A stretch of 64,000 nt of DNA from Maribacter dokdonensis DSW-8 (GTDB lineage: Bacteria > Bacteroidota > Bacteroidia > Flavobacteriales > Flavobacteriaceae), in assembly GCF_001447995.1 (NCBI RefSeq), contig NZ_LDPE01000001.1:124001-188000 (forward strand). Direction: 5' to 3'. The notes beneath the pieces were generated by a model. That model did not search any database. It was given only the letters and a program-made list of their open reading frames with translations, and was not told where the DNA came from. Positions within the stretch are counted from its first letter, which is position 1. Every line of letters starts with the position of its first letter. Of this stretch, positions 1 through 64,000 are shown one piece after another. The position numbers and the translations under genes were made by a program.

Positions 1-1049
1 ACATCATTTTGCTGTTTTTTAATTTGATATAGAATACGATATGCTTGTTCTAAGCCGCTATCGTGATTAGATGCTTTATATAATGCTATACTTTCTAAGA
101 TGTTTTCTTCTGCCAAGGGTAGGTTGTCCTTGCTTAGATAGGTGCCAGCTTTGCCGTATATAATATCGGCTTTGCTTTTTACATCGTTAAAGTTTTTATG
201 CAGCACCAATGCTTTTTTATAATAATCTAAAGCGATGTCAAAGTTATTTTTTGCTTGATTATAATACCCTAGTGTATATTGTGTCCAAGCCAGCCATGTT
301 TTATTGGTTTGACTTTCAAATAACTTTAAACATTTATCTAGGTGAATTTTTGCTTCATCTAAATTGTTTAGTTTAATATTTAAATATGCTAGATTACTTA
401 ATAGCATTACATCTTTAGTAGGATCCTTTAAATTATGGGTCACTTCTAATGCCTTGTCGTAATATGCCAAAGCTTCGTTATAATTTTCCAACTTGCTAAA
501 AATTGTGCCTAAATTCATGTTCATTCTAAACAGAAAAAACAAATCGTTTTGTTTTTCTGCAATTGAAAGTGCATGTAAAAAATTAGCATATGTGGCAGGG
601 TAATCTTGCTTGAAAAAATTAGCCTGTCCTTGTACATTGTAAACCTTCATTTCAGTTTTTGGGTAAGTCGACAATAAGGGACTTTCAATGACCTGTAATG
701 TATATTCTATTGATTTATTGGTATCCCCAGTATAAAGAAATAAAGTAGCTAAATTGGTCAAAGCTTCGAGCTCTCCTTGTTTGTAGTTGTTCTTTAAACT
801 TAGTTCAAGTGCTTTTTCAGAATAAACAAGCATGGAGTCTTGCTCAATTAACCTTGAATAATAGGATAAGTAATTTAGGTTATCAATATATGCGGTATTG
901 TCTTCAGTAAAGTCTGGACTTTCTGTTAATTTAGAAATTTTTGATTTATAAAATTGAACACTATCAATTTGAGAAAAAGAGGTAGAATAACTTAGGCATA
1001 TTAATGCAATGAGTAAAAAATTATATTTATAATTTGATTTAGAACGCAT
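1..1049 (-). CDS. TPR-repeat exported protein, C-terminus beyond window
   Basis: The reading frame is open from an ATG at 1049 down to the window edge, so only about 349 N-terminal residues are visible. It begins with a signal peptide (hydrophobic FLLIALICLSYSTSFSQ, probable cut after the Gln region). Helical tetratricopeptide-like units follow, with recurrent A..Y...AL patterns such as NYNEALAYYDKALE. In Bacteroidota such exported TPR arrays are often the sensory part of a histidine kinase or LuxR-type regulator, but the deciding C-terminal domain lies outside the window. TPR assignment is from repeat pattern only; function is not assigned. The gene is divergent from tRNA-His. Confidence 0.75.
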   Translation of the reverse strand, partial: MRSKSNYKYNFLLIALICLSYSTSFSQIDSVQFYKSKISKLTESPDFTEDNTAYIDNLNYLSYYSRLIEQDSMLVYSEKALELSLKNNYKQGELEALTNLATLFLYTGDTNKSIEYTLQVIESPLLSTYPKTEMKVYNVQGQANFFKQDYPATYANFLHALSIAEKQNDLFFLFRMNMNLGTIFSKLENYNEALAYYDKALEVTHNLKDPTKDVMLLSNLAYLNIKLNNLDEAKIHLDKCLKLFESQTNKTWLAWTQYTLGYYNQAKNNFDIALDYYKKALVLHKNFNDVKSKADIIYGKAGTYLSKDNLPLAEENILESIALYKASNHDSGLEQAYRILYQIKKQQND

Positions 1050-1148
1050 TAGGGGCTAAGTAGGTTGTTTTATTTAAAACTTCAAGTTATAAATAAATTA
1101 ATTAAACGTTTATTAAAATTATTTATTTCTTCAAATTTCAATTTATTA

Positions 1149-1180
1149 TTTGTTAGAACTAAAGAAAAAAATTATCTTTG
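1149..1180 (+). promoter_or_regulatory. Bacteroidota-type promoter of tRNA-His
   Basis: TTTG at 1149-1152 is followed after 20 bases by TATCTTTG at 1173-1180, matching the Bacteroidota consensus TTTG-N19/20-TAnnTTTG. The predicted start lies a few bases before the tRNA at 1196. Confidence 0.8.
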
Positions 1181-1195
1181 CACTCGCTTACAAAT

Positions 1196-1270
1196 GGTGG
1201 TTGTAGCTCAGCTGGTTAGAGCATCGGTTTGTGGTACCGAGGGTCGCCGGTTCGAACCCGGTCTTCCACC
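1196..1270 (+). tRNA. tRNA-His (anticodon GTG)
   Basis: A full cloverleaf can be folded: D arm from GCTCAGCTGGTTAGAGC, anticodon stem TCGGT/ACCGA with loop TTGTGGT (anticodon GTG), variable loop GGGTC, T arm GCCGG-TTCGAAC-CCGGT. The extra G at -1 (1196) faces C73 (1270), the identity mark of tRNA-His. No CCA is encoded. The acceptor stem has two adjacent T/T oppositions (positions 5-68 and 6-67). Confidence 0.97.
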
Positions 1271-1284
1271 CTAAAGCAGATAGA

Positions 1285-1313
1285 AAGTCTTGGATTTATT
1301 CCAAGACTTTTTT
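1285..1313 (+). terminator. Rho-independent terminator after tRNA-His
   Basis: A perfect 10-bp stem AAGTCTTGGA / TCCAAGACTT with a 5-base loop runs directly into a T tract. Confidence 0.9.
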
Positions 1314-1344
1314 GTTTTAAAGGTGTTGATTGTCAGTTTTTATG

Positions 1345-1381
1345 CAAAAAAATAAGCCTGACACAAAGTGCCAGGCTTATT
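1345..1381 (-). terminator. Rho-independent terminator of the M28 peptidase gene
   Basis: AATAAGCCTG (1351-1360) pairs with CAGGCTTATT (1372-1381). The A run at 1345-1350 becomes the T tail on the minus strand, about 20 bases after the peptidase stop codon. Confidence 0.88.
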
Positions 1382-1401
1382 GGATTTAAATAGGCTGATG
1401 C

Positions 1402-2952
1402 TTAATCTACCTTTAATTTTTGCTCTCTATTGGCTATTTCCCAAGCAGTGTAAAATACTAACCTAGTTCTGTTCTCCAATAAATCATAATTGATTTTATC
1501 TGGTGTATCACTTGGTTTGTGATAGTCAGCATGCGTACCATTAAAATAAAATATGATGGGAATGTTATTTTTAGCAAAATTGTAGTGGTCACTTCTATAG
1601 TAAAAACGATTAGGGTCGTTTTCGTCATTATAGGTATAGTCCAATTCAATATTCATGAATTTCTTATTTACTTCTTCTGATAGGTTGTGTAATTCAATAC
1701 TAAGCTTATCAGAACCTATTAAGTAAATATAATTTCTGTCTCCTTCACGTTTTGGGTCAATTCTACCGATCATGTCAATATTTAAATTGGCTACGGTTTG
1801 CTCTAAAGGCACAATAGGGTCAACATCAGTGTAATATTGAGATCCCAATAACCCTTTTTCTTCACCAGTGACATGTAAGAATACTATAGACCTTTTTGGT
1901 CCCTTGCCTGCATCGGCTGCATTTTTAAAGGCTTCTGCAATTTCCAAAAGGGCAACAGTACCCGATCCGTCGTCATCTGCTCCATTATTTATTTGACCAT
2001 CACCACTTACGCCAATATGGTCTAAATGAGAAGATATCACTAAAAATTCATTTGGTTTTTCTGAACCTTTTATGATGGCAACAACATTCTCTGAAGAGAC
2101 CTTGTCATTAGAACTTTCAAAATTCAAAGTCAATTTTTCAGTTAAAACTTTAGAATCGTTTTCTTTTTCTATTGTCGGTAAAATACTTTCTGCAAGGGTT
2201 TGGTCTATAAATAAACTGTAAAACTCAGGGGCGTCATTATTTACAACTTCCATTCTACCACTGTTGTTTTGCTTCATAGATTCAAATCTGCGTTTAAATC
2301 TGCTGAAATTGTCCTTATCGTAATATAATACTCCCTTGGCACCTTTGTCAATTGCAATTTGTATACGCTTGGTCAATGACTCTGACATATTGCTCCAAAT
2401 AGATTTTTCTGAAGTGCCTGAAATAACGTAAGTACCATCTTCTTTTATGGGTTCACCAGATTTTAATAGTACAATTTTATCCGTAACATCTACATTGTCA
2501 TAACTAGAGTATACCGTATCATCAATACCATAACCTATATAAACAATTTCATCATTTGAAGAATTTGCGGCAGCAAAAGTAAGTACGTGTTTCCCTATAG
2601 TAAAATCCGTATTGTTTAAGCTTAGTTTACCTATAGGTAGTTTACTTATCTCTAAAGGTACTTCTTGAAAATAGTTGCCATCTTCTTTTGCTGCAGGAAT
2701 ACCTAACTTTTCATATTCGGCCTTTAAGTAGGCTATTGCTTTTTTCTGACCTGGTTGTCCGGTTTCCCTACCTTCAAACTCATCCGATGCATAGATATAT
2801 AAATGATCTTTTAGTTCAGCTTCGGTAATTGTTTCTGCGTAAGTAATTTCAGATGCAATTTGTGGTTCTTCAGTAGCGTTCTCTTTAATGGTTTTTTGGG
2901 AAGAATTACAAGATAAGGCCGTTGCGACCAATAAGAATAGTGTTTTTTTCAT
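1402..2952 (-). CDS. M28 family zinc metallopeptidase, lipoprotein
   Basis: Exported aminopeptidase-like enzyme of 516 residues. The start is set at the ATG at 2952 because it gives a lipoprotein signal (MKKTLFLLVATALSC, lipid Cys at 15) and because a promoter overlaps the upstream ATG at 2976. A protease-associated (PA) insert lies at about residues 120-260 and the M28 catalytic domain at about 290-510. The metal and catalytic set is complete: H309 and D311 in SSHLDH, D327 in GADDDGSG, E364/E365 in TGEEKG, D393 in NIDMIGR, H478 in DYHKPSDT. The likely role is extracytoplasmic peptide or amino acid release. It has its own promoter and terminator, so it is monocistronic. Exact substrate is unknown. 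Confidence 0.93.
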   Translation of the reverse strand: MKKTLFLLVATALSCNSSQKTIKENATEEPQIASEITYAETITEAELKDHLYIYASDEFEGRETGQPGQKKAIAYLKAEYEKLGIPAAKEDGNYFQEVPLEISKLPIGKLSLNNTDFTIGKHVLTFAAANSSNDEIVYIGYGIDDTVYSSYDNVDVTDKIVLLKSGEPIKEDGTYVISGTSEKSIWSNMSESLTKRIQIAIDKGAKGVLYYDKDNFSRFKRRFESMKQNNSGRMEVVNNDAPEFYSLFIDQTLAESILPTIEKENDSKVLTEKLTLNFESSNDKVSSENVVAIIKGSEKPNEFLVISSHLDHIGVSGDGQINNGADDDGSGTVALLEIAEAFKNAADAGKGPKRSIVFLHVTGEEKGLLGSQYYTDVDPIVPLEQTVANLNIDMIGRIDPKREGDRNYIYLIGSDKLSIELHNLSEEVNKKFMNIELDYTYNDENDPNRFYYRSDHYNFAKNNIPIIFYFNGTHADYHKPSDTPDKINYDLLENRTRLVFYTAWEIANREQKLKVD

Positions 2953-2973
2953 TTTATAGTGATCAAAATTTAT

Positions 2974-3003
2974 CAAAAATAATTAAATCTTAGTTGGTTT
3001 CAA
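2974..3003 (-). promoter_or_regulatory. Promoter of the M28 peptidase gene
   Basis: On the minus strand TTG (3003-3001), 19 bases, then TATTTTTG (2981-2974). The -7 box covers the upstream ATG at 2976, which supports starting translation at 2952. Confidence 0.7.
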
Positions 3004-3044
3004 TTGTTGTAATCAACAATAAGATTACCTCCTTATTAAAAGCT

Positions 3045-3734
3045 TTAATTTTTTAAAGCTTCAGAGATAGCCGCTTCAACTAATGGCTCCATAACCATAT
3101 AGCCTTCAGCTGTTGGGTGTACTTCATCTCTGGCATATTTTTTTGGAAGTCCATTACGCTCATCAACCATTTTTGAAAAATAATCTAAATAGATATGTCC
3201 ATGCGTATTGGCATATTCTTTTATCATCTCATTAAGCTTTATAATTTTTCCAGCAGGTTCTAAACCTGGCTTCCAAGGATAATCGTAGGCCGGTAGGGTA
3301 GAGGAAAGAATTACCTTAATGTCATTTGCATGCGCCATTTCTGCCATGCCTTTAATATTGTCCATAATCATTTTTAGGGTAGATGGTCCTGTATTACCTG
3401 CTATATCATTGGTGCCTGCCAATATTGTTACCACTTTTGGTTTAAGATCAATGACATCTTGTCTAAATCGTATTAACATTTGTGGCGTGGTTTGACCACT
3501 GATACCGCGATTAATATAGGGCTTGCCCTTAAAAAACTCCGGACGCGTTTTTAGCCAACCTATTGTAATGGAATTGCCCATAAACACCACCCGATTTTCG
3601 TTTTCTTTGGCTTGTTCTATTGTATCATTAGCAACTTCAAAATGATTTAGATCAGGCCAATCTTGGGCATTTACAGAGGTTAATCCTAAAATAGATAACA
3701 TACACGTATACATTATTGTTTTTATTCTATTCAT
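3045..3734 (-). CDS. SGNH/GDSL-family hydrolase, exported
   Basis: A 229-residue esterase/acetylhydrolase-type protein with a signal peptide (about 1-24, ending VNAQ). The SGNH blocks are all present: block I as GNSIT with nucleophile Ser55 (Asn replaces the usual Asp of GDS), block II Gly in GISGQT (77-82), block III GTND with N109, and block V D203-E-V-H206 completing the triad. Such proteins in Bacteroidota remove acyl or acetyl groups from lipids or glycans in the periplasm; the substrate here is not evident. It starts 5 bases after the stop of the small membrane protein at 3740-4198, so the two are likely co-transcribed. Confidence 0.9.
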   Translation of the reverse strand: MNRIKTIMYTCMLSILGLTSVNAQDWPDLNHFEVANDTIEQAKENENRVVFMGNSITIGWLKTRPEFFKGKPYINRGISGQTTPQMLIRFRQDVIDLKPKVVTILAGTNDIAGNTGPSTLKMIMDNIKGMAEMAHANDIKVILSSTLPAYDYPWKPGLEPAGKIIKLNEMIKEYANTHGHIYLDYFSKMVDERNGLPKKYARDEVHPTAEGYMVMEPLVEAAISEALKN

Positions 3735-3739
3735 CTTTA

Positions 3740-4198
3740 TTATGATTGTTGAATTTGTTCTTTTTCTTCTGCTTTTAATGGGATGTTGTTTATAATATTC
3801 GCCTTATTTGGTCTTTGCGCTGCCAAATAGGCCAATAAGCACACAGAAATGACCAATGGAAGGGCATTGGCAGTATTGTAATATGCAAACAACCCTATGA
3901 AGGCAGGGATTTCAATAAGGGCATATTTGATATGCAAAGCAGATTGATACTTTTTTAGCTTTTCTTCTAAACGACTTTCTGATTTAATATTGGAAGTCAT
4001 TTTTTTGAAGACCCATTGACTGCCAAAATACCCTAACATTGCAAATACGGGTACCATGTATAAAACGACCCCTTGCCCTGCAGTACTCGTATTAAAAGAA
4101 TTGATCTGTAAAAATACCCAAAGGGTAAAAATGCTTAAGCCTATTAATAGGAATAGGTGCATTATTGTAAGACTTTTGATAAAACTTTTTATTTCCAT
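3740..4198 (-). CDS. Small multi-pass membrane protein, unknown
   Basis: I do not recognise a family. The 152-residue product has about four hydrophobic segments (about 12-33, 44-65, 92-108, 110-128), a charged cytoplasmic-looking stretch between the second and third (KSESRLEEKLKKY), and a charged tail ending EEKEQIQQS. It has no signal peptide or lipobox. It is the first gene of a probable two-gene unit with the SGNH hydrolase (5-base gap), so a membrane-linked or transport role next to that enzyme is possible but not shown. Confidence 0.8.
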   Translation of the reverse strand: MEIKSFIKSLTIMHLFLLIGLSIFTLWVFLQINSFNTSTAGQGVVLYMVPVFAMLGYFGSQWVFKKMTSNIKSESRLEEKLKKYQSALHIKYALIEIPAFIGLFAYYNTANALPLVISVCLLAYLAAQRPNKANIINNIPLKAEEKEQIQQS

Positions 4199-4298
4199 AT
4201 TCTAATTTAAAATCCTAAGATAATATAAAATTGACCTATGATGAATTTGACGGGTTATTACTTGTCATTATTTAACCTAGGGCATCTATTAGAATTTT

Positions 4299-4306
4299 TA
4301 TCTTTG
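4299..4306 (+). promoter_or_regulatory. -7 element (TATCTTTG) immediately before the YfiM-like gene
   Basis: TATCTTTG ends 6 bases before the ATG at 4313, which implies a very short or absent leader and argues against the longer in-frame start at 4238. No clear -33 TTTG is seen at the expected spacing. Confidence 0.6.
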
Positions 4307-4312
4307 CGCAGT

Positions 4313-4768
4313 ATGAAAAAGATACTAACTATTTCTCTTCTGCTATTTTTAGCTGTCAATGCTTACGGTCAAATTGAGCAAGATAAGGTTCTTCACTACT
4401 TAGGAGGTAATTTATATGGTCTTGTGGGGGCAGGGGTTGCGAATGAAATTTCAGATGGAAACAGAACGTGGACTTTTGTTGGTGCAGTTGGTGGAAGTTT
4501 GCTTATTGGTTTGGCCAAAGAGGCCATTGATCAAAATCAATATGGAGGATGGAGCAATGAAGATTTGTTAGCTACCGTATTGGGTGGTGTAACAATTGGT
4601 GCTACAATTGATATTTTCAAAAAAAGAAAACAACGTAAAAGGGAGCAATTATTTAAAGATGCTACAAAAACTGTAGATTACCGTCATCAAATGAAATTCC
4701 CAATAAAAACAACAGAGATCAACTCGCTATTTGTATTGGGAATGTCCAGTACTGTTCTAGAAAGGTAG
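4313..4768 (+). CDS. YfiM/DUF2279-like exported protein
   Basis: The 151-residue product starts MKKILTISLLLFLAVNAYGQ, a clean signal peptide. An earlier in-frame ATG at 4238 would put 25 residues ahead of the signal peptide and overlaps the -7 box, so 4313 is preferred. The mature part carries DKVLHYLGG, a glycine-rich hydrophobic helix, GLAKEAIDQ and GGWSNEDLLATVLG. This H...KE..D...D pattern is the signature of the YfiM/DUF2279-type membrane proteins. Function in that family is not established. The gene ends 4 bases from the stop of the convergent S10 peptidase gene. Confidence 0.75.
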   Translation: MKKILTISLLLFLAVNAYGQIEQDKVLHYLGGNLYGLVGAGVANEISDGNRTWTFVGAVGGSLLIGLAKEAIDQNQYGGWSNEDLLATVLGGVTIGATIDIFKKRKQRKREQLFKDATKTVDYRHQMKFPIKTTEINSLFVLGMSSTVLER

Positions 4769-4772
4769 TTTT

Positions 4773-6257
4773 CTAATACTTTGCACTTTTTCCTGTTGCA
4801 ATAGTACGGTTTATGAAATCACGAATATCATCATTTGCAGTTTTTAAATCTTCTCTTCGTAGGTACATCATATGACCTGAACGATATCCTTTAAAACTAA
4901 ATCTATCTTTCATGCGTCCGCTTGGGTCTACTTGCCACATGGTATATTTTGCATTGAAGTAGGTGGTAGCTCCATCATAATAGCCAGATTGTACCAAAAC
5001 ATTTAAATATGGGTTTTGTGCCATTGCTTGTCTTAAATTATCTCTGGTGTTGTCATCGTCATTGTTCCAAGGGTGTACCGGACCGAACATATTATATTTT
5101 ACATCGGTCTTAAAATTTAACTCTTCCTGTAAGTAATAGTTAATGGCAGGGGTAAAGCTATGTAGCCAAGATGTTAATTCAGAATTATAGTCTGGCTTTG
5201 TTCCAGATAGTTGTTTATCTATTCCTAAATATCTTGAATCTAAGCGTCCTACGGTATGCCCGCTTTTATCTTTTAAAAGATTTTTCCAAAAGAAAGAAGT
5301 AGGTACGGAAAGGTTGTGGTCAAGAATGTCTTTTTTGTTCAATCCTGAGTAATAAGCCATTTTATCTGCCACGGCTTCTTTTTCGGAAGCTTCTAAAAAT
5401 CCTCCTTTAGCCAATGCCGGTATTAGCTTATCAATTGTATATGCTTCAGACTCCGGTAGAATTTCTAAAAGATCCTTACTCTGTAAGGCTGGTGGTAAAG
5501 CTTTGTGATGCCATGCCGCCGCAGTATAATAAGGTAGGTTTATTGCTTCGGCAACGGGTCCGGAATTGCGTATCACTTTATAATCAGCCGGTGAAACCAT
5601 TATGACACCATTTAAATACATCCATTGCTGATTTTGTAAAGCCAAAGAAAGACCCATTACACGTGTGCCCCCATAACTTTCCCCGATTATATATTTTGGC
5701 GAGCGCCATCTGTTGTTTCTGGTTACAAAGGTGTTCAGCCATTCTGCCAAATATTTAATATCGGCATTTATGCCAAAGAATTTGTCGCGGTCTACTTCTT
5801 TTCCGCTTGCAGGGATAGTTCTGCTATAACCTGTGTTTACTGGATTTACATAAACGATATCCGCAATATCTAAAACTGAATGCGGATTGTCATTTACACC
5901 ATAAGGTTGAACAGGATATCCTTCATCATCAATTTTTAAAACCTTTGGCCCGGTATACGCTAAATGCATCCATACCGAACCTGATCCTGGACCACCATTA
6001 AATGAAATCAATAGCGGTCTAGCAGCACGATCCTTGATGTTGTTTCTAGTATAATAGGTATAATGCAAAGAGGCTATGGGTTTTGCATTTTCGTCCCACA
6101 CAGGTTGGGTCCCAGTCTGTGCGGTGTACGAAAAACTAGCGCCATTAATGGTAGCGTTATGTTGTGTTGTGATAACGGTGTCTACGGGTAATTCCCTAGA
6201 CTGGCCAAAGGCAAATGCAGTGACCAAACAAATGGTAAATTGTACTATTTTTTTCAT
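4773..6257 (-). CDS. S10-family serine carboxypeptidase-like peptidase, exported
   Basis: A 494-residue alpha/beta-hydrolase peptidase with an N-terminal signal peptide (about 1-18, ending AFGQ). Oxyanion-region motif NGGPGSGS lies at 87-94, nucleophile Ser194 in GESYGGTR, then Asp428 in YYDGAT and His462 in YRSGHMMY form the triad expected of S10 carboxypeptidases. These bacterial relatives act outside the cytoplasm on peptide C-termini. With the nearby M28 peptidase it points to peptide scavenging. Apparently a single-gene unit; the divergent neighbour at 6480 is unrelated. Confidence 0.92.
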   Translation of the reverse strand: MKKIVQFTICLVTAFAFGQSRELPVDTVITTQHNATINGASFSYTAQTGTQPVWDENAKPIASLHYTYYTRNNIKDRAARPLLISFNGGPGSGSVWMHLAYTGPKVLKIDDEGYPVQPYGVNDNPHSVLDIADIVYVNPVNTGYSRTIPASGKEVDRDKFFGINADIKYLAEWLNTFVTRNNRWRSPKYIIGESYGGTRVMGLSLALQNQQWMYLNGVIMVSPADYKVIRNSGPVAEAINLPYYTAAAWHHKALPPALQSKDLLEILPESEAYTIDKLIPALAKGGFLEASEKEAVADKMAYYSGLNKKDILDHNLSVPTSFFWKNLLKDKSGHTVGRLDSRYLGIDKQLSGTKPDYNSELTSWLHSFTPAINYYLQEELNFKTDVKYNMFGPVHPWNNDDDNTRDNLRQAMAQNPYLNVLVQSGYYDGATTYFNAKYTMWQVDPSGRMKDRFSFKGYRSGHMMYLRREDLKTANDDIRDFINRTIATGKSAKY

Positions 6258-6479
6258 GGTTTGATAAGGTTCTGTTGTAAAACGAAAATAAGCATAATTG
6301 TGCTATTTTATTCGTTGTTCGGACCTATTGAGTTTTAAATGTCAAATCCGTAATTATGATGGTTTTAAAAATGGAATGTTTAAAATTTTTTAGCTGGTAT
6401 TCATAATGTTAATACAACTTAATTAATTATGGAATTACCTGAGAATTATTTACTTTTCTAATTCATACAACTAATACTC

Positions 6480-7616
6480 ATGAAACAACTTACAAGACGA
6501 TCATTTAATGGTTTGGCTACTAAAGGCCTGTTAGGATCCGCTTTTCTAGCCAATATGCCGTTGGCAAATGCCTTTACAACTAATAAAAGTAGTAAAAAGT
6601 TGGGTGTAGCCTTGGTTGGTTTAGGGAGCTACAGTACTTATCAATTAGCACCTTCTTTATTGGATACGGAGCATTGTTATTTGGCAGGAATTGTAACCGG
6701 TACCAAAGAAAAGGAATCTGTTTGGCAAGAGAAATACAATATACCCAAAGAGAATATTTATTATTATGAGAATTTTGATACCATTGCGGATAATGACAGT
6801 ATAGATGTTATTTATGTAGTATTACCCAACAGTATGCATGCGGAATTTTGTATTCGTGCGGCAAAGGCAGGTAAACATGTTATCTGTGAAAAACCAATGG
6901 CGGTAAGTGTTGCGGAATGTGATGCAATTATAAATGCGTGCAATGAACATAAGGTTAAGCTTTCTGTTGGTTATAGAATGCAAAGCGACCCTTATACCCA
7001 TGAAGTCAAAAAATACATTAGGGAAAGAACTTTTGGTGATGTATTGTTTGTTTCATCTGATGCAGGATATGTCTCTAACGGTAATCCAGATCAATGGCGA
7101 TTAAATAAAAAATTATCTGGTGGCGGAGCGCTCATGAACATGGGTGTGTACGCTATACAAACCAGTATTTATGGTACAGGTCAAAACCCTATTTCAGTTT
7201 CTGCACAAGAATTTAGTACTAGACCAGATTATTTTAAGGATACCGATGAGACCATTACAGCTCAGTTTAAATTTGAGAATGGTGCTGTTGCACATATGAT
7301 GACTTCGCATAATGCAAATGGTAATAGATTAAAATGTCATTGTAGTAAAGGTTGGTTTAAACTTGATCCAGCCCATAGTTACGGACCAATAAGTGGTAGA
7401 ACTTCTAATGGAGATGTCTTAAAGTTTCCACATAAAAGACAACAGGCTTTACAGATGGATGATTTTGCAAAGCATATTTTGTTGGACAGTAAAAACGTGG
7501 CTCCTGGTGAAATGGGAAAAAGAGATATGATAATTGTAGAGGCTATTTACAAATCGATAAGAGAAGGTGGACAAGAACAGTTATTGTCATTAGGTGATTT
7601 AGGTATTGTGGTGTAA
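6480..7616 (+). CDS. Gfo/Idh/MocA-family oxidoreductase, Tat-exported
   Basis: A 378-residue NAD(P)-dependent sugar/inositol-type oxidoreductase. The N-terminus has a twin-arginine signal (TRRSFNGLA, then a hydrophobic stretch to about residue 31), so it is probably exported already folded with its cofactor. The Rossmann motif GLGSYS is at 47-52 and the family EKP motif at 137-139. The C-terminal substrate domain contains GGGALMNMG and ends near ELLSLGDLG-like residues. Closest in style to glucose-fructose oxidoreductase-like members; the substrate is not predictable. It stands alone, about 190 bases ahead of the PhoX-like gene. Confidence 0.92.
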   Translation: MKQLTRRSFNGLATKGLLGSAFLANMPLANAFTTNKSSKKLGVALVGLGSYSTYQLAPSLLDTEHCYLAGIVTGTKEKESVWQEKYNIPKENIYYYENFDTIADNDSIDVIYVVLPNSMHAEFCIRAAKAGKHVICEKPMAVSVAECDAIINACNEHKVKLSVGYRMQSDPYTHEVKKYIRERTFGDVLFVSSDAGYVSNGNPDQWRLNKKLSGGGALMNMGVYAIQTSIYGTGQNPISVSAQEFSTRPDYFKDTDETITAQFKFENGAVAHMMTSHNANGNRLKCHCSKGWFKLDPAHSYGPISGRTSNGDVLKFPHKRQQALQMDDFAKHILLDSKNVAPGEMGKRDMIIVEAIYKSIREGGQEQLLSLGDLGIVV

Positions 7617-7639
7617 TTATTTGAAAAACAAATAGTTAA

Positions 7640-7761
7640 AACTTAACTTAAAGTTAAGTTCAAGATTTGATCACTTCGATTTCAAGTTAAATTTACATGT
7701 TAACCTTATCATAAGGTTTAGTTCATTTATTGCTAATTTTTAGAATACCTTACTTAAAGGT
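7640..7761. promoter_or_regulatory. Three inverted repeats upstream of the PhoX-like gene
   Basis: A perfect 10-bp dyad with 1-base centre (AACTTAACTT / AAGTTAAGTT, 7640-7660), a perfect 8-bp dyad with 1-base centre (AACCTTAT / ATAAGGTT, 7702-7718), and a shorter ACCTT / AAGGT dyad (7747-7761) lie in the 190-base gap. The last two share an ACCTT / AAGGT core. None is followed by a T run, so they look like operators rather than terminators. The regulator is unknown. Confidence 0.45.
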
Positions 7762-7806
7762 TATCTCTATAGTTTTGGAATTCATAACCTAAAAACTATA
7801 TTGATA

Positions 7807-9429
7807 ATGAAACAAACGAAAAATTTACTATTTAAAGCCCTTTTCCTTTCTTGCTTAGGATTAGCTGTAATGAGCTGTGATGGAGAAGACGGTGTAGATG
7901 GTACAAATGGTATTGACGGTGTAGACGGTGCTGATGGCGCAGACGGAGCCGATGGCGCCGATGGTGCTGACGGACAAGATTTGACTCTGGAAGAATCTAT
8001 TCCATTAACTAGTTCCGTAACTCCAAACGAACTTTTCGAATTAAAAGGTGCTTTTGCAGGGTCTGCCGACCTTAATATGATCATGTCTTCTGCAGATATC
8101 TTAGAATCTGATTCTACTTTTGTTTATGGTTCTTATATGGATGGTGCTGCACTATATCCTACCGAAGATGGTAACTATGCTTTAATCAATAATCTAGAAG
8201 CAGATTACTCCATTGCAAGAATTATGTTGAATTCTGAACTTCAGCCTTTACAAGGAGATTATATAGTAAATTCTACAGCTACTGCATTTACGGCAATGTG
8301 TTCTGGATCTTCAATTACTGTTGAAGAGCACGGATTTGGTCCTTTATACCTATCTGGTGGAGAATGGGGCGGTAACGCTAAAGGTGTATTTAAAGTAAAC
8401 CCTTTTAGAGCAAAAGAAGACAGGGTAGAAGTAGAAAGATTACCTGCACTGGGTGAGTGGTCAACTGAAAATGCTGTTGTTATTGGCAAAGATGCCTATT
8501 CTTCTCAAACGGTAATTTTTATGGGTGATGATCATAGTGATAATACATATCCGCAAGCTCATTTTGGAATGTACGTTGGTCAAAGAGGTGACCTTTATGG
8601 AGGAAAACTTTATGTACTTAGAGGTACAAACCCAGTAGAATCTGCTCCAGGAGAAGGTGGTCAATTATTTGAAATGGGTATGGCTCAAGACATTGAATAC
8701 GATGTAGAATGGGTAGAAGTTACTGAAAGAACTATAGATGAGTTGAACCAAGAAGCTATTGACTTGGGTGCTATAGGATTTCAAAGAATTGAAGATATCG
8801 ATTGGAGAAGAGGTTCTGCCGATGCTCAAAGAGAAGTATATTTTAATGCTACCGGTAGAATACGTGGTGATAATCCGGACCTTAACTTAAGAGGTACAGG
8901 TTTTGGTCGTGTATACAAACTAGTTTTAGATACTGAAGATCCAACGGCTCCTGCTAAATTAACTGTTGTAGTTGATGGTGACTTAGAAGGTGGAAAAGGT
9001 GATGGAATGCATTCTCCAGATAACATTTTGGTAACTGAGAACTATGCTTACATTCAAGAAGATCCAAACGGTTATGGTGATTTAAATGCAGATATCACAG
9101 GTTTTGCCAAAATTTGGCAATTAGACCTAAATACGGGCAACTTTGTTGAAGTTATGGAGTGTAACCAAACTTATGCTGCAAGTGTTGGTATTGGTAATAC
9201 CGATAGTATGTGGGAAATAACCGGCTTGATCGATGTTACCGATATCATAGGTGCATCTGAACCAACCTTTATTGGTGGGGCTCAAGTACATGGTTGGAAT
9301 TTTAGTACCACTCCTGATACAGCTGTAAGGGCAGACGGACTAAAATTTGTTGACCCAACAGCAATTAGTGAAGGCAGTGCTGCATTAGAAGGTTCAGTTT
9401 TATTCAAATTGACTGGCTTACCTAGATAA
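7807..9429 (+). CDS. PhoX/DUF839-like lipoprotein with collagen-like linker
   Basis: The start is the ATG at 7807 (a TTG two codons earlier is less likely). The 540-residue product has a lipoprotein signal (lipid Cys24 in LAVMSC), then a DGADGADG-type repeat at about 25-58. A large domain follows that resembles PhoX/DUF839 beta-propeller phosphatases: ENAVVIGKDAYSSQTVIFMGDD, a WRRGSADAQREVYF-type segment, GGKGDGMHSPDNILVT and YIQEDPNG. In known PhoX enzymes such PDN and ED segments bind Ca and Fe for phosphoester hydrolysis. Assignment is by motif memory and is moderate. A terminator separates it from the diheme peroxidase lipoprotein gene downstream. Confidence 0.7.
   Translation: MKQTKNLLFKALFLSCLGLAVMSCDGEDGVDGTNGIDGVDGADGADGADGADGADGQDLTLEESIPLTSSVTPNELFELKGAFAGSADLNMIMSSADILESDSTFVYGSYMDGAALYPTEDGNYALINNLEADYSIARIMLNSELQPLQGDYIVNSTATAFTAMCSGSSITVEEHGFGPLYLSGGEWGGNAKGVFKVNPFRAKEDRVEVERLPALGEWSTENAVVIGKDAYSSQTVIFMGDDHSDNTYPQAHFGMYVGQRGDLYGGKLYVLRGTNPVESAPGEGGQLFEMGMAQDIEYDVEWVEVTERTIDELNQEAIDLGAIGFQRIEDIDWRRGSADAQREVYFNATGRIRGDNPDLNLRGTGFGRVYKLVLDTEDPTAPAKLTVVVDGDLEGGKGDGMHSPDNILVTENYAYIQEDPNGYGDLNADITGFAKIWQLDLNTGNFVEVMECNQTYAASVGIGNTDSMWEITGLIDVTDIIGASEPTFIGGAQVHGWNFSTTPDTAVRADGLKFVDPTAISEGSAALEGSVLFKLTGLPR
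7879..7980 (+). repeat. Collagen-like (DGA)n coding repeat
   Basis: About 100 bases encode G-x-D / D-G-A triplets immediately after the lipid-anchored Cys of the PhoX-like protein. It probably serves as a flexible or rod-like spacer from the membrane and is a natural site for slippage. Confidence 0.8.
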
Positions 9430-9451
9430 GTGATGTAATTGTACCAAGTTT

Positions 9452-9479
9452 AAAGGTTCCCTTCACTGGGAACCTTTTT
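9452..9479 (+). terminator. Rho-independent terminator after the PhoX-like gene
   Basis: AAAGGTTCCC (9452-9461) pairs with GGGAACCTTT (9468-9477), 6-base loop, followed by T residues. It sits 28 bases ahead of the next ATG and may reduce, not abolish, readthrough. Confidence 0.88.
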
Positions 9480-9506
9480 CTATTCATATTAATTTCAAAG
9501 TGAAAC

Positions 9507-11345
9507 ATGAGAGCATTTTATTATAAATGGATTTTGATAGTATTTGTTTGTTTTTTTCTGTCCTGCAAGAATGAGGAAACAAAACCTTTGTTAGCTATAA
9601 ATGCTAATGATCAATCTATGTTCAACAATGCTATAAGGGAACATTATTTTTTGGCATTGGATAGTACTTCTTATTACATGCAGCAAATAGATACCGCACA
9701 ATCGCTCTCAAAGAACAAAGAACTGTTTTTAAAAAGTAGGGAATGGTATAAAAGGGTAGAGCCTATGCTTATCGCGTATGATTATGAGAATTACATCTCA
9801 ATGAATGCGCCTAATTTGCTTAAGGTAGAAATAGACGACCATACCGATATTAAAAAACAAAAACCAAAGAGTTTTCAAGTATTGGAAGAGCTCCTTTATA
9901 GTGAAGAAGGATATTCCAATGAAGATTTGAATACTGTATTGGAGTATTTAAAGATTAGAATTCCGTTTGTAAGAAAAAATCATATTCTCATCACCCAAAG
10001 AGATAGACATCATTTAAAAATGATAAGAGATGCCATTGTAAATGTGGCTACTAAAGGCATTACAGGTTTTGATTCTCCAATGTTGGCAAACTCTTTGAAC
10101 GAAGCTGTTTATAATTATGAAACGCTACAAACAGTTTTGGATATTTATAAAGAGGCTTTTAGGAATAATACCTTATATGTACAATGGAAAAAAGAAATTT
10201 CTTCCACCATTGATGATTTACAAAGTGCCAATTTTGACGAATTTGATCGATACTCGTTTATAAAATTGCATACCAATACGCAATTGCATCTAGTGGATAA
10301 GACTGCTAATGATTGGGGAATTGAATTAAGCCAATCAAGGGCTTTAGACCCTAAGGTGACCAATCTTTTTGACAAGAACTTTTTCAATATGAAGATGTTT
10401 TCCACACAAAGAGCACCAGATATAACTGAAGAAAGAATTGAGTTAGGAAGACAATTGTTCAATGATACGGATTTATCCGGCTCCGGTACTATAAGTTGTG
10501 CGACTTGCCATATTGCGGAAAAAGCATTTACCGACGGGCATAAAATTGCTAAAGGTATAAATGGACAAGATTTGCAACGTAATTCACCAACATTAACCTA
10601 TGCCGTTTACCAACGTTCTTTGTTTTATGATGGTAGGGCAGATGGTCTTGAGGATCAAATTGTTGGAGTCACCAATAATGAAAATGAGTTTCATATAGAT
10701 TTGGAAAAATTAGAAGAGAAAATTCAAGATAAATCAGTGTATAAAGTTCAATTTGATTCGCTTTACGATGGCAAAATTACCGATATGAACGTACGTAATG
10801 CCATTGCAACATATATAAGAAGTTTAGCTCCGTTCGATTCTAAATTCGATCGGAACATGAATAATCTAGAAGAAACCATGACTACCGAAGAGATTACCGG
10901 TTTTAATCTTTTTATGGGTAAAGCTGCGTGTGCCACTTGTCATTTTCCACCGGCATTTAACGGTACCGTACCACCTAAATATATGGAAAGCGAATTTGAA
11001 AATTTGGGCGTGCCCAAAAATGCAAGTTTTGAAAACCCTGTTTTAGATGATGATTGGGGGCAGTATTATCCTTATGAAGTAGAGGAGAAGAAGCATTTTT
11101 TTAAAACTTCAACAGTGCGTAATGCAGAATTAACCGGACCATATATGCACAACGGGGTGTATGAAACTTTAGAGGAAGTAGTGGAGTTTTATAATGTTGG
11201 TGGTGGTCAGGGCATGGGCTTAGATGTACCTTACCAAACATTACCACCTGACTCTTTACATCTAACGACTACAGAATCAAAGGCGATAATTGCTTTTATG
11301 AGAACACTTACCGATAAAAGATTTGAGAATGAAGCCATAAACTAG
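9507..11345 (+). CDS. Diheme cytochrome c peroxidase-type lipoprotein with long helical N-terminal extension
   Basis: A 612-residue exported protein with lipid Cys20 (CFFLSC). Residues about 30-280 are a helical extension without heme motifs. The C-terminal half is a diheme peroxidase/MauG-like domain: first heme site C331-ATCH, second heme site C475-ATCH, with family segments DLSGSGTISC, LFYDGRADGLEDQ and GPYMHNGVYETLEEVVEFYN. Enzymes of this family reduce peroxide or oxidise protein substrates at the periplasmic face. The extension resembles imelysin-type helical regions seen in other Bacteroidota members, but that is a loose impression. It overlaps the convergent TIGR02757-type gene by 4 bases. 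Confidence 0.88.
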   Translation: MRAFYYKWILIVFVCFFLSCKNEETKPLLAINANDQSMFNNAIREHYFLALDSTSYYMQQIDTAQSLSKNKELFLKSREWYKRVEPMLIAYDYENYISMNAPNLLKVEIDDHTDIKKQKPKSFQVLEELLYSEEGYSNEDLNTVLEYLKIRIPFVRKNHILITQRDRHHLKMIRDAIVNVATKGITGFDSPMLANSLNEAVYNYETLQTVLDIYKEAFRNNTLYVQWKKEISSTIDDLQSANFDEFDRYSFIKLHTNTQLHLVDKTANDWGIELSQSRALDPKVTNLFDKNFFNMKMFSTQRAPDITEERIELGRQLFNDTDLSGSGTISCATCHIAEKAFTDGHKIAKGINGQDLQRNSPTLTYAVYQRSLFYDGRADGLEDQIVGVTNNENEFHIDLEKLEEKIQDKSVYKVQFDSLYDGKITDMNVRNAIATYIRSLAPFDSKFDRNMNNLEETMTTEEITGFNLFMGKAACATCHFPPAFNGTVPPKYMESEFENLGVPKNASFENPVLDDDWGQYYPYEVEEKKHFFKTSTVRNAELTGPYMHNGVYETLEEVVEFYNVGGGQGMGLDVPYQTLPPDSLHLTTTESKAIIAFMRTLTDKRFENEAIN

Positions 11346-12106
11346 AATTTTTCAAAAACGCCTAAACCAAAAAGGGCAAAATCATATTTAACTGGATCCA
11401 AAGGGTCCAGTTTTCTTAAGCTTTTATCTAGCTCGGCTAACGCTTTTGCATCGTTTTGTTTTCTTTTTAATAATCCTAATTTTCTAGCTACATTACCTGA
11501 ATGTACATCTAATGGACAAGATAATTTTGAGGTAGGTATTCCTTTCCATATGCCAAAATCTACATTGGTAGTTGCATCTCTAACCATCCAACGTAAAAAC
11601 ATATTTATCCTTTTGGCGGCAGAACCTTTTAAAGGATCAGATACATGCTTTGTTGTGCGTTGCTCATATGGTAACACAAAAAATATTTTCTTGAATTTTG
11701 AAATGGTGGGCTGTAGAGAATTTTTGTCTTGAAGAGTTGTGAAAATACCTTCAAGACCTTGGTGTTGAAGGTAAATATTCTTTAAGCTTTTTATAAAATA
11801 TCTTAAATCATTTTCATTGAAAGTTCTATGAACAAATCCTAATAAATTATCTAAATCATCATCGGTATGGTTAAGCACAAAGTCATACGGACTTTGTCCC
11901 ATTTTTTCCATTAACTTATGAGAATTATTGATGATGCTCTTTCTGTTACCCCAAGCAATGGTTGCCGTTAGAAAAGCACTGATTTCAATATCTTCTTTTT
12001 GTGTGAAAAGATGCGGAATTTGTATAGGGTCGGTTTCTAAGAATTCAGGTTTATTGTATTCAAAAACCTTTTCGTCAAGAAATATTTTTAGCTCACTTTT
12101 TGTCAT
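11342..12106 (-). CDS. TIGR02757 (DUF2400) family protein
   Basis: A 254-residue cytoplasmic protein matching the TIGR02757 pattern: an N-terminal segment DPIQIPHLFTQKEDIEISAF, AWGNRKSIINNSHKL, FVHRTFNENDL, and a C-terminal LSCPLDVHSGNVARKLGLL followed by DPVKYDFALFGLG. The last part recalls a helix-hairpin-helix DNA-glycosylase-like end, but the family's biochemical role is unassigned. The start ATG overlaps the stop of the upstream CPBP gene (12103-12106), so the two are translationally coupled, and its 3' end overlaps the diheme peroxidase gene by 4 bases. Confidence 0.88.
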   Translation of the reverse strand: MTKSELKIFLDEKVFEYNKPEFLETDPIQIPHLFTQKEDIEISAFLTATIAWGNRKSIINNSHKLMEKMGQSPYDFVLNHTDDDLDNLLGFVHRTFNENDLRYFIKSLKNIYLQHQGLEGIFTTLQDKNSLQPTISKFKKIFFVLPYEQRTTKHVSDPLKGSAAKRINMFLRWMVRDATTNVDFGIWKGIPTSKLSCPLDVHSGNVARKLGLLKRKQNDAKALAELDKSLRKLDPLDPVKYDFALFGLGVFEKF

Positions 12107-12660
12107 TCAATAGAAATATCTAACAATTGCATAATTAGCACAGGAACCACTAAAACCATATTGTAAATGGCGTGTAGCGCCATAGACCATAACAGACCAA
12201 ATTTTACCCGTATGTAGCCTAAAAGAAAACCTACACTAATTTGTGGTGCAACCAACAATGGGGAAAAAAGTAAAACCTGAGTGCTCATTTCAAAATTACT
12301 GATATGCATAAAGCCGAACGCAATTGTAAACAAATAGAAAATTGGTTTAAAAAATTTTGAATCTTTAAAAAAGACAAGCGGACCTCTAAATAACAGTTCT
12401 TCAAAGAAAGGAGCTACAATTACTGCTAAAAAGAAAATAAGTGCCACTGAGTAGTTTCCGAATAAATCATCCATGGCATGTTTGCCCATCTCAAGCTTTA
12501 GGATACTTTCTAAAACTGTAGCTGCCATTAATAATAGAATACTTGCCGTTAATGCAATAATTAAAAGCTTGAAGAGAATTCTCAATTTTTCTGATAAAGA
12601 ACTTTCAGTATCTTGTGTATAGACAGGTTTTTTTATAAATGAAAGTAGTTCTTGAAGCAT
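12103..12660 (-). CDS. CPBP-family intramembrane metalloprotease
   Basis: A 185-residue polytopic membrane protein with the Abi/CPBP signature: E87-E88-xxx-R92 in FFEELLFRG, H119 in FGFMHI, and H163/N167 in ALHAIYNM. Family members (Rce1-like) cleave within membranes, but in bacteria the substrates are mostly unknown. It lies 11 bases after the ABC ATPase gene and overlaps the TIGR02757 gene by 4 bases, so all three probably form one transcript. A link between the protease and the ABC ATPase is only suggested by this order. Confidence 0.9.
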   Translation of the reverse strand: MLQELLSFIKKPVYTQDTESSLSEKLRILFKLLIIALTASILLLMAATVLESILKLEMGKHAMDDLFGNYSVALIFFLAVIVAPFFEELLFRGPLVFFKDSKFFKPIFYLFTIAFGFMHISNFEMSTQVLLFSPLLVAPQISVGFLLGYIRVKFGLLWSMALHAIYNMVLVVPVLIMQLLDISIE

Positions 12661-12671
12661 ACGGATCTTGG

Positions 12672-13352
12672 TTATGCTATTATTATTTCCTTGTCTACAA
12701 TTTTACCATCTACCATGGTTAATTTACGATCTGCCATTTCTGCCAATTCAGCATTGTGGGTCACAATTACAAAGGTCTGTCCAAACTTTTCACGAAGCTC
12801 AAAAAATAATTTATGCAGGTTGTCTGCACTTTCTGAATCTAAATTTCCACTAGGTTCATCAGCAAAAATTATTGAGGGGTTATTGATCAACGCACGGGCA
12901 ACCGCTACCCGCTGTTGTTCTCCGCCCGATAATTCTGAAGGTTTATGATCATATCTTTGACCCAGGCCCAAAAAGTTTAATAGTTCTTTTGCTCTATCTT
13001 CAGCTTCAGATTTTGGCGTTTTTTTTATAAATGCAGGTAGGCATACATTTTCAATGGCCGTAAATTCTGGTAATAATTGGTGAAATTGAAAAATGAATCC
13101 TATATGTTCATTTCTAAATTTTGCTAAATCTTTATCATTTAGTTCCGTAGTTTCAATACCATTGATCAGTAACGTACTGTCTTTTCTATTTGATTGAACG
13201 TCTAAAGTTCCCAAAATTTGTAATAAGGTAGTTTTACCGGCACCGGAAGCACCAACTATAGATACTATTTCTCCTTTTTTAATATGGAGGTCAACTCCTT
13301 TTAATACTTCTAATTCTCCGTAATATTTATGAATGTTAGAAGCTTTTATCAT
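12672..13352 (-). CDS. ABC transporter ATP-binding protein, LolD/MacB-type
   Basis: A 226-residue ATPase subunit with Walker A GASGAGKT (34-41), signature [15 protein letters not shown], Walker B SIIFADEP and the D-loop GNLDSES. The length, the short N-terminus and [16 protein letters not shown] Q-loop fit the LolD/FtsE/MacB class (lipoprotein release or efflux). No permease gene lies next to it, so the partner must be encoded elsewhere. First gene of a probable three-gene unit with the CPBP protease and the TIGR02757 protein. Confidence 0.92.
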
Positions 13353-13514
13353 GAGTTAAGTTTAGTTTAGAGTTGTGATAGTTTGAAATTCAAAATTAAT
13401 GAAAAAGGGGCACGTTAAAAACTGTAATTTTCATTTAGTGATCATTTGGTCCAATGTTCTGGAGCCATTATTTAGGACTATATAGCAATATGAACTATTT
13501 ATGATATTTTTACG

Positions 13515-13565
13515 TTTGTTGATGAAAGAAATATTAAATTTGTTCAACCTAAATTTAATTAGGTT
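13515..13565 (+). promoter_or_regulatory. folE promoter with a start-site dyad
   Basis: TTTG at 13515-13518, 16 bases, then TAAATTTG at 13535-13542. Directly after it lies an inverted repeat, AACCTAA (13546-13552) and TTAGGTT (13559-13565), covering the expected transcription start, 18 bases ahead of the ATG. This position is typical of a repressor operator. A second -7-like box (TACGTTTG, 13511-13518) is also present. Confidence 0.55.
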
Positions 13566-13583
13566 AAACATTAAATATAAAAT

Positions 13584-14183
13584 ATGTCCCCGTATAGAAA
13601 TTTAGAAGAATATAATCTTGAAATTACCGATGAAGTTAAAAGTAGGTACTCATCTATTATTGATGAAATTGGTGAAGATGTAGCAAGAGAGGGTTTAGTT
13701 AAAACACCTGAACGTGCTGCAAAAGCAATGCTATTTTTAACTCAAGGTTATAAGCAAGATGCCGTTGAAATTTTGAAAGGGGCAATGTTCAAAGAAGATT
13801 ATGATGACATGGTCATTATAAAAGATATTGAGCTGTATTCCCTATGTGAGCATCATATGTTGCCATTTTTTGGTAAGGCACATATTGCTTACATACCAAA
13901 TGGTCATATCGTAGGATTAAGTAAAATTCCAAGAGTGGTAGATGTTTTTGCAAGAAGGTTACAGGTACAGGAAAGGTTAACGCATGATATTTTAGAGTGT
14001 ATTAATAATACTTTAAAGCCTAAGGGGGTGGCCGTTGTTATAGAAGCTTCACATATGTGTATGATGATGAGAGGTGTACAAAAGCAAAATTCTGTAACTA
14101 CAACATCTGGTTTTAGAGGTCAATTTGAAAAAATTGAGACTAGAAATGAATTCTTGAAGTTAATTAGTGCTAAACTTTCCTAA
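13584..14183 (+). CDS. folE: GTP cyclohydrolase I (FolE, type IA)
   Basis: A 199-residue enzyme converting GTP to 7,8-dihydroneopterin triphosphate, the first step to tetrahydrofolate and pterins. Zinc ligands are visible: C88 and H91 in [10 protein letters not shown] and C159 in SHMCMMMRG. Other family blocks are [10 protein letters not shown] (40-49), [20 protein letters not shown] and GVAVVIEA. Length is near the family norm. Monocistronic by position. It has a dyad at its promoter, so expression may be controlled by an unidentified repressor. Confidence 0.97.
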
Positions 14184-14268
14184 TTACTATCTCTTCACGT
14201 TGAGAATATTTTTTGTAAAATTTGGCATCTTTGTTGTATTCTAAAGTTAGAATAACTAATTTTTAAGT

Positions 14269-14568
14269 ATGTCAATTTTAAAAGATAAAAAATACAAGCA
14301 ACTTTTCATGGGGTTGCTATTTGATGGTATAGGTATGCTTTCTTTTGCTATACCTTTCGTCGGTGAATTTTCAGATGTGGTATGGGCTCCACTTTCTGCG
14401 TGGTTAATGACACGTATGTATAAAGGAAAAATAGGTCAAGCTGCAGGTGTTTTCACTTTTATAGAAGAAATTGTTCCTGGTTTTGATATCATACCTTCGT
14501 TTACGCTAATGTGGTTATATACATATGTGTTCAAGTCTTCTAAAAAAGGGCGTACGATTGAAGTGTAA
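14269..14568 (+). CDS. Small conserved-looking membrane protein, unknown
   Basis: The 99-residue product has two or three hydrophobic segments (about 11-30, 60-75, 77-90), preceded by a basic N-terminus (LKDKKYKQ) and followed by a basic tail (KSSKKGRTIEV). The sequence IEEIVPGFDIIPSFTL between helices is distinctive. I know no function for it. It lies between folE and the sulfite-oxidase-like gene, each separated by 50-85 bases. Confidence 0.75.
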   Translation: MSILKDKKYKQLFMGLLFDGIGMLSFAIPFVGEFSDVVWAPLSAWLMTRMYKGKIGQAAGVFTFIEEIVPGFDIIPSFTLMWLYTYVFKSSKKGRTIEV

Positions 14569-14622
14569 AACCCACCTTTATTTTTATAGAAACTCTTAAC
14601 TTTAACTCAAATACCATGAGTT

Positions 14623-15843
14623 TTGAAGAGAAGAAATTTTGTTGCAAAATCTAGTCTAAGTAGTCTTGCCGCTTTACTAGGAGTGGATATTATTTATAAG
14701 GAATTTATGCCTTTGGGCTACACACCTGTGGCGTTACAAGAATCAGACCCGTTTAAGCTATTCAATAAGGATAAAGGCATGGTCGTACTAAACGATAAGC
14801 CTTGGAATATTGAGGCTAAAGCTCATCTTTTAGATGATAGGGTAACTCCAAATAAATCTATTTTTGTTCGAAATAATGGATTGATTCCGGAAGACATAGA
14901 TGTTGATACTTGGACACTTACCATAGACGGAGAGTCTGTTAAGCAGGAGAAAACATATACGTTGTCTGAGCTAAAGTCAAAATTTAATCATCATACCTAT
15001 CAATTGACCTTAGAGTGTGGTGGTAATGGTAGAAGCGAATTTGATCCACCTGCAAAAGGAAATCAGTGGACTGTGGGTGCGGTGTATTGTGCAAGTTGGA
15101 CAGGTGTGAGATTACGTGATGTGTTAGAAGATGTCGGTATTAAAGATGATGCTGTCTACTTTGGTTATCATTCTGCAGATTCACACCTTAGTAGAGATCC
15201 TACTAAAGAACCAATATCTAGAGGAGCGCCTATGTCAAAAGCTTTACAAGATGAAACATTGTTGGCTTTTAAAATGAACGGTGAAGAGATTCCCTTAGTA
15301 CATGGTTATCCTTTACGGGTCATTGCGGGAGGATGGCCTGCCTCGGTTTCTGGAAAATGGTTACAACGTATTAGTATTAGAAATATAGTTCATGACGGTA
15401 CCAAAATGACCGGAACGGCATATAGAGTGCCTTGTAAACCCGTTGCTCCTGGTGAAAAAGTCGCGGATGAAGATATGTGTATCATTGAATCTATGCCGGT
15501 AAAATCTTTAATTACCTATCCAAAATCTGGAGCTGTTTTATCAAAGAATAAAAAATTAAGTATTAGAGGTCATGCATGGGCAGGTGAACTAGAAGTTGCC
15601 AAAATGGAATACTCTATAGATTTTGGCGCTACTTGGCATCATTGTACAATTGAAAAACCTGCAAACCGATTAGCGTGGCAGCATTTCTCAGCAGATATCT
15701 CATTTCCGCAAGAGGGCTATTATGAAGTTTGGGCAAAAGCTACCGATTCCAATGGGGTTAGTCAACCTATGTTATTGCCTGGGTGGAATCCAAAAGGGTA
15801 TTTAAACAATGCTTGTCACAGGATAGCCGTAAAAATCGCATAA
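14623..15843 (+). CDS. Sulfite oxidase/SorA-like molybdopterin enzyme, Tat-exported
   Basis: A 406-residue Mo-cofactor oxidoreductase. TTG at 14623 is the only usable start: an in-frame TGA lies at 14617-14619, and this start gives the twin-arginine signal (KRRNFVAKSSL...). The molybdenum-binding Cys132 is in LECGGNGRSEF. Further family blocks are GVRLRDVLEDVG, VHGYPLRVIAGGWPASVSGKWL and a C-terminal Mo-co dimerisation domain (about 290-405) with SIRGHAWAG and VAKMEYSIDFG. Family members oxidise sulfite to sulfate in the periplasm. The following gene begins immediately after its stop and encodes a heme protein, as in SorAB sulfite dehydrogenases. Confidence 0.9.
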   Translation: MKRRNFVAKSSLSSLAALLGVDIIYKEFMPLGYTPVALQESDPFKLFNKDKGMVVLNDKPWNIEAKAHLLDDRVTPNKSIFVRNNGLIPEDIDVDTWTLTIDGESVKQEKTYTLSELKSKFNHHTYQLTLECGGNGRSEFDPPAKGNQWTVGAVYCASWTGVRLRDVLEDVGIKDDAVYFGYHSADSHLSRDPTKEPISRGAPMSKALQDETLLAFKMNGEEIPLVHGYPLRVIAGGWPASVSGKWLQRISIRNIVHDGTKMTGTAYRVPCKPVAPGEKVADEDMCIIESMPVKSLITYPKSGAVLSKNKKLSIRGHAWAGELEVAKMEYSIDFGATWHHCTIEKPANRLAWQHFSADISFPQEGYYEVWAKATDSNGVSQPMLLPGWNPKGYLNNACHRIAVKIA

Positions 15844-16329
15844 ATGAAAAATCAGAATCATAATAAGCTAAAACGCGATTTTCAGGAATTATACAGAAAG
15901 ATAATATTAGCTTGCGCTGTTATTGGTATTGGTGCAATAATTTTAGTGTATTTAATAGTTGATCCAAGCTTTTCTGCATTTAAAACGGATGCACCACAAA
16001 CCGAGCTGGTAACTATTCCCGAAGAGGACGATTACGATAAGATAGAAAATGGAATTCAAGTACGTACCGGTTTTATAGATGCCCCGGGAATGATGGTTAC
16101 CGTTCAAAACTGTACCAACTGTCATTCCGCTAAGTTGGTAATGCAGAACCGAATGAACGAAGAACGCTGGAAATCAACTATAAAATGGATGCAGGAAACC
16201 CAAAATTTATGGGACTTGGGAGAAAATGAAGCTGTAATTATTAATTACTTGGTTACCAATTACCCACCTAAGAAATTAGGTAGGAGGGCTGTACTGACGG
16301 ATATTGAATGGTATCAATTTGAAGAATAA
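15844..16329 (+). CDS. Membrane-anchored monoheme cytochrome c (SorB-like)
   Basis: A 161-residue protein with an N-terminal membrane anchor (about 18-39) and one heme site, C90-TNCH (90-94). The segment after it (RMNEERWKSTIKWMQETQNLW) resembles SorB subunits. M100 or M103 could be the sixth heme ligand. Its ATG follows the TAA of the molybdoenzyme without a gap, so translation is coupled. Inferred role: accepting electrons from the SorA-like enzyme and passing them to the respiratory chain. Confidence 0.88.
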   Translation: MKNQNHNKLKRDFQELYRKIILACAVIGIGAIILVYLIVDPSFSAFKTDAPQTELVTIPEEDDYDKIENGIQVRTGFIDAPGMMVTVQNCTNCHSAKLVMQNRMNEERWKSTIKWMQETQNLWDLGENEAVIINYLVTNYPPKKLGRRAVLTDIEWYQFEE

Positions 16330-16330
16330 A

Positions 16331-16373
16331 AAAACAAAAGCCTTTGAATTAAACATCAAAGGCTTTTAGTTTT
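16331..16373. terminator. Bidirectional terminator between the cytochrome c and TonB receptor units
   Basis: AAAAGCCTTTGA (16336-16347) pairs with TCAAAGGCTTTT (16356-16367), flanked by an A run on the left and T residues on the right, so it serves both converging units. Confidence 0.88.
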
Positions 16374-16393
16374 ACATGTGGTTTATATTTTTA

Positions 16394-16948
16394 CTACTCT
16401 ACCGTAACAGAAAAAGTCTGAGCAATATCTGTTTCTCCGCCTGCATCTGCTAAAGTGCCATCGTTAGGTTTTGTAGGCTCATGACGTAACGTAATAGTAA
16501 TTGTTCCAGAACCGGCATCACCAGTTGTTAATTCAAATTCAATACCAACTGGGTTTCCATCTTCATCGGTATCAGAATAAGTCACTTCAGATAAAGAACC
16601 AGATAGTCCAAAGAAAAACTGGTGCTCGTCTGCTTCTTCTTCTACTTCTTCGGTAATGTCCTCTGCAGGTGTTTCCGTTTCGTTCAATAATACAATACTC
16701 CCAGTATAGGTCGTATTTGCGGATAAATTATCAGCTGTTACCACAGGAGCATTAGGTCCATCTCCATCTAAATCTTGAGATTGCAATGTTGCAGAACCAT
16801 TAGCGCTAGTTAACGTAACTGTCATGGTAGTAATAATTTCTTCTTCGTTTACTACTTCTGGGGTATCGTCATCACTTGAACATGAAGTCATTACGGTTGC
16901 CATTAAACTTAGTGCTAGAACGGTTTTTAGTGTGCTGTTTCTTTTCAT
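16394..16948 (-). CDS. Small acidic lipoprotein linked to the TonB receptor
   Basis: The start is placed at the ATG at 16948, giving a 184-residue lipoprotein (MKRNSTLK..., lipid Cys in MTSCSSDDD). The mature part is acidic and beta-rich, with MTVTLTSANGSATL, a TYTGSIVLLNETETPAEDITEE segment and an HQFFFG motif, and ends DIAQTFSVTVE. I recall similar small lipoproteins beside TonB receptors in Flavobacteriia, often labelled type 1 periplasmic binding fold protein, but the fold is not shown here. It lies 37 bases downstream of the receptor gene and probably shares its transcript. A metal-binding accessory role is inference. Confidence 0.75.
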   Translation of the reverse strand: MKRNSTLKTVLALSLMATVMTSCSSDDDTPEVVNEEEIITTMTVTLTSANGSATLQSQDLDGDGPNAPVVTADNLSANTTYTGSIVLLNETETPAEDITEEVEEEADEHQFFFGLSGSLSEVTYSDTDEDGNPVGIEFELTTGDAGSGTITITLRHEPTKPNDGTLADAGGETDIAQTFSVTVE

Positions 16949-16985
16949 AGTTTTACTTGTTTTCAATTGTTAGTAATAATTATTA

Positions 16986-19379
16986 TTAATAGTTAAAAAT
17001 TAGGCGCATACTTATATTTCTGCCCATATCATCTACAAAATAACGTTGCCTATTTAGGAAGTCACGATAGTTTGTATTTAGTAAGTTGGTTGCACTTAGA
17101 CCTACGGTTAAGTCATTTTTATTTTTAATTGTAAAAGATGCTTCCGTATTTATTGCCAATAGGTGATAAGCTTCGGGCGGTGTATTAATTTCCAATAATA
17201 CGTTCTCTTGTTGTTGAGGAGAAAAAACCTCAATATTTTCTGGATATCTGGATTGTTCAAATACATATTGACTTTCAAGACTTATAAGAAAATTGTTCCA
17301 TTTGGTATTGGTGTACGTAATGCTATTTGTAAAATTTGCAGCAGGTATATTAATTAAAGGTGTGTCTGTTTCACTATCTGTACCTTTTACCCAAGCAAAC
17401 TTATGATCTGTTCTAATATTTGATGTCCAATTATTATATAAAGAAGCATCAATACCAAACAAAACTGCATTGGTCTGACGATAAGACCATACGGGGAAAG
17501 CGCCACGTATAGTAAATTCTACACCCGTAGGTTCAAGAAGTATAAAGTCTCTAATGCTATTAACAAATGGAGCAACAGAATACCCCAATTTGTTACTATT
17601 TCTTTCTAGTGAAGCTGAAAATTTAGAAGAGGTTTCACTGTTCATTCTTAAATCGCCCAATTCTATTCGTGCCGCAGAATGGTGAAGACCATCGCTAAAT
17701 AATTCAGATGGGTTAGGTGCTCTTTGAGATAGGGCATAGTTAAACCGTAAATGATCTTTTCCGTTTATTTCATAATGGAAACCTAATGTTCCTGAGACGT
17801 TATGATAGTCAAAGACAGGGTTTGTTAGTAGTTGCGTACCTAAATCTTCCAATATGATATCGGCAAAATCTACATCATAACCACGTTCTTCCCAGCGAGA
17901 AGTTCTGTAGAATTTTTTAGAATCTATTCTGCTGAAATCATATCGTAGTCCGGCATCTAGCGTCCAATCGGTATCAAGTTCATAACTTCCTATTGAATAC
18001 AAACCAAAATCAAATTTATCGTAATCAGGTATTAATCTTCGGACACCGGTATCTGGATTGGCAAAATTGGTTTGGAACCTTCCTAAAGCTCCAACCTTGA
18101 GATCTAGACCTTGTTTTGCATCAAATTTTATATTGGTAAGTACGGAATGTGTGGTTAAATCAAGATCTAAAGATGCTTTATCTGCATCATCGCCTACACG
18201 TATATCATATTCGAATCTTCTGTTTTTTTGAAAATCGTATTGCAGGGTCCATTTTCCAAAACCTTCAAATCTTCTATAATAATTCAGCTTTCCTAAATGG
18301 TGGCTAACTTCTTGGTATGGTTGGGAAATATCATATGTGAAATCGTTTACCACGCTTGGTGCCTTACTATTAATGGCTGTTATTAAATCATCTATATTGC
18401 CAATATGCGATGCTCTCAATATGCCAATTTCCGAATTAAAATATGAGTAGTAACCTTCCCATCCTTGTATAAAGTCTCGTTTACCTATACTAAGTGAGAC
18501 CCCACTTTCTTTAATACCTGTATTTGATAATATATAATCTGGTGCTTCAAGATCCCCAAGTCTTTTAAAAGACCCTTGTCCTTTAATATAAAGGCCTGAT
18601 TTATATGATTTGGTCAATGAAGATGTTATGTTACCACCACGGCCATTTGAGGCAAGATTAAGTTGGCTTTTGCCAAACAAGGAGTCAGTTCTTATTATTG
18701 GTAAAGGTTCAAGTACAATAACACCTGCGATAGCATCGCCTCCGTACTCTATAGCGGCAGCACCTTTTATAACGCTTATATTCTGATTTGCATTTACGTC
18801 TACATTAGGGGCATGCTCTTCTCCCCATTCCATATCTTGCATACGAACGTTATTGTTCAAAATTAAGATTCTACTACCGTTTAAACCTTGTATGACCGGT
18901 TTAACTATATTTCCTCCAGTATTTAAGGTTGATACTCCGGCAATCTTTTTTAATGCATCTCCTAAACTATTACCACTGCTTCGTTCGATATCTTTAACCG
19001 ATAAAATATTTTCCTGAGCGGAATTTGTGTTTTTTGGTACATCACCAACAACTTTGACCTCCTTTAATTCTTCTAGGTGATGTTCTAGCCTAATTTCTGA
19101 ATAGGTAGCACCAGTAATGGTCAATGTTACAAACTTTGTTGTACATTCTGGATGCGATATCTCAAGTTCTATAACTCCGTCACATAGCTCCTTAAAGCTA
19201 AATTTTCCGTTTTGTTGGGAGACCGTAGAAAAACCTTTGCCAGTTATGTTAATAGTTGCTCCACTCAACGGACTGTTGTCATGGAAATCAACTATTTCTC
19301 CTAATAATATTGAATTGCAATCTTGAGCGTAAATAATTGTGCTACATAAGATTGCGAAAACATATAAATAATTCTTCAT
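16986..19379 (-). CDS. TonB-dependent outer membrane receptor, metal-type candidate
   Basis: A 797-residue outer membrane receptor with signal peptide (ends IIYAQ). It has a carboxypeptidase-regulatory-like beta-sandwich (about 22-105), a plug domain (about 115-225, with SVKDIERSSGNSLGDALKKI and GSRILILNNNVRMQD), and a 22-strand-type barrel ending in aromatic Phe-Asn-Tyr. It lacks an STN domain, so no surface signalling is expected. The plug segment EWGEEHAPNVDVNANQ resembles receptors for metal ions such as zinc or copper. The flanking small His/Cys-bearing membrane protein and acidic lipoprotein support a metal role, but the ligand is not proven. Confidence 0.88.
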   Translation of the reverse strand: MKNYLYVFAILCSTIIYAQDCNSILLGEIVDFHDNSPLSGATINITGKGFSTVSQQNGKFSFKELCDGVIELEISHPECTTKFVTLTITGATYSEIRLEHHLEELKEVKVVGDVPKNTNSAQENILSVKDIERSSGNSLGDALKKIAGVSTLNTGGNIVKPVIQGLNGSRILILNNNVRMQDMEWGEEHAPNVDVNANQNISVIKGAAAIEYGGDAIAGVIVLEPLPIIRTDSLFGKSQLNLASNGRGGNITSSLTKSYKSGLYIKGQGSFKRLGDLEAPDYILSNTGIKESGVSLSIGKRDFIQGWEGYYSYFNSEIGILRASHIGNIDDLITAINSKAPSVVNDFTYDISQPYQEVSHHLGKLNYYRRFEGFGKWTLQYDFQKNRRFEYDIRVGDDADKASLDLDLTTHSVLTNIKFDAKQGLDLKVGALGRFQTNFANPDTGVRRLIPDYDKFDFGLYSIGSYELDTDWTLDAGLRYDFSRIDSKKFYRTSRWEERGYDVDFADIILEDLGTQLLTNPVFDYHNVSGTLGFHYEINGKDHLRFNYALSQRAPNPSELFSDGLHHSAARIELGDLRMNSETSSKFSASLERNSNKLGYSVAPFVNSIRDFILLEPTGVEFTIRGAFPVWSYRQTNAVLFGIDASLYNNWTSNIRTDHKFAWVKGTDSETDTPLINIPAANFTNSITYTNTKWNNFLISLESQYVFEQSRYPENIEVFSPQQQENVLLEINTPPEAYHLLAINTEASFTIKNKNDLTVGLSATNLLNTNYRDFLNRQRYFVDDMGRNISMRLIFNY

Positions 19380-19446
19380 TATATAAGTTTAGCGCTATAA
19401 TAAATTGGTTGAAAAAGAATACCAATTTTAAAATTCGGAAGGGGTA

Positions 19447-19752
19447 TTAGGCTTGGAAGGGTGGGGGACGACCAAAAGTAGTGTACCTGAAAAGCGTTTT
19501 AGGTACTGTAATTGAAAAAGGTATCAGTTTTTTTTCAGTGATAATAATTACTGAAGCAAATATGAATAAAAATGTGGCAACTAAAGTGTATTCAGCGTTT
19601 TGATTCTGAACTGCCAATTCACAAATACTACAATTTTCTATTGTATCTACTTTATTGTCTTGATGGGAATAGACATGAAAAGAAGTTACCTTGATCAGCA
19701 TAAGGCAGAACAAAATAAATACTGAGAAATATGTAAATATTGACCTCTTCAC
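19447..19752 (-). CDS. Small membrane protein with His/Cys segment and RPPPF tail
   Basis: A 101-residue product starting at GTG (19752); the next in-frame ATG would delete most of the first hydrophobic segment. Two hydrophobic segments (about 8-25 and 58-72) flank a polar part with His and Cys (HVYSHQ, ENCSICELA), which could bind a metal. It ends with GRPPPFQA, a tail I associate with small proteins next to metal TonB receptors in Bacteroidota. It is 67 bases upstream of the receptor gene in the same direction. Function unknown. Confidence 0.72.
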   Translation of the reverse strand: MKRSIFTYFSVFILFCLMLIKVTSFHVYSHQDNKVDTIENCSICELAVQNQNAEYTLVATFLFIFASVIIITEKKLIPFSITVPKTLFRYTTFGRPPPFQA

Positions 19753-19811
19753 AGCGCTAAAGTACTAAAAGATGTAGAACTGTTTGTTAAAGAAAACCCA
19801 ACAAAAGTGTG

Positions 19812-20147
19812 TTAGAATAAAAATCCAAGTCCAATTCTTTTCAGCATTTTCTTCTCAAAAGACCAAAAAAATCTAAATTGACCAAATAACCACCCATAAA
19901 TTACCAATAACACTTGATAGAAAGGGAAAATTAACAAAATTCGTAAAAACCAATACAGAGGGCTTCCCCACCAGGCAGTCGAAAAATTTTCTTGTTGAAG
20001 ACCAATTAAATTTAGAAAAGGCTTTGCGACATATACAGATGATGATCCGGTGATGGCAAATACTATAAATATAATAACAAGTTGAAAATTACTGGTGATT
20101 CCCCAGCGTTCTTTTAATTTCTGCATGGCATGTTTTGAAAACGCCAA
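19812..20147 (-). CDS. DUF6787-type small membrane protein
   Basis: A 111-residue protein with two or three hydrophobic segments (about 22-40, 66-90) and conserved-looking patches: KLKERWGITSNFQLVIIFIVFAITGSSSV, FPFYQVLLVIYGWLFGQFRFFW and FEKKMLKRIG. This matches my memory of the DUF6787 family of Bacteroidota, sometimes mislabelled as a diacylglyceryl transferase; no catalytic motif of Lgt is present. It is 9 bases downstream of the DUF6146-type lipoprotein gene and is probably co-transcribed. No function is known. Confidence 0.75.
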   Translation of the reverse strand: MAFSKHAMQKLKERWGITSNFQLVIIFIVFAITGSSSVYVAKPFLNLIGLQQENFSTAWWGSPLYWFLRILLIFPFYQVLLVIYGWLFGQFRFFWSFEKKMLKRIGLGFLF

Positions 20148-20156
20148 ATATACTTT

Positions 20157-20621
20157 TTATATACGTGGTATAAAAGGGCCTAATCGCTGATTGTATTTTC
20201 TTTGGAAATAAATAAAATAATTATACAGCTTATAGTTTACTTCATAGCCATAATCAATTTGTCTAGAGTAATCTATTTGCATTTCATATAAATTTGGATT
20301 GTATCTAGCAGGCTGTAATAATCTTTGGTTCCATTCTAAAGCCATTATTTGATTTCTATTTTCCAAGAAATTTTGCGAATAATAACCTTCAGGTTTTGCT
20401 ATTGATGCCAACCATATATTAAAACCGGGTTCTATGATAATAATTTCATATTCAGTTTCTTCACTTGAAATGGAAATGGTATCTCCTTCTACTTGGGTAA
20501 AGGCATTTTTTTCATCTTCGCTTATAGCTAGTGATGCGCTCTTTGTACCACAATTAAATAACAATGCACAAAAGGTCGCAGCTATAGTACCGTAGATAAT
20601 TTTAAATATCTTCTTTTTCAT
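20157..20621 (-). CDS. DUF6146-type lipoprotein
   Basis: Start at the ATG at 20621 (MKKKIFK...), giving 154 residues with a lipoprotein signal (lipid Cys in LLFNCGTKS). An earlier ATG at 20636 would add five residues ahead of the signal. The mature part has EYEIIIIEPGFNIWL, a KPEGYYSQNFLENRN segment and a Tyr-rich C-terminus (DYGYEVNYKLYNYFIYFQRKYNQRLG). This matches the DUF6146 family of Bacteroidota, which has no known function. It pairs with the DUF6787-type gene downstream. Confidence 0.78.
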   Translation of the reverse strand: MKKKIFKIIYGTIAATFCALLFNCGTKSASLAISEDEKNAFTQVEGDTISISSEETEYEIIIIEPGFNIWLASIAKPEGYYSQNFLENRNQIMALEWNQRLLQPARYNPNLYEMQIDYSRQIDYGYEVNYKLYNYFIYFQRKYNQRLGPFIPRI

Positions 20622-20633
20622 AGAAATAAGATA

Positions 20634-20665
20634 CAAAAAAAGCCGCTTGTATTTACAAGCGGCTT
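20634..20665 (-). terminator. Rho-independent terminator of the DUF937 gene
   Basis: AAGCCGCTTGT (20640-20650) pairs with ACAAGCGGCTT (20655-20665). The A run at 20635-20640 is the T tail on the minus strand. Confidence 0.92.
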
Positions 20666-20685
20666 AACTATATGATTTCTAGGTG

Positions 20686-21318
20686 TTATTTACCGAAAAG
20701 ACCTCCTAAAAGACCTCCAAGACCACCTTGTTTTTTATTGCTGCCCATTACCATACCGGCAACATCATCTAATATGCTTCCGTCACCATCAGCATCTAAT
20801 AATGAAGTGATAAGGCTTTGGTTTTCTTGAGGTTGACCTCCCAGCATACTACCTAAAAGAGCGTTCATGCCTGTGCCATCACTTACATTACTCTGCGCAG
20901 TTTGCTTACCTAAAAAGCCCATAACTATAGGGGCTGCAATTTTTAATATTTGGGCAACCGATCCGGAATCTAAACCAGATTTTGCACTTAAAGCACTTTC
21001 TACTTGTGGTTGTTTACTTCCGAATACATGACCTAAAATACCAGCACCGTCATTCATTACACTTTCGTCTACACCGCCACTAAACAAACTTCCTAGGTTA
21101 TCTAAGATTCCGCCACTATGATTACTTGATAATGCACTCATTAAACCCTGAGCACCTTCTGGTGTTGAAACGTTTTTTTTCATTGCACCAAGAATTAGTG
21201 GCATTGCCATACTTAGTACATTGGCGGTTTTGTCTTCAGGCTGATTTGTTTGCCCAGCTACACCGCTAATTAATTGTTGCCCCATTGGGCTATTTAATAA
21301 ATCTAATAATCCTGCCAT
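20686..21318 (-). CDS. DUF937 domain protein
   Basis: The 210-residue product has low-complexity Gly/Ser/Asn-rich sequence with repeated short hydrophobic helices: GQQLISGVAGQ, MAMPLILGAMKKN, GILGHVFGSKQPQVESALSAKSGLDSGSV and ILKIAAPIVMGFLGKQ. These are typical of DUF937 (YidB-like) proteins, which have no established function. It ends GGLGGLLGGLFGK. No signal peptide is seen, so cytoplasmic or peripheral. It has its own terminator. Confidence 0.88.
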   Translation of the reverse strand: MAGLLDLLNSPMGQQLISGVAGQTNQPEDKTANVLSMAMPLILGAMKKNVSTPEGAQGLMSALSSNHSGGILDNLGSLFSGGVDESVMNDGAGILGHVFGSKQPQVESALSAKSGLDSGSVAQILKIAAPIVMGFLGKQTAQSNVSDGTGMNALLGSMLGGQPQENQSLITSLLDADGDGSILDDVAGMVMGSNKKQGGLGGLLGGLFGK

Positions 21319-21387
21319 TGTAATGGTTAATTTAATGTTTATGCTGTAAAATACGAAAAAGAGTCAATAAAATATGCTATTGAGCTC

Positions 21388-22338
21388 TTAATTTAGTAAA
21401 GAAATAATTTGGTCGGCCAATTCTTGTCCAATTCTTTCTTGTGCCTCTAAAGTTGCTGCACCAATGTGTGGAGAAAGCGAAATGCTAGAGTGCATTAGAA
21501 TTTTAATCTCTGGTTTTGGTTCAGATTCATAAACGTCTAAACCGGCAAAAGCAACAGTGCCGTTTTCCAAAGCATCGATCAATGCAACTTCATCTAAAAC
21601 ACCACCCCTTGCGGCATTGACGATACCAACACCCTGTTTCATTTTGGAGAATTCAGCTTTTCCCAGAACATAGTTCTCTTGACCGGGAATATGCAATGAA
21701 ATATAGTCTGCATTCTTCAGGACATCATCTTTGTCAGTGTTCTTTAGTGTGAACGTAACATTTTGACCATCATAAAAAGTAAGCTCAATGTCTGTCTGCG
21801 CTACATCTGGATCACAGTATATAACCTTCATACCCGCGCCAATGGCAAGTTTAGCGGTAGCTTGACCAATGTTACCAAATCCGAAAATACCTAAGGTTTT
21901 ACCTCTAAGTTCCGTACCCTTTGAGTAGGATTTCTTTAATCCTTTAAAGTTACTATCACCTTCTAAAGGCATATTTCTATTTGCATCATATAAAAAACGT
22001 GCGCCTCCATAAAGGTGTGCAAAAACCAATTCTGCCACAGATTCTGATGAGGCAGCTGGTGTATTTATGACATGAATATTTTTAGATTTAGCGTAATCTA
22101 CATCAATATTATCCATACCAACACCACCTCTACCAATTAGTTTTAGAGTAGGACAGGCATCAATTAATTCTTTTCTGACTTTGGTAGCACTACGTACCAA
22201 TAATGCGTCAATTTTATTTTCATTGATATAGTTGCTTAATTGTTCTTGAGCAACCGTCGTCGTTAAAACGTTAAATCCAGCTTTCTCCAAAGTGGTGATG
22301 CCATTTTGGGAAATTCCATCATTTGCTAATATCTTCAT
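21388..22338 (-). CDS. serA: D-3-phosphoglycerate dehydrogenase
   Basis: A 316-residue 2-hydroxyacid dehydrogenase oxidising 3-phosphoglycerate to phosphohydroxypyruvate, the first step of serine synthesis. The NAD site GIFGFGNIGQ is at about 150-160, GRGGVGMDNID and TPAASSESVAEL precede it, and the catalytic Arg, Glu and His lie in NAARGGVLDE, LDVYESEP and SPHIGAATLEAQ. No C-terminal ACT domain is present, so it is the short form without that serine-sensing module. It follows serC by 47 bases on the same strand, which fixes the SerA assignment over other family members. Confidence 0.93.
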   Translation of the reverse strand: MKILANDGISQNGITTLEKAGFNVLTTTVAQEQLSNYINENKIDALLVRSATKVRKELIDACPTLKLIGRGGVGMDNIDVDYAKSKNIHVINTPAASSESVAELVFAHLYGGARFLYDANRNMPLEGDSNFKGLKKSYSKGTELRGKTLGIFGFGNIGQATAKLAIGAGMKVIYCDPDVAQTDIELTFYDGQNVTFTLKNTDKDDVLKNADYISLHIPGQENYVLGKAEFSKMKQGVGIVNAARGGVLDEVALIDALENGTVAFAGLDVYESEPKPEIKILMHSSISLSPHIGAATLEAQERIGQELADQIISLLN

Positions 22339-22385
22339 ATGTTTTAATACAATTTTATTGTTGTGTTCGGTATCTATTACAACAA

Positions 22386-23450
22386 TTATCCTCTTCTTTC
22401 CATTTCGCTCATGACGTCTACCAATACACCAACACTCTCTAATGATAATGCATTGTACATGCTAGCTCTATACCCTCCCACAGAACGGTGACCGTTTAAA
22501 CCATTAATTCCGGCTTCTTTTAACAAACTTTCAAAAGTGGTTTTTAAGACATCATCCGTAAGGTTGAAAGTGGCGTTCATTAAAGAACGATCCTCTACAT
22601 TGGCAAAGCCTTCAAAAACAGGATTTAGATCAATCTCAGAATAAAGTAATCTTGCCTTCTTTTCGTTGATTTCTTCTATAGCTGCAATACCACCAAGATT
22701 TTTTAACCATTCTAACGTTAACATAGAAGTGTAAACTGCAAATACAGGTGGAGTATTGAACATGCTATCTTTCGAAATATGTACTTGATAATCTAACATT
22801 GAAGGAATTTTTCTTGATACTTGACCTAAAATTTCTTCTTTAACGACAACCAAAGTTGTCCCTGCAGGACCCATATTCTTTTGTGCACCGGCGTATATTA
22901 AATCGAACTGAGAGAAGTCTAAACTTCTTGAGAATATATCTGAGCTCATATCACAAACAAGAGGACAGTCGGTTTTTGGAAACTTCTTGAATTGGGTACC
23001 AAAAATTGTATTGTTAGATGTAATATGTAGATAATCTAAACCGCTGGGAACTGAGTATCCTTTAGGTATGTATTTAAAATTTTCATCTTTAGATGAGCCA
23101 ACTTCAACCACATCGCCAAATAATTTAGCTTCTTTAATGGCTTTATCGCTCCAAGTACCTGTATTTAAATAACCTGCTTTTTTCTCTAGTAAATTGTATG
23201 CTACCATTAAAAATTCCATACTTGCACCACCTTGAAGAAATAATGCTTTATAGCCTTTGTCTTTAAGATCTAGCAGTTCTAATGCCAATGATCTTGCATT
23301 TTCCATTACGGCAACAAAATCTTTACTTCTATGTGAAATTTCAATAAGTGAAAGTCCAGAACCATTAAAGTCCATAACAGATTCAGAAGCTTTTAAAAGT
23401 ACTTCTTTTGGTAAGATACAGGGACCGGCACTAAAATTATGTTTTTTCAT
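22386..23450 (-). CDS. serC: Phosphoserine aminotransferase
   Basis: A 354-residue PLP enzyme that transaminates 3-phosphohydroxypyruvate to phosphoserine with glutamate; it can also act in pyridoxal phosphate synthesis. It opens with the family start KKHNFSAGPCILPKEVL. PLP Lys is in YAGAQKNMGPAGTTLV, with SSDIFSR and NATFNL-type blocks and RSVGGYRASMYNA near the C-terminus. It leads a serC-serA unit. A weak -7-like box (GACCTTTG on the minus strand near 23473-23480) lies in front. Confidence 0.96.
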   Translation of the reverse strand: MKKHNFSAGPCILPKEVLLKASESVMDFNGSGLSLIEISHRSKDFVAVMENARSLALELLDLKDKGYKALFLQGGASMEFLMVAYNLLEKKAGYLNTGTWSDKAIKEAKLFGDVVEVGSSKDENFKYIPKGYSVPSGLDYLHITSNNTIFGTQFKKFPKTDCPLVCDMSSDIFSRSLDFSQFDLIYAGAQKNMGPAGTTLVVVKEEILGQVSRKIPSMLDYQVHISKDSMFNTPPVFAVYTSMLTLEWLKNLGGIAAIEEINEKKARLLYSEIDLNPVFEGFANVEDRSLMNATFNLTDDVLKTTFESLLKEAGINGLNGHRSVGGYRASMYNALSLESVGVLVDVMSEMERRG

Positions 23451-23514
23451 CTTGTGTGTAATTTAAGGTTGCAAAGGTCAGAATTTTTTGAAGATTTTTC
23501 TTTACTATCGCTAT

Positions 23515-24585
23515 TTAATTCTTAGAAGTGTTCAATAAGAATGCTATAGTATCTATTCCGTCGGCATAGTCGTTTAGCATTGGTTTTTGGGTGTTTCCAA
23601 AAGAAATTTCATCTTCTACAAAACCAGATGAAACAATACATTGTAAGTTTTCTTTATTGTCCTTAAGCTTCTCTATTAATGTTGACTCATCTTCGTAGTA
23701 CTCGTAAAACAATGAAGCTATTGGCGAACCAAAACTTTCCTCTTCTTTTAAAATCAAAAAACCATTATCCAATAATTTAAACTCGCTCATTAAATAAACT
23801 GCTTTATTGTAATCGTAGTTATTGGCGTATTTATGGTGGTTGATAATGCTATTGTACGGAAACATTGCTTTGAAAAAAGTGTCAATATTATATTCTTTTG
23901 GGAGATATATTTTAGATACGCTTCTACACCCTAAACCAAAATATCTAAAAATATCCTCTCCTAATGTTGTTAGTTCTTCTTGGGATTCCTTTCCGGATAA
24001 AACAGCCACAGAATTTCTATTTTTACGAATAATATTTGGTTTTTTACCGAAATAATACTCAAAATAACGTGCCGTATTGTTACTTCCAGTCGCAATTACA
24101 GCATCGTAATGATCAAGTTTTTCTTTGGTAAATATTACTTTATCCTTTAAAGAAGGTTCAATGTCAATTAAAAAATCAATGAGAAGTGGAATTAATTTTT
24201 GATCATTGCTTGATAGTTTTACTAAAGCTTTATTGCCGGTAATTAAAACGCATAAAAGATCGTGAAACCCTACTAAAGGAATATTGCCGGCCAAAATTAA
24301 CGCTACAATCTTTTCATTGTTGATGCTAAGGTCGTAGTTACTCAGCCAGGCTTCAATATTTTCTTCAGAAAGTACTTTTCCCCATTCTTTGAAAGCATGG
24401 GTACAGTTTTCTTCCGTAAACCAGCCATTGTAATGATGTGCTCGTTCTATTTCTGATTTGAAAGAACTTACCCATTTGTCATTTAAATGATCAGAAATGG
24501 TGTTTTTGTCTATTAATTCACAAAATGTTCTTAGAAAATTTCCAAGTTTAACAAAAGCTGTTATCGTAAGGTTGCTATGGGCCAT
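23515..24585 (-). CDS. LuxC-type acyl-CoA reductase
   Basis: A 356-residue member of the acyl-CoA reductase family (LuxC-like), which makes fatty aldehyde from acyl-CoA via a thioester. The candidate catalytic Cys220 is in FRYFGLGCRSVSK. A dinucleotide-binding region surrounds NIPLVGFHDLL and DAVIATGSNNTARYF. No luxD, luxE or luciferase genes are nearby, so light production is not implied. The gene lies just upstream of serC on the same strand (64 bases) and divergent from the ferredoxin gene. The physiological substrate is unknown. Confidence 0.86.
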   Translation of the reverse strand: MAHSNLTITAFVKLGNFLRTFCELIDKNTISDHLNDKWVSSFKSEIERAHHYNGWFTEENCTHAFKEWGKVLSEENIEAWLSNYDLSINNEKIVALILAGNIPLVGFHDLLCVLITGNKALVKLSSNDQKLIPLLIDFLIDIEPSLKDKVIFTKEKLDHYDAVIATGSNNTARYFEYYFGKKPNIIRKNRNSVAVLSGKESQEELTTLGEDIFRYFGLGCRSVSKIYLPKEYNIDTFFKAMFPYNSIINHHKYANNYDYNKAVYLMSEFKLLDNGFLILKEEESFGSPIASLFYEYYEDESTLIEKLKDNKENLQCIVSSGFVEDEISFGNTQKPMLNDYADGIDTIAFLLNTSKN

Positions 24586-24589
24586 TATA

Positions 24590-24621
24590 TTTGTATACTA
24601 AATAGGTAGGAATTACCTTTG
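24590..24621 (+). promoter_or_regulatory. Bacteroidota-type promoter of the ferredoxin gene
   Basis: TTTG at 24590-24593, 20 bases, then TACCTTTG at 24614-24621: an excellent match to the consensus. The leader then holds a short GC dyad (ATGCCC / GGGCAT, 24635-24656) before the ATG at 24675. Confidence 0.82.
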
Positions 24622-24632
24622 TGCAAAAATAA

Positions 24633-25025
<393 letters not shown>

Positions 25026-25105
25026 ATGAGGGGGTGATTTTTAGAATATAGCTATCATAAAAAATATATTCTGAATTAGATTTTATTATTACTTCTTGAT
25101 GAAAT

Positions 25106-25141
25106 AAAAAAAAGCTACCTAAATCAATAGGTAGCTTTTTT
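25106..25141. terminator. Bidirectional terminator between the ferredoxin and TonB receptor genes
   Basis: AAAGCTACCTA (25111-25121) pairs with TAGGTAGCTTT (25128-25138), with an A run to the left and a T run to the right. Confidence 0.92.
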
Positions 25142-25162
25142 ATTAAATAAACTAAATCAAAA

Positions 25163-28100
25163 TCAAAACTTGTAATTTAAAGATAAGTTGAACATGGTTC
25201 CTAATTGGCTAAAGTGGTAACCATCATACGTCATTTGAGAATAACGTTGGTTGAAAGTAATTAGGTTAGATTGGTTCTGAGTCTGAGCTGGATCTGCTAA
25301 GATAGCATCCCCTGCAGCATTTTGAGAAACAAAACTCCATTCTGGTAATACGTTGAACAAGTTGTTAATGTTTAAGGCTATAGTTAATTTATCTGTAGCA
25401 CTGTAATTAACTCCTAAATCCGTAACTACTTTTGGATCGAATTCTGTACCTAAATTAAAGTTACCATTTGCATCAGTACTTAAACCTTGTTGAAAGAAGC
25501 TGGTTTTACCAAATAATGTGTTATTCAATGAAAAACCGAATTTATTGATGTCATAATTAGCTCCTAAAATCCACTTTGTTCTAGGTCTTGATGTAAAGAA
25601 CAAGGCTTCTTGCGTTTGGTTAACTACAGATTGACCAGAATTTGCTACTAAGGCGATATCCTTTACAGGACCGTCTAGTTCATTCTGAATTGTATAGTTA
25701 CCAGATAAGTTCAAATCTAAGCTGCCTTCTCCAATTTCAATTCCTTTGTAGGCAAGTACAACATCTACACCAGAGGTTTTGGTGTCAATTGCGTTAGAAA
25801 AGAAACTTACATCGCTTAAGTTGTTGTTCGCCAATAAAACGTCTAATGCGTTAGTAGCGTCGCCACTAGGACCTATTTCATTACCTAATACAATTCTATC
25901 TTTTACTTTAATGTTGTAATAATCTAAAGTATAGCTGAATTTATTAGCGATTTTTCCTCCAAAACCTATAGTAAAGTTTGTAGATGTTTCAGCATCTAAT
26001 TGAGGTATACCCAAAAGTTTTGCTTGTGTAGACACGTTGTTGATCAGACCACCAACTTGAATACCTTGACCCGGTACAAAGCTGTACTGTGCTTTTTGAG
26101 TATAAATTTGGTGTAGGGTAGGAGCTCTAAAACCAGAAGAAATAGAACCTCTCAATGTAAATGCATCACTAAACTTGTAACGAGAACTAAACTTATAGAT
26201 GAACGTATTTCCAAAATCAGAATAGTTTTCCGTTCTAATAGTACCACTTAGTAAAAATGCATCAGATACATCGTAGTCTAAACTTAAATATCCACCAATG
26301 TTGTAACGATTGAATTTTCCTGAGTTTTGAGGAGATGCTCCTGCAAATGAATCTGCACCACCACCGTCATAAGAGGCAAGTTCACCTTCTATAATTTCAA
26401 AAGTTTCTGTTCTAAACTCAGCACCAACACCAATACTTACTTTGTCTGAAAGTAATCTTGAGATATCAATGTTACCAACATTATGGGAAAATCTAGTTCC
26501 TCCCGGATCAAAAGACTGCTGGCTATTTTCTCTATATAATTCTGAGCCTTCTGTAATTTCACCGTCATCAACAGAGCCATTACCATTAGCATCTATAAAT
26601 ACAGATGGAGAATATACAACATTTCTATTGTGGGTATTGTTTACCTTATACGTTTGTAAGTTGCCACCGGTTGTGAAGCTTGCATCAACATTCCAATCAT
26701 TAATAGTTGATTTAAATCCTATTGTTGCATTATAATCACTTAATAAACCTTCAAATGTTGGTAAGTAACCATCATATCCACCGGCAGTATTTGGGTTGTC
26801 ACCCGGAAAGAAATCAGCTAGATAAGGAAAATCATCAACTGTTCTCCAATATGGTGTTCTGTAGTTTGCAAAACTATTTACAGCTTTGTAGACATATGCA
26901 GCGTTACCATATAAAGTGGTGTTTTCGCTTAAGTCATAACCTAAATTTACGGAGAATTTTGCAGCAGCAGTTTCTGGAGAACCATTGATGTTACCAGCAT
27001 CTGGACGTCTTGATAGGAATTCTTGTACATCTGCAATATCGGCACCAAAATCAGCAGCTTCACCAGCAGCATTAACAGTACCTGGTCTATTTGCTTGATT
27101 TACTTTAGATAAATCCAATGTATAATTTACAAAACCTTTGTCTTCACCTATGGTAGAACCATTATTGATTGCTACACCGAACATTTCACCATCACCTTCA
27201 GAAGTAATACCTGTTCTCAGCGTTGCAGAACCTTCATTTGGAGAATCCTTTAGAATAATGTTCATTACACCCGCAATAGCATCAGAACCATATTGAGCAG
27301 ATGCTCCATCTCTAAGAATTTCCACTCTTTTAATCGCATCTGTAGGTATTGCCGAAATATCAGCACCGGTTTCACCACGACCTGGGGATGTTTGAGTGTA
27401 TAATAATGCACTTAAGTTCTTACGCTTTCCGTTTATTAATATCAACGTTCTACTTGGTCCCATATTTCTTATCTCATAAGGATCCAATAATGAAGTTGCG
27501 TCATTTACAGGTGTCTGTACCGTATTAAAAGATGGTATTCTGTATTGTAAAGCTTTGTCAAAAGTAGCCTGACCGGTAGAGGTCAATTCTTTAACGCCAA
27601 CAACATCAACAGGTAATGGTGTATCTGTATTACTTCTAGGAGCGGTTCTAGACCCAACAACAATAAATTCATCTAGGGCTACACCTTCAGATAATTGAAC
27701 ATTAATTACGCTTTTGCCAGCTGTAGATACTTCTTGGGAAGCAAAACCTATATAGCTAAAAACTAATTTGGTGTCATTTTCAACATTAATGGTATAATTA
27801 CCATCAAAATCTGAAGTTGTTCCGTTTGTGGTTCCTTTTTCTACGATGTTCACACCTGCTAAAGGCATTCCTGAATCGTCGGTTACCTTACCTGTAATGC
27901 TATTTTGAACCTTAGTGTTCAATGTCATGGCAGATATACCGTTTGTACTGGAGTTTAGTCTTAAAACCTTAGCTCTTTGTGGTTTTTTATGATAAACTAC
28001 ATAGTATTTGTTTCCTAAATATTCAAAATCGAAACTAGTTTTACGTTCTAGTTTATTTATGATTTTATCTAAAACAGGGAACTTATATTCCTCAGGGTTT

Positions 28101-28282
28101 AAACTGGTAGTAGATACCAGAGTGGGGTTGTAAGTAAAATACACTTCGTGCTTTTCACTTATCTCGTTTAAAAACTCACTTAAAGTGATTTTTTCTTTGA
28201 GTTTTTCAGACGCCATCATGCTAATACTACTAGTACATAGTAGTGTTGCAAAAAGCAATCTCTTTATTTGTTTTGTTCTCAT
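25163..28282 (-). CDS. STN-domain TonB-dependent receptor (FecA-like transducer)
   Basis: A 1039-residue outer membrane receptor. After the signal peptide (about 1-24) comes an STN signalling domain (about 30-90, SEFLNEISEKHEVYFTYNP onward), a carboxypeptidase-regulatory-like domain (about 125-205, GKVTDDSGMPLAGVNIVEKG), then plug (about 215-350, with GPSRTLILINGKRKN and DGASAQYGSDAIAGVMNI) and barrel. The last residues LSLNYKF fit an outer membrane strand end. The STN domain and the FecR and ECF sigma genes directly upstream indicate ligand-dependent transcriptional signalling. No SusD partner is adjacent. Ligand unknown; an iron chelate or other small solute is possible. Confidence 0.93.
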   Translation of the reverse strand: MRTKQIKRLLFATLLCTSSISMMASEKLKEKITLSEFLNEISEKHEVYFTYNPTLVSTTSLNPEEYKFPVLDKIINKLERKTSFDFEYLGNKYYVVYHKKPQRAKVLRLNSSTNGISAMTLNTKVQNSITGKVTDDSGMPLAGVNIVEKGTTNGTTSDFDGNYTINVENDTKLVFSYIGFASQEVSTAGKSVINVQLSEGVALDEFIVVGSRTAPRSNTDTPLPVDVVGVKELTSTGQATFDKALQYRIPSFNTVQTPVNDATSLLDPYEIRNMGPSRTLILINGKRKNLSALLYTQTSPGRGETGADISAIPTDAIKRVEILRDGASAQYGSDAIAGVMNIILKDSPNEGSATLRTGITSEGDGEMFGVAINNGSTIGEDKGFVNYTLDLSKVNQANRPGTVNAAGEAADFGADIADVQEFLSRRPDAGNINGSPETAAAKFSVNLGYDLSENTTLYGNAAYVYKAVNSFANYRTPYWRTVDDFPYLADFFPGDNPNTAGGYDGYLPTFEGLLSDYNATIGFKSTINDWNVDASFTTGGNLQTYKVNNTHNRNVVYSPSVFIDANGNGSVDDGEITEGSELYRENSQQSFDPGGTRFSHNVGNIDISRLLSDKVSIGVGAEFRTETFEIIEGELASYDGGGADSFAGASPQNSGKFNRYNIGGYLSLDYDVSDAFLLSGTIRTENYSDFGNTFIYKFSSRYKFSDAFTLRGSISSGFRAPTLHQIYTQKAQYSFVPGQGIQVGGLINNVSTQAKLLGIPQLDAETSTNFTIGFGGKIANKFSYTLDYYNIKVKDRIVLGNEIGPSGDATNALDVLLANNNLSDVSFFSNAIDTKTSGVDVVLAYKGIEIGEGSLDLNLSGNYTIQNELDGPVKDIALVANSGQSVVNQTQEALFFTSRPRTKWILGANYDINKFGFSLNNTLFGKTSFFQQGLSTDANGNFNLGTEFDPKVVTDLGVNYSATDKLTIALNINNLFNVLPEWSFVSQNAAGDAILADPAQTQNQSNLITFNQRYSQMTYDGYHFSQLGTMFNLSLNYKF

Positions 28283-28297
28283 AAATAAATAGTTTAG

Positions 28298-29311
28298 TTA
28301 ATAAATAGGGTTTTCTTGTACGCGTAAAATATTTCCTTTGTTAATAATTCTTGTTCCTGTAGCCTTCTCTATGGCAGCTATGCATATATTTAAATTCTGA
28401 TTGGGAATACCACCGGAAATGGGTATTTCTTTTAAATGATCAGCTGAATACTGTACTTCTAGACCATATGTCAGTTCTAAATTGGTCATAACATCTTTAA
28501 GTGGAATTTCATTAAAGGCGTAAGTACCGCCTCTCCATAAAGCATATGGGGTCTCAATATTTACCCTTTTATGAAGTAATTTTTTACTCTCATTTGAAAA
28601 TGAAACCATTTCGCCCGGTATCATTTTTGCCACTTCACCATTTTTAAATTCTAAATGAATAGAACCCTCATCAAGAACCACGTTTGTTTTTTGTTTTCTG
28701 GTATTCACATGAAACTGTGTGCCCAAGACTTCAACCTTAAGGTCATTGGTAATTACCCAAAACTTGGCATTTGTACTTGGTATGGGTTTAACTTTAAAAT
28801 AAGCTTCACCCTTTAAGTTCAACAGGCGTGGATTATCATTGTCATATGAAATTTCTGAGTTACCATTAAGTACTACAGATGTACCATCAGGTAGCTTTAG
28901 ATCAATTATTTCTCCGTAATTGGTTTTATGTACAGTGGTGGAATGTTCGTTAAAATATGTAATGCTGCTGTAGCTTATAAGGATCAAAAGTACTGCGGCA
29001 GCTGTAGAGAATAATACCGTGTTCAATGAGCGAACTTTCTTCATTTTTTTTGTTGAAGAATCGTCAATATCAATTTTATCTAAAACCTTTGATAGCGCAT
29101 GATCTACATCGATGTTGCTAGGGTAGTCTTGATTGAAATTAATACCCGTAATTATAGATTTTGCATTATGAACTGTTTCTAGATGTTCTGGATTGTTTTG
29201 TATCCAAGAATTCCAATAGGAGACATCGTTATTGTTTAAGCCTTTGGCCCAGTTTTCAAAAGACGCATCGTTTAGAAAATAATGTAGATCGAATTTGTGC
29301 TTTTTGTTCAT
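28298..29311 (-). CDS. FecR-family anti-sigma/sensor protein
   Basis: A 337-residue single-pass inner membrane protein. The N-terminal cytoplasmic part (about 1-90) should bind the sigma factor, a transmembrane helix follows (about 96-118, VLFSTAAAVLLILISYSSI), then the periplasmic FecR domain (about 135-235, TNYGEIIDLKLPDGTSVVLNGNSEISYD) and a C-terminal DUF4974-like domain with FNEIPLKDVMTNLELTYGLEV. It relays the occupancy of the TonB receptor's STN domain to the sigma factor. It lies 15 bases upstream of the receptor gene and 57 bases after the sigma gene. Confidence 0.93.
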   Translation of the reverse strand: MNKKHKFDLHYFLNDASFENWAKGLNNNDVSYWNSWIQNNPEHLETVHNAKSIITGINFNQDYPSNIDVDHALSKVLDKIDIDDSSTKKMKKVRSLNTVLFSTAAAVLLILISYSSITYFNEHSTTVHKTNYGEIIDLKLPDGTSVVLNGNSEISYDNDNPRLLNLKGEAYFKVKPIPSTNAKFWVITNDLKVEVLGTQFHVNTRKQKTNVVLDEGSIHLEFKNGEVAKMIPGEMVSFSNESKKLLHKRVNIETPYALWRGGTYAFNEIPLKDVMTNLELTYGLEVQYSADHLKEIPISGGIPNQNLNICIAAIEKATGTRIINKGNILRVQENPIY

Positions 29312-29368
29312 TTAGTAAGGTATTCCATTTATAAGAGATTTACTTCTTAAAAATATACCCTATTAAAT

Positions 29369-29947
29369 TCAATTTTTTTTCAAAATATTTTTAATCTGTT
29401 GATTTTCAGATACTTTTCTTAGCTTTGATAAAGCTTTTTGAAGTACGTTTAAAACACTTTGGTAGTTCATATCCATAACTTCAGCAATATCGGAACTTTT
29501 CATTTCGCTGTAGTATTTCAAATAGAGTACCTCTTTTTGTCTAGGGGATAAATTATTAATCAGTTGGGCTAAGGTAGACGTGCATTTAAAATGCATCTCT
29601 TGGTGAATTGAAATTTCTTCGGCAGAAAAAGTAAAATTAGATTTAAATAGCTGTGCTTCAGAAATTGGAACGTTCTTTTGATTTTTTTGTAATTGTTTGA
29701 TCAACCTTCTTTTGAAAGATACAAATAGGTAGGCTTTAAGATTCTTAATCTCATTTTGTTTTTCGCGTTCTTCAAATAGTTGAATGAAGAAGTTTTGCAG
29801 ACAATCTTCTGTTATTTCTCTGTTGTTACTAAGCTTTAAACCGTACACGTGTAACTGAGGATAGTATTTTTTAAAAAGGAGACTAAAGCCGTTTGCTTCG
29901 CCCTTTTTAAAGAAATACCATATTGTTTCATCTGAATGAAGTTCCAT
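29369..29947 (-). CDS. ECF sigma factor of the FecI type
   Basis: A 192-residue sigma-70 family factor with region 2 (about 20-90, FSLLFKKYYPQLHVYG and ITEDCLQNFFIQLFE) and region 4 (about 120-180, LSPRQKEVLYLKYYSEMKSSDIAEVM followed by the recognition helix NYQSVLNVLQKALSKLRK). Regions 1 and 3 are absent as in ECF factors. Order sigma, FecR, STN receptor is the classic cell-surface signalling cassette. It should direct transcription of the receptor gene and possibly other loci. Confidence 0.94.
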   Translation of the reverse strand: MELHSDETIWYFFKKGEANGFSLLFKKYYPQLHVYGLKLSNNREITEDCLQNFFIQLFEEREKQNEIKNLKAYLFVSFKRRLIKQLQKNQKNVPISEAQLFKSNFTFSAEEISIHQEMHFKCTSTLAQLINNLSPRQKEVLYLKYYSEMKSSDIAEVMDMNYQSVLNVLQKALSKLRKVSENQQIKNILKKN

Positions 29948-30118
29948 ATATTTTCACACGTTCTGCTGACAAAGTAAGAAATATTTCTTAAATAATGTTA
30001 AATACGCTCAATTTAAGTATCGTTTAGCTAAATAATTTGAATTATATTTAATTTAATCGTATGTAATTTAACAGATGTGTTAGATTTAAAAATGAATGAA
30101 AATTGTGTTGGTAAAAAC

Positions 30119-30126
30119 TATATTTG
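30119..30126 (+). promoter_or_regulatory. -7 element of ychF
   Basis: TATATTTG, 22 bases ahead of the ATG, matches TAnnTTTG. No -33 element is visible at 19-20 bases, so confidence is limited. Confidence 0.5.
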
Positions 30127-30148
30127 CACTCTTGAAATATTATAAATT

Positions 30149-31243
30149 ATGAAAGCAGGTATTGTAGGGTTGCCAAATGTTGGTAAATCAACACTTTTTA
30201 ATTGTTTGTCCAATGCTAAGGCACAAAGCGCAAACTTTCCGTTTTGTACAATTGAACCTAATATTGGTGTGGTTAATGTCCCAGACTCAAGGTTAGAGAA
30301 GTTAGAGGAATTGGTAAACCCAGAAAGAGTGTTACCTGCAACTGTAGAAATTGTGGATATTGCCGGCTTGGTTAAAGGTGCCAGTAAAGGTGAAGGTTTA
30401 GGAAATCAGTTTTTAGGAAATATCCGTGAAACGGATGCAATTCTTCATGTATTACGTTGTTTTGACAACGATAACATAGTTCACGTAGACGGTAGTGTTG
30501 ATCCAATTAGGGATAAGGAAACTATAGATATGGAACTTCAGTTGAAAGATTTGGAGACTGTAGATAAGAAATTGGAAAAAGTAAAAAGAGCCGCACGAAC
30601 GGGAAACAAGGAAGCTCAAAAAGAAGAAGCTGTTCTATTAGCCATTAAGACAGGTCTAGAGGCCGGTACCTCTGTAAGGGCTATCGAAATTGAAGAGGAG
30701 TTAAGGCTAGAATTTGTGAAACCGTTACAGTTTATAACCGATAAGCCAGTGATGTATGTTTGTAATGTGGATGAAGAGGCAGCGGTTAATGGAAATGCAT
30801 ATGTAGAAAAGGTGAAGGAAGCAGTTGCGGCAGAAAAAGCAGAGGTTATATTCTTGGCTGTTGGCACTGAGGCTGACATTACCGAATTGGAAACATATGA
30901 TGAGCGCCAAATGTTTTTAGAAGATTTGGGCTTGGAGGAACCTGGTTCGGCAAAATTAATTCGTGGAGCTTATAAGTTATTAGATTTGGAAACCTATTTT
31001 ACCGCAGGGGTAAAAGAGGTTCGTGCATGGACAATTCCTATTGGTGCAACTGCTCCACAAGCAGCTGGAGTTATACATACCGATTTTGAAAAAGGTTTTA
31101 TTCGTGCAGAAGTTATTGCTTATGATGACTATGTTACCTTTGGGAGTGAGTCAAAAGTAAAAGAAGCGGGTAAAATGAGAGTTGAAGGTAAAGAATACAT
31201 TGTTAAAGATGGTGATGTAATGCATTTCCGTTTTAATGTGTAA
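30149..31243 (+). CDS. ychF: Redox-regulated ATPase YchF (OLA1 family)
   Basis: A 364-residue Obg-related P-loop protein. The G1 motif GLPNVGKST is at 7-15, switch region FPFCTIEPNIG, G3 in VDIAGLVKGASKGEGLGN, a coiled-coil insert at about 125-165, and a C-terminal TGS domain (about 280-364, VRAWTIPIGATAPQAAGVIHTDFEKGFI). The G4 motif reads NVDE instead of NKxD, which explains ATP preference in this family. It binds ribosomes and affects stress responses. Transcribed alone. Confidence 0.97.
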   Translation: MKAGIVGLPNVGKSTLFNCLSNAKAQSANFPFCTIEPNIGVVNVPDSRLEKLEELVNPERVLPATVEIVDIAGLVKGASKGEGLGNQFLGNIRETDAILHVLRCFDNDNIVHVDGSVDPIRDKETIDMELQLKDLETVDKKLEKVKRAARTGNKEAQKEEAVLLAIKTGLEAGTSVRAIEIEEELRLEFVKPLQFITDKPVMYVCNVDEEAAVNGNAYVEKVKEAVAAEKAEVIFLAVGTEADITELETYDERQMFLEDLGLEEPGSAKLIRGAYKLLDLETYFTAGVKEVRAWTIPIGATAPQAAGVIHTDFEKGFIRAEVIAYDDYVTFGSESKVKEAGKMRVEGKEYIVKDGDVMHFRFNV

Positions 31244-31351
31244 GAGGCTACTGATGTTAATTGGCGATTAATTTGATTGTTAAGTCTGTTTTTTAGTTAG
31301 ATAATTAGTTGATTTGTTTTCTTTGAATAAATTAAAATTTTATCTATCTAA

Positions 31352-33358
31352 ATGCAGAAGTTTAAAAAATTATTACCGCTTTACTTTATTATTTTATGTA
31401 CAATTAGTTGCTCGGATTCTGAATCGGATGATTTGGGCACAGATGAATTTGTAGAGTTAGGAATTCCGGAGTTAACTACTAATATTGTTACGAATATTAC
31501 TGATAATTCAGCTGTTTCAGGGGGTGACATTTCTGATGACGGAGGTGCGGAAATTATATCTAAAGGAGTTTGTTGGAGTGTTTCTTCAACACCAACAATT
31601 GATGATTTTATAACATCTGATGGTACTGGCGCAGCAGATTTTACAAGTGTAATTGATGGGTTGGAATCAAATACCGAATATTTTGTGAGGGCTTACGCAA
31701 CCAATAGTGAGGGTGTGGGCTATGGGAATGAAGTTAGCCTTAAAACTGGTATGTTCGAGCAAATTGAAAAAGTTTTTGAAGGTGATGTAGTGCTTACATC
31801 CCAAAAAGAGGTAGATGATTTTGGTGACAATAATTATACAGAAATTTCTGGTTCATTAGAAATTAGAGACTCAAATAATCCTTCAACAATTGTTGATTTA
31901 TCTTCTTTAAATAGTCTAAGTAGTATTGGTGCTGATTTAATACTTTATGAAAATGAAATTTTAAAAGATTTAGGTGGATTAAATAATCTTAATGATTTTA
32001 GTGGAGATATTCAATTGTACTCAAATGATAAATTAGAAAATATTGATGCATTGTCTCAAATTTCAATAGCTAATTTCATTCATATTTTTGGCAACAAATC
32101 ACTTTCAAGTTTAATTGGTTTTCATGGCTTGCAAGAAATTTCTTTGGGAATCAGCATACAGGCAACTACTTTAATAGAAAATTTAGATGGATTTAAAAAT
32201 GTTAAGATAATTGAAAACAATATTTTTATTGAACAAAATGTTGGTTTGTTAGATGTTTCGGGCTTAAACGAATTGTCAACTTTGCAGGGAATGGTATTTG
32301 TTAATAATACTAATCTTAAAAGTATTGATGGGTTTAATAATTTAACACAAATTCAAAATATTCATGTAGAAAATAATGATGCTTTAATTTCAGTAAAAGG
32401 CTTTGACAATATTATAAATTTTGGAAATTTTCAAATTGTAGATAATAATGCATTGACATTGATTGAAGGGTTTAATAATGCTAAAATGCAAGTTGGTTCA
32501 ATTAGTATTAATGATAATTTAAATTTAATAAGTCTTCCTTACTTTAATAAGTTAGAATCAATTCAAGGTAGTTTATCAATTTACAACAATCAAAAATTGA
32601 TTGAAATTAAGGGTTTTAATACTTTAGTTAGTATTAGCTCTGGTTTTAAAGTTACAAGAAATTCAAGTATTAAAAGTATTGAAGGTTTTGAATCCTTGCA
32701 GACTATTGAAGGTAGATTTGAAATAGAATTTAATCCTGTACTTGAAATAATAGATGGTTTTAATTCTTTAAAGAGTGTTACAGGGAATTTTAGTATAGGA
32801 TATAATGAAACCATTGAAAATGTATCAGGTTTTAATGCTTTGGAGCAAGTAAATTCTTTTCGATTATCAGAAACTAGTAGTCTATTAGAGGATGATACGT
32901 TTTCAGCCTTAAAGTTAATTTCTGGAAATATTTTTTTAGAAAATAATCTACAATTAGAAAATATTAATTTTTTGAATAGTATAGAATCTGTTGAAGGGGA
33001 AATCCAGATTTCCAATAATCCAAAACTAATTAGTTTAAGTGGTTTTAGTTCATTGCGGAATATAGGTTCCCGTTTTATACTTGAATTTTTAAATATAGAA
33101 AACTTAAATGGTTTAAATAATTTAGAATTTATTGGGGCAAATCTTCAAATTTATGCTAATGATAATTTAATTAATTTGGAAGGATTGGAAAGTTTAGTTA
33201 AAGTAGAAGGTTCCTTGTCAATTTACAATAACAATTTGCTTAGAAATTATTGTGGTATAAATAATTTAATTGATTTAAATCCTACAATTGATTGTTCTAT
33301 TTCACAAAATGCCGCAGGTAATTGTTTTGATTTAAAAGCTGGTCAATGTGAATTTTAG
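31352..33358 (+). CDS. Large repeat lipoprotein (FN3-like domain plus 19 L-domain-like repeats)
   Basis: A 668-residue surface or periplasmic lipoprotein (lipid Cys20, CTISCSDSE). Residues about 38-133 form a fibronectin-III-like domain with the Bacteroidota pattern GVCWSVSSTPTIDD and NTEYFVRAYATNSEGVGYG. From residue 189 to 638 there are 19 repeats of 23-24 residues with consensus LxxIxGxxxIxxNxxLxxIxGFNx, like receptor L-domain or leucine-rich solenoid units. A short Cys-containing tail closes it (TIDC, GNC, GQCEF). No type IX sorting domain is seen. Base use is clearly more AT-rich than the flanking ychF and cbpA genes. A binding or adhesion role is plausible but unproven. Confidence 0.88.
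   Translation: MQKFKKLLPLYFIILCTISCSDSESDDLGTDEFVELGIPELTTNIVTNITDNSAVSGGDISDDGGAEIISKGVCWSVSSTPTIDDFITSDGTGAADFTSVIDGLESNTEYFVRAYATNSEGVGYGNEVSLKTGMFEQIEKVFEGDVVLTSQKEVDDFGDNNYTEISGSLEIRDSNNPSTIVDLSSLNSLSSIGADLILYENEILKDLGGLNNLNDFSGDIQLYSNDKLENIDALSQISIANFIHIFGNKSLSSLIGFHGLQEISLGISIQATTLIENLDGFKNVKIIENNIFIEQNVGLLDVSGLNELSTLQGMVFVNNTNLKSIDGFNNLTQIQNIHVENNDALISVKGFDNIINFGNFQIVDNNALTLIEGFNNAKMQVGSISINDNLNLISLPYFNKLESIQGSLSIYNNQKLIEIKGFNTLVSISSGFKVTRNSSIKSIEGFESLQTIEGRFEIEFNPVLEIIDGFNSLKSVTGNFSIGYNETIENVSGFNALEQVNSFRLSETSSLLEDDTFSALKLISGNIFLENNLQLENINFLNSIESVEGEIQISNNPKLISLSGFSSLRNIGSRFILEFLNIENLNGLNNLEFIGANLQIYANDNLINLEGLESLVKVEGSLSIYNNNLLRNYCGINNLIDLNPTIDCSISQNAAGNCFDLKAGQCEF
31916..33265 (+). 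repeat. Tandem coding repeat, 19 units of 69-72 bases
   Basis: Units encode LxxIxGxxxIxxNxxLxxIxGFNx. DNA copies have diverged strongly while the protein pattern is kept, so the array is old at the DNA level and maintained for structure. Confidence 0.85.
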
Positions 33359-33408
33359 AATTTGATTATCATTTTAATCTTACTATTTCATAAGTTAGGA
33401 AATAACTT

Positions 33409-33705
33409 TTAATTAGGCTCATATATAGTCAGCCGATCTCGTAGCATTTTTAATTCTTGCTCCAGTCGGTTGACTTTTTTTAGCATATGATTTATGGTGT
33501 CTATTCCTTCCATGTTAATACCAAGGTCATTTCTCAATCTGTAAATGCGTTCTATTTCTAATATGTGATGTGGTAACACATAACTCTTGTTGTCAATTTC
33601 CTGAACTTCAATCATCTCAAACTCTAACAAGTCGTCAATGAACTCTAAGGGAGTTTGCGTTTGTTTGCAGTATACTTCTATTTGTATATAGTTCTCTTGA
33701 TCCAT
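33409..33705 (-). CDS. cbpM: Chaperone modulator CbpM-like
   Basis: A 98-residue MerR-like helix-turn-helix protein without a DNA-binding wing, followed by a coiled coil (about 70-95, LKKVNRLEQELKMLRDRL). The pattern YCKQTQTPLEFIDDLLEFEMI and IERIYRLRNDLGINMEGIDTI is typical of CbpM, which binds the J domain of CbpA and limits its co-chaperone activity. Its gene lies 2 bases after cbpA, the expected pairing. Confidence 0.9.
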   Translation of the reverse strand: MDQENYIQIEVYCKQTQTPLEFIDDLLEFEMIEVQEIDNKSYVLPHHILEIERIYRLRNDLGINMEGIDTINHMLKKVNRLEQELKMLRDRLTIYEPN

Positions 33706-33707
33706 AA

Positions 33708-34607
33708 TTATCTTAATTCTGATAGCTGTTTAAACAATTCTTTTTCTTTTTGAGATAAATTGGTTGGCATAGTGATCTTATAGGTAATATATAAATCTCC
33801 ATGCGCACCTTTCTTTTTATAAATAGGCATACCTTTTCCTTTTAGCTTTATTTTGGTGTCGTTCTGTGTTTCTGGTTTTACTTTTAATTTTACCTTTCCG
33901 GTCAATGTTGTAATTTCAATTAAGCTACCTAAAATGGCATCATAAAGAGAAATAGATTCATTTTTATATAAATCGTTTCCTACTCTTTGAAAATCTGTGT
34001 TATTGTAAATTTCAAATGTTAGATATAAATCCCCTTTGGGACCACCATTTACGCCCTCGCCACCATAACCTGTAATCTTTATTGTTTGTCCGTCTTCGAC
34101 ACCCGCAGGGATAGTGATTCTAATTTTTTTGTTTCCAAGATCTAAAGTCTGCTTTTGTTCCTGTAGAATATCGGTCATATTTAAATTTAATGTAGCATTT
34201 AAATCTTGACCTTTAAATTGGGAGGTTCTTTGTCTTGTACTGCCTCCAAAGCCGCCACCACCGAACATGGATTCAAAGAAATCTGAAAAATCTTCTTGCT
34301 GCCCGCTATAATTGGTGTAAGTTCTATTTGTATTAGAATTGGAACGGCGCTGGTTTTTTTTGGCTTCTTCAAAAGCTTCGGCATGTTCCCAATCTTTACC
34401 ATATTGGTCGTACTTTTTTCTTTTTTCAGGATCGCTTAAAACCTCGTTCGCTTCATTAACGCGTTGAAACTTCTCTTGTGCGGATTTATCATTAGGATTT
34501 AAATCCGGATGAAGTTTGCGGGCCAATTTGCGATACGCCTTTTTAATATCTGCTTGAGTAGCCGTTTTGTCTAATTCAAGAATTTTATAGTAGTCAATAA
34601 ATTCCAT
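33708..34607 (-). CDS. cbpA: Curved-DNA-binding protein CbpA-type DnaJ co-chaperone
   Basis: A 299-residue DnaJ homologue lacking the zinc-finger domain. The J domain is residues 4-70 with HPD at 33-35. A Gly/Phe-rich linker follows (about 110-125, MFGGGGFGGS), then the two C-terminal beta-domains (about 130-295, IRITIPAGVEDGQTIKITGYGGEG and KLKVKPETQNDTKIKLKGKGMP). It stimulates DnaK ATPase. The absence of cysteine repeats and the partner cbpM point to CbpA rather than DnaJ. Confidence 0.94.
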   Translation of the reverse strand: MEFIDYYKILELDKTATQADIKKAYRKLARKLHPDLNPNDKSAQEKFQRVNEANEVLSDPEKRKKYDQYGKDWEHAEAFEEAKKNQRRSNSNTNRTYTNYSGQQEDFSDFFESMFGGGGFGGSTRQRTSQFKGQDLNATLNLNMTDILQEQKQTLDLGNKKIRITIPAGVEDGQTIKITGYGGEGVNGGPKGDLYLTFEIYNNTDFQRVGNDLYKNESISLYDAILGSLIEITTLTGKVKLKVKPETQNDTKIKLKGKGMPIYKKKGAHGDLYITYKITMPTNLSQKEKELFKQLSELR

Positions 34608-34845
34608 AAATATTCAAATTCTTCATTAAAGATATTTAATTGACGAAAAAACTACAATGACATAGGTCAGTTATTTTTAGTTCATTTATTATGAATTTTA
34701 ATGCAATAGTTTTTGACCGAATTACCATATTTGTTGATGCTATCAACAAAAGACATGAATTAATTGTTAATTACTTTAACAGTTAGCTATTTTATCTTTT
34801 GCCGAGTGGTGCTATCTTTAACGCAACTTTCATAAATTTTTTTAT

Positions 34846-36708
34846 ATGGCTCAAGAATCTCAATATACTGAAGATAACATACGCTCGCTCGATTGGAAAG
34901 AACATATCCGATTAAGACCTGGTATGTATATTGGTAAGTTAGGGGATGGGTCTTCTGCCGATGACGGAATCTATATTCTTTTAAAAGAGGTTATAGATAA
35001 CTGTATAGATGAATTTGTAATGGGCGCTGGAAAGACCATTGAAATCTCCATAAAAGATAAAGTTGTAAAGGTAAGGGATTACGGTAGGGGTATACCTTTA
35101 GGTAAAGTGGTGGATGTAGTCTCTAAAATGAACACTGGTGGTAAATATGATAGTCGCGCCTTTAAAAAATCAGTGGGTCTAAACGGAGTTGGTACCAAGG
35201 CGGTTAATGCCTTATCCAGTTTTTTTGAGGTGCAATCTTCTAGGGATAATCAACTAAAGACCGCGCAGTTCAGTTCCGGGAATTTAGAAAGCGAAGTAGG
35301 TCCTGAGGAAACCAGTAAAAGGAAAGGTACCAAAGTTACCTTTATACCTGATGAGACTATTTTTAAAAATTACAAATACAGGAATGAGTATGTAGAACGT
35401 ATGCTCAAAAACTATGTTTACTTGAATCCGGGGTTGACAATAGTTTATAACGGTGAAAAGTTTCATTCTGAAAACGGATTAAAAGATCTTTTAGAGGATA
35501 ATAACAATGTAGAAGATATGTTGTACCCTGTTATCCACTTAAAGGGTGAAGATATAGAAGTAGCCATTACCCATAGCAAAACACAATATAGTGAGGAGTA
35601 TCATTCTTTTGTAAATGGTCAGCACACTACCCATGGTGGTACGCACCAAGCAGCATTTAGAGAGGCAATCGTAAAAACTATTCGTGACTTTTATGGAAAG
35701 TCTTATGATGCATCTGATATTAGGAAATCAATAATATCCGCTATATCGATCAAAGTAATGGAGCCGGTTTTTGAAAGTCAGACAAAAACTAAATTGGGTT
35801 CTACGGATATGGGTGGAGACTTTCCTACCGTACGTACCTATATCAATGACTTTGTTGGTAAGTATTTAGATAACTATCTACATAAGAATGCAGAGACTGC
35901 AGAGAAACTTCAACGTAAGATTATGATGGCGGAGAAGGAACGTAAGGAGTTGTCCGGTATTCGTAAACTTGCACGTGACAGGGCTAAGAAAGCCAGTTTG
36001 CATAATAAGAAATTACGGGACTGTAGGGTACACTTAAGTGATATGAAACATGATCGTAGATTGGAAAGTGCCCTGTTTATTACCGAGGGTGATTCTGCAT
36101 CTGGTTCCATAACAAAGTCAAGGGATGTGAATACTCAGGCCGTTTTTAGTTTAAAAGGAAAGCCTTTGAACTCTTACGGAATGTCAAAGAAGATTGTATA
36201 TGAAAATGAAGAATTCAATCTTCTGCAGGCGGCATTGAATATTGAGGAATCTATTGAAGATTTACGATATAATAATATCATTATTGCCACAGATGCCGAT
36301 GTAGATGGTATGCATATTCGATTATTATTGATTACCTTCTTTTTGCAATTTTTCCCGGAATTGATAAAGGAAAATCATTTGTATATTCTACAGACTCCTT
36401 TATTCAGGGTTAGAAATAAAAAGGAGACTATTTATTGTTACAGTGATGAAGAGCGTCAAAATGCGATAAATAAGTTAAGTGGTAAACCAGAAATTACCCG
36501 ATTTAAAGGATTGGGTGAAATTTCACCCGATGAGTTTAGGCATTTTATTGGTGACGATATTAGATTGGAGCCCATAATGTTAGATAAAGCAATGTCCATT
36601 GAAGAATTGCTAAGTTTTTATATGGGGAAAAACACACCCGACCGACAAAAATTTATTATCAACAATCTTAAAGTAGAAGTTGATTTAATAGAAGATAAAG
36701 TAATATAA
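34846..36708 (+). CDS. parE: DNA topoisomerase IV subunit B
   Basis: A 620-residue type IIA ATPase subunit. The GHKL ATP site has [13 protein letters not shown] (Bergerat motif), GRGIPLG and [15 protein letters not shown] transducer domain follows, then a TOPRIM domain with EGDSASG, KGKPLNS and the metal motif [15 protein letters not shown] in place of the GLHGVG of GyrB, and the parC gene 25 bases downstream, identify ParE rather than GyrB. It provides ATP-driven strand passage for chromosome decatenation. Confidence 0.94.
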
Positions 36709-36733
36709 ATTAAGTTAATACGATTGCTTCTGA

Positions 36734-39394
36734 ATGGAAGAAAATGACGATTTGAACGAGGAAATTAACGACAACCTTTCCGAAGAAAATAACGAAACAA
36801 CTGAACCTGCCGAGGCCCTTACACGGGTAACCGGTATGTATAAAGATTGGTTCTTGGATTATGCTTCATACGTAATTCTAGAAAGAGCTGTACCTGCAAT
36901 TGAAGATGGTTTTAAGCCTGTACAGCGTAGAATCATGCATTCACTAAAGGAGTTGGATGACGGTAGGTATAATAAGGTGGCGAATGTTGTAGGTCACACT
37001 ATGCAGTATCACCCACATGGTGATGCCAGTATTGCCGATGCCATGGTTCAAATAGGTCAAAAGGACCTTTTAATAGATACTCAAGGAAACTGGGGTAATA
37101 TTTTGACCGGGGATAGAGCGGCTGCTTCAAGATATATTGAGGCAAGGTTATCTAAATTTGCCTTAGAGGTTATTTTTAGTCCTAAAATTACCGAGTGGCA
37201 GGCTTCTTATGATGGAAGAAAAAAAGAACCTGTAAACTTACCCGTAAAATTTCCTTTGTTATTAGCTCAAGGAGCGGAAGGTATTGCTGTTGGGCTTTCC
37301 ACAAAAGTACTTTCGCATAATTTTGTAGAGCTGATTGATGCATCCATTAAGCACTTAAAAGGACAGCGATTTAAAATCTTTCCGGATTTTCAAACGGCTG
37401 GTATTATTGATGTTACCAATTACAATGATGGACTTAGGGGTGGTAAAATTCGTGTGCGTGCAAAGATTTCTCAGTTAGATAAAAATACACTGGTAATCAA
37501 TGAGATACCTTATGGTACTAATACTGGTAGTTTAATAGATTCTATCTTAAAGGCCAATGAAAAGGGTAAGATAAAAATTAAAAAAATTGAGGATAACACC
37601 GCCGCGGAAGTTGAAATATTGGTGCATTTGCCCAGTGGAATTTCACCTGATAAAACAATAGATGCCCTTTATGCATTTACGGCTTGTGAATCTTCTATTT
37701 CACCATTGGGTTGTATTATTGAAGATAATAAACCCTTATTCATTGGTGTAACGGAGATGTTGAAAAGATCTACGGATTCTACGGTTGATCTTTTAAAACA
37801 AGAATTGGAAATTCAACTTGGTGAGCTAGAGGAGCAATGGCATTTTGCCTCTTTAGAGCGGATTTTTATTGAGAACCGTATTTATAGAGATATTGAGGAA
37901 GAGGAGACTTGGGAAGGGGTAATAAATGCTATAGATAAAGGGCTTGCTCCACATACAAAGCATTTAAAACGAGCCGTTACCGTAGAGGATATTACCAGGT
38001 TGACTGAAATTCGTATTAAAAGAATTTCAAAATTTGATTTAGATAAGGCGCAACAACATTTAGAGAGTCTGCAAGAGCGTATTGCGGAAGTTAAAAACCA
38101 TTTGGCTAATTTGATAGAGTTTGCCATTGATTATTTTAAAAATCTAAAGGAAACTTATGGTAAGGATCGAGGTAGAAAAACCGAGATTCGTGTTTTTGAC
38201 GATATAGAAGCTACCAAAGTGGTAATAAGGAATACCAAGCTTTATGTAAACAGGGAAGAAGGTTTTGTGGGTACTTCGTTAAAACGTGATGAATACGTGA
38301 CGGATTGTAGTGATATAGATGATATTATTGTTATAACCAACGAGGGTAAGATGATGGTTTCAAAGGTAGATTCCAAAACTTTTGTCGGTAAGGGAATCAT
38401 TCATGTCGCTGTATTTAAAAAGAAAGATAAGCGTACTACCTATAATTTAATTTACAAGGACGGTAAAGGTGGGGCTACCTATATAAAACGTTTTAATGTT
38501 ACCAGTATAACACGTGATAGAATTTATGAGCTAGGTACAGGTAAGCCTGGAACACAGGTGCTATATTTTTCCGCAAACCCTAACGGTGAAGCTGAAGTTA
38601 TTACCGTGTTGTTGCGTCAGGTTGGAAGCATTAAAAAATTAAAATGGGATATTGATTTTTCAGATGTTCTTATAAAAGGAAGAGCGTCCAAAGGAAATAT
38701 AGTAACCAAATACTCTGTAAAACGCATAGAACTTAAAGAAAAAGGTGTTTCTACATTAAAGCCAAGAAAGATTTGGTTTGATGATGTTGTGCGTAGATTG
38801 AATGTTGATGGCAGGGGAGAATTGTTGGGGGAGTTTAAAGGTGATGATTTACTTTTGGTAATCAATCAAAAAGGTGTGGCTAAAACATTTTTGCCAGTGC
38901 TTACTTCGCATTTTGATGATGATATGATCGTACTTGAAAAATGGATACCTGAGAAGCCCATCTCAGCCATTTATTGGGAGGGTGAGAAAGAAAGATTCTA
39001 CGTAAAAAGATTTTTAATAGAGAATGAAAATAAAGAGGAATTATTTATTTCAGAACATCCAAAATCATACTTGGAGCTTGTTTCTACAGATTGGAGACCA
39101 ATGATTGAAATTGAATTTCCAAAGCCTAGAGGTAAAGAGGCTAAGGAAAATGAAAGTGTTGATATTGAGAATTTTATAGCTATCAAGGGAATTAAAGCTT
39201 TAGGTAATCAATTGATTACTGAAAAGGTGAAAAACATTAATAGCTTAGAGCCTTTGCCTTATGAGCCGGTTATCCCTGAAAAAACGGAAGATATTGAAGT
39301 AGTAGATGAGCAGGCAGTAGAATCTGGTACCGAAAATAAGAAATCAAAAGATGTAGATGGTGGTTCTGCAGATGAACCCACTTTATTTGATTAA
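36734..39394 (+). CDS. parC: DNA topoisomerase IV subunit A
   Basis: An 886-residue breakage-reunion subunit. The quinolone-region motifs KPVQRRIMHSL and HPHGDASIADAM are present, and the active Tyr134 lies in AAASRYIEARL. The tower and coiled coil occupy about 340-500, and the C-terminal beta-propeller repeats are about 510-800 (for example DIDDIIVITNEGKMMVSKV). An acidic tail (about 835-886) ends EPTLFD. It forms topoisomerase IV with the upstream parE product. Confidence 0.95.
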   Translation: MEENDDLNEEINDNLSEENNETTEPAEALTRVTGMYKDWFLDYASYVILERAVPAIEDGFKPVQRRIMHSLKELDDGRYNKVANVVGHTMQYHPHGDASIADAMVQIGQKDLLIDTQGNWGNILTGDRAAASRYIEARLSKFALEVIFSPKITEWQASYDGRKKEPVNLPVKFPLLLAQGAEGIAVGLSTKVLSHNFVELIDASIKHLKGQRFKIFPDFQTAGIIDVTNYNDGLRGGKIRVRAKISQLDKNTLVINEIPYGTNTGSLIDSILKANEKGKIKIKKIEDNTAAEVEILVHLPSGISPDKTIDALYAFTACESSISPLGCIIEDNKPLFIGVTEMLKRSTDSTVDLLKQELEIQLGELEEQWHFASLERIFIENRIYRDIEEEETWEGVINAIDKGLAPHTKHLKRAVTVEDITRLTEIRIKRISKFDLDKAQQHLESLQERIAEVKNHLANLIEFAIDYFKNLKETYGKDRGRKTEIRVFDDIEATKVVIRNTKLYVNREEGFVGTSLKRDEYVTDCSDIDDIIVITNEGKMMVSKVDSKTFVGKGIIHVAVFKKKDKRTTYNLIYKDGKGGATYIKRFNVTSITRDRIYELGTGKPGTQVLYFSANPNGEAEVITVLLRQVGSIKKLKWDIDFSDVLIKGRASKGNIVTKYSVKRIELKEKGVSTLKPRKIWFDDVVRRLNVDGRGELLGEFKGDDLLLVINQKGVAKTFLPVLTSHFDDDMIVLEKWIPEKPISAIYWEGEKERFYVKRFLIENENKEELFISEHPKSYLELVSTDWRPMIEIEFPKPRGKEAKENESVDIENFIAIKGIKALGNQLITEKVKNINSLEPLPYEPVIPEKTEDIEVVDEQAVESGTENKKSKDVDGGSADEPTLFD

Positions 39395-39402
39395 TTGAGT
39401 TT

Positions 39403-39831
39403 ATGAAGAATTTTTTTGAAGAATTCAAGAATTTTGCCATCAAGGGCAATATGATAGATTTGGCTGTCGGTATTATTATTGGTACCGCATTTAATAAAGT
39501 TGTCAGTACAATTGTTTCTGCTATTATTATGCCCCCTCTCTCTTTGTTGACAGATGATGTTAATCTTTCAAATAAAAAGTGGATACTTAGGCAGGCAACG
39601 GATAGTGTAGAAGAAGTTGCCATTGGTTATGGGGAGCTTATAGAGTCACTTATAGATTTTGGAATTATTGCTTTTACCATTTTCGTAATGGTGAAGTTTA
39701 TTAACAGGTTCAAGCAAAAATCTGAAGATCCTACAAATAAAGAGGTGGAAACACCAAAGAATATTGCGCTATTGTCTAGTTTGGAAAAATTGTTACAGGA
39801 GCAAAATGAGATACTTAAAAACAAGAAATAA
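39403..39831 (+). CDS. mscL: Large-conductance mechanosensitive channel
   Basis: A 142-residue channel. TM1 contains the family pore signature KGNMIDLAVGIIIGTAFNKVVS (14-35); TM2 is about 88-107 (LIDFGIIAFTIFVMVKFINRF). A charged C-terminal helical bundle follows (LLSSLEKLLQEQNEILKNKK). It opens on membrane tension during osmotic downshock. The ATG is 8 bases after the parC stop, so it is probably read in part from the parEC transcript. Confidence 0.97.
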   Translation: MKNFFEEFKNFAIKGNMIDLAVGIIIGTAFNKVVSTIVSAIIMPPLSLLTDDVNLSNKKWILRQATDSVEEVAIGYGELIESLIDFGIIAFTIFVMVKFINRFKQKSEDPTNKEVETPKNIALLSSLEKLLQEQNEILKNKK

Positions 39832-39940
39832 TTGTTTTGTGTTGAACAATTGAATTGTCTTATCGTAAAATAGAAAGTTAAGATTAGACATTTTTTTAGA
39901 ACGGTTGGTTTTATAACTACCTTTACAAAAATTTGAATTA

Positions 39941-40897
39941 ATGGATTTCACTAACCCGCTGGTATACGGTGCACCAGCTTTTATTGCCTTTATCTTATTA
40001 GAATTGACCTATAGCAAAACTCATGGAGATGATGATCTTTATGATTGGAAAGATTTTGCAGCTAGTAGTGCAATGGGTATTGGTTCGGCCATTATTGGTC
40101 CTTTACTTAAGGTTATTTTGTTGGTAGTTCTTTTTGAATGGGCCTATGAATTGTTCAACCCAATGGTTGATGGGGTGAGAACCAATATAATGGGGTATGA
40201 GTCCTTTGGGTATGCTTGGTACGTGTGGCTCTTATGTCAGTTGGCCGATGATTTTACGTACTACTGGTTTCATAGGGCAAATCATGAAATACGAATTTTA
40301 TGGGCTGCACATATTGTACATCATTCTTCAGATAATTTTAATCTTGGTACCGCTATAAGAAATGGGTGGTTTACCTTGTTGTATAAACCTTTCTTCTATG
40401 TTTGGATGCCTATTATTGGTTTTCCGGTAGAAATGGTTGTAGTTTGTTTGGCTATAGAATCTTTCTGGCAGTTTCAATTGCATTCCCAATATGTGCCTAA
40501 AATGGGCTTTATAGAAAAAATCTTCAACACTCATACCATGCACCAAGTGCACCATGCACAGAATGTAGAGTACTTAGATAAGAATCACGGTGGATTTCTT
40601 AATTGTTTTGATAAAATGTTCGGTACCTGGAAAGAGTATGATGAAGAAATTGATGTAAAATTCGGCGTTATACATGCGCCTAATTCTAATAACCCTATTG
40701 TAATTCTTACCCATGAATTTAAAGATATATGGGCAGATGTGAAGAAGGTGAAGAAATTTAAACACAAACTAATGTATATTTTTGGTCCTCCAGGATGGAG
40801 CCATGATGGTAGTACAATGACTGTTAAGCAGCAACAAAGGCTTTTTAAGCAGCAAAAAGAACAAAACCCTGAAATGGCTTTTGACAGACCAAATTAA
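39941..40897 (+). CDS. Fatty acid hydroxylase/sterol desaturase superfamily protein
   Basis: A 318-residue integral membrane di-iron oxygenase-type protein. The histidine clusters are visible: HRANH and HIVHHSS near residues 108-130, and HTMHQVHHAQN near 198-208, with another His in DKNHGG. About four transmembrane segments lie before and between them. Superfamily members hydroxylate or desaturate lipids. Substrate cannot be told; bacterial copies often act on ornithine lipids, carotenoids or fatty acids. Transcribed alone, ends at a bidirectional terminator. Confidence 0.92.
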   Translation: MDFTNPLVYGAPAFIAFILLELTYSKTHGDDDLYDWKDFAASSAMGIGSAIIGPLLKVILLVVLFEWAYELFNPMVDGVRTNIMGYESFGYAWYVWLLCQLADDFTYYWFHRANHEIRILWAAHIVHHSSDNFNLGTAIRNGWFTLLYKPFFYVWMPIIGFPVEMVVVCLAIESFWQFQLHSQYVPKMGFIEKIFNTHTMHQVHHAQNVEYLDKNHGGFLNCFDKMFGTWKEYDEEIDVKFGVIHAPNSNNPIVILTHEFKDIWADVKKVKKFKHKLMYIFGPPGWSHDGSTMTVKQQQRLFKQQKEQNPEMAFDRPN

Positions 40898-40936
40898 ACA
40901 CCTCAGGCGGTTTAAAATACAGTTGCAAGAAAATAT

Positions 40937-40973
40937 AAAACCCTAATTAAACACATGTTTAATTAGGGTTTTT
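40937..40973. terminator. Bidirectional terminator between the hydroxylase and TerC genes
   Basis: A perfect 14-bp stem, AACCCTAATTAAAC (40939-40952) and GTTTAATTAGGGTT (40957-40970), with loop ACAT, A residues to the left and T residues to the right. Confidence 0.93.
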
Positions 40974-40989
40974 ACGTTATTTAATTTTT

Positions 40990-41802
40990 CTACTGATCTT
41001 CAATTGGTGTAACGGGCTTCTTATTCTTTTTCATTCTTAGATCAAAGAATTCAACCATTAATGAAAATGCAATGGAGAAGTAAAGGTATCCTTTCGGGAT
41101 GGTGCCCACTTCATTTCCAAATACAATTAGATGACTTAAATGAGCTGCTTCTGCAATTAGCATAAAACCTATTAAGATTAAAAAAGAAAGCCCTAGGATT
41201 TGAATGGAAGGGTGTCTATTTACGAATTCACCAACAGGATTGGCAAATAACATCATTATGATTACTGAGATAACTACGGCTACAATCATAAGTATTAAAG
41301 CATCGTTAGGGTTGGGAGAGATGCCGTTGGTCATTCCTATGGCAGTTAAAATAGAGTCAAATGAAAATACTATGTTTATTACGGTTATTTGCAAAATGGC
41401 ATTGGTCAGGGATGTGGATCTCGCTTTCTTTACCTCCCGTTCGTCATGCCCTTTATCTTCGACCTTTTCATGGATTTCCTTAGTACTTTTGTAGAGCAGA
41501 AATAAACCTCCTAGAAAGAGTATTATTCCCTGTCCACTAATTCCTCCTGTAATCCATTCACTGTCAAACACCCAAAACGGTTTTTTCATTGAAGTAAGCA
41601 ATGAGATGCCAAATAACAATACAATTCTCATAACCATGGCCAATACAAGTCCAATATTGGTAGCTTTTTTTCTTTGTGTAGGTTCTAGTTTTCCTGCGGC
41701 AATGGAGATAAAAATTATATTATCTATACCTAAAACTATTTCAAGAAATGTTAGTGTAAGTAGGGCAATCCAAGCATCTGGACTGGTGAAAATTTCAAAC
41801 AT
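40990..41802 (-). CDS. TerC-family integral membrane protein
   Basis: A 270-residue protein with about seven hydrophobic helices. TerC signatures: LEIVLGIDNIIFISI near residue 20-35, with acidic residues in the membrane, and INIVFSFDSILTAIGM around 145-160, each with the conserved Asp. Members export or handle metal ions (tellurite resistance, manganese efflux); the role here is not fixed. It lies 2 bases after the small lipoprotein gene at 41805-42182, so they are likely co-transcribed. Confidence 0.93.
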   Translation of the reverse strand: MFEIFTSPDAWIALLTLTFLEIVLGIDNIIFISIAAGKLEPTQRKKATNIGLVLAMVMRIVLLFGISLLTSMKKPFWVFDSEWITGGISGQGIILFLGGLFLLYKSTKEIHEKVEDKGHDEREVKKARSTSLTNAILQITVINIVFSFDSILTAIGMTNGISPNPNDALILMIVAVVISVIIMMLFANPVGEFVNRHPSIQILGLSFLILIGFMLIAEAAHLSHLIVFGNEVGTIPKGYLYFSIAFSLMVEFFDLRMKKNKKPVTPIEDQ

Positions 41803-41804
41803 GG

Positions 41805-42182
41805 TTAGTTGGTTTTAATTGCGGTTCCGATTTTTACTACTAATTTTTTGTTGGGGTCTTTTACAGCGCTTTTGTATTGAAAGGTGTAAGAAGAATCCGT
41901 TGTGCTAATAATTTTATAATGTATAGCTGTTTTGCTATTAATGTCTTGTAGAACAAATTCGCAGTCATTGAACCAGCGGACGGTGGCGCTGTCTATTTTG
42001 TTTTCATAATAGTCAATGCTGTAATCTTTGGTTCTTATGAATTTTCCTTCCTTAACAGTGTCTCCAACTTGATAAGTGAATTTAAAAGTGCCTGTTTTAT
42101 ACTTTTCGCAGTCGCGTTCTGGTTGGTAACAAGAACAAATTAAAAGGCTTGTGATAGCGGTAAAAAATATCTTTCTCATCAT
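41805..42182 (-). CDS. Small lipoprotein, unknown
   Basis: The 125-residue product has a lipoprotein signal with Cys at about 16-18 (LLICSCYQPE) and a beta-rich mature domain with KTGTFKFTYQVGD, RFNDCEFVLQ-like and SSYTFQYKSAV segments, suggesting a lipocalin-like or immunoglobulin-like sandwich. I recall such proteins in Flavobacteriia being mislabelled as DNA topoisomerase IV; there is no topoisomerase feature. Directly upstream of the TerC gene (2-base gap). Function unknown. Confidence 0.8.
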   Translation of the reverse strand: MMRKIFFTAITSLLICSCYQPERDCEKYKTGTFKFTYQVGDTVKEGKFIRTKDYSIDYYENKIDSATVRWFNDCEFVLQDINSKTAIHYKIISTTDSSYTFQYKSAVKDPNKKLVVKIGTAIKTN

Positions 42183-42253
42183 ACTGCAAAATAAACAAAT
42201 TCCCGATGATGATTCTAGTAAAAGTTAGGAATGCTGAATTTAGAATTTTACAA

Positions 42254-42610
42254 CTATTTTTCTAGGTATGTTTTAAATGTACCGTCATTATAGAAAATAA
42301 CTATTCGGTCAATATTCTTTTCGCTAGGTGGTAAGGTGGTCTGTAAGGATTTATTGTAAGTTTTGGTTGGTTCTTTTTTGTTTAGTTTAGGAAAGCTACC
42401 AATGCCGTAAAGCAACCATTGAATATCTACCTCCGCAAAGGCATCATTAATTTTCATGATAAACTCTAGGCTAGGTTTGTTTCTGCCATTCAACAAATGT
42501 GATATGCTAGATCTTTGCACCTCAATTAAATCTGCAAATGCAGAGGAGGAAAGTTCGTAATTGGTTAAAATTAACTTTAACCTTAATATGAATGAATTGC
42601 TGTCTAACAT
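42254..42610 (-). CDS. XRE-family transcriptional regulator
   Basis: A 118-residue protein with an N-terminal Cro/C1-type helix-turn-helix (about 10-62: SSSAFADLIEVQRSSISHLLNGRNKPSLEFIMKI). The short C-terminal part (NIDRIVIFYNDGTFKTYLEK) has no known effector domain. It is divergent from the M14 carboxypeptidase gene across a 255-base gap that holds a TTTACAATTGTAAA palindrome and related half-sites, so it may control itself and that gene; this is inference. Confidence 0.9.
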   Translation of the reverse strand: MLDSNSFILRLKLILTNYELSSSAFADLIEVQRSSISHLLNGRNKPSLEFIMKINDAFAEVDIQWLLYGIGSFPKLNKKEPTKTYNKSLQTTLPPSEKNIDRIVIFYNDGTFKTYLEK

Positions 42611-42813
42611 GTTTACAAAATTAATTCATACTCCATTTAATAGTAGTTAAATTATGTGTAAAATTCTTAAATCCGTTTAGAAATTTATGAAGTTTATGTT
42701 TATTTAAACAACGGTAAACTACTGATTTTTAATATAATGAAATATTATTTGTCTTTTTGATTAGAATTGTAAATTTCAATACAATTTAATTTGGTTCTTT
42801 TATCACAAACTGA

Positions 42814-42847
42814 TTTACAATTGTAAACTGTACCTGTAGTATTTTTG
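42814..42847 (+). promoter_or_regulatory. M14 carboxypeptidase promoter with a 14-base palindrome
   Basis: Perfect palindrome TTTACAATTGTAAA (42814-42827) overlaps a TTG at 42821-42823; 16 bases later TATTTTTG (42840-42847) gives a -7 element, 18 bases ahead of the ATG. Similar half-sites occur in the gap (GTTTACAAA at 42612, ATTGTAAAT at 42767). Confidence 0.55.
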
Positions 42848-42865
42848 TTTTTTGAAAAGTAATAC

Positions 42866-43969
42866 ATGGAAGAAATAAATTATAAGGACTATGGTGTAAC
42901 CAGTATATCGGGAAGATATATTACTTATGACCATATAGATGAGTTTTTAAATTCATTACCGGTAACATTTAAAACTGAGGTAGTAGGTAGATCGGTACGC
43001 GGAGAAGCTATAAAAAGTGTTGTTTTTGGTAACGGACCTAAGCGAATTTTAATGTGGTCTCAAATGCATGGAAATGAATCAACGACAACGAAGGCTGTTT
43101 TAGATTTATTTAATTTTATGAGTCAAGAATCCATGGAAGCCTTCAAAATATGGAATGCCTGTACCATTAAGATTATTCCAATTTTAAATCCGGATGGAGC
43201 TAGAGACTTTACTAGAATAAATGCTAATGAAATCGATTTAAATAGAGACGCACAAAACTTATCGCAACCAGAGAGTAAAGTGCTAAAAAAGGTCTATGAA
43301 GATTTTACACCAGATTTCTGTTATAATCTACATGATCAGCGTACTATTTTTAATGTAGGTACTACTCATAAACCGGCTACGGTTTCTTTTTTGGCTCCAG
43401 CTTTTGATGAAGACCGTAATAACTCACCGTCTAGAAAACTGAGTATGCAATTAATAGCGGCAATGAACAGCAAATTGCAAGAAGAAATACCTGGACAGGT
43501 AGGTAGGTATGATGATGGCTTTAATGCAAATTGCGTAGGCGATGCTTTTCAAATGAAGGGAACACCTACTATATTATTTGAAGCTGGTCATTATTATAAT
43601 GATTATGATAGAGATGTAACAAGGGTATACATTTTTAAAGCTTTAGTAAAGAGTTTGTTAACTATAAGGGATAATGAAATAACAGATTATACCGTTGACC
43701 AATATTTATCAATACCGGAGAATGGTAAACAGTTTGTTGATATTGGGGTGTATAATATAGATTTTGAAAATAATGGTCTTACTTCGGCTGAATTTACAAC
43801 AATTCAGTATAAGGAGGTGCTAAAAAATGGTAAAGTGGATTTTGTTCCTATGGTTCATGTTTTTGATAAGGAACCTCCTGAAGTTTTTGCACATAAATCA
43901 TTGAATTGCAATGATGAAAACGATGTGAAGTGGTTGAGAGAAAATGATATTTTAAAACTACTTTCTTAG
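42866..43969 (+). CDS. M14-family zinc carboxypeptidase
   Basis: A 367-residue metallocarboxypeptidase-like protein without signal peptide, so probably cytoplasmic. Zinc ligands: His and Glu in QMHGNEST (about 71-75) and His in YNLHDQRT (about 152). The catalytic Glu is in TILFEAGHYYND (about 240). Further family segments: ILNPDGARDFTR and EIDLNRDAQNLSQPES (the NR substrate-binding pair). It may act on peptidoglycan-derived or other small peptides. Its own promoter carries a palindrome. Confidence 0.9.
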   Translation: MEEINYKDYGVTSISGRYITYDHIDEFLNSLPVTFKTEVVGRSVRGEAIKSVVFGNGPKRILMWSQMHGNESTTTKAVLDLFNFMSQESMEAFKIWNACTIKIIPILNPDGARDFTRINANEIDLNRDAQNLSQPESKVLKKVYEDFTPDFCYNLHDQRTIFNVGTTHKPATVSFLAPAFDEDRNNSPSRKLSMQLIAAMNSKLQEEIPGQVGRYDDGFNANCVGDAFQMKGTPTILFEAGHYYNDYDRDVTRVYIFKALVKSLLTIRDNEITDYTVDQYLSIPENGKQFVDIGVYNIDFENNGLTSAEFTTIQYKEVLKNGKVDFVPMVHVFDKEPPEVFAHKSLNCNDENDVKWLRENDILKLLS

Positions 43970-44060
43970 ATTTCATTGTTTTATTTCTTTGAAATAGTAA
44001 AATTGTTTACATTTTCAATAAAAAAAATCGAGTTTCAATGAATTTAATGTGATTATTTTT

Positions 44061-44068
44061 TATTTTTG
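44061..44068 (+). promoter_or_regulatory. -7 element of the Lrp/AsnC gene
   Basis: TATTTTTG, 17 bases ahead of the ATG at 44086. No TTTG at the expected upstream spacing. Confidence 0.45.
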
Positions 44069-44085
44069 GCAGAAATTTTACAACT

Positions 44086-44565
44086 ATGGGCAAAGTCAAA
44101 TTAGACGAAATAGACCACCAAATTCTGGATATGTTAATTGATAACACCAGAACACCTTTTACTGATATTGCAAAAAAACTTCTTATTTCTGCAGGTACTG
44201 TTCATGTAAGGGTTAAGAAAATGGAAGAAGCCGGTATAATAAAAGGCTCTTCACTAACTTTAGATTACGTAAAACTAGGTTATGCATTTATAGCGTATGT
44301 GGGTATTTTTCTTGAAAAAACGCACCAGACCAAATTTGTATTGGAACGTTTAAATCAAATACCAAATGTTACCATTGCACATATTACAACCGGGAAATTC
44401 AATATTTTCTGTAAGATTAGAGCAAAGGATACTACGCATGCTAAAAATATTATCTTTAAAATTGATGATATAGATGGTATCAGCAGAACCGAGACAATGA
44501 TTTCGTTAGAAGAAAGCTTTAATGACAAAAAGCGTTTAATGCATACTATTTTTAACGAGTTATAA
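44086..44565 (+). CDS. Lrp/AsnC-family transcriptional regulator
   Basis: A 159-residue regulator: N-terminal winged helix-turn-helix (about 6-60, LDEIDHQILDMLIDNTRTPFTDIAKKL and SAGTVHVRVKKMEEAGIIKG) and a C-terminal RAM/ACT-like effector domain (about 70-150, IAYVGIFLEK and ITTGKFNIFCKIRAKD). Members bind amino acids and act as dimers or octamers. It lies between the M14 peptidase and the DinB-like gene with its own terminator. The ligand is unknown; peptidase and amino acid genes nearby are possible targets. Confidence 0.95.
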   Translation: MGKVKLDEIDHQILDMLIDNTRTPFTDIAKKLLISAGTVHVRVKKMEEAGIIKGSSLTLDYVKLGYAFIAYVGIFLEKTHQTKFVLERLNQIPNVTIAHITTGKFNIFCKIRAKDTTHAKNIIFKIDDIDGISRTETMISLEESFNDKKRLMHTIFNEL

Positions 44566-44591
44566 GAATATTATAGTCAACTAACTTGAAG

Positions 44592-44626
44592 AAAAGCCCG
44601 GTTAAATTTTTTAATTGGGCTTTTTT
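44592..44626 (+). terminator. Rho-independent terminator of the Lrp/AsnC gene
   Basis: AAAAGCCCGGTTAA pairs with TTAATTGGGCTTTT (including two G-T pairs), followed by further T residues. Confidence 0.87.
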
Positions 44627-44655
44627 GGTTGTTTTTGTAAAACAAAAAATATTTT

Positions 44656-45177
44656 ATGAAGGTAAAAGATTTAGAGAATAGCGAATTGCAATATTTTTAC
44701 GGAACCTACTTAAATGCTTTAAATGGAGAAGAAGATTTAAAGTCTGCCTTAGAAAATGGCAAGAAGAACTTTCAGCAGCTAATTGAAAATTTAAACAAAG
44801 ATCAGTTGTTGTATAGCTACGGGGAGGGTAAATGGACTATAGCTGAAGTCTTAGTTCACTTAATAGATTCTGAACGCGTTTTTCAATACAGGGCTTTTCG
44901 AATTTCTAGAAACGATAAAACTCCTTTACCAGGTTTTGAGCAAGATGATTACGTTTTAGAGAGTTATGCAAATCAAAGAACCAAAGAGGATATTTTACAG
45001 GAATTCCTAATAGTTAGAGAAGCATCTATTAACTTTTTCAGTCTTTTATCTAATGATGTCTTAAAAAGAACCGGTACCGCAAGCGGATTACCTTGGTCTG
45101 TAGCAGCGCTAGGCCTTGTGATTAGTGGTCATCAAAGGCATCATTTTAATATTATAAAAGAGCGATATTTAGTTTAA
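44656..45177 (+). CDS. DinB-like putative metal-dependent protein
   Basis: A 173-residue four-helix protein of the DinB/YfiT superfamily. The three-histidine metal site is visible: His in EVLVHLIDSER (about 72) and His in SGHQRHHFNII (about 159-163). N-terminal NLNKDQLLYSYGEGKWTIAE fits the family start. Members include thiol transferases and DNA-damage-induced proteins; the substrate here is unknown. Its 3' end overlaps the convergent small gene by 4 bases. Confidence 0.9.
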   Translation: MKVKDLENSELQYFYGTYLNALNGEEDLKSALENGKKNFQQLIENLNKDQLLYSYGEGKWTIAEVLVHLIDSERVFQYRAFRISRNDKTPLPGFEQDDYVLESYANQRTKEDILQEFLIVREASINFFSLLSNDVLKRTGTASGLPWSVAALGLVISGHQRHHFNIIKERYLV

Positions 45178-45503
45178 TCTAACTCTTGTTCGTGTTCGTT
45201 TTCAAAATTTAGGTGTAAGGTATTTGTCATATCTTCTGAAGACATTATTTCTTCGGGAGTGCTTGATTCTAGCTCTTTTCCAACATTCTCCTCAAAATTT
45301 GCGATAAAATTAGAAAGGCTCTTACTAATTTTTACCAAGTATAAGGTGTCTGTTGTTTTCAGCTCAACTGCCTCAACATAATCACCATTAATATTCTTGA
45401 AGGTTATAATGTCTTCATCACCATAACCATAAGGATAAGTTTCAATTAAAAGAGCTGCTAAGTTGTGGTCTAATTTACGATAATCTATAAGTCGTCTGGT
45501 CAT
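45174..45503 (-). CDS. Small acidic protein, unknown
   Basis: The 109-residue product has no signal peptide, an N-terminal helix (MTRRLIDYRKLDHNLAALLIETYP), a beta-rich middle (DIITFKNINGDYVEAVELKTTDTLYLVKI) and an acidic tail rich in Glu, Asp and Ser ending EHEQELD. I do not recognise a named family. It is 109 bases downstream of the aroB start side, on the same strand but apparently separate. Coding potential is good (regular codon use, own ATG). Confidence 0.72.
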   Translation of the reverse strand: MTRRLIDYRKLDHNLAALLIETYPYGYGDEDIITFKNINGDYVEAVELKTTDTLYLVKISKSLSNFIANFEENVGKELESSTPEEIMSSEDMTNTLHLNFENEHEQELD

Positions 45504-45612
45504 AACTAATTTATTTATAGCGGGTTATTATTTAACTATAACTAAACTAGTCATTAAAATTACACACATCTTTATAGAGTTGTGAAAGTAATGATTTGGG
45601 TATGTGAAGTTT

Positions 45613-46674
45613 TTAAAGTTTGTAGTAAGCGAAAGCTTCAGTAAATAATGTTACCGGAATTTCAACATCAAACTTAGGTTCACCAATAGATTTTAAGAGT
45701 ACAAAATTGATTTTTCCATGAGAATTTTTCTTGTCATACTTCATTAAATTTAGAATATTATCAATGTCGGTATCAGAAAATTCCACTTTGTCATACCTGT
45801 TCAAAAAAGTTTTCTTTATATCCTCCATGGCTTCTTGGGGTAGGTCTAATAGTTTTTGTGATAAATAGCCTTCTAAGATCATACCAATTGCTATTGCTTC
45901 TCCATGTAGCAACATTTCTTTAGATTCGTTTTCAAGAAAATACGATTCTATGGCGTGACCCAACGTGTGTCCATAATTTAATATTTTACGTATATGTTGT
46001 TCGGTAGGGTCTTGCAAGACCACTTCATTTTTAATTTGAATTGAAGTAAGAATATGATTTTTCATATCCTCAAGGTCTTTAGCTTCTTTAAGTGAATGCC
46101 AGTAATCTTTATCTTGAATAAGACCATGTTTTAGCATTTCGGCAAACCCGCTTTTGACCTGTCTGTCTTCTAAGGTATCAAGGAAATCTGGTACCACCAA
46201 TACCATTACCGGTTGGTTGATAACACCAATTTGATTCTTTAACGCGCCAAGGTCAATACCTGTTTTACCGCCTACCGAAGCATCTACCATAGATAATAGG
46301 GTAGTGGGTACATTTATGAAATCTATACCTCTTTTAAATGTAGAGGCAATAAAACCGCCCATATCGGTCAATACTCCTCCACCTAAATTTATTAGTAAAC
46401 TTTTACGGTCCGCACCAAGCTCTGAAAGTGCCTCCCAAACACCAACACAGGTTTCAATGTTTTTATTTATTTCCCCAGATTCAATTTCAATTATTTCAAA
46501 TGCATAGTCTCCATTTAGCTCTGCCATGAAATTTGGTAGACAGAGTTCATGGGTATTTTCATCTACCATTATAAAAATAGTAGAATATTTTTTCTCTGCT
46601 AAATGAGTATTAAGGGCAGAAAAAGCTTGTTCATTGAAATGTACTGCGTAAGAATCTGAAATAATGGAATCCAT
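45613..46674 (-). CDS. aroB: 3-dehydroquinate synthase
   Basis: A 353-residue NAD- and metal-dependent enzyme of the shikimate pathway, turning DAHP into 3-dehydroquinate. NAD-binding NLGGGVLTDMGGFIAS is at about 95-110, followed by GIDFINVPTTLLSMVDASVGGKTGID. Metal ligands are Glu in GFAEMLKHGLI and two His in NYGHTLGHAIES and HGEAIAIGM. Divergent from proline dehydrogenase. It starts with its own short promoter region; no operon partner is seen. Confidence 0.96.
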   Translation of the reverse strand: MDSIISDSYAVHFNEQAFSALNTHLAEKKYSTIFIMVDENTHELCLPNFMAELNGDYAFEIIEIESGEINKNIETCVGVWEALSELGADRKSLLINLGGGVLTDMGGFIASTFKRGIDFINVPTTLLSMVDASVGGKTGIDLGALKNQIGVINQPVMVLVVPDFLDTLEDRQVKSGFAEMLKHGLIQDKDYWHSLKEAKDLEDMKNHILTSIQIKNEVVLQDPTEQHIRKILNYGHTLGHAIESYFLENESKEMLLHGEAIAIGMILEGYLSQKLLDLPQEAMEDIKKTFLNRYDKVEFSDTDIDNILNLMKYDKKNSHGKINFVLLKSIGEPKFDVEIPVTLFTEAFAYYKL

Positions 46675-46754
46675 TAAAAATATAGCTTAGTTTGTTTGAA
46701 ACTTGTACGCAAAATAAAGGTAAATTTTAGTCTTAAGATTATAAATTCTGTGAT

Positions 46755-46762
46755 TATATTTG
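46755..46762 (+). promoter_or_regulatory. -7 element of the proline dehydrogenase gene
   Basis: TATATTTG, 22 bases ahead of the ATG at 46785, matches TAnnTTTG; a -33 TTTG is not seen. Confidence 0.5.
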
Positions 46763-46784
46763 ATCGTTATAGAAATTATAAGGA

Positions 46785-47951
46785 ATGGACCAAATTTTTG
46801 AAAATACTGCAACCGCATTTGCTCTTAAAACCGATTCGGAGTTAGAACGCGCTTATTTTCTTTTTAAAATGATTTCAAACGAACCTTTGGTAAAAATGGG
46901 TTCGGTGATTACCAACTTTGCTTTTAAGGCGCATTTGCCAGTAGAAAGCTTAATTAAAGCTACAGTTTTTGACCATTTTTGTGGTGGCGTTAATGAGCGA
47001 GATTGTTTACCGGTTGTTGATAGAATGTGGGAGAAAGGCGTAAGTTCGGTATTGGACTACTCCGTAGAAGGAAAAGAAGAAGAGGATCCTTTTGATACGG
47101 CTACTGAAATTATTTTGACCATTTTGGATTTTGTAAAGGAAAAGGACGCCATACCTTATGCTGTTTTTAAGCCAACTGGTTTTGGGAGATTTGCCTTATA
47201 CCAAAAAATTAGCGAGAAAAAAGAACTCACTGATAAAGAAAAAGCAGAATGGCAAAGGGTTGTCAATAGGTTTGACAAAGTCTGTAAAAAAGCGCATGAC
47301 CTTGAAGTGTCTTTGCTGATCGATGGTGAGGAAAGCTGGATGCAAGATGCCGCTGATGACCTGGCTGAAGAAATGATGCGCAAGTATAATAAGAAAAAAA
47401 GGATAGTATTCAATACCCTGCAAACATACAGATGGGATCGTTTACCGTATTTAAAAGCGTTGCATGAGCGCGCTATAAAAGATGGTTTCTTGGTTGGAAT
47501 GAAGGTCGTTAGGGGTGCATACATGGAGAAAGAGAATGATCGAGCAAAGGAAAAGGGCTACACTTCACCGATCTGCAAAACCAAACAAGAAACTGATGAT
47601 AATTTCAATGCAACAATAGCATATATGATCGATAATATTGATGTGCTTTCCATTTTTGCAGGAACACACAATGAAGAGAGTTGTTATAAATTGATGGAGT
47701 TAATGGAAAAGAAGGGTATTGAAAAAAATAACACTCATATTTGGTTTGGTCAGTTGTATGGTATGAGCGATCATATTTCTTACAATTTGGCTGCACATGG
47801 TTATAACGTTGCCAAATATTTGCCCTTTGGACCAGTACGCGATGTAATGCCCTATTTAATTAGAAGAGCGGATGAAAATACCTCTGTAGCAGGACAAACC
47901 AGTAGGGAGCTTACCCTTTTGAAAAAAGAAAGAAAGCGCAGAAAAATGTAA
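46785..47951 (+). CDS. Proline dehydrogenase
   Basis: A 388-residue FAD-dependent enzyme oxidising proline to pyrroline-5-carboxylate and passing electrons to the quinone pool. TIM-barrel motifs: KPTGFGRFALY, MKVVRGAYMEKENDRAKEKG (the conserved Arg/Tyr region) and the C-terminal GQLYGMSDHIS, NVAKYLPFGPVRDVMPYLIRRADENTS. It is a stand-alone enzyme without the P5C dehydrogenase half of PutA. Its stop is 2 bases from that of the convergent small gene. Confidence 0.95.
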   Translation: MDQIFENTATAFALKTDSELERAYFLFKMISNEPLVKMGSVITNFAFKAHLPVESLIKATVFDHFCGGVNERDCLPVVDRMWEKGVSSVLDYSVEGKEEEDPFDTATEIILTILDFVKEKDAIPYAVFKPTGFGRFALYQKISEKKELTDKEKAEWQRVVNRFDKVCKKAHDLEVSLLIDGEESWMQDAADDLAEEMMRKYNKKKRIVFNTLQTYRWDRLPYLKALHERAIKDGFLVGMKVVRGAYMEKENDRAKEKGYTSPICKTKQETDDNFNATIAYMIDNIDVLSIFAGTHNEESCYKLMELMEKKGIEKNNTHIWFGQLYGMSDHISYNLAAHGYNVAKYLPFGPVRDVMPYLIRRADENTSVAGQTSRELTLLKKERKRRKM

Positions 47952-47953
47952 GT

Positions 47954-48337
47954 TTATTGTAGTTGCACGTTTTCTATCGTAGCTTTTTCTCTGCAATTCT
48001 TAACGGTGAAAATATAATCTTGTTCCTTGTAATCGGACTCAATAATATAAGTTTTACAGGGAACGGATTTTGTATCACTATTTCCGAAATCCACATCACC
48101 CTCGGTTAAAATATAGGTCACTGCAGTGGAATCCAACTGTAACTCTTGGAGTTTTTGTTGGGCTTCCTCACTGTAGTACATAGATTTTGAGCGAATGTCT
48201 TTTAATGTTCTGCAATTAGGTAGGTAGCAAAAATATACACCGGTTTCTTCAGATTTCTTTTTAAGAAAAAAAGTTAGAAAAACGATTCCTATAGACATCC
48301 CCACCAAAAAATAACCTAACCTCTTAAGAAAATCCAT
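47954..48337 (-). CDS. Small membrane-anchored protein, possibly DUF4258-type
   Basis: A 127-residue protein with one N-terminal transmembrane helix (about 7-25, LGYFLVGMSIGIVFLTFFL) followed by a soluble domain with four Cys (YFCYLPNC, SVPCKTYIIESDYKEQDYIFTVKNC). The last part resembles the DUF4258 pattern; this is a weak resemblance. Disulfides are possible if the domain is periplasmic. No operon partner is obvious; the alanine dehydrogenase gene is 78 bases away on the same strand. Confidence 0.72.
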   Translation of the reverse strand: MDFLKRLGYFLVGMSIGIVFLTFFLKKKSEETGVYFCYLPNCRTLKDIRSKSMYYSEEAQQKLQELQLDSTAVTYILTEGDVDFGNSDTKSVPCKTYIIESDYKEQDYIFTVKNCREKATIENVQLQ

Positions 48338-48415
48338 CCTAGCTGCTTGTTGTAATAATTAAGAACGCGAAATTATGTCTTTTTAAATGGATAGAGAAAA
48401 TTTTGCTTTTTTGTT

Positions 48416-49615
48416 TTAGAATATTAAAAAATTAATATCGCTATACTGAAGGTCAAACCATTCTCCGACCGATTTATTGGTCAAAATACCATGGTACATA
48501 TATAGCCCATTTCGAAGTCCCTTATCAAAACGAAGGGAGTTTTCTAGTCCGCCGTCTTCGCCGATTTTAAGTAAATAAGGCGTGAAAATATTACTGATAC
48601 TTACTGATGCCGTTTTTGGATATCTAGAGGGTATATTGGGCACGCCGTAGTGTATTACATCATATTTTTTTCTAGTAGGCTTATTGTGATCGGTAATTTC
48701 ACTGGTTTCAAAACATCCGCCTGTATCTATACTTACATCAATGATTACGGCTCCCTTTTTCATATGCTCTACCATGGTGCTGGTAACTACAACGGGTGAC
48801 CTATCTTTTCCTCTTGTGGCGCCAATAGCAACATCGCAGCGTTTTAAGGCCTTCAATAAATTTTTGGGTTGTATTGTAGATGTGTATACCGTTTGTTTAA
48901 GATTGGTCTGAATGTTTCTTAGCTTGGTAATAGAATTGTCAAAGACCTTTACATTTGCTCCTATACCTATTGCGGAGCGTGCTGCAAATTCACCAACGGT
49001 ACCAGCACCAATAATAACAACTTCAACCGGTGGTACGCCACTAATATTACCGAACATAAGTCCGTTACCATTATTATTGGCGGCCATTAATTCTGCAGCA
49101 ATCAATACCGATGAAATACCGGCAATTTCACTTAGAGAACGCACGGCCGGGTATTTCCCTTCTTCATCACGGATATATTCAAAAGCTATAGCCGTAATTC
49201 GTTTTCTTGCCAATTCCTCAAAATATTCTTTGTATTGCGTTTTAATCTGAAGTGCGGATATTATTGTAGTCTGCGGATTTATATATTCTATTTCGGTAAG
49301 GGTAGGAGGTTCTACTTTTAAAATTAACGGGCACGCAAAAACCTTTTTAGTATCCCTGGTAATTTCCCCACCAGCGGTTACATAATCCGCATCAGAAAAA
49401 TGGGCTCCTTCACCTGCTCCAGATTCTATTAGAACACGATGACCGTTAGACGTTATGGCATTGACAGCATCAGGCGTTAAACATATTCTTTTTTCTTGGT
49501 ACTGATTTTCCTTTGGGATGCCTATAAACAATTCACCTTTTTGGCGTAAAACCTCTAAGGTTTCCTCTTGTGGAATTAATTGGTGTTTGCTAAACGGTGA
49601 TGTGGGTTCATTCAT
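48416..49615 (-). CDS. ald: Alanine dehydrogenase
   Basis: A 399-residue NAD-dependent enzyme interconverting alanine and pyruvate plus ammonia. Substrate-binding residues are in GIPKENQYQEKRICLTPDAV (about 32-52) and LILKVEPP, and the Rossmann motif VVIIGAGTVGEFAARSA at about 200-215. The length is a little longer than typical Ald proteins because of an N-terminal extension (PTSPFSKHQLIPQEE). Transhydrogenase alpha subunits are relatives, but no beta subunit is adjacent. Together with proline dehydrogenase it suggests amino acid catabolism. A TACATTTG -7 box on the minus strand lies at 49656-49663. Confidence 0.93.
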   Translation of the reverse strand: MNEPTSPFSKHQLIPQEETLEVLRQKGELFIGIPKENQYQEKRICLTPDAVNAITSNGHRVLIESGAGEGAHFSDADYVTAGGEITRDTKKVFACPLILKVEPPTLTEIEYINPQTTIISALQIKTQYKEYFEELARKRITAIAFEYIRDEEGKYPAVRSLSEIAGISSVLIAAELMAANNNGNGLMFGNISGVPPVEVVIIGAGTVGEFAARSAIGIGANVKVFDNSITKLRNIQTNLKQTVYTSTIQPKNLLKALKRCDVAIGATRGKDRSPVVVTSTMVEHMKKGAVIIDVSIDTGGCFETSEITDHNKPTRKKYDVIHYGVPNIPSRYPKTASVSISNIFTPYLLKIGEDGGLENSLRFDKGLRNGLYMYHGILTNKSVGEWFDLQYSDINFLIF

Positions 49616-49713
49616 AACTAAAAAAATGCGTGGTTCAAATCACTGACTTGAAACTCAAATGTACAATTTTTAAAGAAATGAATGGGTTGTGCTTAATTAA
49701 TGATATAGTGTAG

Positions 49714-50361
49714 TTAAAACTTAAGGTGTAGCCAACCTTGAACACGTTCTTGTAAATTTTTTAAAAAGTTCTCAATACTGCCGGTAGATAGTTTGGAATT
49801 TAAATCATCAGACAAAGAGGGCACATCATTTAGGGAGCTATCATCTTTTTTGTCACTGGTGTAGCCTTTAGCCTTTAGATCTTCTAGTTCAGCTTCCATT
49901 GCTTCTAGATCTATTCCATGAACATGCTTATCGTATAATTTAATACGAATAAAATAAACAAAGGGAATGGTAATCATACAAATAGGAATTATCCACCAGA
50001 TATTATCAGTATCAATGTAGTGATCAGAATCATAGAACACTTCAAACATTTGAAATGCGTACATAGCTATTGGAATGATGATGATATGATACCACCAATC
50101 TCGTGAGGTAAGAAACCAGAAAATCAATAAATATAAAGGAACAATTTTAGATGTTAAAAACCATAGGTATGTAGATGCATCAGGAAATCCGTTTCCGTCT
50201 AAAGTAAAACCTAATATTGATACATCACCATTTGAATCATATGGTAAATAATCATATGTTTTGTATAGAAAAGGTGATATAGCAATAAAAAAAACGAGAA
50301 GAGATTCTAAAAATATCTTCTTTTTGGCTTTCTTTTTTTTTGATTTGTTGATCATTGACAA
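49714..50361 (-). CDS. Polytopic membrane protein, unknown
   Basis: The 215-residue product begins with a very basic stretch (NKSKKKKAKKKIF), then four hydrophobic segments (about 17-35, 66-84, 87-107, 122-138) and a soluble C-terminal tail (about 145-215) with a helix LEAMEAELEDLKAKGY and a Ser/Asp-rich part. ATG at 50361 or 50355 could be the start. I do not recognise a family. A terminator just upstream (50407-50436) isolates it from the small peptide gene. Confidence 0.8.
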   Translation of the reverse strand: MSMINKSKKKKAKKKIFLESLLVFFIAISPFLYKTYDYLPYDSNGDVSILGFTLDGNGFPDASTYLWFLTSKIVPLYLLIFWFLTSRDWWYHIIIIPIAMYAFQMFEVFYDSDHYIDTDNIWWIIPICMITIPFVYFIRIKLYDKHVHGIDLEAMEAELEDLKAKGYTSDKKDDSSLNDVPSLSDDLNSKLSTGSIENFLKNLQERVQGWLHLKF

Positions 50362-50406
50362 AATAGTATTACTATATGCTAACGACCGTATTTATTATTT
50401 ATTATA

Positions 50407-50436
50407 TAAAAAAAAAGAGCAATTAAATTGCTCTTT
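50407..50436 (-). terminator. Rho-independent terminator of the small peptide gene
   Basis: AAAGAGCAA (50414-50422) pairs with TTGCTCTTT (50428-50436), and the A run at 50407-50416 is the T tail on the minus strand. It ends the 50459-50590 gene. Confidence 0.85.
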
Positions 50437-50458
50437 AAATTTCAAAAAAATATAGATA

Positions 50459-50590
50459 TTATATTTTCTTAGTCAACTTCCTTTTATCAACATTTAAATC
50501 TTGATTATCAATGTTGATTACCGGTGCTGCCATTGCTAAAAGGAATACGCCTAAAGCGATTGAAGCTAAGAATGTTCTTTTGTTTTTCAT
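50459..50590 (-). CDS. Small exported 43-residue peptide, unknown
   Basis: An ATG at 50590 opens a 43-codon frame ending TAA. The protein starts with a basic-hydrophobic signal or anchor (MKNKRTFLASIALGVFLLAM), then AAPVINIDNQDLNVD and a basic tail KRKLTKKI. Support for being real: signal-like N-terminus, a well-placed terminator 22 bases after the stop, and good spacing from neighbours. It is too short for most gene callers. No known family is recognised; it could be exported, membrane-held, or a hydrophobic regulatory peptide. Confidence 0.68.
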   Translation of the reverse strand: MKNKRTFLASIALGVFLLAMAAPVINIDNQDLNVDKRKLTKKI

Positions 50591-50813
50591 TTTCAAGGGG
50601 TTTTTGGTTATACAAATATTTAGTTCTCCTACAAACGTAAGAAAAAATATACAACTAAAATGTCGTTAAACGTTAAAATTGTGACTTTTAACCGATTATT
50701 TGCACATTTTATCGAAATCCTTGTTTTTCATCGAATAAATACAATAAATCTTTAGCTTGAATGATGCTAAATTCCACAATTCTTATACCAAATGAATATT
50801 AGCGTTAAAACCC

Positions 50814-51227
50814 TTATTTAGAAAGAATTAGTTTTCTTGTTGTTTCGTCAATTATTTCAATAGTAATATTTTGAATATACGTAGGAAGAAGGTTCGGTAT
50901 TTTTTCTGCCCACTCCATAAATATCCAGCCATTTGAAGACAAATAATCATCAAGCCCCATATCCATTGCTTCAGATTCATCATTTAGACGATAAAAATCA
51001 AAATGAAAGCCCAATAGTTCACCAGTTTCAAGTGCATACTCATTGACAAGTCCAAAAGTTGGGCTACTTACAGTATCACTGCTACCCAATTCTTTGACCA
51101 ATGATTTTATTAACGTAGTTTTTCCGGCTCCCATTGGGGCATAAAATGCTAATATTTTACTTTTAGAATGTGTTACAATTTGCTTGGCAACATTAGGTAA
51201 CTCACCTTCGTTATAAATGAATTCCAT
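50814..51227 (-). CDS. tsaE: tRNA threonylcarbamoyladenosine biosynthesis ATPase TsaE
   Basis: A 137-residue P-loop protein. Walker A is APMGAGKTTL (about 31-40); switch region SSPTFGLVNEY and FHFDFYRLND are the family blocks; IFMEWAEKI carries the conserved Trp. With TsaB and TsaD it makes t6A at position 37 of ANN-decoding tRNAs. It lies 9 bases downstream of porX on the same strand. Confidence 0.96.
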   Translation of the reverse strand: MEFIYNEGELPNVAKQIVTHSKSKILAFYAPMGAGKTTLIKSLVKELGSSDTVSSPTFGLVNEYALETGELLGFHFDFYRLNDESEAMDMGLDDYLSSNGWIFMEWAEKIPNLLPTYIQNITIEIIDETTRKLILSK

Positions 51228-51236
51228 TTTAATAAA

Positions 51237-52781
51237 CTATTTAGGTTCCAAAACTACAAAAGGAATAATCATTTCTTCTAAAGAAACTCCGCCATGTTGA
51301 TAGGTGTTTCTATAATAACTTACATAGTGATTGTAATTATTGGGGTAGGCAAAGAAATAATCATTTTTAGCAAATATGAAAGAACTGCTCATATTTATAC
51401 TTGGCAAATTAATGGTTTTTGGGTCTTTGGCTGCTAAAACCTCACTTTTTTCATACGTAAGACTTCTGCCGGTTTTATAGCGTAAATTCAGGCTTGTGTC
51501 CCTATCGCCAACAACTTTGGAAGGAGTTTTTACATTGATGGTGCCATGATCCGTGGTAATAATCAATTTCATTCCCAAGGTCTGCGCTTGCTGTATAATT
51601 TCTAACATGGGAGAATTCTTAAACCAACTGGTTGTTAATGAACGGTAAGATTTATCATTGGAAGCCAATTCTTTTATAACTTCCATTTCTGTTTTAGAAT
51701 GAGAAAGCATATCCACAAAGTTGTACACAATTACGGTCAAATCATTATCCTTCTGCCCCTTAAAATTCTGACTTAAATGTTTGCCTTGTTTTAAACTACT
51801 AATCTTATGGTACTCCCATTTTAAATCAAGTCCAAGTCTCTTTAGTTGAGCATCTAAGAATTTGTCTTCAAAAAGGTTTTTTCCGCCTTCATCGGTATCG
51901 TTTTTCCACCATTCCGGATATTTCTTTTCCATATCTAACGGTGTTAACCCAGAAAATATCGCATTTCTAGCATACTGCGTTGCAGTAGGTAGAATACTAT
52001 AGTAGGAATCTTCTTTTTTCTTTTTGTAAAAAGAGTTGACCGTATCTTCAAAAGCATACCATTGATCGTATCGTAAATTATCTACTACGATCAATAATGT
52101 TTTTTGATCTTTTATCTCGGGGGCGATCCATTTCTTGAATAAGGTGTGAGACATTACAGGTGCGTTCGTATCTGTAAACCAATCCTCATAATTGCGGTCT
52201 ACAAATTTACCAAACTGTTGATTGGCTTCGGTTTTTTGGGATTCCAAGATTTCGAACATACCACTGTCTTCAATTTCTTCTAATTGAAGTTCCCAATAAA
52301 TTAGCTTTTTATAAAGGTCGGACCATTCTTGATAAGTGCTGACCATGGATAGATCCATGGCTATTTTTCTAAATTCCTGTTGATAGTTACTAGTGGTTTT
52401 TTCAGAAACCAATCTAGAGTGGTCTAAATTCTTTTTAAGGGATAATAAAATTTGATTGGGGTTTACAGGTTTAATAAGGTAATCTGCAATTTTAGAACCT
52501 ATGGCTTCTTCCATTATAAACTCCTCTTCACTTTTGGTGATCATGACCACAGGTAAAGAATTGTTTATTGTTTTAATTTCTGATAATGTTTCCAAACCGG
52601 AGATGCCTGGCATGTTTTCATCAAGAAAAACTATATCTACTCTAGTTTGTGCAAGTTCTTCTAGGGCCTCTTGTCCACTTTGACAGGTGATTACACTATA
52701 ATTTTTAGATTCTAAAAAGATGATGTGTGGTTTAAGTAGATCTATTTCATCATCTACCCACAATATTTTTATTTTATTCAT
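51237..52781 (-). CDS. porX: PorX: response regulator with PglZ domain
   Basis: A 514-residue orphan two-component regulator. The receiver domain is residues 1-120 with acidic pocket D10-D11-E12, phospho-acceptor Asp54 in FLDENMPG, and Lys in DYLIKPVNP. No DNA-binding output follows; instead a helical linker leads to a PglZ phosphodiesterase-type domain (about 210-514) with VVDNLRYDQW, PTATQYARNAIFSGL, LIITTDHGTI and a final YQHGGVSLEEMIIP, the metal-site motifs of that fold. PorX controls type IX secretion and gliding genes with PorY and SigP in Bacteroidota. It sits upstream of tsaE. Confidence 0.93.
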   Translation of the reverse strand: MNKIKILWVDDEIDLLKPHIIFLESKNYSVITCQSGQEALEELAQTRVDIVFLDENMPGISGLETLSEIKTINNSLPVVMITKSEEEFIMEEAIGSKIADYLIKPVNPNQILLSLKKNLDHSRLVSEKTTSNYQQEFRKIAMDLSMVSTYQEWSDLYKKLIYWELQLEEIEDSGMFEILESQKTEANQQFGKFVDRNYEDWFTDTNAPVMSHTLFKKWIAPEIKDQKTLLIVVDNLRYDQWYAFEDTVNSFYKKKKEDSYYSILPTATQYARNAIFSGLTPLDMEKKYPEWWKNDTDEGGKNLFEDKFLDAQLKRLGLDLKWEYHKISSLKQGKHLSQNFKGQKDNDLTVIVYNFVDMLSHSKTEMEVIKELASNDKSYRSLTTSWFKNSPMLEIIQQAQTLGMKLIITTDHGTINVKTPSKVVGDRDTSLNLRYKTGRSLTYEKSEVLAAKDPKTINLPSINMSSSFIFAKNDYFFAYPNNYNHYVSYYRNTYQHGGVSLEEMIIPFVVLEPK

Positions 52782-52828
52782 TGAATTATTATTTGACGAT
52801 AATCAAATTATATGCTAATGCTTTTGTA

Positions 52829-52836
52829 TAACTTTG
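52829..52836 (+). promoter_or_regulatory. -7 element of the HD-domain gene
   Basis: TAACTTTG matches TAnnTTTG, 31 bases ahead of the TTG start at 52868. No clear -33. Confidence 0.4.
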
Positions 52837-52867
52837 AAATGTTAATTTCAGAAAAGACAACGTTATC

Positions 52868-54097
52868 TTGAAGACATCAAACAAATTGAAAATCTTTAAT
52901 GATCCAATTTACGGATTTATTAGAATTCCCAATGCCCTAATATTTGACCTTATTGCCGATCCCTATTTTCAAAGGTTGAGAAGAATTTCACAAATGGGGT
53001 TGTCCTATTTAGTTTATCCGGGGGCACACCATACTAGATTCCATCATGCATTGGGTTGTATGTATTTAATGCAGAAGTCTATACAAGTGCTTCGTTTCAA
53101 AGGAGTTGAGATTTCTACAAGTGAAGAAGACGGACTTTTATGTGCCATTCTTTTACATGATATTGGTCACGGACCTTTTTCACATGCCATGGAACATAGC
53201 ATTGTTGAAGGTGTTAGCCACGAGTTTATTTCACTTCAATTCATGCAAGAACTCAACGAACGATTTAACGGAAGTTTAACGGAGGCCATTTCTATCTTTA
53301 CTGGAAATCATGAAAAAAAATTCTTGAACCAGCTAGTGTCTAGTCAATTAGATATGGACCGTTTAGATTATTTAAAAAGAGATAGCTTTTATACTGGTGT
53401 AGCGGAAGGTAATACCAATGCTGAACGTTTAATTACCATGTTGAATGTAGTGAACGGTAGCTTGGTCATTGAAGAAAAGGGTATCTATTCGGTTGAAAAA
53501 TTCTTAATGGCACGTAGGTTCATGTACTGGCAAGTTTATCTTCATAAAACAGCAGTGGTGGCAGAACGATTACTTATCAGTATACTTAAAAGGGCACGTT
53601 TTCTAATTGAAAAAGGTGAAACATTGAATTCTAGTACTCCCTTACATTACTTTTTAACCCATCATATAGACATCAATAACTTTAATGGTGATACCTTATT
53701 AAAGTTTGCCAAGTTAGATGATATAGACATACTTGCAGCATTAAAAGATTGGCAATATTCTAATGATTTTGTTTTAAGTTCATTGTGTGCAATGATCATT
53801 AATAGAAAACTACTTCATATAAAGGTGAAAAAGGAACCTATTAGCGAAACTAAATTTTTAATGCAATTAAATAAGGTAAAAGCCGAGTATAATATTACGG
53901 ATGAAGAGGCTTCGTATTTTGTGTTTAAGGGCGAGTTGAGAAATAAAGCTTACGATAGGCAACATCAGACTATCAACATTTTAAGGAAAAATGGAAAAAT
54001 AACCGATGTCGCCAAATTGTCTGATCACCTAAATTTAAATGCACTTTCAAAAACGGTAACCAAATATTATATGTGTTATCCTAAAGAAGGGGTTTAA
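52868..54097 (+). CDS. HD-superfamily phosphohydrolase
   Basis: A 409-residue protein. The start is TTG at 52868 (in-frame stop at 52835-52837, no ATG between). HD motifs: HTRFHHALG, then [13 protein letters not shown] (His-Asp pair), and [24 protein letters not shown], the pattern of dNTP-triphosphohydrolase-like HD proteins (SAMHD1/dGTPase relatives). It is likely a cytoplasmic nucleotide phosphohydrolase; the substrate is not fixed. It is the first gene of a run leading into lpxD, 23 bases ahead. Confidence 0.88.
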
Positions 54098-54120
54098 CAA
54101 TTTTTCTTACTTTTACGCTC

Positions 54121-55137
54121 ATGAAATTTACAGCAGGTCAGATTGCAGGTATCTTAGAAGGAGAAGTACATGGAAATCCAGAAATAGCCGTACATAAACT
54201 TGCTAAAATAGAGGAAGGTGAAGAAGGTTCCCTTACTTTTTTAGCCAATCCTAAGTATACTTCATTCATTTATAAAACAAAAGCATCGGTAACGATAGTG
54301 AATAAAAGTTTTGTTCCTGAACAAGATTTGAACACTACATTGATTAAGGTAGAAGATGCTTACAAGTCATTTTCCAAGTTGTTGGAATACTACAATCAGG
54401 TTAAAAATAATAAGGTGGGTATTGAAGAGCCTATTTTTAAATCTGATAATGTTACTTATGGATCAGATGTATATATAGGTGCATTTGCATATTTAGGAAA
54501 TAATGTGGTGTTGGGTGATAATGTGAAAATTTATCCAAATGCTTATATAGGTGATAACGTAAAGATTGGGAACAACGTTATCATTTTCGCTGGAGTAAAG
54601 GTGTATTCAGAAACTATAATTGGAAACAATTGCGTAATAAATAGTGGCGTAGTTTTGGGTGCAGACGGATTTGGTTTTGCTCCAAACGAAAACGGCGAGT
54701 TTATTAAAGTGCCACAGACCGGAAATGTAATCTTGGAGGATAACGTTGATATTGGCGCAGGTACCACCATAGATAGAGCTACATTAGGCTCTACCATTTT
54801 AAGAAAAGGGGTTAAGCTAGATAATCAAATACAAATAGCGCATAACGTTGAAATTGGAGAGCATACCGTAATTGCCGCTCAAACAGGCATTGCTGGCTCT
54901 ACAAAAATTGGCAAACATTGTATGATTGGCGGACAGGTAGGTATCGTTGGTCATATTGTCATTGGCGACAATGTAAAAATACAGGCACAATCTGGTATCG
55001 GTAGAAATGTGAAAGACAATGAAGTTTTGCAAGGTTCACCAGCACTAAACTATGGTGATTTCAACAAATCATATGTTCATTTTAAGAATTTATCAAAAAT
55101 AATAAGTAGAATCGACACCTTAGAAAAGAAAGATTGA
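54121..55137 (+). CDS. lpxD: UDP-3-O-(3-hydroxyacyl)glucosamine N-acyltransferase
   Basis: A 338-residue trimeric left-handed beta-helix enzyme adding the second acyl chain in lipid A synthesis. An N-terminal uridine-binding domain (about 1-100, [27 protein letters not shown]) is followed by hexapeptide repeats (about 105-315), with the catalytic His in [14 protein letters not shown] and the family segment [14 protein letters not shown]. It ends 2 bases before the ATG of lpxC-fabZ, within a lipid A gene cluster. Confidence 0.96.
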
Positions 55138-55139
55138 CG

Positions 55140-56540
55140 ATGAGCACAACAACTATTAAACAAACAACAATTGGTAAAGAGGTAAGTCTTACGGGAGTAG
55201 GTTTACATACCGGTAGTGATGTAACCATTAAATTTGTACCCGCAGATAAAAATCACGGATACGCTTTTAAAAGAGTCGATTTGGAAGGTACTCCTATAAT
55301 ACCTGCAGATGCCAATTTGGTGAACAATACACAAAGAGGTACTAACTTAGAAAAGAATGGTGTTAAAATTCAGACTTCTGAGCACGTTTTGGCTGCTTTG
55401 GTAGGTTTGGAAATTGACAATGTTCTTATAGAGCTTAATGCTGCGGAGCCTCCGATTATGGATGGTTCTTCCAAGTTTTTTGTAGAAGCATTGGAAAAAG
55501 CTGGTATTGTTGAGCAAGATGCCTATAGAGAGGAGTACGTAGTTAAGGAAGTTATTTCATATAGAGACGAAAAAACGGGTAGTGAAATTACCATAATTCC
55601 TAGTGACACCTACCAAGTAACTACTATGGTGGATTTTGGCACTAAGGTCTTGGGTACCCAAAATGCAACATTAGAAAATATTTCCGATTTCAAAAAAGAA
55701 ATTGCCGATGCTAGAACTTTTAGTTTTCTACATGAATTAGAGGCTTTACTTGAAAACGGACTTATTAAAGGTGGTGATTTAAATAATGCCATTGTTTATG
55801 TGGATAAGGAGATTTCGGAGGAAACAATGAAAAAGCTTGAAAAAGCTTTTAATAAAAAGAAACTTTCCGTTAAGGCAAATGGTATTCTTGACAACTTGAC
55901 CTTGCATCAGCCAAACGAGGCAGCTCGTCATAAATTATTGGATGTTATTGGTGATTTAGCCTTGGCAGGTACCAGAATTAGAGGTAAGGTTATTGCAAAT
56001 AAGCCTGGGCACTATGTAAATACTCAATTTGCTAAAAAAATTGCTCAAATAATAAAATTGGAGAAACGTAACAACGTACCTAAGTACGATCTAAGTTTAC
56101 CTCCATTGATGGATATTCATCAAATAATGGATATGTTACCGCATAGACCGCCATTCTTGTTGATCGATCGTATTTTAGAGCTTTCCGATCAACATGTTGT
56201 AGGTATGAAAAACGTTACCATGAACGAGCCGTTTTTTGTAGGTCATTTTCCTGGAGCACCTGTAATGCCTGGTGTGTTGCAAGTAGAGGCAATGGCACAA
56301 ACTGGTGGTATTTTGGTTCTAAGTACAGTGCCTGATCCAGAAAACTACTTAACACTTTTCATGAAAATTGACAAAGTTAAATTTAAAAGACAAGTGCTAC
56401 CTGGAGATACATTAATATTCCATTGTAGTCTAATTACCCCGATAAGAAGGGGAATCTGCCATATGCAGGCTTATGCTTACGCTAATGATAAGTTGGTTAG
56501 TGAAGCGGAGATGATGGCTCAAATTGTAAAAAGAACATAG
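55140..56540 (+). CDS. lpxC: Bifunctional LpxC deacetylase / FabZ dehydratase
   Basis: A 466-residue fusion. The start is the ATG at 55140 (a TTG two codons earlier is within the lpxD stop). The LpxC part (about 1-300) removes acetyl from UDP-3-O-acyl-GlcNAc using zinc bound by His in TSEHVLAAL and by His and Asp in HKLLDVIGD. The FabZ part (about 315-466) dehydrates 3-hydroxyacyl-ACP, with PHRPPFLLIDR and the active His and Glu in GHFPGAPVMPGVLQVEAMAQ. The fusion is a known trait of Bacteroidota and couples lipid A and fatty acid synthesis. Confidence 0.97.
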   Translation: MSTTTIKQTTIGKEVSLTGVGLHTGSDVTIKFVPADKNHGYAFKRVDLEGTPIIPADANLVNNTQRGTNLEKNGVKIQTSEHVLAALVGLEIDNVLIELNAAEPPIMDGSSKFFVEALEKAGIVEQDAYREEYVVKEVISYRDEKTGSEITIIPSDTYQVTTMVDFGTKVLGTQNATLENISDFKKEIADARTFSFLHELEALLENGLIKGGDLNNAIVYVDKEISEETMKKLEKAFNKKKLSVKANGILDNLTLHQPNEAARHKLLDVIGDLALAGTRIRGKVIANKPGHYVNTQFAKKIAQIIKLEKRNNVPKYDLSLPPLMDIHQIMDMLPHRPPFLLIDRILELSDQHVVGMKNVTMNEPFFVGHFPGAPVMPGVLQVEAMAQTGGILVLSTVPDPENYLTLFMKIDKVKFKRQVLPGDTLIFHCSLITPIRRGICHMQAYAYANDKLVSEAEMMAQIVKRT

Positions 56541-56541
56541 T

Positions 56542-57327
56542 ATGAATCAACCTTTAGCCTATATTCATCCGGGAGCTAAAATTGCAAAGAATGTAGTTGT
56601 AGAGCCATTTACTACAATTCACAATAATGTTACTATTGGAGATGGTACCTGGATCGGGTCTAATGTAACTATCATGGAAGGTGCACGTATTGGGAAAAAC
56701 TGTAATATTTTTCCTGGTGCGGTTATTTCCGCTTCTCCACAAGATTTAAAATACGAAGGGGAAGATACCACGGTAGTTATTGGTGATAATACTACCATTA
56801 GGGAGTGTGCCACTATACATAAGGGTACTTCAGACAGAATGAAAACGGTAATCGGCAAAAATTGTTTGATAATGGCGTATTGCCACGTTGCCCATGACTG
56901 TTTGGTGGGTGATAATTGTATTTTTTCTAATAATTCCACACTAGCGGGACACGTTACAATTGGTGATAATGTAATTTTGGCTGGTTTGGTTGCCGTGCAT
57001 CAATTTGTATCGGTTGGTCAACATGCCTTTGTTACCGGAGGATCCTTGGTTAGAAAAGATGTGCCACCTTATGTGAAAGCGGCGAGAGAGCCTCTTTCAT
57101 ACGTAGGAATCAATTCTGTTGGTTTGAGAAGAAGAGGTTTCATCTCGGAAAAAATTAGGGAAATACAGAATATCTACCGTATACTTTATCAAAAAAACTA
57201 CAACAATACCCAAGCGGTACAAATTATAGAAGCTGAAATGGAGGCCACTCCAGAAAGAGATGAGATATTGCAGTTTATTCGTGATTCTCAGCGTGGTATC
57301 ATGAAAGGTTATTTCAGCAATAATTAA
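56542..57327 (+). CDS. lpxA: UDP-N-acetylglucosamine acyltransferase
   Basis: A 261-residue left-handed beta-helix acyltransferase that starts lipid A synthesis. It opens with YIHPGAKIAKNVVVEPF, continues in hexapeptide repeats, and has the catalytic His in IMAYCHVAHDCLVGD. The C-terminal helical part has VGINSVGLRRRGF and IREIQNIYRILY. The ATG follows the lpxC stop after one base. Efp is 43 bases further on. Confidence 0.97.
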   Translation: MNQPLAYIHPGAKIAKNVVVEPFTTIHNNVTIGDGTWIGSNVTIMEGARIGKNCNIFPGAVISASPQDLKYEGEDTTVVIGDNTTIRECATIHKGTSDRMKTVIGKNCLIMAYCHVAHDCLVGDNCIFSNNSTLAGHVTIGDNVILAGLVAVHQFVSVGQHAFVTGGSLVRKDVPPYVKAAREPLSYVGINSVGLRRRGFISEKIREIQNIYRILYQKNYNNTQAVQIIEAEMEATPERDEILQFIRDSQRGIMKGYFSNN

Positions 57328-57370
57328 ATATATTTTAAACTTAAGTTAACTACATTAATATTAAACAGTA

Positions 57371-57937
57371 ATGGCATCTACATCAGATATACGAAAAGGA
57401 CTATGCATAAGATATAATAACGATATCTATAAAATAATTGAATTTTTACATGTAAAACCAGGTAAAGGTCCTGCTTTTGTACGTACTAAATTAAAAAGTG
57501 TTTCTACAGGCAAAGTATTGGATAATACATTTTCTGCAGGTCATAAAATAGAAGATGTTCGTGTAGAAACACGTTCTTATCAATATTTATATCCAGAAGG
57601 TGAAACGTATCACTTCATGAATACTGATGATTACAATCAAATTACACTTCAAGAAAGCTCTTTAGATGCTCCTGGTCTTTTAAAAGAAGGAGAAATTGTA
57701 AAGATCATGTTCAATACAGAGGACAGCATGCCTTTATCTGTTGATATGCCGGCAAGTGTTGTTCTTGAGGTTACGTATACTGAACCTGGAGTTAAAGGTA
57801 ATACAGCTACCAATGCTACAAAACCTGCAACGGTTGAAACTGGAGCGGAAGTGAATGTGCCACTTTTTATTAATGAAGGTGATAAGGTTAAAATAGATAC
57901 TTCTACAGGTTCTTACATGGAACGTGTAAAGGAATAA
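57371..57937 (+). CDS. efp: Elongation factor P
   Basis: A 188-residue three-domain translation factor that relieves ribosome stalling at polyproline. Domain I carries the loop KPGKGPAFVRTKL with Lys32 at the tip, the residue modified in other bacteria. The C-terminal domain ends VPLFINEGDKVKIDTSTGSYMERVKE, a clear EF-P signature. No genX/epmA gene is adjacent. Embedded in the lpx run. Confidence 0.98.
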   Translation: MASTSDIRKGLCIRYNNDIYKIIEFLHVKPGKGPAFVRTKLKSVSTGKVLDNTFSAGHKIEDVRVETRSYQYLYPEGETYHFMNTDDYNQITLQESSLDAPGLLKEGEIVKIMFNTEDSMPLSVDMPASVVLEVTYTEPGVKGNTATNATKPATVETGAEVNVPLFINEGDKVKIDTSTGSYMERVKE

Positions 57938-57978
57938 TTGCCAAAGGTAGATTCTTTATTTAGAGCTAAAAAAGTCAT

Positions 57979-58914
57979 TTGAAATTTCCTACTACTTTTT
58001 CGTTAAAACAGATTGCAGAGATAATCTCTAGTGAATATGTTGGGCAAGATGATTTTCCTGTGTTGGGCATGAACGAGATTCATGTTGTGGAACCAGGGGA
58101 TATTGTATTCGTAGACCACCCAAAGTATTATGATAAGGCTTTGGAGTCCAAGGCTACTATCATTTTAATCAATAAGCAAGTAGATTGTCCAAACGGAAAA
58201 GCATTATTGATTTCTGATGACCCATTTAGGGACTTCAATAAGCTTACCACGTTCTTTCAACCATTTGTGCCAAGCAGTCAATCAATTGCCGCAACTGCAA
58301 AAATTGGAAAGGATACTGTTATACAACCCAATACTTTTGTTGGTAACAATGTTGTAATAGGAGAGAATTGTATAATTCACTCAAACGTAACAATTTATGA
58401 TAATTGCTTAATTGGTGATAATGTTACCATACATGCAGGCACTGTTTTAGGTGCTGATGCCTTTTATTATAAAAAGCGCCCAGAAGGTTTTGATAAATTA
58501 ATTTCGGGCGGTAGGGTAGTACTTGAGGATAATGTTGATATTGGTGCGCTTTGTACCATTGATAGAGGCGTTTCGGGTGATACGACAATTGGTTACGGAA
58601 CAAAGTTGGACAATCAAGTTCATGTAGGCCATGATACGGTTATTGGTAAAAAGTGCTTAATTGCCTCTCAAACGGGTATTGCCGGTTGTGTTATTATTGA
58701 AGATGAAGTGACTTTGTGGGGACAAGTTGGTACCAATAGTGGAATTACCATAGGTGCCAAAGCTGTAATTATGGGGCAAACAGGAGTAACAAAATCTGTA
58801 AAAGGAGGTAAGAGCTACTTTGGTACGCCAATAGAGGAATCTCGTGAAAAGCTAAAGCAATTGGCCTATTTAAAGCAGATTCCAGAAATAATTAAAAAAA
58901 TAGATAAGAAATAG
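57979..58914 (+). CDS. Second LpxD-like N-acyltransferase
   Basis: A 311-residue left-handed beta-helix protein starting at TTG (57979); an in-frame TAA at 57967-57969 excludes earlier starts. The N-terminal domain (FSLKQIAEIISSEYVG, PGDIVFVDHPKYYDKA) and hexapeptide repeats are LpxD-like. The catalytic His is kept (LDNQVHVGHDTVIG), but the region reads DAFYYKKRPEGF where the first LpxD has [12 protein letters not shown], so acyl or acceptor preference probably differs. It lies 41 bases after efp and 75 bases before sucD. It could use another acyl-ACP or sugar nucleotide. Confidence 0.86.
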   Translation: MKFPTTFSLKQIAEIISSEYVGQDDFPVLGMNEIHVVEPGDIVFVDHPKYYDKALESKATIILINKQVDCPNGKALLISDDPFRDFNKLTTFFQPFVPSSQSIAATAKIGKDTVIQPNTFVGNNVVIGENCIIHSNVTIYDNCLIGDNVTIHAGTVLGADAFYYKKRPEGFDKLISGGRVVLEDNVDIGALCTIDRGVSGDTTIGYGTKLDNQVHVGHDTVIGKKCLIASQTGIAGCVIIEDEVTLWGQVGTNSGITIGAKAVIMGQTGVTKSVKGGKSYFGTPIEESREKLKQLAYLKQIPEIIKKIDKK

Positions 58915-58947
58915 CTAAGTAATGCTATAAAATTCATTAACAACTTA

Positions 58948-58955
58948 TATTTTTG
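58948..58955 (+). promoter_or_regulatory. -7 element of sucD
   Basis: TATTTTTG, 34 bases ahead of the ATG at 58990; no clear -33. Confidence 0.4.
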
Positions 58956-58989
58956 TTCATAATTAAAAAAATAAATAAACTACAGTAGT

Positions 58990-59862
58990 ATGAGCGTATT
59001 AGTAAATAAGGATTCCAAAATAATCGTACAAGGTTTCACCGGTAGTGAAGGTACTTTCCATGCAGGACAGATGATTGAGTACGGTACTAATATCGTAGGT
59101 GGTGTTACACCAGGTAAAGGTGGACAAGAGCATTTGGGAAAACCCGTTTTCAATACGGTTACCGAAGCTGTTGAAAAGGTAGGCGCGGATACTACTATAA
59201 TTTTCGTTCCGCCAGCATTTGCTGCAGATGCTATAATGGAAGCTGCTGAAGCTGGTATTAAAGTTATTATTACAATTACAGAAGGTATTCCTGTTGCCGA
59301 TATGGTGAAGGTAGCCAACTATATTAAAAATAAAGAATGTCGCTTGATCGGACCTAACTGTCCGGGTGTAATAACACCAGGTGAGGCAAAAGTTGGTATT
59401 ATGCCAGGTTTTGTATTTAAAGAAGGTAATGTAGGTATTGTTTCCAAATCAGGAACTTTAACTTACGAAGCTGCTGACCAGGTGGTTCGCCAAGGTTTAG
59501 GAATTACTACTGCTATTGGTATTGGTGGTGATCCAATTATTGGAACTACTACTAAAGAAGCAGTTGAGTTATTGATCAATGATCCTGCTACAGAGTGTGT
59601 GGTAATGATCGGTGAGATTGGCGGACAATTAGAGGCTGATGCTGCACAGTGGTATAAAGCTAGTGGAAGTAAAAAACCAGTTGTTGGATTTATTGCAGGT
59701 GAAACTGCTCCGGCCGGTAGAACAATGGGTCATGCTGGTGCTATTGTTGGTGGTAGTGATGATACTGCCCAAGCCAAGAAAAGAATTATGAGAGAATGTG
59801 GAATTCACGTTGTAGATTCTCCAGCTGAAATTGGCTTAAAAGTTAAAGAAGTAATGGGATAA
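58990..59862 (+). CDS. sucD: Succinyl-CoA synthetase subunit alpha
   Basis: A 290-residue subunit of the citric acid cycle enzyme converting succinyl-CoA to succinate with nucleoside triphosphate formation. CoA-binding N-terminal half: [30 protein letters not shown]. The phosphorylated His is in [17 protein letters not shown]. The partner sucC is not in the window, so the two subunits are encoded apart here. It ends at a strong terminator. Confidence 0.97.
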
Positions 59863-59881
59863 GATTCCCTCTTTATAGTAT

Positions 59882-59910
59882 AAAATCCCGTTTATAGCGG
59901 GATTTTTTTT
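59882..59910 (+). terminator. Rho-independent terminator of sucD
   Basis: AAAATCCCG (59882-59890) pairs with CGGGATTTT (59898-59906), 7-base loop, followed by more T residues. Confidence 0.93.
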
Positions 59911-59932
59911 AGCCTATAAATGAAACAAAAGG

Positions 59933-59940
59933 TATATTTG
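59933..59940 (+). promoter_or_regulatory. -7 element of fabG
   Basis: TATATTTG, 28 bases ahead of the ATG at 59969, just after the sucD terminator; -33 not clear. Confidence 0.5.
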
Positions 59941-59968
59941 ATAAACATCGGTTTAAAACAACGGACTT

Positions 59969-60718
59969 ATGAAATTATTAGAAGATAAAAACGTAATTAT
60001 AACAGGGGCTAGCAGAGGAATTGGTATGGGTATAGCCCAAGTTTTTGCGGATCATGGAGCAAATGTTGCATTTACATATAGTTCTAGTGAAGCTCCTGCA
60101 TTAGCGTTAGAAAAGGAATTAACAGAGAAAGGCGTTAAGGCAAAAGCCTATAAAAGTAATGCTGCCAGTTTTCAAGAAGCTGAAGAGCTGGTTGCTAAAG
60201 TACTAGAAGATTTTGATGGAAGAATTGATGTGTTGATCAACAACGCAGGTATCACTAAAGATAATCTTTTAATGCGCATGTCAGAAGCAGATTTTGATGC
60301 TGTCATAGATATCAACTTGAAATCTGTTTTTAACATGACCAAAGCCGTACAAAGAACTTTGTTGAAACAACGTAAAGGTTCTATCATTAATATGAGTAGT
60401 GTGGTTGGGGTAAAAGGTAATGCAGGTCAAACCAATTACGCTGCATCTAAGGCAGGTATGATTGGTTTTACTAAATCTGTTGCATTGGAATTAGGCTCTA
60501 GAAATATTAGATGTAACGCTATTGCACCAGGATTCATTGAAACAGAAATGACCGATAAATTGGATGAAAAAACGGTTCAAGGATGGAGAGACGGTATTCC
60601 GTTAAAACGAGGAGGTTCTACCGAGGATATTGCAAATGCATGTTTGTATTTTGCATCTGACCTTTCTAGTTATGTAACAGGTCAAGTACTTAATGTTGAT
60701 GGTGGTATGCTTACCTAA
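59969..60718 (+). CDS. fabG: 3-oxoacyl-ACP reductase
   Basis: A 249-residue short-chain dehydrogenase. NADP-binding TGASRGIGMG is at 12-21, NNAG at about 90-93, and the catalytic Ser-Tyr-Lys in NMSSVVG and TNYAASKAG; C-terminal CNAIAPGFIETEMTDKL and LNVDGGML are FabG-like. It reduces 3-ketoacyl-ACP in fatty acid elongation. Other fab genes are not adjacent apart from the FabZ half of the lpxC fusion 4 kb upstream. Other SDR roles cannot be fully excluded. Confidence 0.92.
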   Translation: MKLLEDKNVIITGASRGIGMGIAQVFADHGANVAFTYSSSEAPALALEKELTEKGVKAKAYKSNAASFQEAEELVAKVLEDFDGRIDVLINNAGITKDNLLMRMSEADFDAVIDINLKSVFNMTKAVQRTLLKQRKGSIINMSSVVGVKGNAGQTNYAASKAGMIGFTKSVALELGSRNIRCNAIAPGFIETEMTDKLDEKTVQGWRDGIPLKRGGSTEDIANACLYFASDLSSYVTGQVLNVDGGMLT

Positions 60719-60782
60719 CACAATATTTATTCTTAGGCTTACTTTTTAAGTTCCTTTGATTAATTGAAATTTAGAAGCATTC

Positions 60783-62807
60783 ATGGAGAGCATAACGGTA
60801 CTGTATATAATTATTGCGGCAATAGCTGCACTGGGTATCGTTGTTTTTCAGTATTTGTATAAACAGAAGGCTAAAAGCAAAATTAATTTGCTTTTAGCCT
60901 TTTTACGATTTATAGGGGTTTTCGGATTGCTTCTATTATTGATAAATCCGAAGTTTTCTCAAAAAACGTATACCTTAGAAAAACCTAATCTGGTTATTCT
61001 TGCTGATAATTCTTCTTCCATTTCTGAAAATGGAGCAGAGTTAAATGAGCTAATGAGTTCAATTGGAGCTTCTGATAAAATCTCAGATCGTTTTAATGTG
61101 GCTAGTTATAAATTTGGGACAGGGTTAGAAGTTTTGGATAGTCTTTCATTTGATGAAAAGTATAGCAATTTTCATAAATCCTTATCAGCCTTAAAAAATA
61201 TCTATAGTCGCGAGCAAACAATTACACTGTTGTTGTCAGACGGTAACCAGACTATTGGTGAGGACTATAGCTTTTTCAAATCTAATGAAAGCAATGCTAT
61301 AAACACAGTGGTATTAGGTGATACTACTTTGTATAAAGATATTTCTGTGGGTCCCATATTGACCAATAAATATGCATTTCTAAAAAATAAATTCCCATTA
61401 GAGACTTATATTTCTTATCAGGGCAAAGTAACTGCTTCCGCAACTGTTTTGGTTAGAATGGATAACAAAGTTGTGCATAGGGAAAAGGTTGAACTCAATG
61501 CAGATGTTAATTTAAAAACAATTTCTATTCAGGTTGATGCCAATTCAGTTGGCACAAAAAATATTCGTGTGGAAGTTACGAAACTGCAAGATGAACGTAA
61601 TGTCAATAATAACGTACGCAGTACTAGTATTGAAGTCATAGACGAGAAAACAAAAATAGCCTTGGTCAGTGATATTTTACATCCAGACTTAGGTGCATTA
61701 AAAAAAGCTATTGAAAGTAATGAGCAAAGAGAGGTATTTTTTTTAAAGCCAAATACGGCTAATAATTTGGAGGATATTGATTTGTTTATTTTTTATCAGC
61801 CTAATGCCAAATTTAAAAAATTGTTCGATTTTGTTAAGGATAGAAATTCTAATTCATTTGTGATTACAGGTATTCAAACGGATTATAACTTTTTGAACAG
61901 GAGTAATTTAGGTTTTGAAATTGAGAACGGATATCCTGAGCAAGAAGTATTTGGGTTATTGAACAATGGCTTCTCAAAATATGATATTGCAAATTTTGAT
62001 TTAACGGATTTTCCACCTTTGCTTAGTGATGCAGGACCAGTATTAATTACTACAGCTTTTGAACCGCTGTTAGGAACACAGATTAAAGGAAAGGATATTC
62101 AACAGCCGTTACTTACTGTATTGGAACAAAACTCAAACAAAAAAGCACTTTTACTTGGAGAAAACCTTTGGAAGTGGAGGGTTCAGACATATAGAAATAC
62201 CGGAGCGTTTTCTAATTTTGATGAGTTTATAGCAAATCTAGTCCGTTATTTAACCAGTTCTAAAAACAAGACCAGGTTAAATGTAGATTATGAAAAAATT
62301 TATGAAGGCAGTAATAACACTATTATTACAGCAACTTATTTTGATGAGGCCTTTTTATTTGACCCAAATGCCAAAATCAGTATAAAGGTTACCGATACAA
62401 AAACCAAAAATACTCAAACCAGCCCCATGATTTTAAAAAACGGGTATTTTGAAGCGGACTTATCCAATTTAATTTCAGGTAGTTATAGTTTTGTGGTGTC
62501 GGTTGAAAACTACCAAAAATCAGAAACTGGTTCATTTGTTATCAATGAATTTAATTTGGAAAATCAATTTGTTTCAAGCGATTATTTAAAATTGGAAAAA
62601 TTGGCAACTAACTCTGGCGGTAAATTGTATTATCCTTCCCAAATAGATGAGCTAATAAGTGATTTGGAAGAAAATGACACCTACGTCCCCACGGAGAAAA
62701 GCACTGAAAATATCGTATCTTTGATTGATTTCGAAATACTACTGGCAATAATTGTATTTGCCTTTGCTTCAGAATGGTTTATAAGAAAATATAACGGATT
62801 AATTTAA
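60783..62807 (+). CDS. Large membrane protein with vWA-like region
   Basis: A 674-residue protein with two N-terminal transmembrane helices (about 6-25 and 37-57), a large extracytoplasmic region, and a C-terminal helix (about 648-665, LLAIIVFAFASEWFI). Just after the second helix comes LVILADNSSSIS, matching the DxSxS of a von Willebrand A metal site, and later LLLSDGNQT. The following part is beta-rich, with DIDLFIFYQP and LLGENLWKWRVQTY. It resembles the BatA/glutamine-amidotransferase-like VWA membrane proteins of Bacteroidota. Function unknown. It is 10 bases upstream of the SPFH gene, likely co-transcribed. Confidence 0.82.
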   Translation: MESITVLYIIIAAIAALGIVVFQYLYKQKAKSKINLLLAFLRFIGVFGLLLLLINPKFSQKTYTLEKPNLVILADNSSSISENGAELNELMSSIGASDKISDRFNVASYKFGTGLEVLDSLSFDEKYSNFHKSLSALKNIYSREQTITLLLSDGNQTIGEDYSFFKSNESNAINTVVLGDTTLYKDISVGPILTNKYAFLKNKFPLETYISYQGKVTASATVLVRMDNKVVHREKVELNADVNLKTISIQVDANSVGTKNIRVEVTKLQDERNVNNNVRSTSIEVIDEKTKIALVSDILHPDLGALKKAIESNEQREVFFLKPNTANNLEDIDLFIFYQPNAKFKKLFDFVKDRNSNSFVITGIQTDYNFLNRSNLGFEIENGYPEQEVFGLLNNGFSKYDIANFDLTDFPPLLSDAGPVLITTAFEPLLGTQIKGKDIQQPLLTVLEQNSNKKALLLGENLWKWRVQTYRNTGAFSNFDEFIANLVRYLTSSKNKTRLNVDYEKIYEGSNNTIITATYFDEAFLFDPNAKISIKVTDTKTKNTQTSPMILKNGYFEADLSNLISGSYSFVVSVENYQKSETGSFVINEFNLENQFVSSDYLKLEKLATNSGGKLYYPSQIDELISDLEENDTYVPTEKSTENIVSLIDFEILLAIIVFAFASEWFIRKYNGLI

Positions 62808-62817
62808 TTGAACACTA

Positions 62818-63633
62818 ATGGATAAATTACCTAAAATTGCATTACCTGCAATATTTGTTTTAATAGTACTAGTAATAATGTTTTCTAAATCTACGGTCAC
62901 CATTGGTTCTGGTGAAGCTGGCGTATTGTATAAAACATTTGGAGATGGTGTAGTTACAGATGAACCGCCTTTAGGTGAAGGATTTCATATTGTTGCTCCA
63001 TGGAATAAAGTTTTTATTTATGAAGTTAGACAGCAAGAAGTTTTAGAAAAAATGAATGTGCTTTCTAGTAACGGACTGGATATAAAATTAGAAGCTTCCG
63101 CTTGGTTTGAGCCTATTAGAAATGATTTGGGCAAGTTGCATCAAGAAAAAGGAGAAGACTATATTCAACGTGTTTTGTTGCCTACCATAAGATCGGCAGC
63201 AAGATCTGTAGTTGGGCGTTATACGCCGGAGCAATTATATTCAAGTAAAAGAGATGCTATTCAACAAGAGATTTTTGATGAGACCAAAAAAATTGTTGAG
63301 GGAGAATATATTCAATTAAACGAAATCTTGGTGCGTGATGTAACCTTACCACCAACAATTAAAGAGGCTATTGAAAGAAAGTTACGGCAAGAACAGGAGT
63401 CATTGGAATATGAGTTTCGTTTAGTGACCGCTAGAAAAGAAGCTGAAAAAGTAACGATTGAGGCGCAAGGTAAAGCCGATGCCAATAAAATTTTAAGTGC
63501 ATCCTTGACTGATAAAATTTTACAGGACAAAGGTATTGATGCAACGCTAAAGCTTTCTGAATCTCCCAATACCAAGGTGATTGTAGTTGGTGGTGGTGAA
63601 TCTGGTCTTCCTTTAATTTTAGGTAATAACTAA
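62818..63633 (+). CDS. SPFH/prohibitin-family membrane protein
   Basis: A 271-residue band-7 protein with an N-terminal membrane anchor (about 7-23, IALPAIFVLIVLVIMF), the SPFH domain (about 25-190: SGEAGVLYKTFGDGVV, EGFHIVAPWNKVFIYEVR), and a coiled coil (about 195-235, KEAIERKLRQEQESLEYEFRL). It ends in a Gly-rich tail. Prohibitins form large membrane rings and often accompany proteases. It follows the vWA-like gene; a joint membrane complex is plausible but not shown. Confidence 0.93.
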   Translation: MDKLPKIALPAIFVLIVLVIMFSKSTVTIGSGEAGVLYKTFGDGVVTDEPPLGEGFHIVAPWNKVFIYEVRQQEVLEKMNVLSSNGLDIKLEASAWFEPIRNDLGKLHQEKGEDYIQRVLLPTIRSAARSVVGRYTPEQLYSSKRDAIQQEIFDETKKIVEGEYIQLNEILVRDVTLPPTIKEAIERKLRQEQESLEYEFRLVTARKEAEKVTIEAQGKADANKILSASLTDKILQDKGIDATLKLSESPNTKVIVVGGGESGLPLILGNN

Positions 63634-63674
63634 AACACGTAGAACATTATTTTTGTTTCATTTTAAACTTTTGT

Positions 63675-63705
63675 TTTGCGAAATGAAAAATACCTTTTAC
63701 TTTTA
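63675..63705 (+). promoter_or_regulatory. Promoter of the histidine operon
   Basis: TTTG at 63675-63678, 19 bases, then TACTTTTA at 63698-63705 (one mismatch to TAnnTTTG). Transcription would start within a few bases of the leader ATG at 63713, so the leader peptide is almost leaderless. Confidence 0.68.
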
Positions 63706-63712
63706 CAACAGA

Positions 63713-63766
63713 ATGAAAAATAGAACTACACATCATCATATTCATACACACGCTCAGGCGAGGTAG
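63713..63766 (+). CDS. His-operon leader peptide (5 His in 17 codons)
   Basis: The short frame reads MKNRTTHHHIHTHAQAR and stops at TAG. Five of seven codons from 63731 to 63751 are His (CAT four times, CAC once). It lies between the promoter and a strong terminator ahead of hisG. This is the layout of a histidine attenuator: ribosome stalling at His codons when charged tRNA-His is scarce should prevent terminator formation. Recognition is from the sequence; mechanism is by analogy with the enteric his leader. Confidence 0.88.
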   Translation: MKNRTTHHHIHTHAQAR

Positions 63767-63795
63767 GAATGTATTGTAGTAGTACAACATATTTA

Positions 63796-63829
63796 AAAAC
63801 CCGTTTGAGCAATCAAACGGGTTTTGTAT
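63796..63829 (+). terminator. Attenuator terminator ahead of hisG
   Basis: AAAACCCGTTTGA (63796-63808) pairs perfectly with TCAAACGGGTTTT (63813-63825), loop GCAA, followed by GTATTT. A smaller hairpin (TTGTA / TACAA, 63774-63787) precedes it and may belong to the alternative fold. Confidence 0.9.
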
Positions 63830-63867
63830 TTAAATCTCTTTTGGTTGCCAAGCATTAAATTAAAACA

Positions 63868-64000
63868 ATGACTAAAATTAGAATTGCTATTCAGAAATCG
63901 GGAAGACTTAATGAAGAATCCCTTCAAATTTTAAAAGACTGCGGAATTTCAATTGATAACGGCAAAGATCAATTAAAAGCATCTTCAAGAAATTTTCCAA
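63868..64000 (+). CDS. hisG: ATP phosphoribosyltransferase, start only
   Basis: Only the first 44 codons are in the window. The sequence MTKIRIAIQKSGRLNEESLQ, then LKDCGISIDNGKDQLKASSRNFP, fits the N-terminus of HisG (QKSGRL phosphate-binding start), which joins ATP and PRPP in the first step of histidine synthesis. Placement after a His-rich leader and terminator strengthens the call. The rest of the operon lies beyond the window edge. Confidence 0.93.
   Translation, partial: MTKIRIAIQKSGRLNEESLQILKDCGISIDNGKDQLKASSRNFP

Follow-up and report, generated by a model that had tools for sequence, protein, structure and literature searches.

The DNA upstream of hisG in Maribacter dokdonensis DSW-8 carries, as we conclude with high confidence from sequence comparison, a ribosome-mediated transcription attenuator of the his operon that would be translated from a nearly leaderless leader mRNA. 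This switch very probably lets the bacterium make histidine only in histidine shortage. It lies at the end of the window (the whole 64,000-nt stretch of DNA that was analysed) and comprises the following features.

63675..63705, + strand: predicted primary-sigma promoter (Bacteroidota), with TTTG at 63675-63678, N19 and TACTTTTA at 63698-63705; predicted +1 at about 63710
63713..63766, + strand: leader peptide ORF MKNRTTHHHIHTHAQAR, 17 codons, stop codon TAG at 63764-63766
63731..63739, + strand: CAT CAT CAT, the His codons that would exert control, -21/-18/-15 nt relative to the antiterminator strand
63752..63764, + strand: antiterminator 5' strand GCTCAGGCG-A-GGT, formed by the last four leader codons and the first base of the stop codon
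63767..63794, + strand: small hairpin P2 (predicted fold), inside the antiterminator loop
63796..63825, + strand: intrinsic terminator AAAACCCGTTTGA-GCAA-TCAAACGGGTTTT, with a perfect 13-bp stem, a GCAA loop and a T-rich 3' end
63799..63810, + strand: shared arm ACCCGTTTGAGC, the antiterminator 3' strand, equal to the inner terminator 5' arm plus loop bases 1-2
63803..63814, + strand: arm-plus-loop segment GTTTGAGCAATC, which can pair with the D element
63843..63853, + strand: D element GGTTGCCAAGC, able to pair with 63803-63814 leaving one bulge; 14 nt separate it from the hisG ATG
63868..64000, + strand: hisG, first gene of the his operon, with a Pfam HisG match; runs past the window end

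Among the ORFs of the his operon, only hisG was checked by a family model (profile search, Pfam HisG match at G000:C1:188018-188482, E 1.6e-50); those that follow it beyond the window are read as hisD, hisC, hisB, hisH, hisA, hisF and hisIE, names given by recognition. The upstream neighbour is an ORF at 62818-63633 that appears band-7/SPFH-like by eye. The five His codons of the leader lie at 63731, 63734, 63737, 63743 and 63749, and the terminator's 3' end is 42 nt from the hisG ATG (63868). An initial annotation had listed the TTTG-N19-box promoter, the ATG 7 nt further on, the His leader, the hairpin, the terminator and the 42-nt gap, and every one of them was found at the bases it had given.

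In the proposed mechanism, the leading ribosome would reach the stop codon (63764) when His-tRNA is plentiful and cover 63752-63764, upon which the arm 63796-63808 would pair with 63813-63825 and RNA polymerase would terminate before hisG. With His-tRNA in short supply, the ribosome would stall on the His triplet at 63731-63739 with its front edge just short of 63752, the antiterminator (63752-63764/63799-63810) could form, no terminator would arise, and hisG onward would be transcribed. In readthrough transcripts, the D element (63843-63853) could capture the same arm. Attenuation by a leader and a terminator had already been suggested in the initial annotation, and both of these parts stand, but the antiterminator that such a scheme requires was absent from its description, as were the D element and an in-frame upstream ATG (63683) accompanied by another box match (63648-63655).

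Conservation of a His-rich leader upstream of hisG

The leader region has five His in eight residues, a density reached by 1 of 5,000 dinucleotide shuffles. An ATG-started ORF that holds three or more His among eight residues and lies within 300 nt of hisG is present in 183 of 195 hisG loci, compared with 71 of 3,900 dinucleotide shuffles (1.8%), and with relaxed starts and a range of 450 nt a His-rich ORF was found in 191 of 196 loci (our own locus counted twice). When 14 other residues were scored as for His (Lys, Asn, Phe, Leu and Ile left out), Thr (31) and Ser (17) came out on top.

Within the Flavobacteriaceae, all 105 genera, our own included, have a leader containing two or more clustered His, and at least three clustered His are seen in 102 of the 104 other genera, in 35 of 35 genus members (from 36 genomes, the excluded one having a hisG fragment at a contig end) and in 76 of 80 named loci (80 of at least 583 relatives). 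By script, all 143 family loci have the leader, 140 the terminator and 127 a significant antiterminator duplex (mononucleotide shuffles). Loss of the His codon run or of the terminator in relatives had been named in advance as evidence against attenuation; the run is kept in 35/35 genus members and, as at least two clustered His, in 104/104 other family genera, and the terminator is missing by script from three of the 143 family loci.

Outside the family, we considered the best-scoring 52 loci of about 164 non-family genomes with hisG. Fifty of them show a leader-like ORF with two or more His and 33 a terminator, 21 of these 33 with a significant antiterminator duplex (p ≤ 0.05, mononucleotide shuffles); the script recognised no terminator in 19 of the 52. 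As a separate observation, a His-rich ORF precedes hisG without a script-recognised intrinsic terminator in three loci of the same class (L064, L076, L111), whose leaders end, by eye, in SS and a stop codon over a short palindrome, and in five loci of another class of the phylum (L067, L069, L070, L072, L074). The his readout in these loci may differ.

Covariation of the alternative stems

In the antiterminator, GCUCAGGCG-A-GGU (63752-63764) pairs with ACC-CGUUUGAGC (63799-63810), a stem that would be mutually exclusive with the terminator and could be covered by a ribosome on the leader. Folded alone, 63745-63812 yields exactly the antiterminator stem around the small hairpin (-24.5 kcal/mol, z -5.4); the fold of small hairpin plus terminator reaches -24.6 (z -5.6). 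For the whole leader, the folding z-score is -4.9, and the minimum-energy fold contains the terminator in place of the antiterminator, as expected because no ribosome takes part in the folding.

We followed both stems through a covariation alignment of 105 Flavobacteriaceae genera (A1). In the terminator, 94.6% of cells are paired and 7 pairs have two-sided changes; such changes fill 33 cells against a shuffled mean of 3.9, thereby supplying the compensatory changes that the initial annotation had proposed to look for, and 0 of 500 shuffles reached its value on any of five measures. For the antiterminator, 87.5% of cells are paired, compared with at most 49.2% when the partner is slid by 1-3 columns, and there are 51 two-sided cells against 20.6 in shuffles (0/500 as high), shuffle counts that overstate independence because the rows are related and few pairs are supported on the tree (see below). 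Two measures were weaker for this stem, its 5 pairs with two-sided change being equalled in 9/500 shuffles and its 16 further pair types in 41/500. Pairing is lost at two inner G-C positions in 30 and 47 of the 105 rows, and 37 of the 51 two-sided cells stem from the outermost pair.

This outermost pair is found as A-U (23), G-C (19) or U-A (17), and it is paired in 63/102 rows and unpaired in 39/102, compared with a mean of 41.7 and a maximum of 59 in 10,000 permutations. Since it uses a base of the terminator loop, the terminator cannot account for its covariation. A tree-aware test of the pair gave 2-5 supported independent pairs on few supported branches, with one of the 105 HisG rows being 29 residues long. 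In one locus (L148), three strands have changed in concert, namely the leader (CAGGUG), the arm (CAUCUG) and the terminator 3' arm (CAGAUG).

Codon spacing and the ribosome footprint

We counted His codon positions from the first antiterminator base and rounded them to codons. Of the 105 genera, 101 encode His at -21, 102 at -18 and 101 at -15; 63 do so at -24, 48 at -9 and 5 at -12, and no other position listed has it in more than 7. The first base of the stop codon falls at +12 in 92 of the 105. Downstream of its first A-site base, a ribosome protects about 12-13 nt (toeprint value), so that one waiting at -15 would just spare the antiterminator, one at -12 would begin covering it, and one at the stop codon would cover the whole antiterminator strand. 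In 7 of the 35 genus members, the leader stops one codon into this strand (GCTTAG); GCGAG is kept beyond the stop in 7/7, so that conservation there points to RNA pairing and not to the peptide.

These spacings bear on two other explanations. That the leader senses something other than stalled ribosomes, through a T-box, a riboswitch or an RNA-binding protein, is very improbable. It would suit this idea that an Rfam scan of 60000-64000 to E 5 gave no RF00514 (His_leader) line at the site, but the scan gave no RF01692 (Bacteroid-trp), T-box or riboswitch line there either, and both the His codon spacing and the stop position fit a ribosome footprint. The sole RF00514 line, at 22.5 bits against a gathering threshold of 49, lies at 60863-61009 on the other strand. 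An L10_leader line over the site (24.4 bits, gathering threshold 44) was read as a chance match helped by the terminator.

We find it scarcely credible that the hairpin is a plain terminator of the upstream ORF at 62818-63633, with an independent promoter for hisG and His codons present by chance. The terminator does lie downstream of that ORF (end 63633), yet the position of the His triplet is fixed in more than 100 of 105 genera, the antiterminator covaries, a His-rich ORF of this kind arises in 1.8% of shuffles only, and no box with 5 of 6 core bases starts within 63699-63860.

A predicted near-leaderless leader mRNA

The mRNA of the ribosome-mediated attenuator is predicted to be nearly leaderless. 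The promoter box and the leader ATG are 7 nt apart in 35/35 genus members, with TACTTTTAC in 31 of them and four variants, and the bases between box and ATG vary (19 different 6-mers). Because the box sits at -12 to -5 relative to the transcription start in a published map (PMC9723704), this distance predicts a 5' UTR of about 3 nt, which upholds, as a prediction, the nearly leaderless mRNA that had been proposed for this locus. A Shine-Dalgarno-like motif precedes 0 of the 35 genus leaders and 3 of the 104 leaders in other family genera. A second box match at 63691-63698, with TTTG at N17, would imply a UTR of about 10 nt. For comparison, leaderless mRNAs are reported to make up 5.5% in F. 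psychrophilum (PMC9723704), and 5' UTRs shorter than 10 nt about 3.7% in B. thetaiotaomicron (PMC7366714).

Over the 105 genera, the box-to-ATG distance is at most 9 nt in 34, 10-13 nt in 2, 14-24 nt in 63 and beyond in 6; shuffled upstream regions spread flatly over the same bins (551, 192, 526 and 831 of 2,100). Single short-UTR calls outside the genus are weak, since about a quarter of the shuffles (551/2,100) also have their best box at most 9 nt from the ATG, yet two distance modes stand out despite these uncertain individual calls. Box scores of at least 10 were obtained for 62/105 real and 705/2,100 shuffled regions.

Attenuation could also operate with an ordinary UTR, which we regard as quite unlikely. 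Transcription would then start at about 63660 from TATTTTTG (63648-63655), and a 27-residue leader would begin at ATG 63683 after a 23-nt 5' UTR. This box matches the core (TAnnTTTG) at 6 of 6 bases, the ATG is in frame, and the UTR length would be usual, the F. psychrophilum median being 24 nt (PMC9723704). However, the box is without a -33 TTTG partner (best 1 of 4 bases), and ATG 63683 is missing in 16/35 genus members (kept in 19/35) and in 99/104 other genera, whereas 35/35 genus members retain the box at 7 nt from the 63713 ATG. The box-7 nt-ATG order is also that of the genome's trp leader, a Bacteroid-trp match.

That trp leader has the layout of the near-leaderless his leader, TATATTTG-7 nt-ATG, and three Trp codons. 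It belongs to a trp attenuator before trpE (L278, L284; G000:C8) with the leader peptide MKNLIANTWWWNNLRKTS, ended by a stop codon, and a terminator-like hairpin about 21 nt before trpE; the Rfam match (L285, G000:C8:89969-90084) scores 53.1 bits with a cut-off of 49. Further observations by eye are a Thr-rich ORF (MDCYITDITLDFTSATITYGTATARFTLWG) that resembles a thr attenuator leader before an aspartokinase/homoserine dehydrogenase ORF (L282), and a SAM riboswitch-like sequence upstream of the first ORF, a methionine-type gene, in L283; before ilvD of the same genome (L281), no leader was evident by eye.

The D element, a candidate second layer at hisG

Downstream of the terminator, the D element is complementary to the terminator's inner 5' arm and apical loop. 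In our locus the duplex reaches -12.5 kcal/mol (shuffle p ≤ 0.005). In the 103 genera whose spacer was long enough to measure (two of the 105 fell out), D is found in 68 at p ≤ 0.05 and in 64 at p ≤ 0.005 with mononucleotide-shuffled spacers, and in 69 and 61, respectively, with dinucleotide shuffles; 27 of the 35 genus members carry it at p ≤ 0.05. Outside the Flavobacteriaceae, 2 of 32 loci have D at p ≤ 0.05, which is about chance, and the terminator ends 20-30 nt before hisG in 19 of the 32.

The position of D is related to hisG. Where the room is 36-63 nt, 61 of 76 genera have it at most 25 nt from the gene, compared with 1 of 12 where there is less (<36 nt) and 1 of 15 where there is more (>63 nt). 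In 55 of the 69 carriers, 12-19 nt lie between its end and hisG. In 63 additional loci (80 named minus 10 duplicates and 7 without a usable terminator), D is within 25 nt of hisG in 38 and within 36 nt in 46.

The pairing is family-wide and covaries, also with the terminator loop. Across 62 loci selected for carrying D, native pairs reach -14.5 kcal/mol and pairs swapped between species with different loops -8.8, the native one being stronger in 61/62. In an alignment of 76 rows selected by room only, with the structure taken from the first row (A3), D is paired in 88.8% of cells, compared with at most 50.4% when slid, and two-sided changes number 89 against 37.9 in shuffles; its 8 pairs with two-sided change are equalled in 8/500 shuffles. 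The most variable pair occurs as A-U (24), U-A (19), C-G (12) and U-G (9) and is unpaired in 10 rows. Forcing the D hairpin costs a median of 4.1 kcal/mol over the minimum fold (62 loci) and 0.6 in our own RNA (-27.7 versus -28.3); in L154, the minimum fold includes D.

Since D is transcribed after the termination decision, its action would be limited to readthrough RNA or to trans. Translation in F. johnsoniae is described as tuned by mRNA structure (PMC6847099). We hold, weakly, that the likeliest role of D is a second layer at hisG, which would tune translation or mRNA fate according to the leader pairing of the arm; what probability this and the trans role considered below leave over falls to a stability or neutral role. 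It is likewise a tentative suggestion that the arm acts as a three-way switch, overlapping parts of which would pair with the leader strand, the terminator 3' arm or D. If true, the position of the leader ribosome would set both termination and the structure at the hisG start in readthrough mRNA, giving a his attenuator with two levels, one acting on transcription and the other on translation or mRNA fate, that would have evolved within the Flavobacteriaceae. We know of no other his attenuator with such a two-level arm.

For D alone, there is a lesser chance that it acts in trans, with terminated leader RNA pairing to the D site before hisG and lowering hisG expression. The complementarity between D and the leader RNA's arm and apical loop agrees with this, as does the position of its end, 12-19 nt from hisG in 55/69 carriers, and a precedent is described in S. 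meliloti, where rnTrpL, a trp attenuator RNA, acts on trpDC (PMC7298713); against it, most tested loci fold more stably without D than with D forced. Should D instead work as proposed above, one arm would have three partners, and termination would be linked to later events at hisG. D is the part of this attenuator that most deserves further attention.

Relation to known attenuators

The functional model is the enterobacterial his operon, which has an attenuator with a mutually exclusive antiterminator. The attenuator proposed here resembles it (RF00514) in its His-rich leader peptide, in the terminator before the first his gene and in the mutually exclusive antiterminator. It differs in that the antiterminator strand lies within the last leader codons, no separate preceding hairpin was recognised as a pause hairpin, and the leader is without a Shine-Dalgarno sequence, predicted near-leaderless and accompanied by the D element.

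Closer to our locus, clues to leader-peptide attenuation upstream of amino-acid operons in F. psychrophilum are in print, together with a conserved 5' element that precedes hisG in Flavobacteriaceae and is unmatched in Rfam (PMC9723704), so that a hisG element as such was already known. The published element concerns the same gene in the same family, occurs in other genera too and has no Rfam hit, but the antiterminator with its pairing scheme, the codon geometry, the near-leaderless leader and the D element do not figure in the text consulted. The available text of a source on his genes in this superphylum (PMC8305728) contains the word 'leader' 0 times and names attenuation only for S. enterica and E. 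coli. Older computational surveys of attenuation (Lyubetsky 2007 and Lopatovskaya 2010, as cited in PMC4833913) may already include such or related leaders.

Bacteroid-trp RNA (RF01692), listed for Bacteroidetes (PMC2864571), is likewise an amino-acid operon leader in Bacteroidota, present here in one copy before trpE with its box 7 nt before the ATG. Its codons are Trp codons and its operon is another one, and RF01692 has its sole genome match at G000:C8 and none at the his site. Leaderless attenuators are described for S. meliloti trpL/rnTrpL (PMC7298713) and for mycobacterial poly-Cys ORFs (Canestrari 2020, as cited in PMC9031893). These share with our leader, as predicted, an ORF at or near the mRNA 5' end and a dependence on codon-specific ribosome speed, but involve other amino acids and other phyla, and the mycobacterial case is described as regulating translation of downstream genes (PMC9031893). 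The initial annotation had presented leaderless attenuation as notable; the his leader is indeed predicted to be near-leaderless, but with these two systems precedents exist.

Attenuation relies on tight timing between ribosome and RNA polymerase, and the mRNAs of this phylum are described as having no Shine-Dalgarno sequences (PMC6847099). Because the spacing of control codons, antiterminator and stop codon is near constant over 105 genera, the leader offers a ready-made gauge of coupling, for which the family supplies predicted near-leaderless and short-UTR versions of one regulator for comparison.

Gene content of the his operon

Downstream of hisG, several unrelated ORFs are interspersed among the his genes. 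Three stretches of L197 (5608-6451, 7284-7799 and 8835-9551) hold ORFs within the his operon that are seemingly foreign to histidine synthesis; by eye, these ORFs are acetyltransferase-like, four-helix-bundle-like, DinB-like and racemase-like.
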